Below are positions 1 through 47,768 of a stretch of 47,768 nt of DNA, piece after piece. The notes beneath the pieces are model-generated. The model saw nothing but the letters and a program-made list of their open reading frames with translations. It made no database searches and was not told where the DNA came from. Numbering within the stretch: the stretch's first letter is position 1; every line of letters starts with the position of its first letter. The translations under genes and the position numbers were made by a program. Origin of the DNA: Pseudomonadota bacterium (GTDB taxonomy: Bacteria; Pseudomonadota; Gammaproteobacteria; Competibacterales; Competibacteraceae); NCBI GenBank assembly GCA_030917925.1, contig JAUPTV010000291.1, positions 1-47,768 of the forward strand, in the 5' to 3' direction.

Positions 1-1742
1 GCCAGAATACCCGGCGCATTCCGGTTATTTTCGGCAACCCGCCCTATAACGCTAATCAGCGCAGTGAAAATGACAACAATAAAAATGAACCGGCGCCGAT
101 TGCCGACGCCCGCATCAAGGAAACCTACCTCGCGGAAAGTTCCGCGCAAAAGACCAAGTTATATGACCCCTATCTGCGCTTTTTCCGCTGGGCCAGTGAC
201 CGAATTGGCGACGCAGGCATTATTGGTTTAGTCACCAATCGCTCTTATCTGGATGCCCGGCATGCGGATGGATTCCGTAAAGTCGTCGCCCAGGAATTTC
301 AGGAAATCTGGATTATTGATCTGCAAAGCGATGTCCGGCGTAATCCCAAAATATCGGGTACAAAGCATAATGTATTCGGCATTCAAACCGGTGTAGCGAT
401 TAGTCTTTTCGTCCGCAACCCGCAACGGGAAGGTTGCGAGATTCGCCATATTGCGCTGGACGATTTTATGACCGCGATGGAAAAACGCCGCTGGCTGGCG
501 ACGCATCCGTTACGGCAACTGGCGCGGGACGGCGCATTAACCCGCCTGCGCCCGACCCTGCACGGGGGCTGGATCGATCAACCGACTGCCGACTGGTCCG
601 CGTTTTTGCCGGTTGCCGATAAAGCGGTGAAAGCCGGTCAGGCCGAAGCGGCGATTTTCCGGCTGTTCGCCAGCAGCATTAAAACCAACCGTGATGAGTG
701 GGTTTATGATGTGGATAAACGGCAACTCCGGCGCAAGGTGCAGTACTTCATTGCGGCTTTTAATCGCCAGATTGCTAGCGGCACTATGAATCCAGATACC
801 CTCGATTATTCCATCAAGTGGAGTAGTACGCTAAAAACCCGGAATAAACTACCCGCTTATTCAGCCAGGAAGCTGTTAACTTCGCTCTGGCGGCCGTTTG
901 TGAAACGGCATTACTACGCAGAAAAGGCGCTAAGTGACCGCCTGACCGCGTTGCACTATCAAATTTATGGCATGGATCTGAAACAGGCTAATCTCGGTAT
1001 CGGCATCTCCGGCGGCTCGGCCATGAAGCCCTTTCAGGCACTGGCGTTTAATGGCTTGGCCGATTATGAATGTGTTGAAAAGAATCAGTTGTTGCCGCTC
1101 TGGATTTACGCTACCGACGGTTCCCGACAGGACAATATTACTGACTGGGCGTTGACGCAATTCCGCACACATTACACTGATTCCACTATCGAAAAGCCGG
1201 ATATTTTCCACTACGTCTATGCGGTGCTGCATCATCCCGTTTATCGGGAAATCTATGCGCTTAATCTCAAAGCGGAAATGCCTCGTATTCCGTTTTATCC
1301 CGATTTTTGCCCATGGGCCGCCTGGGGGCAGGCGCTCATGGATCTGCATACGGGATTTGAGAACGTGGAACCCTGGCCCTTGGTGCGCCGGGATGACCGA
1401 GCGGTGCCAATACCTTCCAAACCCCGGCTCAAGGCGGACAAGACTGCGGGCGTCATCGAGATTGACAGCATCACCCGACTGGAAGGTGTCCCCGCGCAAG
1501 CCTGGGACTATCGGTTGGGAAACCGCTCGGCGCTGGAGTGGATTCTGGAGGAATACCAGGAAGCGACGCCCCGCGATCCGACTCTTCGTGCCCAGTTCAA
1601 TGATTATCGCTTCGCTGATTACAAGGAATCCGTGATTGACCTGCTCTGCCGGGTGACGCGGGTGAGTGCGGAAACGATGAGCATAATCCGCTGCATGGAC
1701 CGTGCTTCCCAGGATCATGCAGACTCTGATAGCGCGAGTTAG
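1..1742 (+). CDS. Type ISP-like restriction-modification enzyme, C-terminal part (5' end outside window)
   Basis: Frame is open from the window edge through the listed 424 aa ORF. Upstream translation reads QNTRRIPVIFGNPPYNANQR, with an NPPY amino-methyltransferase motif IV. The C-terminus (PDIFHYVYAVLHHPVYREIYALNLKAEMPRIPFYPDF) resembles the type ISP specificity domain. Confidence 0.8.
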   Translation, partial: QNTRRIPVIFGNPPYNANQRSENDNNKNEPAPIADARIKETYLAESSAQKTKLYDPYLRFFRWASDRIGDAGIIGLVTNRSYLDARHADGFRKVVAQEFQEIWIIDLQSDVRRNPKISGTKHNVFGIQTGVAISLFVRNPQREGCEIRHIALDDFMTAMEKRRWLATHPLRQLARDGALTRLRPTLHGGWIDQPTADWSAFLPVADKAVKAGQAEAAIFRLFASSIKTNRDEWVYDVDKRQLRRKVQYFIAAFNRQIASGTMNPDTLDYSIKWSSTLKTRNKLPAYSARKLLTSLWRPFVKRHYYAEKALSDRLTALHYQIYGMDLKQANLGIGISGGSAMKPFQALAFNGLADYECVEKNQLLPLWIYATDGSRQDNITDWALTQFRTHYTDSTIEKPDIFHYVYAVLHHPVYREIYALNLKAEMPRIPFYPDFCPWAAWGQALMDLHTGFENVEPWPLVRRDDRAVPIPSKPRLKADKTAGVIEIDSITRLEGVPAQAWDYRLGNRSALEWILEEYQEATPRDPTLRAQFNDYRFADYKESVIDLLCRVTRVSAETMSIIRCMDRASQDHADSDSAS

Positions 1743-2641
1743 GAAACGGGTTTAGCCAGTTTGCCCAGTCGCTGGCCCATCCGCACCGGCATACCCGGCT
1801 GAAGGTCCCGTTCCCAGCGCACTTTCCTCGGCCCGAACAGCAGGATCACCGTAGATCCCATATTGAAGCGGCCCATTTCTGCGCCCCGGTCCAGTCGCAC
1901 CGCCCCATCGCCGTCCGGCGGATAGTCCCAATGCCGCAGGGTTTTGCCCAGCGGCGGGGTCATCACTCCGGCCCACACGGTTTGAATCGACGCGACGTTG
2001 ATCGCGCCGACCAGGACCATCGCCATCGGTCCCGCCAAGGTGTCGAAGATCGCGACCACCCGTTCATTACGGGCGAACAATTCCGGAACCATCCGGGTCG
2101 TCAGCGGCGACACGCTGAACAGCTTGCCGGGAATGTGCACCATTTCCCGCAACTGACCGGCCAGGGGGAGATGAATCCGATGATAATCCCGTGGCGACAG
2201 GTACAGCGTCGTGAACGCGCCGCCCTGGAAGGCTTTGGCGCGTTCTGCATCGCCGCCCAGCAATGCGGTTAATGAGAAATGGCGGCCCTTGGCCTGAATC
2301 AGCGTATCAGCGTCGGCTATTCCGATCTGACTGACCGCGCCATCCACCGGACAACCCATCACCCGGTCGCCGGGAGCAAAAGGCCGTGCGCCCGGTTTCA
2401 GCGCCCGGGTGAAAAAGGCGTTGAAATCGGGATAGGCATGAGGACGGGTTTCCAGGGCTTCATCCAGATTCACCCGAAAATGCCGGACGAAGTGGCGAAT
2501 CAGCGGGTCTTTGAACCACGGCGTTCGCACCCGCGTCGCCCGGTAGACCAACCGGGTCAGCAGGCGTTGCGGCAACCAGGATTGCGCCAGGAAACGGAGA
2601 CGGTCGCCCAGTGGCGCAGATGCAGGTTTGATATCAGACAT
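1739..2641 (-). CDS. psd: Phosphatidylserine decarboxylase proenzyme
   Basis: Translation [20 protein letters not shown]...; autocleavage-like [11 protein letters not shown] motif near the C-terminus; [13 protein letters not shown] motif. Start chosen at MSDIK rather than the longer ORF start. Confidence 0.95.
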
Positions 2642-2752
2642 GGGAATGGCATTCAGTCGATAGGAAACAGAAAGCATATCCCGCTGGCGGTTGAAACGAT
2701 AGAATTCATCGGCTATCCACTGGCTTTGTCCACCTTCCACCGAATTTGGCTG

Positions 2753-3658
2753 ATGATGACCCACGACGACGTTCTCAATCACTTGCATACGCTCCGCGAT
2801 TTCATCCGCTGGGGGGCCAGCCGCATGAATGAAGCCGGCTTGTACTTTGGCCATGGCGCGGATAACGCCATCGACGAAGCGGCGGCGTTAACCCTCCATG
2901 CCCTGCATCTTCCCCCTGATCTGCATACGGAATATTTGCAGGCGGCGCTGACCCCGGACGAAAAACGCGCAGTACGCCATCTGTTGGAGCGGCGGCTCAC
3001 TGAACGTAAACCAGCCGCTTATCTGACGCAGCGCGCCTGGTTCATGGGCCTGCCGTTCTATGTCGACGAGCGAGTGCTGATTCCGCGTTCGCCACTGGCT
3101 GAACTGATCGAGCGGCAGTTTGCGCCGTGGCTGACCGACAGCCGCAAGGTGGAAACGATCCTGGATTTGGGCACCGGCAGCGGTTGTATCGGCATCGCTT
3201 GCGCTTACACCTTCCCGGATGCGCGGGTCGATCTGGTCGATATTTCCGCCGATGCCCTGACCGTCGCCCGGCGCAATGTTGCCGAGCATGGGCTGGAAGA
3301 ACAGGTGGAAGTGATTCAGTCTGATCTGTTCTCGGCGCTGAAGGGTCGCCATTACGACATCATCATCAGCAATCCGCCTTATGTAGCGCTGGATGAACTG
3401 GATGCGCTGCCCGCCGAATATCACCATGAACCCCGGTTGGGACTGGCGGCGGGCGTTGCCGGCCTGGATGTAGTCATCGACATCCTGCATCAGGCCGCCG
3501 ATTTCCTGAACCGGGACGGTCTCTTGGTGGTCGAGGTGGGTAATGCGCAATACGCGCTCTGCGAAGCCATGCCGGAAGCGCCCTTTACCTGGCTGGAATT
3601 TGAGCGGGGTGGTCAGGGCGTGTTTCTGTTAAACGCCGCGCAAGTACGCCGACTTTAG
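2753..3658 (+). CDS. prmB: 50S ribosomal protein L3 N5-glutamine methyltransferase
   Basis: [51 protein letters not shown]-binding motif; NPPY motif in [18 protein letters not shown]. Confidence 0.93.
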
Positions 3659-3669
3659 AGGAGTCTCCT

Positions 3670-5052
3670 GTGGATACCGCGATTATTTTTGACCTGGCGC
3701 TGATCGGTAAATACGACAAGGCCGGTCCCCGCTATACCTCTTACCCGACCGCTGTGCAGTTCCATGACGGGTTCGGTGAAGCGGAATATCGGGAACAGGC
3801 GCTGGCCAGTAATGCCAGTGGCCGACCGTTGTCGCTGTATCTGCATATCCCCTTCTGCGATACAGTGTGCTTCTATTGCGCCTGCAACAAGATCATCACC
3901 AAGAACCGCCGGCATACGCTGCCTTATCTGGAGCATCTTCACCGGGAAATTGCGTTGCAGGGTGCCTTGTTCGACCGTTCCCGGCCGGTTACGCAACTGC
4001 ATTGGGGCGGCGGTACGCCCACCTTTATTAGCGCCGACCAGATGCGCGAATTAATGCGGGTCACCGGCGAATATTTCCAGTTACTGCCTGACGATAGCGG
4101 CGAGTATTCCATCGAGGTCGATCCCCGCGAAACCGATGACGGCACGGTGGGTCTGTTGCGGGACATTGGCTTTAACCGGCTCAGTCTGGGCGTTCAGGAC
4201 TTTGATCCCGAGGTGCAGAAAGCGGTCAACCGCCTGCAATCCCGGGAGATTACGCTGAAGGTGATGGAAGCCGCCCGCACCGAGGGCTTTCATTCGATCA
4301 GCGTGGATTTGATTTATGGACTGCCCTTGCAGACCGTGGCCAGTTTTACCCGGACCATTGACGACATTATCGCCCACAATCCGGACCGGATTTCGGTATT
4401 TAATTACGCGCACTTGCCCGACCTGTTCAAAACCCAGCGCCAGATCGATGCCGACTTATTACCGCCGCCAGCGGTGAAACTGGAGATTCTGAAAACGGTG
4501 ATCGAGCGATTGACCGGGGCTGGTTATGTCTATATCGGCATGGATCACTTCGCGAAGCCGGATGATGAACTGGCGCTGGCGCAACAATCCGGGACGCTGT
4601 ATCGCAATTTTCAGGGTTATAGCACGCACGCGGATTGTGACCTGATCGGACTAGGCGCGACCTCGATTGGGGTGGTCGGCGACAGCTACAGCCAGAATTT
4701 AAAGGGATTGGAAGAGTATTACGCCCGGATTGCCGAAGGACGAATTGCGGTCTTTCGCGGTGTGCAACTGAATGATGATGACCGGTTACGGCGGGCGGTG
4801 ATTACGACGTTAATCTGTCATTTTTCCCTGGAATTCTCCGCGATTGAGCGCCAGTACAGCATCGTGTTCCGCAACTATTTCACCCTGGAACTGGCGGAGC
4901 TGGCAGACATGCAGGCGGATGGATTATTAGCGCTGTCCGGGACCGGGATTCAGGTGCTACCGCCGGGTCGGTTGCTGATTCGCAATATTTGCATGACGTT
5001 TGATCGCTATTTGCGAGAGCAGAAACAGCAACGCTTCTCCAAGGTGATTTAA
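3670..5052 (+). CDS. hemN: Oxygen-independent coproporphyrinogen III oxidase (radical SAM)
   Basis: PRYTSYPTAVQFHDGF; YLHIPFCDTVCFYCACNK radical SAM cysteine motif; full length 460 aa. Confidence 0.96.
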   Translation: MDTAIIFDLALIGKYDKAGPRYTSYPTAVQFHDGFGEAEYREQALASNASGRPLSLYLHIPFCDTVCFYCACNKIITKNRRHTLPYLEHLHREIALQGALFDRSRPVTQLHWGGGTPTFISADQMRELMRVTGEYFQLLPDDSGEYSIEVDPRETDDGTVGLLRDIGFNRLSLGVQDFDPEVQKAVNRLQSREITLKVMEAARTEGFHSISVDLIYGLPLQTVASFTRTIDDIIAHNPDRISVFNYAHLPDLFKTQRQIDADLLPPPAVKLEILKTVIERLTGAGYVYIGMDHFAKPDDELALAQQSGTLYRNFQGYSTHADCDLIGLGATSIGVVGDSYSQNLKGLEEYYARIAEGRIAVFRGVQLNDDDRLRRAVITTLICHFSLEFSAIERQYSIVFRNYFTLELAELADMQADGLLALSGTGIQVLPPGRLLIRNICMTFDRYLREQKQQRFSKVI

Positions 5053-5106
5053 CGGGATGGGCGTTGGCTGGAATAGGGTTTGCCAACTTAATGACTGTGG
5101 CGGTCT

Positions 5107-6222
5107 TTAAAGCGGAAGCGCCATGGTTTCTCCCTGCTTCGATGTTTTTGATGTTGATAGGGGCGTCTTTCCTAACAAAAGATCCCTGACTGCCGAAGCT
5201 ACCGATTCAGCCAGCGTACAAGGTACTGCGTTGCCAATCTGGCAGTATACCTTGCTTTGCGGTCCAACAAATTTGTAATTAGCAGGAAAACCTTGAAGTA
5301 AAGCCGCTTCATCCACGGTAAGACGCCTCAAGTATTTGGGAACCTCAATATTCGGTAGGGGAGGCATGCCCTTCCATAGCTTTTCGTGATATTTTTCGAC
5401 CCAACTCTCTTTATATTCATAGAGATGTTGTTCGTCAATAATCGGCGTTCGATTGCCGCCCATACTGGCGGGAAGGGTATTAGACCATCCATCAGGATTG
5501 AGCGGGCGTCCCTGGCCATTGAATAACATTCCAGCATACGGCGATTTTCTTAACACTGGGTTTACAGCAAGTGTTATTTTAGCCTTACAGATCTTGGGAT
5601 TGGTTTTCGATCCAGCGGGACCCAGATGCTGAATTACATCGCGCACGGCCAGAGCTTTTTTCTGGTAGGCATCGAGAAATCCTAATCGGGCGTCTTGCTT
5701 CATCTCAATAGCGCCGATGAAGAAAATCCGCTCCCGGTTTTGAGCGGAACCATAGTCCTTTGCATTTAATACATTCATGGATACCGAGTAGCCGAGTTGA
5801 GAGAACGATCTGAATAGTTCTTCTCTGACTTTCTGGAATTTTTCGAGGAAAGCGAGTGCTTTCACATTTTCCATAACGAAGATCCGTGGTTGAACTGCCC
5901 GCACCACGCCCATAAACGAAAATATCAATTGGCTGCGCGGGTCATTAAGGTCCATTTTTCCGGCGACGGAAAAGCCTTGACAGGGCGGACCGCCAAATAC
6001 CACATCCACGCCACGGAATGCCCTCAACGTCTCGATATGCTGATTGATATCGCCTTCAAATAACTCGGAATCCTGGTGATTCGCTTGGTAGGTTTTACCC
6101 GCAAAGGCGTCGATCTCATTGGCCGCAAGAATCTTGAAGCCGGCCCGTTCAAACCCGACATCCATACCACCGGCCCCACTGAAGAGGGAAATTGCGGTTA
6201 AAGACTTCATGAAATATTCCAT
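5107..6222 (-). CDS. DNA (cytosine-5-)-methyltransferase
   Basis: LTAISLFSGAGGMDVGFERAGF (motif I), FGGPPCQGFSVAGK (motif IV), MENVKAL (motif VI), YCQIGNAVPC (motif X). Start at MEYFMKS (6222) or MKS (6210). Confidence 0.94.
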   Translation of the reverse strand: MEYFMKSLTAISLFSGAGGMDVGFERAGFKILAANEIDAFAGKTYQANHQDSELFEGDINQHIETLRAFRGVDVVFGGPPCQGFSVAGKMDLNDPRSQLIFSFMGVVRAVQPRIFVMENVKALAFLEKFQKVREELFRSFSQLGYSVSMNVLNAKDYGSAQNRERIFFIGAIEMKQDARLGFLDAYQKKALAVRDVIQHLGPAGSKTNPKICKAKITLAVNPVLRKSPYAGMLFNGQGRPLNPDGWSNTLPASMGGNRTPIIDEQHLYEYKESWVEKYHEKLWKGMPPLPNIEVPKYLRRLTVDEAALLQGFPANYKFVGPQSKVYCQIGNAVPCTLAESVASAVRDLLLGKTPLSTSKTSKQGETMALPL

Positions 6223-6261
6223 TTTCGAATAATCCGTAAATTCTAGCACAATGCCGAGCTT

Positions 6262-7602
6262 ATGAACAAGAACAAATCGATTTATTCGCCTGAATACGCT
6301 GATCTGGTCGAGTTGTTGACCCGAGAAAGGCGGCGACTGGGGCTTTCGCAGGCCGAGGTCGGTGAATCTATGGGTATGTCTCAATCTGATGTTTCCAAGA
6401 TTGAAAATCAGGACCGACGCATTGATGTTTACGAATTCAGAAAGCTGTTGGCTGCCTATCGCGTTCAGGATAACCCCAGACTTAAGCGCTATGTGCAGGA
6501 TTTCTTTGGAGTCATGATGAAAGTTGAAGAACGCAAGGAATTTGTTCATTACTGGCTGAACACCAGACTGAACTATGCAAAATCTCTTTCCGGAGAAGAA
6601 TTCAAGAAGCTCCACGATGAGGCAGCTATCTCTCAGATTTTAGCAGATTTGATCGAAACCAGCGCTAAAGGATTTCGTGGCGTGGTAGTGACTTGTTTAG
6701 CGGGCTATCATGTTGACAAGAGTTTTAACCCTCTGGTTGATTTTTATGCGTGTAACCCGCGCTCTATTTTTGAGCAGACCATTTGGTATGTACTGACTGA
6801 GTACAATATTCCGTGCGGAAAATCTGATCCACTCAATGTTGCAAAAAACATCAATAAACTCGATAGAAACTGGGCTAAAGATCGACGGCCAGAAAAAGCA
6901 GCGCTTGCCGCAGTAGCCTTTTTTGAGCGTTATTTTGGCGAGAATGACCCTGAACAACAATCTTTGTTGGAAGATTATTTTTTCTATAAACTCATCAAGT
7001 ATTCAGAAAGCATCGCTGCTATTCCAGTTGCAGGCGCAGATATTTCCGGTGTTTCCAGGCAGTGGCTTGCCGAAAATCTTATTCAATTCTCACTCAATGC
7101 CCCTGAATCTGGGGCAACGCCTCAATGGCTGATTGCTTGCTTATTGAAACAACTATTTAAAGGAAGCACTACCTTGGTTTGCGGCAGTGAAGAAAGTGTA
7201 TTTGGCACCAATACCACATCAAAGAAACCCGCTGATCTTTGGTTGGAATACAATGACAAGGTGATATCGCTTTTTGAAGTGACGTTAAAAAAAATTGACC
7301 AAAAACGACTTGAAGACTTTATCGAGTCTACGCATCTTTCCGGATTAGACGGGATTCCAGTAACCTTTATTTGCCGAATTCCAGAAGATATTTCAACGCT
7401 TAAAGATGTGACCGCCAACACGCTTTTTTATAAAGGACGTATGATTGATTTCGTAGATTATTCATCGTTTATTCGATCCTCATTTGCTCTGGTTCACGCA
7501 GAAGGGGCCAGCGAAATATACGATTCCATGCAGGCATTTGTAAAACAAATCACCACATCCGTAAAAGCGAAAGGCGTTTGGAATTCGATTTTTAATAACT
7601 GA
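6262..7602 (+). CDS. XRE-family HTH protein with a putative C-terminal PD-(D/E)xK-like nuclease domain
   Basis: N-terminal [50 protein letters not shown]-terminal [25 protein letters not shown] resembles a PD...ExTxK nuclease core (D about residue 325, E about 339, K about 343). Divergent from the cytosine methyltransferase. Confidence 0.7.
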
Positions 7603-7667
7603 CTTTAAATCATCCATCCACTTTTTCAAATTGCATCCCCATTATTACCCACGTCAGGATCTATTCC

Positions 7668-9698
7668 GTGCCTACCTCTCATCTTCATCCCCTCCTGTCC
7701 TCCCAACCCTTCGCCCGCAAGGGCAAGATTGTCACCGCTGATGAAGCCGTGCGGTTGATCCGCGATGGCGATTCCGTGGTCACTGGCGGTTTCGTCGGTA
7801 TTGGTTTCGCGGAGTATCTGGCGGTTGCGTTGGAAAACCGCTTTCTGGAAACCGGCCAACCCCATAACTTGACACTGGTCTACGCCGCTGGTCAGGGCGA
7901 TGGCAAGGAACGGGGCTTGAACCATCTTGGCCATGAAGGACTGATCAAGCGGGTTATTGGCGGTCACTGGGGTCTGGTGCCCAAACTGGGTCAACTGGCT
8001 ATGGCGGGCAAAATTGAAGCCTATAACCTGCCCCAAGGGGTGATTTCCCACCTGTTCCGCGATATTGCCGCCCACAAACCCGGCACGATCAGTTCCGTCG
8101 GATTAGGAACCTTCGTTGATCCCCGCTTCGGCGGCGGCAAGATGAACGCGCTGACCACCAAAGATATGGTCGAAATCATGACGATTGGTGGGAAGGAGTA
8201 TCTGTTCTACAAAGCGTTTCCGCTGCAGGTCGCTCTGGTGCGCGGCACGACCGCCGACCCGGATGGCAATATTTCCATGGAACGGGAAGCGCTGACGCTG
8301 GAGGTGTTGGCAATTGCGACCGCCGTTCACAACTCCGGCGGCGTGGTCATCGTCCAGGTGGAGCGACTGGCTGAGCGGGGCAGCCTGCATCCGCGTAATG
8401 TGAAAATTCCCGGTGTGCTGGTGGATTGCGTCGTCGTCGCGCCACCGGAGTATCACTGGCAGACCTTTGAAACCCCGTATAACCCGGCCTTCAGCGGTGA
8501 AATTCGGGTGCCGCTGCAATCGATTCCGTCGATGCCGCTGTCCGAACGCAAGGTTATTGCCCGCCGCGCCGCCTTTGAAATCCTGCCCAACAGCGTCGTC
8601 AATCTCGGCATCGGGATGCCGGAAGGCATTGCCAATGTCGCCAATGAAGAGAAAACCATTGATCTGATGACCTTGACAGCGGAACCAGGGGTTTTGGGCG
8701 GCATTCCCGCAGGCGGCCTCAACTTTGGCGCGGCCAGCAACACCCAGGCGATTATTGATCAGCCTTCCCAGTTCGATTTCTACGACGGCGGCGGACTGGA
8801 CATTGCCTTCCTCGGCATGGCGCAGGTGGACCGGCAGGGCAATGTCAACGTCAGCAAGTTCGGTCCGAAGCTGGCGGGCGCGGGCGGTTTCATCAACATC
8901 AGCCAGAATGCCAAGCGGGTGGTGTTTGTCGGCACGTTCCTGGCGGGCGGCAAGATTGAGATTGACCAGGGCCAATTGCAAATCACGCAACCCGGCAGGG
9001 GCCGCAAGTTCATTGAAGAAGTGGAACACCGTACCTTCAGCGGTTCCCATGCGGTCGCCAAGGGCCAGTCGGTGCTGTATATCACCGAGCGCTGTGTCTT
9101 CCAGCTCACCCGCGACGGTATGGAACTCCTGGAAATTGCGCCGGGCATCGACCTGCAACGGGATATTCTGGCGTTGATGGATTTCCCGCCGGTGTTGAAA
9201 CAGCCACCCCGGTTGATGGATGCGCGCATTTTCCAGACCGAGCCGATGGGCTTGCGCCGGGCGCTGCTGCGGCTGCCGGTTGAAGATCGCTTTATCTACG
9301 ATGCCGAGGACGACCTGTTCTTCATCAATCTGGAAGGCTACGAGATGAAGACGCTGGACGACGCTGAAACGATTCGCCGGGAAGTGACCAAACACCTCAC
9401 GCCGCTGGGCCGCAAGACCTATGCAGTGGTGAATTACGACAATTTCACGATTGACCCGGATTTGATCGACCCTTACACCGACATCATCAAGGATTTGATG
9501 AATCGCTTCTATTCCGGCGTCACCCGCTACACCACCAGCGCTTTCCTGCGGATGAAACTGGGCGATGCGCTGGAACAACGCGATGTGGCCCCGTATATCT
9601 ACGAAAGCGCGGGTGAGGCTCGCCGTCATGTGCGGGAAGCGCAGGCTGGATTGACCGAGGAGGATCTGGAAATCGCCAGTTATGGCGGGACCGGGTGA
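7668..9698 (+). CDS. Family I acyl-CoA:acetate/3-ketoacid (propionate-type) CoA-transferase with C-terminal extension
   Basis: [33 protein letters not shown]; second-half motif [13 protein letters not shown]; candidate catalytic Glu in [23 protein letters not shown]; 676 aa. Confidence 0.88.
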
Positions 9699-9716
9699 AA
9701 TCGTGGAGGCGACGGC

Positions 9717-10091
9717 ATGACCCGGATTATTCCCTCTGACATCAGCCCGTTGGCTCTGGCGGGCGCTCACTCCTGGGAACTGGACACACTGGCGCAGCTT
9801 AAGAACCTGCTTGGCCCGGAGTATGTCCTGTTCCACAGCGTCCATTGGAGTTTCAGCCAGGGCCAGGGCACCCGTTTTGGAGAGATTGATTTCATCCTGG
9901 TCAACCGCGCAGGGGCCGTGCTGATTTACTTTGGCATCCCGGTGCTGGAGGTCAGCGGGGGACTGGAAGCGGTCTACAGCACGCTGTTGGCCATGGAGAC
10001 GGCCATCAAGGACTTGATGACCCTGACCGTGGTGAAAGCGGCGCGGGATACCGGGGAGTACCTGAAAACCCAGTATCGCTTTTCCCGGTGA
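9717..10091 (+). pseudogene. Truncated NERD-like nuclease N-terminal fragment
   Basis: AGAHSWELDTLAQLKNLLGPEYVLFHSVHWSFSQGQGTRFGEIDFILVNRAGAVLI resembles the NERD start. The expected following E-x-K segment is replaced by unrelated sequence, and the ORF ends in the palindromic repeat. Confidence 0.55.
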
Positions 10092-10176
10092 AAGCCGGAT
10101 TTCCGGATTCCCCTCCTTGGCAAAGGAGGGGTGGCGCGTTAGCGCCGGGGTGGTTCGGGAAGTCCGCTGATCAGCC
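10083..10176 (+). repeat. Dispersed palindromic repeat, copy A
   Basis: Core ATTCCCCTCCTTGGCAAAGGAGGGGTGGCGCGTTAGCGCCGGGGTGGTTCGGGAAGTCCGCTGATCAGCC has two hairpins (CCCCTCCTT/AAGGAGGGG-like and GGCGC/GCGCC). It matches copy B at 16664-16732 in reverse orientation. Confidence 0.85.
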
Positions 10177-10300
10177 GGAAAGGCAATATGTGGAAACGGT
10201 CACCGATGAAGACCGCTTGCCGCATTACAAGCTGTTCGCTATGCGCTGGCGGGTGGAGGGGTAGCGCCATCCGTGGCGTTGCCGATGATGACGGGGTTGT

Positions 10301-10567
10301 TCATGCGGCCTCGCGGAGGGGTTCGGATTGAGTCACTTCCTGATTCTGGTGAAGGAACTTGCGCCGCCATGGATTGACGGGCTGTCCGGAGCCATCAACT
10401 TCAACACGAGTTCCGTCACAGTAACTTTCAATGATGAACCGAACCCATTTATCACTGCTATCTCGCTCATGGCGCGCCAAGGTCTTTTTTACCGCTGTAG
10501 TCAACTCAACCAAGGTCTGGCACTGCTCAAACTGTTGCTGAAGATCATCATCTAATTTCATAACCAT
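10301..10567 (-). CDS. Hypothetical protein, 88 aa
   Basis: ORF with AGAGGGG-like ribosome binding site just upstream of ATG (gaaagaggggatggttatg). No recognised domain. Confidence 0.4.
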   Translation of the reverse strand: MVMKLDDDLQQQFEQCQTLVELTTAVKKTLARHERDSSDKWVRFIIESYCDGTRVEVDGSGQPVNPWRRKFLHQNQEVTQSEPLREAA

Positions 10568-10820
10568 CCCCTCTTTCGGAACAATGCGTCAATCGCTTTA
10601 GCGATTGGGTCAAAATCCTCACAATCCCAATAGCCTACTTCATTTTTTGATTACTGACTTTCAGAGCCTGGGACTGAGGAAGCATCCCAGAGTGAGTCTT
10701 GAACCTATCCGTAACATAACCTCTTTTAACCTCCTTGTTAGGTGAGCTTAGGCTGGTCAACCGGGGGCGGCATGGAATATCTATAGTATTGCCACCGGCG
10801 CTGTCGGGTTGACTGCCGTG

Positions 10821-10945
10821 GATATGCAGGTGGATGGATTGTTGGCACTGTCCGGGATCGGGATTCAGGTACTACCGCCGGGTCGGCTGTTGATTCGCAA
10901 TATTTGCATGAACAGAAGCAGCAACGCTTTTCCAAGATGATTTGA
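10821..10945 (+). pseudogene. hemN 3'-terminal fragment (second copy)
   Basis: Aligns by eye with 4906-5052 of hemN: atgcaggtggatggattgttggcactgtccggg...cagcaacgcttttccaagatgattTGA, with an internal deletion of roughly 22 nt after atttgcatga. Confidence 0.88.
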
Positions 10946-11077
10946 TACGTCGACAAACGAGATTTTTCCATCGCTAACCTTGTTCTATTCGGAAATTTCA
11001 GCTAATTCTTTTCAGTCAAGCGCCCGTTTGTGGCAACCTTAACCCTTACCGCCATCCTTACGAGGAGAGTACATCGA

Positions 11078-12202
11078 ATGAACCGCTTTAACCGCAATGT
11101 TCTGAGCATCGCTGTCAGCGCCGCTATCCTGAGTCTGGGCGGACTGGCCTACGCTGAAGACACCATCAAAATCGCCATTGCCGGCCCGATCACTGGCCCG
11201 GTCGCCCAATATGGCGAAATGCAAATGAACGGTGCCAAAATGGCGGTCGAGCAGATCAACGCTAAGGGCGGCGTTGATGGCAAGCAACTGGAAGCCGTGC
11301 TGATGGATGATGTGTGCGAACCCAAGCAGGCGGTCGCCATCGCTAACCAGATCGTCAACCAGAAGATCAAATACGTCGTCGGCCATCTCTGCTCCGGGTC
11401 CACCCAGCCCGCCTCCAAGCTGTATGAAGAGGAAGGCATCCTGATGATCACCCCGGCCGCAACTAACCCGGCCATTACCCAGCAGGGCTACAAGATGGTG
11501 TTCCGCACCATCGGCACCGATGACCAGCAGGGACCGACCGCTGGCCGCTACATTGCGGAAAAGGTGAAACCCAAGAAACTGGCGATCATCCACGACAAAC
11601 AGCAGTATGGCGAAGGCATCGCCAAGGAAGTGGACAAGACCGTCAAAGCGGCGGGCATCAAGCCGGTGCTGTTTGAAGGCATCAATAAGGGCGATACCAA
11701 CTTCTCCGCCCTGATCACCAAGATGAAGAAGGAAGGCGTGGATTTCGTCTATTACGGCGGCTACCACCCGGAACTGGGCCTGCTGCTGCGGCAATCCAAG
11801 GATCAGGGCTTTAACGCCACCTACATGGGTCCCGAAGGCGTCGGCAACAAGGACATTAGCGCGATTGCCGGTCCGGCGTCGGAAGGTTTGCTGGTTACCC
11901 TGCCCGCCGATTTCAGCACCGATCCCGCCAACGCCGAACTGGTCAAGGCGTTCAAGGACAAGAATCAGGATCCTACCGGCCCGTTCGTCATGCCGGCCTA
12001 CGCGGGCGTACAGATCATCACTGACGCGATCAAGGGCGCCAAGACTGACGATACTGAAAAGCTGGCCGAGTACATCCGCAGCAACAGCTTTGATACCCCG
12101 ATTGGCAAAGTGGCCTTCAGGGACAATGGCGACCTGAAGGAATTCCAGTTCGTGGTCTTCACCTGGCACGCCGACGCCACGAAGACGCCAGTTAAGCAGT
12201 GA
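11078..12202 (+). CDS. livK: Branched-chain amino acid ABC transporter substrate-binding protein
   Basis: Signal peptide MNRFNRNVLSIAVSAAILSLGGLAYAED followed by TIKIAIAGPITGPVAQYGEMQMNGAKMAVEQINAKGGVDGK. Confidence 0.92.
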   Translation: MNRFNRNVLSIAVSAAILSLGGLAYAEDTIKIAIAGPITGPVAQYGEMQMNGAKMAVEQINAKGGVDGKQLEAVLMDDVCEPKQAVAIANQIVNQKIKYVVGHLCSGSTQPASKLYEEEGILMITPAATNPAITQQGYKMVFRTIGTDDQQGPTAGRYIAEKVKPKKLAIIHDKQQYGEGIAKEVDKTVKAAGIKPVLFEGINKGDTNFSALITKMKKEGVDFVYYGGYHPELGLLLRQSKDQGFNATYMGPEGVGNKDISAIAGPASEGLLVTLPADFSTDPANAELVKAFKDKNQDPTGPFVMPAYAGVQIITDAIKGAKTDDTEKLAEYIRSNSFDTPIGKVAFRDNGDLKEFQFVVFTWHADATKTPVKQ

Positions 12203-12203
12203 G

Positions 12204-12275
12204 TAGAAAATAGCGAGTAGCGAGTAGCGAATAGGAGATAGCGAATTTTCGCTATTTCCTATCATCGATTTTCTA
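12204..12275 (+). promoter_or_regulatory. Nested hairpin between livK and livH (attenuator or RNA-processing element candidate)
   Basis: Inner arms ATAGGAGATAGCGAA (12231-12245) and TTCGCTATTTCCTAT (12248-12262) pair over 15 bp with one G-U. Outer arms TAGAAAAT (12204-12211) and ATTTTCTA (12268-12275) pair over 8 bp. Confidence 0.6.
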
Positions 12276-12305
12276 TTTCCTGTTCTCCTCCCCCAGGCCT
12301 CGTCC

Positions 12306-13235
12306 ATGTCCGATTCCGCCATCCTTGAATTCATCCAGCAGATCATCAACGGTCTGACCCTGGGCAGCATCTACGCGCTGATCGCCATTGGCTACACCAT
12401 GGTGTACGGCATCATCGGTATGATCAACTTCGCCCATGGCGAGATTTACATGATCGGCGCTTATGTCGGCCTGCTGGTCATCACCGCGCTGGGCCTGTTC
12501 GGCGTGGAGAGCATCCCGCTGATCCTGCTGGCGACGCTGGCGATCAGTATTCTGGTCACCAGTTCTTACGGCTGGACGGTGGAGCGGTTGGCCTATCGAC
12601 CGTTACGCGGCAGTCCCCGGTTGGTGCCGCTGATTTCGGCTATCGGCGTATCCATCTTCCTGCAAAACTATGTGCAACTCGGCCAAGGCGCCCGCGATGT
12701 CTCCATGCAACCGGTGTTATCCGGGGGCTGGCGCTTCGGGCCGGAAGACGGCTTTCAGGTCTATCTGTCCTATATGCAGGTGTTGATTGCGGTGGTCACG
12801 GTGGCGTTTATGGCCGGCCTGACCCTGTTCATTGGCCGTTCCCGCATGGGCCGCGCCTGTCGGGCTTGTTCCCAAGATCGCGCCATGGCTAACCTGCTGG
12901 GCATCGACACGGACCGGGTTATTGCGCTGACCTTCATCATGGGCGCGGCGCTGGCGGCAGTGGCCGGGGTGCTGGTATCCATGTACTACGGCCTGGTCAA
13001 TCCCTTTATCGGCTTTCTGGCCGGACTCAAGGCGTTTACCGCTGCCGTGCTGGGCGGTATTGGCAGTATTCCCGGCGCGATGCTGGGCGGAGTGGTGCTG
13101 GGTCTGGCGGAAAGTTTCGCTTCGGCGTACCTGCAAACCGAATATAAGGATGTGGTGGCCTTTGGCTTGCTGATTCTGGTGCTGCTGGTGCGGCCGACCG
13201 GCTTGATGGGTCGCCCCGACGTGGAGAAGGTCTAA
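12306..13235 (+). CDS. livH: Branched-chain amino acid ABC transporter permease
   Basis: FIQQIINGLTLGSIYALIAIGYTMVYGIIGMINFAHGEIYMIGAY; liv operon context. Confidence 0.95.
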   Translation: MSDSAILEFIQQIINGLTLGSIYALIAIGYTMVYGIIGMINFAHGEIYMIGAYVGLLVITALGLFGVESIPLILLATLAISILVTSSYGWTVERLAYRPLRGSPRLVPLISAIGVSIFLQNYVQLGQGARDVSMQPVLSGGWRFGPEDGFQVYLSYMQVLIAVVTVAFMAGLTLFIGRSRMGRACRACSQDRAMANLLGIDTDRVIALTFIMGAALAAVAGVLVSMYYGLVNPFIGFLAGLKAFTAAVLGGIGSIPGAMLGGVVLGLAESFASAYLQTEYKDVVAFGLLILVLLVRPTGLMGRPDVEKV

Positions 13236-13238
13236 ATC

Positions 13239-14516
13239 ATGCGCCGCGCCCTGCCGGAAGCTCTGATCGCGGCGGTGCTGACCGCCCTGTTATTGACCCC
13301 GATTTTTGGCCTGCGCGTCCAGATTGACGGGATCAACGTCTCGCTGAATCACAACCCGACGCCAGTGCTCATTGCCGTCGCCATCGTGTTTTTCTGGCGG
13401 CTGTTCCAGGATTCGGTGCGCCAGCTCTGGACGCAGTGGAAAATGCCAGTGGCTTGGCGGGAGAATACCGCGACTGCCGCCCTGGGCCGGATGCGGCAGC
13501 AACCCCGCTATCAGGCGCTCTTCTGGATATTGCTGTTGCTCGCCGCCGTCATCTGGCCGTTCACCGCCTCACGCGGCGCAGTGGACGTGATGACCTTGGC
13601 GCTGATCTATGTGATGTTGGGTCTGGGTCTGAATATTGCGGTTGGTTTCGCTGGCTTGCTGGTACTCGGTTACGCCGCCTTCTACGCGGTCGGCGCTTAT
13701 ACCTACGCCCTGCTCGCGCAGCATTACGACCTGTCATTCTGGCTGTCCCTGCCGGTCGCTGGCGCATTGGCGGCGTTGATCGGCTTCCTGCTCGGTCTGC
13801 CGGTCTTGCGCCTGCGCGGCGATTATCTGGCCATTGTCACCTTGGGGTTTGGCGAAATTACCCGGTTGCTGCTGAATAATCTGAACTTTCTAACGGGTGG
13901 TCCCGATGGCGTCGGCAATATTCCACGCCCCACCTTGTTCGGGCTGGAGTTCAGTCGCCGGGCGAGTGAAGGCGGTACGACGTTCCACGAATTTTTCGGC
14001 CTGGATTACAACGGCGAGTACGGCGTGATTTTCATGTATTTGCTGGGCGTCTCGCTGGTGCTACTGATCCTGTTCGTCATTAACCGCCTGTTGCGGATGC
14101 CGCTGGGTCGGGCCTGGGAGGCGTTGCGCGAGGATGAAATTGCCTGCCGCTCGCTGGGTCTGAATCCGACGATGATTAAACTATCGGCGCTGACCCTGAG
14201 CGCGGCGTTCGCTGGTCTGGCTGGAGCATTTTTCGCTGCCCGCCAGGGTTATATCAACCCGGAATCGTTCACATTTATTGAATCGGCGATGGTGCTGGCG
14301 ATTGTGGTACTGGGCGGCATGGGTTCCCAGTTGGGCATCATGCTGGCGGCGATTGCCATTACCGCCTTGCCGGAACTGGCCCGCGAATTTGATCAATACC
14401 GAATGCTGGCGTTTGGTCTGGTCATGGTATTGATGATGATTTGGCGACCCCAGGGGCTGATTCCCGCCGTCCGGCCCCGGATGGAACTGCCCGAACGGCT
14501 GGAGGGGTCCCAATGA
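13239..14516 (+). CDS. livM: Branched-chain amino acid ABC transporter permease
   Basis: [40 protein letters not shown]; liv operon context. Confidence 0.94.
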
Positions 14517-15313
14517 GTTTGGAACTGGCTAAAACTCCCGTTGCTCAAACCCCGCCACTGCTGGAAGTCCAGCATTTGAGTATGCGATTTGGCGGATTGC
14601 TGGCGGTGGACACGGTGCATTTCGAGGTCCGTCCCAGCCAGATTTTCGCCATCATCGGCCCAAACGGTGCCGGGAAGACCACGGTATTTAACTGCGTCGG
14701 CGGCTTCTATCGCCCGACGACGGGTACCGTGGCATTGAACGGTCAACCGCTCCATGGACTGGCCAGCCACCACATTGCTCAGCGCGGTCTGGTGCGCACC
14801 TTTCAGAATGTGCGGCTGTTCAAGACCATGACGGTGGTCGAAAATCTCCTGATTTCCCAACACACGCAACTGGAAACGCGGCTATTCCCCGGTCTGTTCA
14901 AAACGCCGAAATACCGCCGGGCCGAGGCTGAGGCGCTGGATCGGGCGGTGTTCTGGCTGGAAAAAGTGGGGTTGTTGGCGGTGGCGAATCGCGAAGCCGG
15001 CAATCTGGCCTACGGGCAACAGCGGCGCCTGGAAATCGCCCGCTGCATGATTACTCAGCCTAAAGTGCTGATGCTGGACGAACCCGCGGCGGGGCTGAAT
15101 CCCCAGGAGACCCGTGATCTGGATCGGCTGATCAACGAACTGCGCGCCGAACATGGTGTGGCGGTGTTGCTGATCGAGCATGATATGAGCTTGGTGATGG
15201 GCATTTCCGATGAGATTCTGGTGATGGAATATGGCCGCCCCATCGCGACCGGTACGCCCGCCGAGATTCGCAGTAATCCCAAGGTGATCAAGGCGTATCT
15301 GGGAGAAGAGTGA
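14513..15313 (+). CDS. livG: Branched-chain amino acid ABC transporter ATP-binding protein
   Basis: Walker [26 protein letters not shown]; Walker [18 protein letters not shown] overlap with livM stop. Confidence 0.95.
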
Positions 15314-16017
15314 TGATGCTGAAACTGGAGAATGTCCACACTTTCTACGGCCAGATCGAGGCGCTCAAGGGCGTGTCGCTGGAGGTGCATCCCGGCGAGA
15401 TCGTGACCCTGATCGGGGCGAATGGCGCGGGTAAAAGCACCCTGCTACTGACAATCTGCGGCTCCCCACCGGCGGCTCAGGGCCAGGTGCTGTTCGAGGG
15501 GCAGAACATTACCCACAAGCCCACCCATGTCATCATGCAATGTGGCCTGGCACTGGTGCCGGAAGGGCGGCGCATCTTCCCCGGCCTGACCGTGCAGGAG
15601 AATCTGCAAATGGGCGGGTTCTTCGCTGACAAGGCGCGATTGGAAACGGATCTGGAGCGGATCTTCACCCTGTTCCCCCGCCTCAAGGAGCGCCGCACTC
15701 AGCGCGGCGGCACCTTGTCTGGTGGCGAACAGCAGATGCTGGCGATTGGTCGGGGCCTGATGGGTCGGCCCAGCCTGTTGCTGCTGGATGAACCATCGCT
15801 GGGGCTGGCACCGATCATCATTGCCCAGATTTTCCAGATTCTGAAAGAAATCCGCGAAGAAGGCGTGACCATTTTTCTGGTGGAGCAGAATGCGCATCGC
15901 GCCCTGCAACTGGCGGATCGGGGTTATGTGCTGGAAAACGGGCGGATTGTGCTGGCCGACAGTGGCGCTAATCTGCTGGCCAATGATGAAGTGCGCAAGG
16001 CGTATCTGGGCGGTTGA
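15313..16017 (+). CDS. livF: Branched-chain amino acid ABC transporter ATP-binding protein
   Basis: Walker A GANGAGKST; LSGGEQQMLAIGRGLM; LLLLDEPSLGLAP. Confidence 0.95.
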   Translation: MMLKLENVHTFYGQIEALKGVSLEVHPGEIVTLIGANGAGKSTLLLTICGSPPAAQGQVLFEGQNITHKPTHVIMQCGLALVPEGRRIFPGLTVQENLQMGGFFADKARLETDLERIFTLFPRLKERRTQRGGTLSGGEQQMLAIGRGLMGRPSLLLLDEPSLGLAPIIIAQIFQILKEIREEGVTIFLVEQNAHRALQLADRGYVLENGRIVLADSGANLLANDEVRKAYLGG

Positions 16018-16089
16018 CTGCTGCCAGGGCCAGCGCCTTGATGTAGTATAGGCGCTTCTTTACTAACCCTAACATCGAAGGGCAATACC

Positions 16090-16626
16090 ATGATTCTGGA
16101 CAGAGTGGGCGCCGGTCATAACCTCCCCGACGAATTCAACGTAATCATCGAGATTCCGGCGCATTCGGACCCCGTTAAGTATGAAGTTGACAAGGAAAGC
16201 GGCGCACTGTTTGTGGATCGCTTCATGAACGCCGCCATGCACTATCCCTGTAACTATGGCTATATTCCCCATACCATGGGCGAAGATGGCGATCCGCTGG
16301 ACGTGTTGGTCGTCGCGCCATTGCCGGTGATTAGTGGCTGTGTCGTGCGGGCGCGGCCCATGGGCGTTTTGAAAATGACCGATGAAAGCGGCGGCGATGC
16401 CAAGATTCTAGCCGTGCCCATCAAGAAGGAATGCACCCAGTTCGACGACATTGAATCCTACGAGCAGATGTCCAAGACGCTGCTGGCCCGGATTGCCCAT
16501 TTCTTCCAGCATTACAAAGACCTTGACTCTGGGAAATGGGTGCAGATCGATGGTTGGGGCAGCGTGCAAGAAGCCAAGGAAGAAGTTGTGCGGAGCGTGG
16601 ATCGCTATAACGCGGGCTGCAAATAG
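16090..16626 (+). CDS. ppa: Inorganic pyrophosphatase, family I
   Basis: NVIIEIPAHSDPVKYEVDKESGALFVDRFM; YGYIPHTMGEDGDPLDVLVVAPLPV. Confidence 0.96.
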   Translation: MILDRVGAGHNLPDEFNVIIEIPAHSDPVKYEVDKESGALFVDRFMNAAMHYPCNYGYIPHTMGEDGDPLDVLVVAPLPVISGCVVRARPMGVLKMTDESGGDAKILAVPIKKECTQFDDIESYEQMSKTLLARIAHFFQHYKDLDSGKWVQIDGWGSVQEAKEEVVRSVDRYNAGCK

Positions 16627-16663
16627 TAGTCAGCGACAACGCTCTTGCTCTTGTAGTCTTTTT

Positions 16664-16759
16664 GGCTGATCAGTGGACCTCCCGAACCACCCCGGCGCTT
16701 TGCGCCACCCCTCCATCGCCAAGGAGGGGAATTTGGACGTCCGACGATCATCGGGAAAA
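16664..16759 (-). repeat. Dispersed palindromic repeat, copy B
   Basis: Reverse complement core ATTCCCCTCCTTGGCGATGGAGGGGTGGCGCAAAGCGCCGGGGTGGTTCGGGAGGTCCACTGATCAGCC differs from copy A by a few substitutions and a loop change. Flanking CGCTTTTCCCGATGA is also shared. Confidence 0.85.
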
Positions 16760-16768
16760 GCGAAGCGA

Positions 16769-17062
16769 TCAGGCCCCTGAAGACTCAATCCCCGGTGGCC
16801 AGCGTTTCGGCGCGATGATGCGCCAACGTTTATCGCGTCCGGTCTGGCCAGCCAGCAACGTCACCTGACGCTTCGCCACCCCAAACAGCTCCGCCAGGAA
16901 TGCCTGCAAATGGGCATTGGCCTGCCCCTCCACCGGCGGGGCAGTAATGCGGACGCGGAACCGATCCTCCTGCACGCCCAGCCATTCATCGCGACTGGCG
17001 CGTGGTTGCGCCCGCACCCGCAGGATCAGATCCGCGCCGTCCCAGACATACCCCGCCGCCAT
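16769..17062 (-). CDS. yggU: DUF167 / YggU family protein
   Basis: LILRVRAQPRASRDEWLGV...FRVRITAPPVEGQANAHLQAFLAELFGVAKRQVTLLAGQTGRDKRWRI. Confidence 0.9.
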   Translation of the reverse strand: MAAGYVWDGADLILRVRAQPRASRDEWLGVQEDRFRVRITAPPVEGQANAHLQAFLAELFGVAKRQVTLLAGQTGRDKRWRIIAPKRWPPGIESSGA

Positions 17063-17617
17063 TCAGCCCAGCCCGGTCCACATACCCAGGAAATCCTGCA
17101 ACAACAGGCTAATGAAGATCAGTGCCACGATCACCAGCATGGGCGACAGATCCACCCCGGAAATCGGGGGCAGGAGACGCCGGGCGGGCCGCAATACCGG
17201 CTCGGTCAACTGCGCCAGCACCCGCGCCGCCGGATGGTAGGGATCGGGATTGAACCAGCTCAGCAGCGCCTGAATGATCACGCCCCACAGATAGATATTG
17301 ATCAGCAACTTCAGCAATTCCAGCATCGTCAACACCAGCAGTCCGCCGATGCCAACCGGCTGGCCCAGCAGCAAGGTAATCAGCAGCATCTCGATCAGTT
17401 GCAGCGCAAACGCCAGGACTACCGACGCCAGATCGAGTCCCTTATAACCGGGGATGAACCGGCGCATGGGCAGCAACGGTGGATTGGTCATGCGCACCAG
17501 AAATTGCACCAGCGGATTGTAAAAATCAGCGCGGACGCATTGCAGCAGGAAGCGCAGCATCACCGCCAGGATAAAGAAACCGAACAGCGTTTGAACCAGG
17601 AAGACAATGGCAGTCAC
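17063..17617 (-). CDS. yggT: YggT family integral membrane protein
   Basis: Two hydrophobic repeats; LLQCVRADFYNPLVQFLVRMTNPPLLPMRRFIP; proC neighbour. Confidence 0.9.
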   Translation of the reverse strand: MTAIVFLVQTLFGFFILAVMLRFLLQCVRADFYNPLVQFLVRMTNPPLLPMRRFIPGYKGLDLASVVLAFALQLIEMLLITLLLGQPVGIGGLLVLTMLELLKLLINIYLWGVIIQALLSWFNPDPYHPAARVLAQLTEPVLRPARRLLPPISGVDLSPMLVIVALIFISLLLQDFLGMWTGLG

Positions 17618-18519
17618 GGTTGCCCCCCCAGCAGATTGCCCAGTTCCTCGGAACGATGGCGCGCCGCCTCCAGTGCCTTGTTGACCAGTTCATCCAGTTG
17701 CTCCGTCAACAGCGACGGTGTTTCCATAATCGCCAGTGAAGCCGCCAGTGACCGGGCAATCAGCCGATCCAGTTGCTCATCCTGAAATACGCTGATGGCC
17801 CGTTCCGTGGTGCCGCCCGGCGAGGTAACCCGCTCACGCAAAGCCGCCGGATTCTCCGGACTTTCCAGCGCCATTTTGGCCGCGCCAAAGGCGGTTTGCA
17901 GCGTCAGCAGTCGCGCTGTCTCCGGGGCCAGGCCCAATTGAACCCCGGTTTTTTCCAGCGCTTCCATGAGCAGGAAGAAATAGGCCGGGCCGCTGCCCGA
18001 CAAGGCGGTCACGGCATCCAGCATTCGCTCGCTGTCCACCCAGACGGTTAAGCCCACCGAGCGCATGATGGACTCAGCCATCTGCCGCTGGTCATCGGTG
18101 ACCTGCGCATTGGCGAACAGGGCAGTAGCGCCGCTGCCTACCAGTGCCGGTGTATTGGGCATGGTGCGAACGATGGCGGCGTCATAGCCCAGCCAGCGCC
18201 GCAGATCGGGTTCACGCACTCCGGCCGCGATGGACATCACCAGTGGCTGGCGAACCTGGGCAATCTCCGCCAGTTCCTCTGTGACCGGACGCAGGATTTG
18301 CGGTTTCACCGCCAGGACGATGACCTGTGCTTTGGCGGCGATCTCCCGGTTATCAAAGCCGGTATGGACGCCGAAACGCCCGCGCAGGAGTTCACGCTGA
18401 CCAGCGTCGGGTTCGGCGACCCAGAGATGGTCGGCATCCGCGCCGCTGGCCAGCAGGCCGCCAATCAGGCTGCGGGCCATGTTGCCGCCGCCGATAAAGG
18501 CAATAGGAAGGTCTTTCAT
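17614..18519 (-). CDS. proC: Pyrroline-5-carboxylate reductase
   Basis: IAFIGGGNMARSLIGGLLASG; TAFGAAKMALES; VTSPGGTTERAISVF. Confidence 0.95.
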   Translation of the reverse strand: MKDLPIAFIGGGNMARSLIGGLLASGADADHLWVAEPDAGQRELLRGRFGVHTGFDNREIAAKAQVIVLAVKPQILRPVTEELAEIAQVRQPLVMSIAAGVREPDLRRWLGYDAAIVRTMPNTPALVGSGATALFANAQVTDDQRQMAESIMRSVGLTVWVDSERMLDAVTALSGSGPAYFFLLMEALEKTGVQLGLAPETARLLTLQTAFGAAKMALESPENPAALRERVTSPGGTTERAISVFQDEQLDRLIARSLAASLAIMETPSLLTEQLDELVNKALEAARHRSEELGNLLGGQP

Positions 18520-18555
18520 CTGCGCCTCGTGAAAGTGACAGTAAGGGGCGAACGG

Positions 18556-18957
18556 TTAGGGTTTGGCGCTCAGCATCTGGATGACTTTTTCGCTGATGCC
18601 GGCTAGTCGGTTGTCATTGCGATAAGCTTCGTAGATCTGCTGTTTGCGGAGTGGGTCGAACTGCTGATACAGCGCGAAGGTGCCGGGCAGGTTTTCGCGT
18701 AGCGCCTGTTCGAAAGCTGCCTGATTCAATCCGGTAGCCAAGCGGTCGGTCGCGGCGTCAGTTGCGGCATCATCCGACGATGCGGGGCTGGGCGGTGCCA
18801 GATTAATCGTCAGTGCCGCAGCCTGACGCTTGGCGTCTTCCTCGATCTCACGCAGCCAGGCGTCATCCGCGCCCAGCAGGAACGGTGCGGCTAACAACAA
18901 CAGGCCGGTCAGCCCACCGCGCATGGCGGCTTCAGACAGGGGAATCGTGGACAGCAT
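18556..18957 (-). CDS. Conserved hypothetical protein with predicted signal peptide
   Basis: Hydrophobic leader MRGGLTGLLLLAAPFLLGADDAWL; ORF fits the yggT-proC / yggS cluster on the same strand. Confidence 0.6.
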   Translation of the reverse strand: MLSTIPLSEAAMRGGLTGLLLLAAPFLLGADDAWLREIEEDAKRQAAALTINLAPPSPASSDDAATDAATDRLATGLNQAAFEQALRENLPGTFALYQQFDPLRKQQIYEAYRNDNRLAGISEKVIQMLSAKP

Positions 18958-19026
18958 CGGCAGTTATCCCGGAACAGTAAAACGGCTGGTTGTTAATAGG
19001 GGTATAGCATACTGCAAAGCCGCTAT

Positions 19027-19707
19027 TCAGGCGCGGAGTCCAAACAGTGCAGTACCGATCCGCACCAGGGTAGCGCCTTCAGCGATAGCGGCTTCCAGGT
19101 CATCGGACATGCCCATCGACAGGGTATCCAGTCCAGCGATGTGCAACCGCTCCGCCCATTGCCGCAACTGGGCGAAAGGCTGGCGCTGAATTGCAAAATC
19201 GGTCGCTGGCGCGGGAATCGCCATCAAGCCGCGTAAACGGAGTCGGGGTAACGTGGCGATGGCCTGGGCGACATCAGCCAACTCGTTCTCGTCAAAGCCA
19301 TGCTTGCTGGGTTCGCGGTCAATGTTCACTTCCAGACAAATATTGAGCGGTGGCAGATCATCAGGCCGTTGGGCGCTCAGGCGTTCAGCGATTTTCAGCC
19401 GGTCGACGCTATGGACCCAGGCGAACCGTTCAGCAATGCTGCGTGTTTTGTTGGTCTGAATCGGGCCAATAAAGTGCCATTCCAGATCCAGCGCGGCCAG
19501 TTCGGTCATTTTATCCAGGGCTTCCTGAAGATAATTTTCGCCGAAGTCGCGTTGGCCCGCCGCCGCCAGGGCCGCGACTGCTGATGCCGGATGGGTTTTA
19601 CTGACCGCCAGCAGGCGCACTGAGTGAGGTGGGCGCTGAAATTGGCGCTCGGCAGTGCGGATGCGTTCCAGCACGGTTTGCCAGCGGGTAGCGACATCGA
19701 TGTTCAT
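19027..19707 (-). CDS. yggS: YggS family PLP-binding protein
   Basis: VRLLAVSKTHPASAVAALAAAGQRDFGENYLQEALDKM; LEWHFIGPIQTNKTRSIAERFAWVHSVDR; LSMGMSDDLEAAIAEGATLVRIGTALFG. Confidence 0.95.
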   Translation of the reverse strand: MNIDVATRWQTVLERIRTAERQFQRPPHSVRLLAVSKTHPASAVAALAAAGQRDFGENYLQEALDKMTELAALDLEWHFIGPIQTNKTRSIAERFAWVHSVDRLKIAERLSAQRPDDLPPLNICLEVNIDREPSKHGFDENELADVAQAIATLPRLRLRGLMAIPAPATDFAIQRQPFAQLRQWAERLHIAGLDTLSMGMSDDLEAAIAEGATLVRIGTALFGLRA

Positions 19708-19840
19708 CAGGCATTCTCCATTCAGGCCATCACACAACAGTCTCGATTTTGCAGGATATACTTATGGACAGGAAATTCCATTGAACCAACGGCCCGCTAT
19801 CGGGCATTTTCTCCATCCCTGCGCGGGAGTGATTGCTGCT

Positions 19841-20887
19841 ATGAATCTTGATGAACTGTTGAACTTTTCCGTACAGAACAACGCCTCGGACCTGCACTTA
19901 TCGGCTGGTTTGCCGCCGATGATTCGCGTCGACGGCGACGTGCGCAAGATTAATGTGCCACCGCTCGATCACAAGCAGGTGCATGGGCTGATCTATGACA
20001 TTATGAACGACAAGCAGCGCAAGGATTATGATGAATTTCTGGAATGCGACTTCTCGTTTGAAATTCCCAAGCTGGCCCGGTTTCGCGTCAACGCCTTCAA
20101 TCAGGACCGGGGCGCGGCGGGCGTGTTTCGCACCATTCCGACCGTAATTAAAAGTCTGGAAGAACTGGGCTGTCCGCCGATCTTCCGGGATTTGATCGCC
20201 GTGCCGCGTGGCTTGATTCTGGTGACTGGCCCGACCGGTTCCGGAAAATCCACGACGCTGGCGGCGATGATCGACCATATCAACAAGAACGAATATGGCC
20301 ATATTCTGACCATCGAAGACCCGATTGAATTTGTTCACCAGAGCCAGCGCTGCCTGGTCAATCAGCGCGAAGTGCATCGGGATACGCTGGGCTTTACCGA
20401 AGCGCTGCGTTCAGCGTTACGCGAAGATCCGGACATCATTCTGGTGGGCGAAATGCGCGACCGGGAGACGATCAGCCTGGCGCTGACGGCTTCGGAAACC
20501 GGCCATCTAGTGTTTGGCACGTTGCACACCAGTTCCGCGCCCAAGACCATTGACCGCATCATTGACGTCTTCCCGGCGGGCGAAAAACCGATGGTGCGCT
20601 CGATGCTGTCGGAATCATTGCGGGCGGTCATCTCCCAGGCGCTGCTCAAGAAGAAGGGCGGGGGGCGCATGGCGGTGCATGAAATTATGGTCGGCGTTCC
20701 TGCCATCCGCAACCTGATCCGTGAGGATAAGGTGGCGCAGATGTATTCATCGATTCAAACCGGGGCGTCCTACGGGATGCAGACGCTCGATCAGGCCCTG
20801 CTGGAAGTGGTCAAGAAAGGCTCGATCACCCGCGATGAAGCGATCACCTACGCCCAGAACAAGGCGTCATTCAAACAGCAGTTGTGA
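19841..20887 (+). CDS. pilT: Type IV pilus retraction ATPase
   Basis: NASDLHLSAGLPPMIRVDGDV; ILVTGPTGSGKSTTLAAMID; EDPIEFVHQSQRCLVNQREVHRDT; divergent from yggS. Confidence 0.96.
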   Translation: MNLDELLNFSVQNNASDLHLSAGLPPMIRVDGDVRKINVPPLDHKQVHGLIYDIMNDKQRKDYDEFLECDFSFEIPKLARFRVNAFNQDRGAAGVFRTIPTVIKSLEELGCPPIFRDLIAVPRGLILVTGPTGSGKSTTLAAMIDHINKNEYGHILTIEDPIEFVHQSQRCLVNQREVHRDTLGFTEALRSALREDPDIILVGEMRDRETISLALTASETGHLVFGTLHTSSAPKTIDRIIDVFPAGEKPMVRSMLSESLRAVISQALLKKKGGGRMAVHEIMVGVPAIRNLIREDKVAQMYSSIQTGASYGMQTLDQALLEVVKKGSITRDEAITYAQNKASFKQQL

Positions 20888-20913
20888 GCAACCGCTCCCC
20901 TGGAATCACCGGT

Positions 20914-20952
20914 CAGCGTGAGGGAAAAACGCCAATCTTACCCCTCACGCTG
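20914..20952. terminator. Hairpin between convergent pilT and pyrC' (candidate bidirectional terminator)
   Basis: CAGCGTGAGGG (20914-20924) and CCCTCACGCTG (20942-20952) are perfect complementary 11-mers; the right arm lies in the 3' end of pyrC'. Confidence 0.6.
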
Positions 20953-22215
20953 ATACACGATCCGCCCTTCCAGGAAGGTGTGCATGACCCGTCCCGGCAA
21001 CGCCCAGCCGATAAACGGGCTGTTCTGACCCCGACTGCGCATGTTGCACGGTTCCAGCAGTGCCTCCGCTTCGGGATCGAACACGCAGACATCTGCCATC
21101 GCGCCGATGCCGAGATGACCGAGGTCTCGCCCCAGAATGTGCGCCGGGCCACAAGTCAGCCGTTCGATGACCGTGGTCAGCGGCAACAGGCCATCCCGTA
21201 CCAATCGCAAACTGAGCGCCAGCAGCGTATCCAGTCCGGAAATGCCCGGTTCGGTATCGCCAAACGGTGCTTGTTGCGCATCAGATTCATGCGGCTGATG
21301 GTCCGAACAAATCGCGCTCAATGCGCCGCTGACCAGGCCGGCCCGCAGCGCGTCCTTGTCGCGCAATCCGCGCAGCGGCGGCTGGACATGACAGCGGCTG
21401 TCAAAGCCGACCAGATCCATCTCGGTCAAATGCAGGTGGTGAACCGACACATCAGCGCTGACCGGCAAGCCCTCCGCACGGGCGCGGGCGATCAGTTCGA
21501 CCGACCGGGCGCTGGACAATCGCCCAAAATGGACCCGCACACCCAAATCACGCACCAGTTCCAGATCACGGGCGATCACCCCGGTTTCCGCCGCTGCCGG
21601 AATGCCGGGCAAACCCATCCGGGTCGCAACCGCGCCTTCGTGAGCGAGTCCATGACCCAGTTCGGCATCCAGCGGAGTTAGAAACACGGTCAGATCGAAC
21701 GTGGCGGCATATTCCAGTGCCCGCCGCAACACCCGGCTATTGGCAATGGGTCGGCCGCCATCACTGACCCCAATGCAACCGGCTTCCTTCAATGCGGCCA
21801 TTTCCGCCAGGCGTTCGCCGCGCAATCGATGTGTCAATGCGCCCAATGTGAGGACTCGGGCCTGCCCGGCGGCTTTAGTACGGCGGCGAATCCACTCAAT
21901 GACCGCCGGTTCATCAATGGGCGGATCGGTATCGGGGGGACAGACCAGCGTGGTAATACCGCCTGCCGCTGCCGCACGGGTTTCACTGGCGATAGTGGCC
22001 TTGTGTTCCTGACCCGGTTCCCGCAAGCGGGCGCACAGGTCAATCAGCCCCGGACAGACGATGTGACCTTGGGCGTGAATCACCTGTTTCGGCGTGAAAC
22101 CGGCCGGCGACTGGCCTAGTCCGGCGATTTTACCCCCAGCGATGAACAGGTCAGCCACTTGATCAACGTGATGGGCCGGATCGATCACCCGGCCGCCCTG
22201 AATCAAAATCTGCAT
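20938..22215 (-). CDS. pyrC': Dihydroorotase-like protein (probable non-catalytic PyrC')
   Basis: Dihydroorotase family fold with HIVCPGLIDLCARLREPGQEHKATIASETRAAAAGGITTLVCPPDTDPPID; HxH metal motif replaced; operon with pyrB. Confidence 0.87.
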   Translation of the reverse strand: MQILIQGGRVIDPAHHVDQVADLFIAGGKIAGLGQSPAGFTPKQVIHAQGHIVCPGLIDLCARLREPGQEHKATIASETRAAAAGGITTLVCPPDTDPPIDEPAVIEWIRRRTKAAGQARVLTLGALTHRLRGERLAEMAALKEAGCIGVSDGGRPIANSRVLRRALEYAATFDLTVFLTPLDAELGHGLAHEGAVATRMGLPGIPAAAETGVIARDLELVRDLGVRVHFGRLSSARSVELIARARAEGLPVSADVSVHHLHLTEMDLVGFDSRCHVQPPLRGLRDKDALRAGLVSGALSAICSDHQPHESDAQQAPFGDTEPGISGLDTLLALSLRLVRDGLLPLTTVIERLTCGPAHILGRDLGHLGIGAMADVCVFDPEAEALLEPCNMRSRGQNSPFIGWALPGRVMHTFLEGRIVYQREG

Positions 22216-23195
22216 CAGGCTTCCTCCCCGGCAGACCGGGCGTGATGGCCCAGCGTAATGGACATGATCGCCATGCGTACCGCGATGCCGTTGGTGACCT
22301 GCTCCAGAATCACCGAGTGCGGCCCGTCCGCTACCCGCGAATCGATTTCCACACCGCGATTGATGGGTGCCGGATGCATCACGATGGCGTCGGGATGCGC
22401 CAGTGCCAGCCGTTCCTCGGTCAGGCCGTATTGCTGGAAGAATTCCTGTTCCGACGGCAACAGTGCGCCCTCCATGCGTTCCCGTTGCAAGCGCAGCATC
22501 ACCACCACATCGACATCGCACAGACCCTCGGCCATGCGGTGGAACACGCGCACTCCCAAATTTTCCACCTGGGCAGGCAGCAAGGTGCGCGGCGCGATCA
22601 CCCGGATATCGCCGGTGCCAAGAATACTCAGCGCGTGGATCAGCGACCGGGCGACCCGCGAATGCAGGATGTCGCCAACAATGGCCACCCGCAGATTAGG
22701 AAAGTCCGGCTTATGGCGGCGGATGGTGAACACGTCCAGCATCGCCTGGGTGGGATGCGCATGGCGGCCGTCGCCGGCATTGAGTACCGCAATATGCGGT
22801 TTGACATGCCGGGCCATGAATTCCGCCGCGCCGCTTTGCTGGTGGCGCACCACAAACATATCGCATTGCATCGCTTCGATATTGCGCAGGGTATCCAGCA
22901 GACTTTCGCCCTTGACCGCTGAAGAGGTCGCAATATTCAGGGTTAACACATCGGCGGACAGGCGCTTAGCGGCCAGTTCAAAGGTGGTGCGGGTGCGGGT
23001 GCTGGCTTCGAAAAACAGGTTGACGATGGTTTTGCCGTGCAGCGTGGGCAGTTTCTTGACGCGCCGTTCAGCGACGCCGCGCAGTGATTCAGCGGTATCG
23101 AGGATGTCCGTCAAATGGCGGTGGGTCAGCCCTTCAATGGTCAGAAAATGCCGCAGACGGCCCTGGGGATCGAGTTGGATATGCGTTCCAGTCAT
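22215..23195 (-). CDS. pyrB: Aspartate carbamoyltransferase catalytic subunit
   Basis: [58 protein letters not shown]. Confidence 0.96.
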
Positions 23196-23692
23196 GGCGT
23201 GGTTTGCTGTATCACTAATTGCAGGAGTTCGGGGCCGGTCAACTGTACTTCCTGACTGGCGGGCAGTTCCAGGCGAGCGCCGACCACATTGGCGTCAATC
23301 GGCAACTCGCGGCCGCCCCGATCCACCAGCACCGCCAGCAACACGGAAGCCGGTCGGCCATAGTCGAAGAGCGCATTCAGCGCGGCGCGGATGGTGCGGC
23401 CGGTGTTGAGTACGTCGTCAATCAGCACCAGATGGCGGCCATCGACATCGAACGGCAGCTCCGAAGGCTGAACCCGTCGATGGATGCCGATGCGGCTGAA
23501 ATCGTCGCGGTAGAAGGCGACATCCAGTTGGCCAATCGGGTCAGTAATGCCCAATTCCTGGCGCAAGCGCTCGGCGATCCAGACTCCGCCAGTGTGCAGA
23601 CCGACCAGCATCGGTTCGGTGATGCCACGTTCGGCCAGCCGTTCGCGCAACTGTCCGGCCATCGCTTTAATCAGAGATTCGGTATTACGCAT
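23192..23692 (-). CDS. pyrR: Bifunctional pyr operon regulator / uracil phosphoribosyltransferase
   Basis: [60 protein letters not shown]. Confidence 0.94.
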
Positions 23693-24218
23693 GAGCTATG
23701 TCCTCCAGCTCCCCTTTTTCCAAAGGAAGAACGTCAACCGGTGAGTTGAAACGCAGATTAAACGCCGTTTCCAGAATGATCGCTGCCGCCTGGGCGTCCA
23801 GATGCGCCGGGCTGTTCCGACGCCGCCCGGCAGTGGCCGATTGCCGCTGTTCCGCTTCCCACGAAGACAGCCGTTCATCCATGGTCGCGACGGGCAGATG
23901 GAACCGTCCATGCAGTTGGCGGCAGAAGCGCAGCGCCGCATCGGTCATCGCGTTCGCCGTGTCATCGGCATGGCGCGGGACGCCGACGACCAGTCCATCC
24001 GGACGCCATTCCGCAATCAGGCGAGTAATGGCTTCCCAGTCCGGTTGTTGTTGGTGGGTAGGCAGGATGCACAGCGGCCGCGCTGAACCGGTCAGTGTAT
24101 CGCCCACTGCGACGCCGATTCGCAACCGACCCACATCAAAACCCAGCGCGATGCGCCAAGCGGCGGGAACCTGGGAGAGCAGGGCGGAGTTCGGCCCACA
24201 CTCAGGCGTGGCCGGCAT
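23685..24218 (-). CDS. ruvX: Putative pre-16S rRNA nuclease / Holliday junction resolvase-like YqgF
   Basis: ALGFDVGRLRIGVAVGDTLTGSARPL; VVGVPRHADDTANAMTDAALRFC; TMDERLSSWEAE. Start position uncertain. Confidence 0.9.
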   Translation of the reverse strand: MPATPECGPNSALLSQVPAAWRIALGFDVGRLRIGVAVGDTLTGSARPLCILPTHQQQPDWEAITRLIAEWRPDGLVVGVPRHADDTANAMTDAALRFCRQLHGRFHLPVATMDERLSSWEAEQRQSATAGRRRNSPAHLDAQAAAIILETAFNLRFNSPVDVLPLEKGELEDIAHA

Positions 24219-24771
24219 GGGAAGAGAGCAAATGCAGGTCGATGCCCAGCAGCGCCGCTGAAGCCAGCCAGCGCTGCTCGCTGGGGATTTCAAACAGGAT
24301 GCTGAAATCGAAGGGACTCGATAACCAGGCATTGTCCAGCAGTTCCTGCTCCAGTTGACCAGGCCCCCAACCGGCATAGCCCAGGGTTACCAGCAGATGC
24401 TCTGGCCCCTGGCCCAGCGCCACCGCCTGCAAAATGTCGCGGGAGGTGGTGATGCCAATATCGTCAGTGACGCGCAGGGTGGTGCCCCAGTGGCCCACCG
24501 GGCTGTGGATGACAAAGCCCTGTTCGGTTTCCACCGGCCCCCCGTGGTAAACCGGGATTTTTGCCATGTCCGGTTGATCACTGTCGAGTTGAAGGTGTTC
24601 CAGCAGTTGGCCGAGCGTCAGATTGAGCGGGCGGTTAATCACCAGACCCAGTGCGCCATTCGCGCTATGTTCGGTGATGAAGGTCACAGTTTGCGAGAAG
24701 TTAGGATCGTCCAGGCTGGGCATGGCGATCAGGAACTGGTTTTGTAGAGAGGTCGGATCGGTCATCGGCAT
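24202..24771 (-). CDS. yqgE: UPF0301 family protein YqgE
   Basis: LQNQFLIAMPSLDDPNFSQTVTFITEHSANGALGLVINRPLNLTLGQLL; PVYHGGPVETEQGFVIH. Confidence 0.95.
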   Translation of the reverse strand: MPMTDPTSLQNQFLIAMPSLDDPNFSQTVTFITEHSANGALGLVINRPLNLTLGQLLEHLQLDSDQPDMAKIPVYHGGPVETEQGFVIHSPVGHWGTTLRVTDDIGITTSRDILQAVALGQGPEHLLVTLGYAGWGPGQLEQELLDNAWLSSPFDFSILFEIPSEQRWLASAALLGIDLHLLSSHAGHA

Positions 24772-24816
24772 AGTATCGGAATTCAGACCGCCCTTGACAA
24801 GCGCTGGTCGAGCTAT

Positions 24817-25770
24817 TCAACGTGCCCGGATGCGGCCGCCCGGATCAAAACGCCAGGGCGCTTCAATGCGCAGCAGATCCACATCGCGGCGCAACTCCGG
24901 TGAAAAGGGAGGATAAGGTGCGGCCAGTTCAACAATGCGCCGGGCGGCCTGATCCAGTTCAGCATGGCCTGAAGAGCGCACCACCCGCACCTCGCGGAGC
25001 TGGCCATCGGCGCGAATCACCACTTCCAGCAAGGGACCGGCGCTGGTTTGCAAGCGTCGGGCGCTGTCCGGGAAATTGGTTTCTCCCACCCGCGTGACCT
25101 TGCGGGCCCAGTCTGCGGCGTAGAATCCGGCGGCGGAACGGGTATCGGTTAAACTCACGCGCCGGGCGCGAACGCCGCTAGACGCCTGGCGCTGCTGGTC
25201 CGTTTCCAGACTGGCGATTTGACCGAGCAAGGCGGCGCTGTCCAGCCGACCGGGCGTTGAACTTTCGGAACGACGGACTACCGGCGGCGCGACAGGTTTG
25301 GGAGTGACTACAGCTTTCGGCGGCGATGGGGCAACGGGTCGTTGTTCAGGTTTAACCCTTGGCTGAGGTGGCTTCGGCGGAATCGCCGGTTTCGGGGTGG
25401 GTTTAGCGACTGGCAGCGGTTTTGGCGCAGGCTTGACTACCCGTTTCGGCACCGGTTCCGGCGTCGATTTCACCACCGGTTCCGGCGTAGGTTTCGGCTC
25501 CGGGGCGGGTTCCGGCGGGTTCGCCAGAGGTAGAAAGGGCGCGGGCCTGGTCGGCGGCAGCCATTCCATAAAAGCTGGTTCCGGGGGCGTTGCCACTAAC
25601 ACCGGTTCCGGTATGGTCAGGCGCATCTGGAACTGCGGCGGCTCGGGCGGCTGGCCGGGTTCCCGCCAGTGGACCGGTATGCTCAACAACAAGGCAGTAT
25701 GCAGGCCCAGCGCCAGCAGCACGGCCAGCGCCAGTCGGCCTTGCCCGGAATCCACGCCGAACGTCCTCAT
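24817..25770 (-). CDS. tonB: TonB family energy transducer
   Basis: N-terminal single hydrophobic helix, Pro-rich PEP/PKP region, C-terminal NFPDSARRLQTSAGPLLEVVIRADGQLREVRVVRSSGHAELDQAARRIVELAAPYPPFSPEL. Confidence 0.9.
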   Translation of the reverse strand: MRTFGVDSGQGRLALAVLLALGLHTALLLSIPVHWREPGQPPEPPQFQMRLTIPEPVLVATPPEPAFMEWLPPTRPAPFLPLANPPEPAPEPKPTPEPVVKSTPEPVPKRVVKPAPKPLPVAKPTPKPAIPPKPPQPRVKPEQRPVAPSPPKAVVTPKPVAPPVVRRSESSTPGRLDSAALLGQIASLETDQQRQASSGVRARRVSLTDTRSAAGFYAADWARKVTRVGETNFPDSARRLQTSAGPLLEVVIRADGQLREVRVVRSSGHAELDQAARRIVELAAPYPPFSPELRRDVDLLRIEAPWRFDPGGRIRAR

Positions 25771-25786
25771 GCTGGTCCGCTGTCTG

Positions 25787-26737
25787 TCAACACTGCAACC
25801 GTCTGGCAATCGCCGCCATCAGATCATCGCCAATATTCAGCCCGAACTGCGCATCCAGTTCACGGGCGCAAGTGGGGCTGGTGACGTTAATTTCGGTTAA
25901 ATAATCGCCAATCACATCCAGCCCGACAAACAGCAGTCCCATTTTACGCAGGGTTGGCGCGACCTGCCCGCAAATCCAGCGGTCGCGTTCGCTCAGTGGA
26001 ATGCCCTCGCCCCGCCCGCCCGCCGCCAGATTGGCCCGGGTCTCCCCGGCTTGCGGAATTCGCGCCAGAGCGTAGGGAACCGGTTCACCGTCGATCAGCA
26101 AAATGCGCTTGTCCCCGGCGATGATTTCCGGCACATAGCGCTGCGCCATCGTCAATCGTCGGTCATGGTCGGTCAGGGTTTCCAGAATGACATTCAGGTT
26201 GGGATCGCCTTCCCGAAGCCGGAACACCGAAGCCCCGCCCATGCCGTCCAGCGGCTTGACCACGATATCCGCCTGCTCGTTTAAAAATGCTTTAATCCGC
26301 GCCGACTCACGGCTGACCAGAGTGGGCGGACCGCACTGGGGAAATTGCAGGGCGAACAGCTTTTCATTGGCGTCACGCAGGCTGCGGGGCTTGTTCACCA
26401 CGAGGACGCCGGCCCGTTCCGCCAGTTCCAGCAAATAGGTGGTATAGATATATTCCATATCAAACGGCGGATCCTTGCGCATCAGGATCACGTCCAGTTC
26501 GGCCAGCGGCAATTCCCGTTCGCCATGGAACGTGAACCAGCCGCCCTTATTATCCTGAACACGCAACTCCCGCGAGCGCCCAAACGCCTCACTGCCGCGA
26601 GCGTATAGATCCGCCTGTTCGAAATAATGCAGCGTCCAGCCACGCGCTTGTGCTGCCAGCAGCATGGCGAATGTTGTATCCTTCTTGATCGTGATCGTGG
26701 CAATGGGATCCATTACTACGCCGATGTTAAGCGTCAT
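25787..26737 (-). CDS. gshB: Glutathione synthetase
   Basis: MTLNIGVVMDPIATITIKKDTTFAMLLAAQARGW; VLMRKDPPFDMEYIYTTYLLE; KPLDGMGGASVFR. Confidence 0.96.
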   Translation of the reverse strand: MTLNIGVVMDPIATITIKKDTTFAMLLAAQARGWTLHYFEQADLYARGSEAFGRSRELRVQDNKGGWFTFHGERELPLAELDVILMRKDPPFDMEYIYTTYLLELAERAGVLVVNKPRSLRDANEKLFALQFPQCGPPTLVSRESARIKAFLNEQADIVVKPLDGMGGASVFRLREGDPNLNVILETLTDHDRRLTMAQRYVPEIIAGDKRILLIDGEPVPYALARIPQAGETRANLAAGGRGEGIPLSERDRWICGQVAPTLRKMGLLFVGLDVIGDYLTEINVTSPTCARELDAQFGLNIGDDLMAAIARRLQC

Positions 26738-26935
26738 GTGTTTTTTCCCGTCAAGTGGCGTCAATTCGCTTTATGGTTGAACGGCGTTCGTGAAGAAAAG
26801 TTTAACGGTTCCCTCATGGCATCGCAGTGAGTAGTATGCTAAATATCATGTTAAAAAAACCAACCTTCCATCGCAGATCCAGGCGATAGGTGTAAAATTG
26901 ATTAATGAACGCCTCAACTCCTTTGGGGATTTGGC

Positions 26936-27550
26936 GTGGCGCAACCGGTTCCGGAACCCGTCCAGAGGATAGAGCTTGTGGCCGATGCGGTAATAACCCC
27001 CCTCAAGGCATCCCCAGTGTCGCATCCCTTTGATGTGCTACTGCGGCTTGATCAGCGTATCCGCGAGCGGACGCCGGTCCAGGAGGCCGGTGCGCAACTT
27101 TCGGAAATTCGCGGACGGCTGGCGTTGCGCCTTACCACCTGGAACCTGCTATTCTCAATGGATGACGTCGCTGAAATCATCCCGGTGCCCCGCACTATTA
27201 CCCGGGTTCCCGGAGTCAAGCGCTGGCTGATGGGCATCGCCAACCTGCGTGGCAAGGTCATCTCAGTCTCGGATCTGCGGGATTTTCTGACCGAACGGCC
27301 TACTACGCGACTGCCGGGTAGCCAAATCGTCGTGTTGCGTTCCGGCGAATGGGATTATGGCTTGCTGGTGGATGAAATTATCGGGATGAGACACTTTGGA
27401 CCACAACATCGCTTGCCCTCACTCGACGCCCTGGAGGCGAATCTGCGCCCCTATGTAATTGAGGCGTTTCTTAACGAGAACCAGCACTGGCTGGCATTCA
27501 ACACGGGCAAGCTTTTGACAGAACAAAGATTTTTGAACGCTGCCAACTAG
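26936..27550 (+). CDS. pilI: Type IV pilus twitching motility CheW-like protein PilI
   Basis: CheW-like: WNLLFSMDDVAEIIPVPRTITRVPGVKRWLMGIANLRGKVISVSDLRDFL; immediately upstream of pilJ. GTG start. Confidence 0.88.
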   Translation: MAQPVPEPVQRIELVADAVITPLKASPVSHPFDVLLRLDQRIRERTPVQEAGAQLSEIRGRLALRLTTWNLLFSMDDVAEIIPVPRTITRVPGVKRWLMGIANLRGKVISVSDLRDFLTERPTTRLPGSQIVVLRSGEWDYGLLVDEIIGMRHFGPQHRLPSLDALEANLRPYVIEAFLNENQHWLAFNTGKLLTEQRFLNAAN

Positions 27551-27559
27551 ACGGCAAAC

Positions 27560-27609
27560 GGTGAAAGCCGGTTTTTCGGGAGTTTCCCCTCCAGATACAA
27601 GGGTGGGGC
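27560..27609 (+). repeat. Partial palindromic repeat, copy C
   Basis: GGTGAAAGCCGGTTTTTCGGGAGTTTCCCCTCCAGATACAAGGGTGGGG resembles the 5' part of copy A (GGTGAAAGCCGGATTTCCGGATTCCCCTCC); lies between pilI and pilJ. Confidence 0.6.
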
Positions 27610-27639
27610 CATAGGATTTTGTGTAATGAGAAAATAACA

Positions 27640-29703
27640 ATGCGTGACTCGCGAGACTATTCGGTGCTAAAGAGCTTTTCCGCCACCTACCTGGGTCTGT
27701 TAGGCACACTGATGTTATTCATCGTGCTGATGGGTATCATTTTTAGTCTGCTGGCGCAGCAAAACGAGGAGGAAGAAACCCAGTTTATCCTGACGAGCGA
27801 GCAGCGGATGCTGACGCGCGCCGTCGTATCGGATGCGCTCGAAGCAGCACGCGGCAAGGAAAGCGCTTTCACCCGGCTCAAAACCACCCGCGACCGCTTT
27901 GAGCAGATTTTGAAGGATCAGCGCAATGGCAGCGCCGCCTTGTCGCCGGTGGCGCCGGAGATCTTGCCGGCTCTCGACGAACTGGAGAACCGCTGGAAGC
28001 CGGTGCGTGGTGACATTGACACGATCCTGGCTGGACGGGAACCGGTCATGGTGGTCAATAACCTGGCACCGCTACTGGACGGGCCGCTGACGCAGATGAA
28101 TGCCCTGTCCGATGAGATTGCCAAGAGCCTGTCCAATAACAAGGTTGACGCCCGGCAGGTGTATCAGGCCACTAAACAACTGCAAGTTGGCGAGCAAATC
28201 GCCAGCGATCTCAAGCGGATGCTCAGCGAGGGCGGACGGAGCGCGGCGGCGGTAGCCGACCGGTTCAGCCGCAATGTCAACTCCTTTGGCCAGCGGCTCA
28301 GGGGAATGCGGGAAGGCGATCCCCGTCTGAGCATCGATCGCGTCACGCTTCCTGACAGCGCCAGCAAGCTGGCCGAACTCAGCGATCAGTTCAAATCCCT
28401 GGACGCTGAAGCCGCCCGGATCATTGAAAAAGCCCCGGAACTGATCAAGGTCCAAAATGCAGCGCAAAGTGTCGCTGACAAGGGCGATGCTCTGCTGGAA
28501 GCTGCCACCCAACTGCTGGAGACCTATGACGCCCACAGCCACCAGATGCGATTACTCGGCATCCCGCTGGTCAGTTATCCGGTCGCTTACATTCTGGGGG
28601 TGTTGTCCCTGTTTCTGCTGATGGCGCTGCTGTATGTGCAAAATCGCGAAAGTCGGGGGCAACTCGTTGACGCTGAACAGCGTAAGCAGGAAACCGAAGA
28701 ACAGAACCGCCGCAACCAGGACGCCATTTTGCGACTGCTGGATGAACTGGGCAACCTGGCCGAGGGCGACCTGACGGTGCAGGCCAGCGTGACCGAAGAC
28801 ATCACCGGTGCCATTGCCGATTCCGTGAACTACGCCATCGAAGCCCTGCGCGACCTGGTGTCCACCATCAACAGCACCTCCGGACTGGTCGCCGCCGCGG
28901 TGCAGGAAACCAGTGCCATCGCTGACCGACTGGCCAAATCCAGCGAGATTCAGGCCCGGCAGATTGAAAACGCCAGCGCGACCGTCATGCAAATGGCCCA
29001 GTCCATGGATGACGTATCCTCTAAAACCGCCGCTTCCGCCGAAGTCGCCGAGAAATCGGTAGGCATCGCCCACGAAGGCGGCGACCGGGTGCGGCGCACC
29101 ATCAACGGTATGAACGCCATCCGCGAGCATATTCAGGATACGTCCAAGCGGATCAAGCGACTGGGTGAATCATCGCAGGAAATTGGCGACATCGTGGCGC
29201 TGATCAACGACATCGCTGACCAGACCAACATTCTGGCGCTGAACGCCGCCATTCAGGCTTCGGCAGCGGGCGAGGCCGGGCGCGGCTTCGCGGTGGTCGC
29301 TGATGAGGTGCAACGGCTGGCCGAGCGCTCCAGTAACGCCACTAAGCGCATCGAAAACCTGGTCAAGACCATTCAGGCCGACACCAACGAAGCCATCATC
29401 TCGATGGAGAAGAGCACCGGTGAAGTCGTCGGCGGTGCCGGGTTAGCGGAAAAAGCGGGTGAAGCTCTTGAAGAGATTGAAAAAGTATCCGCGAGACTTG
29501 CAGAGTTGATTGACGAGATTTCCAAATCGGCGGGCCAGGTGTCCGAAATGGCCTCACGGGTATCCAATGCGATGATCGCCATCAACGATATCACCGGTCA
29601 AACCGCAGAAAGCAGTGTGGCGACTGCTTCGGCCATTGGTAAGCTGAATCAGTTGGCTCAGGAGTTGCGGCAGTCCGTGGCCGGCTTCCGGTTGCCCGAT
29701 TGA
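27640..29703 (+). CDS. pilJ: Twitching motility methyl-accepting chemotaxis protein PilJ
   Basis: N-terminal transmembrane helix; [57 protein letters not shown] signalling domain. Confidence 0.92.
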
Positions 29704-29783
29704 GCAGATTGACGTGAGCGGATTTCGCCAGGGCGTTTTGGGTCGTGATGGATTGGGCGGGTTTTCCGCAGGGGGAGGGTAGG

Positions 29784-32700
29784 GTGGCCACGTCGCATCG
29801 CATCACTGATAACCCATTGGGTTTTCTCAAGGATGATCTGTTGCTGGCTCTGCGGCGAATCCAGATCGATCTGGAAAGCGGCCATGAAGTGCTGGCGGAT
29901 CCCTCGGCGCTGGAAGCCATGGTCGATGCCATCGATCAGGTTCGCAGCCCACTGGCGGTGCTCGAACATCGGGAAGCGGTCGCCTTGCTGGACGAAATGC
30001 GCGTCACCGTTCTGGATCGGTCACAAAATGCCTCTCCGCTTTTGGATCCTGTTCTATTACAGCAGGCTGTTCAACAACTGACGGTTTACCTGGAAACCTA
30101 TCTGTCCCCCGGTAATCGGCAGGCCAACCCCGGTGCGCTGGTAGGAACAGCCGTCGCTTTGCGTCAGGCGCGCGAGCAAAATGCGGCAGAAGCGCCGGTC
30201 ACTGACCCGATGGAATCGACCATGGGATTGGGCAGTGTGCGCGATCTCCTGGAACGGTTGCAGCACAATGTGGCGGAAACCGTGGAGAAAGCCGCTGATG
30301 AGGCCGCGTCCTGGGCAGTCTTGGAGCAGGACTTGTCCCTCCTTTGCCAATTGATCGCGGAACGGGGCTGGCCCCGCGCCGCACAGCTTCTCGATCGTCT
30401 GAACCGGATTGTCGCGGTATTGGCCGCGGGCGGTGCGGAACATTATGGTGTACTGGTCAGCAGCGTTTGTGACGAAATCCTGGCAGGCTTGAGCTATACG
30501 CTCGAATCGTCGGGTCAGGGCGTTCCAGCGGCGTCAACTATCCTCAATGATGCCGAAGCCCAGTTGGCTCAACTGGATACCCTGCTTGGATTGCCAGCCA
30601 GATTTGAAACCACTCCGGCGCTTCCGCCAGCGGAACGGCCCCGGAGGAATACATCGACCCCGGAGATGGCACCGCTCGAACTGATCCTGCCGGACTTATC
30701 AGAACTGGATACGTTCAGCGCTGCGCCAGTGCCGGATTCCGCCCGGTCTGCGCCCATCGCCGACCTCGAATGGCCGGATTTTGCTCTGGATCTGCCCGAT
30801 ACCTTCGCGGGAGAAACGACAACGGCGGTCATGGAACCGATTAACCGGGCAGACTCCAAAACCGCTATTGAGGAAATTCTGGATTTGACGTTGCCTTCGC
30901 GAGAAGAACCCCTGGGAGCCGGCGGGGCCAGTACAGAAACGTTGATGGACTTGATCGGACTGAACGGTGCCGATCCGGAATTTGTTGAGGTCTTTCTTGA
31001 AGAGGCGTGTGGCGAACTCCAGGCGATTCGGGAACAACTGGCCGTTTGGCGGAGCGATTTGACCGATCACCAGGCGCAGACCGCCATTCGTCGGGCTTTC
31101 CACACCCTCAAGGGCAGCGGGCGCATGGTCAGCGCCATGGTCATCGGCGATTTTGCCTGGGAATTCGAAACCCTCATCAATCAGATACTGGAAGGTCGTT
31201 TGTCGGCCAACCCGGAAATCATCGATATTGCCGCCGCGGCGGTCGAGGCGCTGTCACCGTTAGTAGGTGAAACGCCGCTGCGAGGTGGGGAACTGGAAGC
31301 CCTGACGATTTTGGCGGGACAGGCGCGGGTGTTGCTGCAAAGCCCGCCCCAGGCCGCGCCGTCGAAACCTGCTGAACCCGCCGAGGTTGAACCGGAACCG
31401 CGAACCGTGCGGTCCTCCCGGGTGTTCACGCCGGAGATGGATGCGGAATTCGTCGAGGTCTTTCTCGAAGAGGCGCACGGCGAGTTGGCGGCGATTCGGG
31501 AACAACTAGCGATCTGGCGGGCGAATTTTGAGGATCGCCAGGCGCTCACCATCCTGCGCCGGGCCTTTCACACCCTCAAGGGTAGCGGACGGGTCGTGGG
31601 CGCGATGGTGATTGGCGATTTTGCCTGGTGTTTTGAAAATCTGCTCAATCAGTTGCTCAATGGTACGGTAGCCGCAACGCCAACTATCGCTGACTTGCTC
31701 GACGAAGCGGCTATTGAACTGGAGGGGCTGCTCGGCGAAGAAATGATTGTTGAAGACGCGCTTAATCAGTTGCCCGGTCTGATGGCGCGTGTTGAAGCGT
31801 TGCCCCAGGTATCGCTGATGACCGCACCTTCATCCATCGAGACGCTCGTCGTAGAGGTGCCAGCCCCCGCAGCGCCCGTTGTGGAAACTCCGGTGGTAGT
31901 AGAAATCCCGGCAACGCCAGTCGTTATCCCGGCAGTATCGGAAACGCTCGCCGAGGAACAGGCGGCGCTGGTCGAGAGTGTGATCCCGGAGTCCGCCATG
32001 GTCCCGGAGATCGATGCCGAGTTGGCACAAGTTTTTCAATACGAAGCGGCCGAGATTCTCGACGCCAGCGACGCTATCTTGCAGCAACTGAGTACTGAAC
32101 CGGATAATACCCGGTTATTGAACGACCTGCGTCGCGGTATGCATACTCTCAAGGGCAGCTCGCGGATGGCGGGCATCATGACCGTTGGCGATTTGGCGCA
32201 CGCTGCCGAATCAGTGCTGGATGCGCTGGGCAAGGGGCTGGGCCAGGCGACGCCGACCGTACTTGATACCTTGCAGCACACGCTGGATCGTCTGAACCGG
32301 ATGCTGGCGGAAGCCGCCAGTGGCGTGAGTCCCGCCGTGGCTGCCGACCTGATCCACGATTTGCACCAATTGGCCGATAGCGTCACGGCGGGTGGGCCAG
32401 TAGAAACGCCTCCTACTGGCGTCGTGGAACCCGCAACGCCGATAGCCCAACCGGTCACATTCCAGAGCATGACCGAGCTGGATCAGGAATTGGCGCAGGT
32501 TTTTCAGATCGAAGCGGGCGAGATTCTCGATTCCAGCGATACCATTCTGCAGCGGTTACGCACCGATCTGGACAACATCGAGTTGCTGAATGATCTGCGC
32601 CGTGAGATGCACACCCTCAAGGGCAGTTCGCGGATGGCGGGCTTCATGACCGTTGGCGATGTCGCTCATGCCGCCGAGTCCGTGCTGGACGCCCTGGGCA

Positions 32701-34814
32701 AGGGCGCATTGAAAATGTCCGGGGCGGTGCTGGATAAAGTGCAAGGTGCCCTGGATAACCTGCATCAGATGCTGGCGGGTATTCTTAACGGCGAACTGCC
32801 GGCGGCGCGCCCTGAATTGATCGATGAGTTGCAGAGTTTTCTCAGCCGCAAGCCCGAACCGCTCAAACCGGCAGCGCCGATGCCCGTTGCGCTAACAGCG
32901 CCTGTGGCAACTCCGGCAGCGCGTCGTCCTGCCGAAACGCCGGCGGCTGCGCCTGCCGACGCCATTCGGGTCAGCGCTACGTTATTGAATACCCTGGTCA
33001 ATCAGATGGGCGAGAGCAGCATCTTCCGCTCCCGCATCGATCAGGGCGTCAGCGCCATGGGTAACAACCTGAAGGAACTGGAGCAAACCATTATCCGGTT
33101 CCGTCGCCAGGTCACACAACTGGCCACCCAGGCGGAGGCGCGTATCCAGTCCCGCCAGGATCAGGGAACCAAGGCACATCAACAGGACTTCGATCCACTG
33201 GAGCTGGATCGTTTCACGGAATTGCAACAGGTCAGCCGGTCGCTGATGGAAATCGCCGACGATCTGGGGAATATTGGCAACACCCTCGGCGAGCACGCCC
33301 GGGAGATCACCATGCTGCTGGATCAGCAGGGCAAGGTGAACAAGGAAATCCAGCAGGGACTGATGCACACTGGCATGGTGCGCTTTGGCACGGTGATTCC
33401 CCGGTTGCGCCGGGTCGTGCGGCAGGCCGCCCAGGACCTGGGTAAACGGGCTGAACTGTCGGTTGGCGGCGAGGATGCGGAAGTTGACCGGACCGTGCTG
33501 GAAAGCATGGTCGCGCCGCTAGAGCACATGCTGCGCAACTCGCTGGCTCATGGCATCGAATTGCCGGAGCAACGCCGGGCGGCGGGCAAGTCGGAAATTG
33601 GCATCATCACGCTGAGCCTGCGTCGGGAAGGCGCTGAATTGGTGCTGGAATTGAGTGATGACGGGGCTGGGCTGAATTTTGCGGCGATCCGCGCCAAAGG
33701 CGAGGAAAAAGGCATGTTGTTGCCCAGCCAGCCGGCGACCGAAGATGAACTGATTGCGCTGTTGCTGCGTCCCGGTTTTTCCACGGCGGCATCGATCACC
33801 CAGGTGTCCGGGCGGGGCGTGGGTATGGATGTAGTGAACGAAGCCATCCGGGCCATGCGCGGCGCTTTGTTGATTCAGTCGGAGGCTGGTCAAGGCTCCC
33901 GCTTTATCATCCGCTTGCCGTTCTCGCTGGCGGTGACGCAGGCGTTGTTAGTGCAGGCCGGACCCAACAAAGAAAACCAGTTCGCGATTCCCCTGCTGAG
34001 TATTGAAGTGGTGACCCGGCTTAAGGAGACCGAGTTCCAAGCCTACCTGACGGGCGAGCACATTCAACATCAGTACAGCGACCGTCATTATCCGGTGCAT
34101 AATCTGGGTATTCTGGTCGGCAGCGAACATGTTCAGCCCTTCGAGACCGTGAAGGATCGGCGGCCGCCCACCTTGTTGTTCCGCAGTGCGGAAGCTAGCG
34201 CCGCGTTGCAGGTCGAGGCGGTTTTAGGCAATCAGGAAATTATCGTCAAGCCGGTCAGTCCGCAGTTTAATGGCGTTCCGGGTATTTCCGGGGCGACGGT
34301 GCTGGGCGATGGCCGGGTGGTGGTGGTGCTGGAACTGGCGGCGCTGGTGCGTAACGTCGGTTCGCAACGTCAGAAGCAGATGGAAAGCCGCGCCTTGCGG
34401 GCCGCCCGCCAGGAAAACCGCCCGGAAAAATTGACGATCATGGTCATTGACGACTCAATCACCATGCGCAAGGTGACGGCGCGCATTCTGGAGCGCCACA
34501 ACATTCAGGCGATTACCGCCAAGGATGGGCTAGATGCGGTGGCCATGCTGCAAACCCAGGTGCCCGATCTGGCGATTCTGGATATTGAAATGCCGCGCAT
34601 GGACGGCTTTGAAGTGGTCGCCCATGTCCGCAACCAAAGCCTGTTGCGCCACTTGCCGATTATCATGGTCACTTCGCGCGGCGGCGACAAACATCGCGAC
34701 CGCGCCATGAGTCTGGGGGTCAACGATTACCTGACCAAACCCTATCAGGAAGATCAGTTGATGGAGTCGATTCGCAACATCCTGGGCGAACGCGCACTGG
34801 ATTTGATTACTTGA
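29784..34814 (+). CDS. chpA: Hybrid CheA-type histidine kinase / response regulator ChpA
   Basis: Four HTLKGS(G/S) HPt motifs; kinase core LEHMLRNSLAHGIE, SDDGAGLNF, VSGRGVGMDVV; CheW-like domain; C-terminal receiver MVIDDSITMRKV...DLAILDIEMPRMDGFE. GTG start at 29784 preferred because of the preceding gggggaggg; 29745 is the alternative. Confidence 0.93.
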   Translation: MATSHRITDNPLGFLKDDLLLALRRIQIDLESGHEVLADPSALEAMVDAIDQVRSPLAVLEHREAVALLDEMRVTVLDRSQNASPLLDPVLLQQAVQQLTVYLETYLSPGNRQANPGALVGTAVALRQAREQNAAEAPVTDPMESTMGLGSVRDLLERLQHNVAETVEKAADEAASWAVLEQDLSLLCQLIAERGWPRAAQLLDRLNRIVAVLAAGGAEHYGVLVSSVCDEILAGLSYTLESSGQGVPAASTILNDAEAQLAQLDTLLGLPARFETTPALPPAERPRRNTSTPEMAPLELILPDLSELDTFSAAPVPDSARSAPIADLEWPDFALDLPDTFAGETTTAVMEPINRADSKTAIEEILDLTLPSREEPLGAGGASTETLMDLIGLNGADPEFVEVFLEEACGELQAIREQLAVWRSDLTDHQAQTAIRRAFHTLKGSGRMVSAMVIGDFAWEFETLINQILEGRLSANPEIIDIAAAAVEALSPLVGETPLRGGELEALTILAGQARVLLQSPPQAAPSKPAEPAEVEPEPRTVRSSRVFTPEMDAEFVEVFLEEAHGELAAIREQLAIWRANFEDRQALTILRRAFHTLKGSGRVVGAMVIGDFAWCFENLLNQLLNGTVAATPTIADLLDEAAIELEGLLGEEMIVEDALNQLPGLMARVEALPQVSLMTAPSSIETLVVEVPAPAAPVVETPVVVEIPATPVVIPAVSETLAEEQAALVESVIPESAMVPEIDAELAQVFQYEAAEILDASDAILQQLSTEPDNTRLLNDLRRGMHTLKGSSRMAGIMTVGDLAHAAESVLDALGKGLGQATPTVLDTLQHTLDRLNRMLAEAASGVSPAVAADLIHDLHQLADSVTAGGPVETPPTGVVEPATPIAQPVTFQSMTELDQELAQVFQIEAGEILDSSDTILQRLRTDLDNIELLNDLRREMHTLKGSSRMAGFMTVGDVAHAAESVLDALGKGALKMSGAVLDKVQGALDNLHQMLAGILNGELPAARPELIDELQSFLSRKPEPLKPAAPMPVALTAPVATPAARRPAETPAAAPADAIRVSATLLNTLVNQMGESSIFRSRIDQGVSAMGNNLKELEQTIIRFRRQVTQLATQAEARIQSRQDQGTKAHQQDFDPLELDRFTELQQVSRSLMEIADDLGNIGNTLGEHAREITMLLDQQGKVNKEIQQGLMHTGMVRFGTVIPRLRRVVRQAAQDLGKRAELSVGGEDAEVDRTVLESMVAPLEHMLRNSLAHGIELPEQRRAAGKSEIGIITLSLRREGAELVLELSDDGAGLNFAAIRAKGEEKGMLLPSQPATEDELIALLLRPGFSTAASITQVSGRGVGMDVVNEAIRAMRGALLIQSEAGQGSRFIIRLPFSLAVTQALLVQAGPNKENQFAIPLLSIEVVTRLKETEFQAYLTGEHIQHQYSDRHYPVHNLGILVGSEHVQPFETVKDRRPPTLLFRSAEASAALQVEAVLGNQEIIVKPVSPQFNGVPGISGATVLGDGRVVVVLELAALVRNVGSQRQKQMESRALRAARQENRPEKLTIMVIDDSITMRKVTARILERHNIQAITAKDGLDAVAMLQTQVPDLAILDIEMPRMDGFEVVAHVRNQSLLRHLPIIMVTSRGGDKHRDRAMSLGVNDYLTKPYQEDQLMESIRNILGERALDLIT

Positions 34815-34830
34815 TACGGTCTGTTCATTT

Positions 34831-35304
34831 ATGGATGCTTCCGCAAATCTTCGTTGCCTGATTATGGCAGTCCAGGGCGGACAAGTGCTGCTGCCCAACA
34901 GCCTCGTAGTCGAGGTGCTGCCATTCGCGACGCCACTGCGCATTGAAATGGCCCCCTCATGGGTGGTCGGCGCGATGCTCTGGCATAACCTGACGACGCC
35001 CCTGATCAGTCTGGGGCAATTGGTCTTCAAGGTAGCGCCAGACGCCGATGTCAATTCCCGGATCATCATTGTAAATACTTTGGGCGCTGATCAGCGCTTG
35101 CCGCACTTTGGCATTCTGGGTACCGGGGCACCGCGCCCCATTAACCTGCAACGCCATGATATCGCTGAGGATCGAGAAACCGCTGAAGTTGCTCGACAAC
35201 GGATCGGCGTTCTGAGTTGGGCGCGTTATCAGGATCAGTCAGTGCTGATTCCCGATATGGATGCGATTGAGGCGGTGTTGCAACCCCTGGTGCGGCGGAC
35301 CTGA
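34831..35304 (+). CDS. chpC: CheW domain protein, ChpC-like
   Basis: CheW-like fold pattern (LPNSLVVEVLPFATPLRIEMAPSWVVGAMLWHNLTTPLISLGQL) directly after chpA. Confidence 0.78.
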   Translation: MDASANLRCLIMAVQGGQVLLPNSLVVEVLPFATPLRIEMAPSWVVGAMLWHNLTTPLISLGQLVFKVAPDADVNSRIIIVNTLGADQRLPHFGILGTGAPRPINLQRHDIAEDRETAEVARQRIGVLSWARYQDQSVLIPDMDAIEAVLQPLVRRT

Positions 35305-35332
35305 TTAGCGTGGGTAGACGCCTGACGTTTCC

Positions 35333-38300
35333 ATGCGGTTAAGCACGATCAAGCTGGCGGGGTTTAAGTCGTTCGTCGACCCCACGGTATTGCAGTTGCC
35401 CAGCAATCTGGTCGGTGTGGTCGGTCCTAACGGTTGTGGCAAATCCAATATCATCGACGCCGTGCGCTGGGTGATGGGCGAAAGCTCGGCCCGCAGTCTG
35501 CGCGGCGAGACGATGAGCGATGTGATCTTCAACGGTTCCGCCAGCCGGAAACCAGTCGGTCAGGCGTCGATTGAACTGGTGTTCGACAACAGCGCCGGGC
35601 GGTTGGGCGGCCCCTGGGCCAGTTATGCCGAAATCGCTATTCGCCGCTTGGTCGGGCGCGATGGCCAATCTACCTATTTCCTCAACGGCAGCCGCTGCCG
35701 TCGCCGCGATATTGCCGACGTCTTCCTGGGCACCGGTTTAGGACCCCGCAGTTACGCCATTATCGAACAGGGCATGATTTCGCGGGTGATCGACGCCCGA
35801 CCGGAAGATTTGCGGCTGTTTCTGGAAGAAGCGGCGGGCATTTCCAAATACAAGGAGCGGCGGCGCGAGACCGAAACCCGGATGCGCCATGCCCGGGAAA
35901 ATCTGGACCGGCTCAATGATGTGCGCGAGGAATTGAACCGGCAACTACAACACTTGCAGCGCCAGGCCAAGGCCGCTGAGCAGTACCGCGAATATCGCAC
36001 GGAAGAACGCCGGTTGCGTGCGGAAGTGTTGACCTTGCGCTGGCGGATGTTGCAGAACGACTCGCAGGTTCACGAGCAGGCGGTGCGCCAGCAGGAAACC
36101 GCGCTGGAGGCGCTGTTTGCCGAGCAGCGGCGACTGGAGGCTGGGCTGGAAACCGGCCGGGCGCGACGGGCGGATTTGAACGAGGCGTTCAATGCCACGC
36201 AAGGGCGCTACTACCAGGCCGGTGCGGAGATCAGTCGGCTGGAACAGTACCTGCAGCATCAGCGGGATTTGCAGCGGCGACGTGAGGACGATTGGCGGCA
36301 GACTGTACAGGCGCTGGAACAGGTCGAGGCGCAGCAGGCGCTGGATCGGGAACAGCGGGAGGAACTGGCGACGGCTTTGGTCGAAGCGGAACCGGAACGG
36401 GTGCGGTTGCTGGTCGAAGAGGCTGACGCCGATGCGGCGTTGTCGGCGGCGGAAGCGGCGTTACGCGACGGTCAGGGTGACTGGGAGGATTTTAATCAGC
36501 GTCATGGCGAAATTCAGCGGCAGATTGAGGTCGAGCGCACCCGGATCGAGCATCTGGATCGGCAGTTGTTGCAGGGTGAACGTCGGCTGGAGCGGCTGCG
36601 CTTTGAACAGGAGCAGTTGGCCAGTACCGATTTGGCGGAAGAGTTGGTTGAACTGCGGGAAGCGGAACAGTCTGCCGCTGAAGTTCTGCATGAGGCGCAG
36701 GAGCGGCTGGCGCAGACCGAGGCCGATTTGCAAGCGGTTCGGGAAACCCGGCAACAGGTCGATCAGCAGGTGCGGGCCTTGCAGAATCAGTTACAGACCG
36801 GGCGGGGTCGGCTGGCTTCACTGCAAACCTTGCAGGAAGCGGCGCTGGGTCGCAATGAGCGTGAGGTGAATGACTGGCTGCACACGCAGGGGTTGACTGA
36901 TGCGCCCCGCCTGGCCGAGCGGCTGGATGTTGAATCCGGCTGGGAGGCAGCGGTGGAAACTACGTTGGCCGGCTGGCTGGACGCCATCTGTGTCACCGAC
37001 CTCGACGAATCGGCGGCCGCTGCCCAGGCGGCGCTGTCCCAGGGACGACTGACCTTGTTCGAGCCGCCCGTATCCCCTCCTTCATCGGATCCCTCCCCCC
37101 TCGCAGGAGAAATTGGGGCGGGAGAGACGCTGGCCGCACGCATCCAGGCGCCCTGGCCGCTCACCAGTCTGTTGGACCGGGTGCAAACCGCCGCCACACT
37201 GACCGAGGCGCTGGCGAACCGTACCGGTTTACAGGAGGGCGAAACTCTGGTCACGCCGGAAGGTGTTTGGTGTGGTCGCCACTGGTTACGCTTGAAGCGC
37301 GGCGCTGGGAACGACAGCGTACTGGTCCGGGAGCGGGAAATCCGCCAACTGGAGACAGCGCTGGCGAGTGGTGCCCATGAGATCGAGCAGCAAACGACGC
37401 AACTGAGTCAATTGCGCGATCAGCACCGCGAACTGGAGCAACAGCGCCGGGAATCGCAACAGGCGGTCAATGAGGGGCATCGTGAGCAGGCCCGCGCCCA
37501 AGCCGAGGTCAAGACCGCTCAGGCCCGCTGGGAACAGGCCCGCGCCCGGACTGAAGCATTGGCCGGGGAACAGGCGGAACTGGATTATCAATGTGAACAG
37601 GATCGCGAGCAGGTCCAACTGGCCCGATTCCGGCTGGAAGAGGCGCTGTTGACGCTGGAAGGTTTGCGCATTGAACAAACGGAATTGACCGCCCGCCGGG
37701 AGGGGGTGCAGACGGACTATCAGCAAAATCGCCTTCGCGCTGAAACGGCCCGGCAGGCGGCCACCCGGCAGGCGGCTACCCTGGAAGCGCTGCGGGTGCA
37801 GGCCACTTCAGCGGATCGGGCGCTGGAGCGGCTCGAACTGCAACAGCGCCAACTGGCGGACCGCCGCGACCGCCTGGCGCAGGAACGGACTGCCGATAGC
37901 GATGAACGTCTGGCGATAGCGGGCGAGGAACTGGCGGGTTGGCTGGAAACCCGGTTGGCGGTGGAAGCCGAACTGGCGACGGCGCGCCAGCGGTTGGAAG
38001 CCCAGGATGCCGAACTGGAGGCTGGTGAACAGGGCCGTAATCGCTGTGAGCGGCAGGCCGAAACTCTGCGCCGACAGATCGAAGAGCAGCGACTGGCGCT
38101 GGGCGAAGCGCGGGTGAAACAACAGAATTTGCGCGAGCAGTTGCAGGCGTTGGAGACCACCCCGGAAACCGTGTTGCCCACGTTGCCGGATACCGCGACT
38201 GAAAGCGATTGGCTGGCGCGGTTGGAACAGGTGGAGCGGCGTATTCAACGATTGGGCGCGATCAACCTGGCGGCGATTGACGAGTTTGCCGAAGCGGCGG

Positions 38301-38869
38301 AGCGTCAAAAATATCTCGATGCGCAGAATGCGGACTTGCTGGAAGCGTTGAGTACGCTGGAGGACGCCATTCGCAAGATTGATCGCGAGACCCGCGCCCG
38401 GTTTCGCGAGACGTTTGAACAGGTCAATGTCGGGTTGCAGGAATTATTTCCCCGGCTGTTCGGCGGCGGCGAGGCGCATCTGGAACTGACCGGCGACGAT
38501 GTGCTGGACGCTGGCGTGGCCATTATGGCCAAGCCGCCGGGTAAGCGGATCGGCTCGATCAGCCTGATGTCCGGCGGCGAAAAGGCGCTCACTGCCGTGG
38601 CCCTGGTGTTCGCCATCTTTCAACTCAATCCAGCGCCGTTTTGCTTGCTGGATGAAGTGGATGCGCCGCTGGATGAGGCCAATGTTCGGCGCTTCGGGGC
38701 GCTGGTTCAGGATATGGCGACGCGGGTGCAATTTATTTTCATTACCCATAATAAGGCCACCATGGAAATCGCTGACCATCTGGCGGGTGTGACCATGCAG
38801 GAACCGGGGGTATCGCGGCTGGTCGCCGTCGATGTCGCGGAAGCCGCCCGGCTGGCGGGTGTTGGTTAG
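35333..38869 (+). CDS. smc: Chromosome segregation protein SMC
   Basis: MRLSTIKLAGFKSFVDPTVLQLPSNLVGVVGPNGCGKSNIIDAVRWVMGESSA; coiled coils, hinge; LMSGGEKALTAVALVFAIFQLNPAPFCLLDEVDAPLDEANV. Confidence 0.97.
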   Translation: MRLSTIKLAGFKSFVDPTVLQLPSNLVGVVGPNGCGKSNIIDAVRWVMGESSARSLRGETMSDVIFNGSASRKPVGQASIELVFDNSAGRLGGPWASYAEIAIRRLVGRDGQSTYFLNGSRCRRRDIADVFLGTGLGPRSYAIIEQGMISRVIDARPEDLRLFLEEAAGISKYKERRRETETRMRHARENLDRLNDVREELNRQLQHLQRQAKAAEQYREYRTEERRLRAEVLTLRWRMLQNDSQVHEQAVRQQETALEALFAEQRRLEAGLETGRARRADLNEAFNATQGRYYQAGAEISRLEQYLQHQRDLQRRREDDWRQTVQALEQVEAQQALDREQREELATALVEAEPERVRLLVEEADADAALSAAEAALRDGQGDWEDFNQRHGEIQRQIEVERTRIEHLDRQLLQGERRLERLRFEQEQLASTDLAEELVELREAEQSAAEVLHEAQERLAQTEADLQAVRETRQQVDQQVRALQNQLQTGRGRLASLQTLQEAALGRNEREVNDWLHTQGLTDAPRLAERLDVESGWEAAVETTLAGWLDAICVTDLDESAAAAQAALSQGRLTLFEPPVSPPSSDPSPLAGEIGAGETLAARIQAPWPLTSLLDRVQTAATLTEALANRTGLQEGETLVTPEGVWCGRHWLRLKRGAGNDSVLVREREIRQLETALASGAHEIEQQTTQLSQLRDQHRELEQQRRESQQAVNEGHREQARAQAEVKTAQARWEQARARTEALAGEQAELDYQCEQDREQVQLARFRLEEALLTLEGLRIEQTELTARREGVQTDYQQNRLRAETARQAATRQAATLEALRVQATSADRALERLELQQRQLADRRDRLAQERTADSDERLAIAGEELAGWLETRLAVEAELATARQRLEAQDAELEAGEQGRNRCERQAETLRRQIEEQRLALGEARVKQQNLREQLQALETTPETVLPTLPDTATESDWLARLEQVERRIQRLGAINLAAIDEFAEAAERQKYLDAQNADLLEALSTLEDAIRKIDRETRARFRETFEQVNVGLQELFPRLFGGGEAHLELTGDDVLDAGVAIMAKPPGKRIGSISLMSGGEKALTAVALVFAIFQLNPAPFCLLDEVDAPLDEANVRRFGALVQDMATRVQFIFITHNKATMEIADHLAGVTMQEPGVSRLVAVDVAEAARLAGVG
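37070..37128 (+). repeat. Repeat-like palindromic insert within smc hinge coding region
   Basis: gtatcccctccttcatcggatccctcccccctcgcaggagaaattggggcgggagag encodes VSPPSSDPSPLAGEIGAGE. Low-complexity CT/GA-rich arms are partly complementary. Confidence 0.55.
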
Positions 38870-38978
38870 TCTGCGCGGGTGATGTGGACGATTTCAGTAC
38901 AAACCATCGCCTATCCCATACAATAAGGCATCGGTTGAACGCTTGGCATCTGATCTCTCAAAGACGGGTTTTTGACTC

Positions 38979-41912
<2,934 letters not shown>

Positions 41913-41938
41913 TTCCACTTTCTACCTCGCGCTGCCGA

Positions 41939-42916
41939 CTATTTCTTCTCTTCCTTGGCGGCGGCGGGAGCGGCAGCTTCCGGGGCGGGAGCAGCGGGCT
42001 TGGCTTCGCTCACCTTGATTTCCGTGACCTCGATCTTGGCGCCGGATTTCAATTTTTCCAGATAATCGTTGACCATCTTGCTTTGCAACATCTGCTGGAT
42101 TTGCGGCTTCAACTCATCCAGGGATGGCGGGGTCGCATCACGGGTATCTTCCAGCAGAATGACGTGCCAGCCAAACGGCGTCTGCACCGGCGCTTCGCTG
42201 AATTTACCCTTTTCCATCTTGGCGACGGCTTGCGCAAACGGCGGAACCATCATGCTCGGCGAGAACCATCCCAGATCGCCGCCATTCGCGGCGGAACTGT
42301 CGCTGGATTTGGCCTTGGCCAGTTCGGCGAATTTGCTACTGTCCTTCTTCAGTTCGGCAATGACTTCCTTGGCCTTGTCCTCGGAATCCACCAGGATATG
42401 AGCGGCCTTGTATTCCTTACCTTTCATCGCCGCGACAGCGGTTTCATATTCCTTCTTGATGGCCTCCTCGCTGGGCGCACTCGCACTCATCGCCCGCCGT
42501 ATGACAGTGCTGGCCAGCAGGTTACGCTGAACCATCGCCAACTGCTGCTTGATCTCGGGATCATCGGCCAGTTTTTGTTTGTTAGCTTCTTGCACCAACA
42601 GTTCTTCAATCACCAACTGATCAACCAGCGCTTTGCTGGCTTCTGGAGTATCGGTCTTGACCCGTCCACTCATCCGCACCGCGACTTGATCGAAAGTCGC
42701 CTTGGAAATTGGGGTGCCATTGACTACAGCAACCGGATCAGGAACGGTGAACGTGGGGGCCGGTGCCGCTGCGGGCTTGGGTAGAACCGCTGTGGGCGCA
42801 GCCGGGGCCGGGGCTGCTTCTGGTTTCTTGTCATCAGCGGCCAGCGCGGCAGTCGATAGCCACAGGGCTGAGGACAGCGCCAGCAAGGAAAGCGTCAGTT
42901 TGTTCGGTTTGCTCAT
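41939..42916 (-). CDS. Parvulin-type peptidylprolyl isomerase with signal peptide
   Basis: Signal peptide MSKPNKLTLSLLALSSALWLSTAALAAD; KEYKAAHILVDSEDKAKEVIAELKKDSSKFAELAKAKSSDSSAANGGDLGWF rotamase motif. Confidence 0.92.
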   Translation of the reverse strand: MSKPNKLTLSLLALSSALWLSTAALAADDKKPEAAPAPAAPTAVLPKPAAAPAPTFTVPDPVAVVNGTPISKATFDQVAVRMSGRVKTDTPEASKALVDQLVIEELLVQEANKQKLADDPEIKQQLAMVQRNLLASTVIRRAMSASAPSEEAIKKEYETAVAAMKGKEYKAAHILVDSEDKAKEVIAELKKDSSKFAELAKAKSSDSSAANGGDLGWFSPSMMVPPFAQAVAKMEKGKFSEAPVQTPFGWHVILLEDTRDATPPSLDELKPQIQQMLQSKMVNDYLEKLKSGAKIEVTEIKVSEAKPAAPAPEAAAPAAAKEEKK

Positions 42917-42956
42917 ATTTCTTGGTTTCCAGAAGGTCGGCCAGTGGCCAGAAAGG

Positions 42957-43226
42957 TTAGGCTTCATCCGGGGTTTTCGCCCTGGTAATGCTCAAGGCAT
43001 GAATCTCCCGGTGCATCAGATCAGCCAGCGCTGCATGGATCAGGCGATGGCGCTGAATCAGGGTTTTGCCTGTGAAGGCGGCGGACACGATGCGGACAGT
43101 GAAATGACCGCCATCCTTAGCCCCGGCGTGACCGGCATGGGCGGGGCTGTCGTCAATGATCTCCAGCGAAACCGGCGTCAGGGCGCTCCGCAGCCGTTCC
43201 TCAATCAGTGTGGCTCGGTCAGTCAT
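42957..43226 (-). CDS. BolA family protein
   Basis: [28 protein letters not shown]...[33 protein letters not shown]. Confidence 0.9.
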
Positions 43227-43525
43227 GCGGGCAACACCTTGCGAAACGGGTACACTTCGACCGTGGCGTACACGCCAGCGGCGACGTAAGGATCGGCGTT
43301 TGCCCAGGCGCGGGCGTCTTCGAGCGCCGGGAATTCCACGACCAGCAGACTGCCCTGGAAACCGGCAGGACCAGGATCGGGACTGTCGATGGCAGGTAGC
43401 GGTCCGGCCAGAATGAGGCGTCCTTCAGCCAGCAAGGCATTCAGACGTTCCAGATGCGCGGAGCGGACCGCCAGACGTCGCTCCAGGCTGTTGGGCGCAT
43501 CACGGCCCAGAATAACGTACAGCAC
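43223..43525 (-). CDS. YciI family protein
   Basis: [45 protein letters not shown]; neighbour of yciB. Confidence 0.9.
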
Positions 43526-43528
43526 GAT

Positions 43529-44080
43529 TCAGGACTCCTTGGACGGGGTATCATCGAGTTTAAGATGGCGGCTCATATAAGCGCCCTGTGCCAGTATGAA
43601 CACGAAGGTCAAACCCAGCATTCCGAACAGCTTGAAGTTGACCCAAGTGTTCTCGTCAAAAGTGAAGGCGACATACAAATTAACCACGCCCATGGCGAAA
43701 AAGAAAATGGCCCAGGCAAGTGTCAGCTTGACCCAGATCGGTGCGGGAAGTTCCAATTGTTCCCCCATCATCCGCTCCAGCAAAGTCTTCTGACCAATAA
43801 AATAACTGCCCACAAACGCGACAGCGAATAGCCAGTTCACGACAGTGGGTTTCCATTTGACGAACAGGGGGTCTTGCAGCAGCAGGGTCGCGCCGCCCAG
43901 AATGAGCACCAGCCCGGCGGTGAACAGCGGCAATTTCTCAATCCGGCGCTGCCGAATCCAGATCCAGCCGGTCTGCGCCAGCGTGACCACGATCAACACC
44001 CCGGTGGCGACATAAATGTCCGCCATTTTGTAGGCGATGAAAAACAACACGATGGGCAGGAAGTCAAACAGCAGTTTCAT
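43529..44080 (-). CDS. yciB: Inner membrane septation protein A
   Basis: MKLLFDFLPIVLFFIAYKMADIYVATGVLIVVTLAQ; WVNFKLFGMLGLTFVFILAQGAYMSRHL. Confidence 0.95.
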   Translation of the reverse strand: MKLLFDFLPIVLFFIAYKMADIYVATGVLIVVTLAQTGWIWIRQRRIEKLPLFTAGLVLILGGATLLLQDPLFVKWKPTVVNWLFAVAFVGSYFIGQKTLLERMMGEQLELPAPIWVKLTLAWAIFFFAMGVVNLYVAFTFDENTWVNFKLFGMLGLTFVFILAQGAYMSRHLKLDDTPSKES

Positions 44081-44220
44081 AGGCTGTCACGGATTCCGTG
44101 GAAAGTGGGCAGATGTGCGGAATTCAGGCAACTTCACCGGGCCATCTTGACCAAACCGCGCCAGGCTGGCAAGTTGCCGACCTAATCATCTTGATTCGTA
44201 AACCGGAAATCATACAGGCC

Positions 44221-44841
44221 ATGAGCCATCTTTTACAAATCCATCCTGCCAACCCGCAGCCGCGTCTGATCGCGCAAGCGGTTGAGCGGCTGCGCGCAGG
44301 CGAGGTGATCGTTTATCCCACCGACTCCAGCTATGCGCTGGGTTGTCAGTTAGGCGACAAGGCGGCGGCCGAACGCATCCGCCATATTCGCCAGACGGAT
44401 CGCCATCACAACTTTACCCTGGTGTGCCGCGATCTCTCGGAAATTGCCACCTACGCCAAAGTGGACAACTCGCGTTATCGGTTGCTCAAGGCCGCCACGC
44501 CGGGGCCGTTTACCTTCATTTTGCCAGCGACGCATGAGGTACCGCGCCGCTTGCAGCATCCCCGCCGAAAGAGCATTGGCATTCGGGTGCCGGACAACGC
44601 CATTGTCAGCGCCTTGCTGGCGGCGCTGGGCGAACCGGTTATGAGTTGTACGCTGATGTTGCCCGGCGATGAATGGCCGCTCTCCGAGGTGGAAGAGATT
44701 GAAGAACGGTTATGCAACGAAGTGGATTTAATCATTGATGGGGGTTCCGGCCAGCACGAACCGACCACCGTGATCGATTTGACCGGCGACGCGCCGCAAC
44801 TGCTGCGTCAGGGTCTGGGCGACGCCGAACCGTTCCTCTGA
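44221..44841 (+). CDS. yciO: YciO/YrdC/Sua5 family protein
   Basis: AGEVIVYPTDSSYALGCQLGDKAAAERIRHIR; ATPGPFTFILPAT; RKSIGIRVPDNAIVSALL. Confidence 0.9.
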   Translation: MSHLLQIHPANPQPRLIAQAVERLRAGEVIVYPTDSSYALGCQLGDKAAAERIRHIRQTDRHHNFTLVCRDLSEIATYAKVDNSRYRLLKAATPGPFTFILPATHEVPRRLQHPRRKSIGIRVPDNAIVSALLAALGEPVMSCTLMLPGDEWPLSEVEEIEERLCNEVDLIIDGGSGQHEPTTVIDLTGDAPQLLRQGLGDAEPFL

Positions 44842-44882
44842 GTCCCGAATCCCGAATCCCGCCAACCCGCTATAATCCCCCC

Positions 44883-45533
44883 ATGCAAGAACTCGATACG
44901 ATTCAACTTCTCATCGTGCTGGTGCCACCTTTACTGCTGGCGATCACCCTGCACGAAGTCGCCCATGGCTGGATGGCGCTGCGCTGCGGCGATCCTACGG
45001 CCCAATCCCTGGGCCGACTCAGCCTGAACCCACTACGGCACATCGATCCCATTGGCACCGTGCTGGTTCCGGCCTTGTTGGCAATTGCTGGCGGCTTCAT
45101 CTTCGGCTGGGCTAAACCGGTGCCGGTTAATTACCATCGCCTGCGGCAACCCAAACGGGACATGGCTTTTGTGGCGCTGGCGGGACCGGGCGCTAACCTG
45201 ATCATGGCGCTGGGCTGGGGATTGGCGATGGTCATCGGCTATCACTTGCAGGCGAGTATGGCCTGGGTAGGCGAACCCCTGCTATTGATGGGTAACTATG
45301 GCATCCATATCAATGTCATGCTCGGCGTCCTCAATCTCCTCCCGATTCCGCCGCTGGACGGTTCGCGGGTGCTGGCGGGCGTCTTGCCCAACCGCGTTGG
45401 CGAAGCGATGGCGCGGATGGAGCCTTATGGCCTGATCATTCTGGTGGCGCTGATGGCGCTGGGGCTGTTCAATGTGCTGATGCCGGTGGTCAACAGTATC
45501 CGGCATTTCATTATGACCCTGTTTTTCTTTTAA
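44883..45533 (+). CDS. Site-2 protease family (M50) zinc metalloprotease
   Basis: LLAITLHEVAHGWMALRCGDPTAQSLGRLSLNPLRHIDPIGTVLVPALL with HExxH; second motif NLLPIPPLDGSRVL. Confidence 0.93.
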   Translation: MQELDTIQLLIVLVPPLLLAITLHEVAHGWMALRCGDPTAQSLGRLSLNPLRHIDPIGTVLVPALLAIAGGFIFGWAKPVPVNYHRLRQPKRDMAFVALAGPGANLIMALGWGLAMVIGYHLQASMAWVGEPLLLMGNYGIHINVMLGVLNLLPIPPLDGSRVLAGVLPNRVGEAMARMEPYGLIILVALMALGLFNVLMPVVNSIRHFIMTLFFF

Positions 45534-45561
45534 TTATCGAGTCGAAACTGCGCAGTCAATC

Positions 45562-46569
45562 ATGGAAATTACTCTCACCGGCATTACCACGACCGGCGCC
45601 CCGCATCTGGGCAATTACGTTGGCGCGATTCAGCCCGCCATTGAAGCCAGTCGCCGCAAGGACGTGCAATCCTTCTATTTCCTGGCCGACTATCACGCCC
45701 TGGTCAAATGCCAGGATCCTGCGCTGGTGCATCGTTCCCGACTGGAGGTGGCGGCGACCTGGCTGGCGCTGGGGTTGGATGTCGAGAACGTTATTTTCTA
45801 CGCCCAGACTGACATTCCGGAGATTCTGGAATTGACCTGGATGCTGACTTGCGTGACCGCCAAAGGGTTGATGAACCGTGCCCACGCCTATAAAGCGGCA
45901 GTGGCCGAGAATATGGCCGATCCCGACAAAGACCCGGATAAAGGCGTCACCATGGGGCTGTTCAGTTACCCGATCCTGATGGCGGCGGACATTTTGATGT
46001 TCAAGGCCAACAAGGTGCCAGTGGGCAAGGATCAGATTCAGCATCTGGAGATGGCCCGCGACATCGCCGCCCGCTTCAATTACCTGTACGGCGACCATTT
46101 CCCGCTGCCCGAAGCAGTAGTAGATGAAAAAACCGCAGTGCTGGTCGGACTGGATGGCCGCAAGATGAGCAAGAGCTACGGCAACACCATCCCGTTGTTT
46201 GAACCGGAAAAGGCGCTGCGCAAACTGATCATGCGGATCAAGACCAATTCGCTGCCACCGGAAGCGCCCAAGGACCCGGAGACCTGCATCCTGTTCCAGA
46301 TTTACCAGGCCTTTGCTACCGTGGAGGAAGCCACCGCTTTGCGAGAACGCTATGCCCAGGGCATCGCTTGGGGCGAGATGAAGCAACTGCTGTTTGAGTA
46401 TCTCAACGTCCGGTTGAGCGAACCCCGTCAGCACTATCACGAGTTGCTGAAAGCGCCGGATCATATCGAGCAGATTCTCAAACGCGGCGCTATCCGGGCG
46501 CGGGAATACAGTGTGCCATTCCTGCAGGAACTACGGCGGTCGGTCGGCATTCGGCCTCTGAGTCTGTAG
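45562..46569 (+). CDS. trpS: Tryptophan--tRNA ligase
   Basis: LTGITTTGAPHLGNYVGAIQPAIEAS; GLDGRKMSKSYGNTIPLF (KMSKS motif). Confidence 0.95.
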   Translation: MEITLTGITTTGAPHLGNYVGAIQPAIEASRRKDVQSFYFLADYHALVKCQDPALVHRSRLEVAATWLALGLDVENVIFYAQTDIPEILELTWMLTCVTAKGLMNRAHAYKAAVAENMADPDKDPDKGVTMGLFSYPILMAADILMFKANKVPVGKDQIQHLEMARDIAARFNYLYGDHFPLPEAVVDEKTAVLVGLDGRKMSKSYGNTIPLFEPEKALRKLIMRIKTNSLPPEAPKDPETCILFQIYQAFATVEEATALRERYAQGIAWGEMKQLLFEYLNVRLSEPRQHYHELLKAPDHIEQILKRGAIRAREYSVPFLQELRRSVGIRPLSL

Positions 46570-46570
46570 C

Positions 46571-46939
46571 GCCCAACGGCGACCCATTAGCGTTTCAAAT
46601 CAGGATAACTGGCTGTATTTTCTTAAACATGCTGGGGAGTTAGAGTCCATGCCCACCGTATTCAAAGACGATGTGATTGAACGCGCCTTCACCATGGCCG
46701 AACTTTATGCACTGAGCGACGAGGATCGGCGGCGCTATCACCATGAACTGAAGCATTACCGGGATGAGCTGAATATGCTGGATTGCGCTCACGAAACCGG
46801 AGTCAACGAAGGCATCGAGAAAGGCATCGAGAAAGGTATCGAACTGGGACGCCTGGAAGGCTTGCGGCAGGCGGTGGATCGCCTGGTCGCTTCAGGAATT
46901 CCCGCCGAGCAGGCCAAGCGCTTGGTCGGACTGGAATAA
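46571..46939 (+). pseudogene. C-terminal remnant of an Rpn / PD-(D/E)xK transposase-like protein
   Basis: Frame is open upstream of the ORF-track ATG: VSNQDNWLYFLKHAGELESMPTVFKDDVIERAFTMAELYALSDEDRRRYHHELKHYRDELN...EGIEKGIEKGIELGR resembles the C-terminal half of Rpn-family proteins. No nuclease half is present. Confidence 0.65.
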
Positions 46940-46941
46940 AC

Positions 46942-47706
46942 TTGATTTCCAAGGTCGGCGGCCAGCCCTGGACCCAGATTCCCCAGGATCTCTACATTCC
47001 GCCTGACGCCCTGGAAGTGTTCCTGGAAGCGTTCGAGGGGCCGCTGGATTTGCTGCTCTATCTGATCCGGCGGCAGAATCTCAACATTCTCGATATTCCG
47101 ATTGCCGAAGTGACCCGGCAATACATGGAGTATCTGACCCTGATGCAGAACATGCGGTTGGAACTGGCCGCGGAATATCTGCTGATGGCCGCCTGGCTGG
47201 CCGAGATCAAATCGCGCCTGTTATTGCCGCGTCCGGCGCAGGCTGAGGCGGAAGAACTGGACCCGCGTGCGGAACTGGTGCGCCGCCTGCAGGAATATGA
47301 GCGGTTCCAGCAGGCGGCGCAACGATTGGACGCCTTGCCCCGCCTGGAGCGGGATGTGTTCGCCGCCCAGGCCGCCCCGGTTGAACGCTCGACGCAACGC
47401 GAACCACCGCCGGTTAATCTGGCCGATCTGCTGAATGCCTTGCGCGATGTGATGACCCGGGCAGAATTGTTCGGTCATCATCGCATCCAGCAGGAGGCCC
47501 TGTCGGTGCGCGAACGCATGAGTCAGGTACTGGAACAACTCGATGCTCATCAATTTACCGCGTTCACTGCGCTCTTCCGACCCGAAGAAGGCCGACGCGG
47601 CCTCGTCGTGACTTTTATGGCGATACTGGAATTGTTGCGCGAGGCGTTGCTGGAACTGGTGCAGATCGAACCCTTTGCCCCGATTCATCTGCGGCGGCGG
47701 ATTTGA
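46942..47706 (+). CDS. scpA: Segregation and condensation protein A
   Basis: ALEVFLEAFEGPLDLLLYLIRRQNLNILDIPIAEVTRQYMEYL...LAAEYLLMAAWLAEIKSRLLLP. No ATG near the conserved N-terminus; TTG at 46942 is the most plausible start. Confidence 0.92.
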   Translation: MISKVGGQPWTQIPQDLYIPPDALEVFLEAFEGPLDLLLYLIRRQNLNILDIPIAEVTRQYMEYLTLMQNMRLELAAEYLLMAAWLAEIKSRLLLPRPAQAEAEELDPRAELVRRLQEYERFQQAAQRLDALPRLERDVFAAQAAPVERSTQREPPPVNLADLLNALRDVMTRAELFGHHRIQQEALSVRERMSQVLEQLDAHQFTAFTALFRPEEGRRGLVVTFMAILELLREALLELVQIEPFAPIHLRRRI

Positions 47707-47720
47707 GTGATAGACCTTTC

Positions 47721-47768
47721 ATGCCGGAATTGAAAATCATCCTGGAAGCCGTGCTGTTGGCAGCGGGC
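47721..47768 (+). CDS. scpB: Segregation and condensation protein B (truncated by window edge)
   Basis: MPELKIILEAVLLAAG directly after scpA. Confidence 0.75.
   Translation, partial: MPELKIILEAVLLAAG

Follow-up and report, generated by a model that had tools for sequence, protein, structure and literature searches.

The window, i.e., the whole stretch of 47,768 nucleotides of a Competibacteraceae genome that was analyzed, contains a divergent pair of genes, which are both intact and lie where a first-pass annotation had placed them. One gene encodes an m5C DNA methyltransferase (M), and the other encodes a protein that combines an N-terminal controller part (C) with a predicted C-terminal restriction endonuclease part (R) and is called CR below. 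The locus has the following features (the basis of each assignment is given in brackets):

5107..6210, minus strand: m5C DNA methyltransferase gene (M), 367 amino acids from the conserved start (Pfam PF00145, alignment with 11 relatives)
6214..6233, no strand: conserved operator ATATTCCATTTTCGAATAAT, TATTC-N7-GAATA, presumed C-box (conserved in M/C intergenic regions)
6244..6252, plus strand: candidate -10 element TAGCACAAT of the C-R promoter (resemblance to TAnCAyNAT in relatives)
6262..7602, plus strand: CR fusion gene, 446 amino acids (same fusion in locus L027, 84% identity)
6262..6516, plus strand: controller (C) part, XRE helix-turn-helix, amino acids 1-85 of CR (Pfam HTH_31/HTH_3, PDB match 2ef8)
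6508..6519, plus strand: GGAG-N5-ATG, kept start of the ancestral separate endonuclease gene, Met86 (alignment of 14 endonuclease starts)
6517..7599, plus strand: restriction endonuclease (R) part, EcoT38I-like, amino acids 86-446 (AlphaFold, Foldseek)
7222..7290, plus strand: predicted catalytic core K321-K322-x-x-D325 ... E339-x-T341-x-K343 (invariance in homologues, predicted beta-strands)

The first-pass annotation had described a complete m5C methyltransferase with PPCQGFS and ENV motifs and, divergent from it, an XRE-HTH protein of 446 amino acids, and both descriptions were confirmed. M contains the two motifs and matches the Pfam family DNA_methylase (PF00145) with an E value of 1.2e-69. 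Only the 5' end of the listed open reading frame of 502 amino acids is too long; an in-frame ATG at 6222 falls within the conserved operator, and the ATG at 6210 is the conserved start in the alignment with 11 relatives. The N-terminus of CR matches HTH_31 (E 1.4e-9) and HTH_3 (E 3e-8). It also holds true that both genes are AT-richer than their neighbors, with a GC content of about 0.41-0.48 versus 0.55-0.63, and that no separate endonuclease or controller gene adjoins M and CR in the window.

The 3' end of a hemN-like gene (4906-5050) is repeated about 5.9 kb downstream at 10821-10943 (90% and 86% identity), and M, CR, a CoA-transferase gene, and an open reading frame with a NERD domain are located between the two hemN 3' ends. 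This arrangement looks like an old block insertion. The NERD open reading frame (9717-10091) is short, its match to the nuclease-related domain is weak (E 6e-4), and it is probably a truncated gene. In the loci L027 and L028, which contain the same fusion, a nicotinate phosphoribosyltransferase-like gene, and not a hemN-like gene, lies to the left of M. Near the left end of the window (468-1742), an open reading frame of 424 amino acids with its own ATG encodes a Type ISP C-terminal specificity domain (PF18135, E 1.3e-83), and may be a fragment of a different restriction-modification enzyme.

The controller part and the operator between the genes

The best PDB match of the C part is 2ef8, the structure of C.EcoT38I (E 4e-9), and relatives that encode C separately have C proteins 41-52% identical to it. 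Judged by these similarities, the HTH domain of CR is the counterpart of both the relatives' separate C gene and C.EcoT38I. A small XRE-type controller is thus found upstream of R and co-oriented with it, one of the features by which C-controlled type II restriction-modification systems are recognized. Starting from the 2ef8 match, EcoT38I loci were located in viral contigs. One of them, L060, is the EcoT38I locus itself, its R having the same length as 7e8r (E 4e-234) and its C being 2ef8. EcoT38I resides in P2-like prophages of E. coli, and it shares with the window the gene order, in which M is divergent from C and R, as well as an XRE-type C protein and the operator TATTC-N7-GAATA. The M of the window is 55% identical to the M of this locus (BLASTP, 392 bits), and the target recognition domains of the two are nearly identical, both reading KSPYAGM-FNGQGRP-NP...T-ASMGGNRTPIIDE-HLY. 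In contrast to the window, C and R of EcoT38I are separate, overlapping genes.

The operator has a length of 20 bp and is positioned directly upstream of the M start. As a symmetrical element ahead of C, it would correspond to the C-box that is typical of C-controlled systems. The TATTC-N7-GAATA motif is present in all M/C intergenic regions (9/9), and the EcoT38I loci contain TATTCGATTTTGGAATA at the corresponding position. Alternatively, it can be read as a pair of AATATT-like palindromes that are 15 bp apart. The extended motif ATATTCN7GAATAWT occurs once in the 4.2-Mb genome, and the reversed control does not occur (0). The operator is followed by the TAnCAyNAT element, and most relatives have a similar element about as far from it. 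A scan of the M-C intergenic region for consensus sigma-70 promoters did not reveal a promoter, and therefore TAGCACAAT can only be called a candidate -10 element. A C-R transcript that originates from it would start very near the ATG and would be almost leaderless. Binding of the operator by the C domain and the direction of regulation are proposed by analogy with known C proteins.

Predicted fold and catalytic core of the endonuclease part

A C-terminal segment resembling a PD...ExTxK core had been noted in the first-pass annotation, and this observation stood up to closer analysis. D325, E339, T341, and K343 are invariant in 8 homologues with identities down to 30%, the predicted core is invariant in 8-9 homologues, and its residues are located on beta-strands predicted by AlphaFold. 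The models, which have mean pLDDT values of 75.5 for the whole CR and 86.9 for R alone, exhibit a helical N-terminal half that is followed by strands and helices in the order of PD-(D/E)xK enzymes. In Foldseek comparisons with the PDB, the EcoT38I endonuclease was the sole significant match of both models, with E values of 3.8e-8 for the whole CR and 6.3e-9 to 7.2e-9 for R alone (TM 0.65/0.66 to 7edb chain A). The matched structures are 7edb and 7e8r (Foldseek probability 1.0). The predicted fold of the C-terminal part is nuclease-like, and on the basis of the models R is an EcoT38I-like PD-(D/E)xK restriction endonuclease that is predicted to cleave DNA.

The sequences of the two enzymes have diverged widely. 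The R of the window is only about 16-17% identical to that of EcoT38I, and the core reads E-x-T-x-K instead of E-x-K. The BLASTP E value of 0.066 is at noise level, and an hhalign alignment was colinear over 323 columns with an E value of 0.009, but with a probability of only 4%. Therefore, the kinship of the two enzymes rests on the fold, the partner genes, and the operator. The hhalign alignment pairs the core lysine of the window with K249 of EcoT38I. K343 lies at E+4, two residues past the canonical place at E+2, and therefore the putative catalytic lysine is assigned only tentatively. Profile searches of the PDB with alignments of R as well as scans of the R part of the window with Pfam and NCBIfam yielded no matches. 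Two matches were too weak to be used: one member of the R family matched the PADLOC model REase_II PDLC03410 at 4e-4, and one member matched the Pfam family RE_SacI (PF09566) at E 0.025. An assignment of R to the SacI family was considered and discarded, since the latter match is not significant. Searches with these two models did not retrieve useful relatives.

Split relatives and the origin of the fusion

As would be expected for a restriction-modification system, homologues of R were found next to the same m5C methyltransferase in almost all of the loci examined. C and R are split, but arranged in the same order and with M divergent, on the Psychrobacter plasmids pA53P3 and pA15BP2, on the Acinetobacter plasmid pAS6-4, in which R is frameshifted, and in three gammaproteobacterial genomes (G305, G128, and G181). 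The Psychrobacter and Acinetobacter loci have the same M and the same operator as the window, and their proteins are 42-48% (R) and 41-52% (C) identical to the respective parts of CR; however, C and R are two genes, and R is annotated as a hypothetical protein. Two restriction-modification systems of Psychrobacter pP62BP1 (PMC3346939) were also considered as relatives, but they belong to another family, specific for CCNGG. More distant homologues of R, with 27-31% identity, were found in phage and viral contigs (L032, L036, L037, and L038), and in L036 R and M are separated by an open reading frame for an HhH-GPD-like DNA glycosylase and an IS element. On the Paracoccus plasmid p8 (L051, 1964-5104), M is divergent from two genes, one encoding a small HTH protein and one a hypothetical protein of 555 amino acids, which is a distant relative of R, and a protein resembling the latter in L034 was detected by the R profile with an E value of 2.6e-4. 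These two seem to represent a larger branch of such systems.

A fused C-R frame exists in the window, L027, and L028, and it is one open frame of 446 amino acids in the first two. In both the R tree (support 98/99) and the M tree (support 100/100), the fused sequences group together as a single clade, and therefore a single fusion event is enough to explain them. Further fused cases were not found among 40 genomes of the order. In the split relatives the start of R is located at or inside the end of C, so that the two genes overlap or abut, and at this place the fused junction reads GGAGTCATGATGAAA. Met86 is in frame with C, the codon of Met85 directly precedes it, GGAG is located five bases upstream, and GGAGTCATGATG is identical at the R start of the window, L027, and L028. 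Judging from these sequences, a small indel would suffice to join the frames of C and R. In L028 (6001-6789), the fused gene is cut after amino acid 254 by a deletion that reaches the CoA-transferase gene, and M is intact. The catalytic core has been lost together with everything past amino acid 254, and this locus, which belongs to genome G068, represents a natural loss of R.

Fusions of controllers with restriction endonucleases have been described by Liang and Blumenthal, who reported five cases, all of them PvuII orthologues (PMC3850674). For one of them, CR.NsoJS138I, both DNA cleavage and activation of its own promoter were shown (PMC3850674). Like the protein of the window, it consists of an N-terminal controller and a C-terminal type IIP endonuclease in one open reading frame, with the methyltransferase gene divergent, but its endonuclease belongs to the PvuII family (CAGCTG), which is unrelated to the R of the window. 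PvuII orthology of the latter was ruled out by EcoT38I being the sole significant structural match, and therefore the fusion arose independently. In the literature searched, later reports of controller-endonuclease fusions were not found, and the described cases are confined to the PvuII family.

Avoidance of GRGCYC and interpretation of the locus

EcoT38I recognizes and cuts GRGCYC. A single GRGCYC site is present in the window, in comparison to 22.6 sites expected from a maximal-order Markov model. Hexamer statistics were obtained from a 258-kb sample of this genome and from whole-genome counts. The ratio of observed to expected GRGCYC sites is 0.05 in the sample and 0.04 in G068, a carrier from another genus, which corresponds to an about 20-fold avoidance, versus 0.43 and 0.20 in the non-carriers G778 and G772 from the same two genera. 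The respective values for GAGCCC, the asymmetric member of the set, are 0.07 and 0.05 in the carriers versus 0.49 and 0.30 in the non-carriers, and the near-site controls GAGCGC and GGGCGC have values near 0.9 in all four genomes. In whole-genome counts per Mb the three carriers occupy ranks 1-3, i.e., the lowest, among 39 genomes of the family for GAGCCC, for GGGCCC, and for all GRGCYC sites. For GAGCTC, the target of SacI, which falls within GRGCYC, they are at ranks 2-4 relative to the control. The chance that three given genomes are the three lowest is 1.1e-4 if genomes are independent, but two of the carriers share a genus, and since the carriers are related, the ranks do not represent 39 independent draws. 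G779, in which the system was not detected, is also low in GRGCYC. The genome G068 still avoids GRGCYC despite its truncated R, which suggests that the loss was recent. In the sample of this genome (L111-L130) GWGCWC is also strongly avoided, with a ratio of 0.12, indicative of a further restriction specificity in G068. The dN/dS values between the window and L027 are 0.09 for C, 0.11 for R, 0.13 for its catalytic half, and 0.08 for M. Together, the avoidance and dN/dS values of about 0.1 argue for a long-standing and active restriction at the predicted site GRGCYC, short of proof.

The reading as a type II restriction-modification system with a fused regulator and nuclease, which had been proposed in the first-pass annotation, is supported by these results; it did not yet include the relation to EcoT38I, nor GRGCYC as the likely target, the operator, or the kept internal start of the endonuclease. 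We regard it as highly probable that the locus encodes a type II system of the EcoT38I kind whose controller and endonuclease genes have been fused into one and whose predicted target is GRGCYC. M would be made first from its own promoter and would protect the host. The C domain of CR would then bind the operator between the divergent genes, activate its own promoter, and damp M, and the C-terminal domain would cut unmethylated GRGCYC in incoming DNA. In vivo, one CR polypeptide would perform both regulation and restriction. The gene content, the modeled fold, the common ancestry, the conservation of the operator, purifying selection, and the avoidance of the site are results of the analysis, and the exact site, the position of methylation, activation and repression, cleavage, and the order of expression are inferred. 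The fusion probably arose once, in the ancestor of the three related genomes, from an R start that overlapped or abutted the C stop, when a small indel joined the two frames.

The fusion might be only partial, however, if ribosomes also start at Met86 and produce a free endonuclease, and CR is mainly a regulator. The old R start has been kept with its ribosome-binding site, and therefore free R may still come from Met86. Among the three fused genomes (3/3), this start and the well-spaced Shine-Dalgarno sequence do not differ in a single letter, at dS values of 0.6-1.1 in the rest of the gene. On the other hand, this conservation concerns three sequences only, the VMM residues may be kept for protein reasons, and for NsoJS138I, a fusion of the PvuII type, the full-length protein alone was seen (PMC3850674). 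We consider that a partial fusion has a substantial chance of being true, albeit a somewhat smaller one than that of being false. It is far less probable that the endonuclease part is dead, and that the locus comprises an orphan methyltransferase and a leftover regulator. This state does exist in the close relative L028/G068, but both the window and L027 have an intact catalytic half under the purifying selection quantified above, the motif is invariant, and the strong avoidance of GRGCYC speaks against a dead enzyme.

The avoidance itself might be due to another enzyme of the same specificity or to a general tendency to avoid palindromes. These genomes contain few copies of many palindromic hexamers, and the genome of the window harbors two more m5C methyltransferases and one fragment. 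However, the asymmetric GAGCCC is depleted as strongly as the palindromes, and in carriers only, the near-site controls are not depleted, the carriers are the lowest of 39 genomes, and the carrier from the second genus is set off from the three genomes of that genus that are non-carriers, so that we consider such a cause unlikely. XRE domains are common in HTH-nuclease defense effectors and in toxin-antitoxin-like regulators, and the PADLOC models RmrA and capH match CR, but only its HTH. That CR is an unrelated protein of this type, which lies beside a methyltransferase by chance, is nevertheless very hard to reconcile with the constant pairing with the same M family, the split C and R in relatives, the EcoT38I fold, and the common operator.

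Within the favored reading of a fused system of the EcoT38I kind, a more speculative extension can be envisaged, to which we attach a low probability: the amount of unmethylated DNA might directly set the transcription of the endonuclease gene. A single CR polypeptide has to attend to both the operator and the cleavage sites, and both C and R function as dimers, so that these states would compete with each other. CR that is bound to GRGCYC or dimerized through R would not be free as activator, and thus unmethylated DNA would set transcription; the start at Met86 would add regulator-free enzyme.

The locus provides evidence that the fusion of a controller with an endonuclease has arisen independently in a second, structurally unrelated family of restriction enzymes, and its route can be read in the DNA: the genes overlapped, the frames were joined, and the old start was retained. 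A function and a likely target can now be proposed for a family of endonucleases whose members, encoded on plasmids and phages, are at present listed as hypothetical proteins. How the fusion of switch and enzyme affects the timing of protection before restriction is a question that has already been raised for the fusions of PvuII type, and the predictable site together with the split, fused, and truncated relatives makes it testable.
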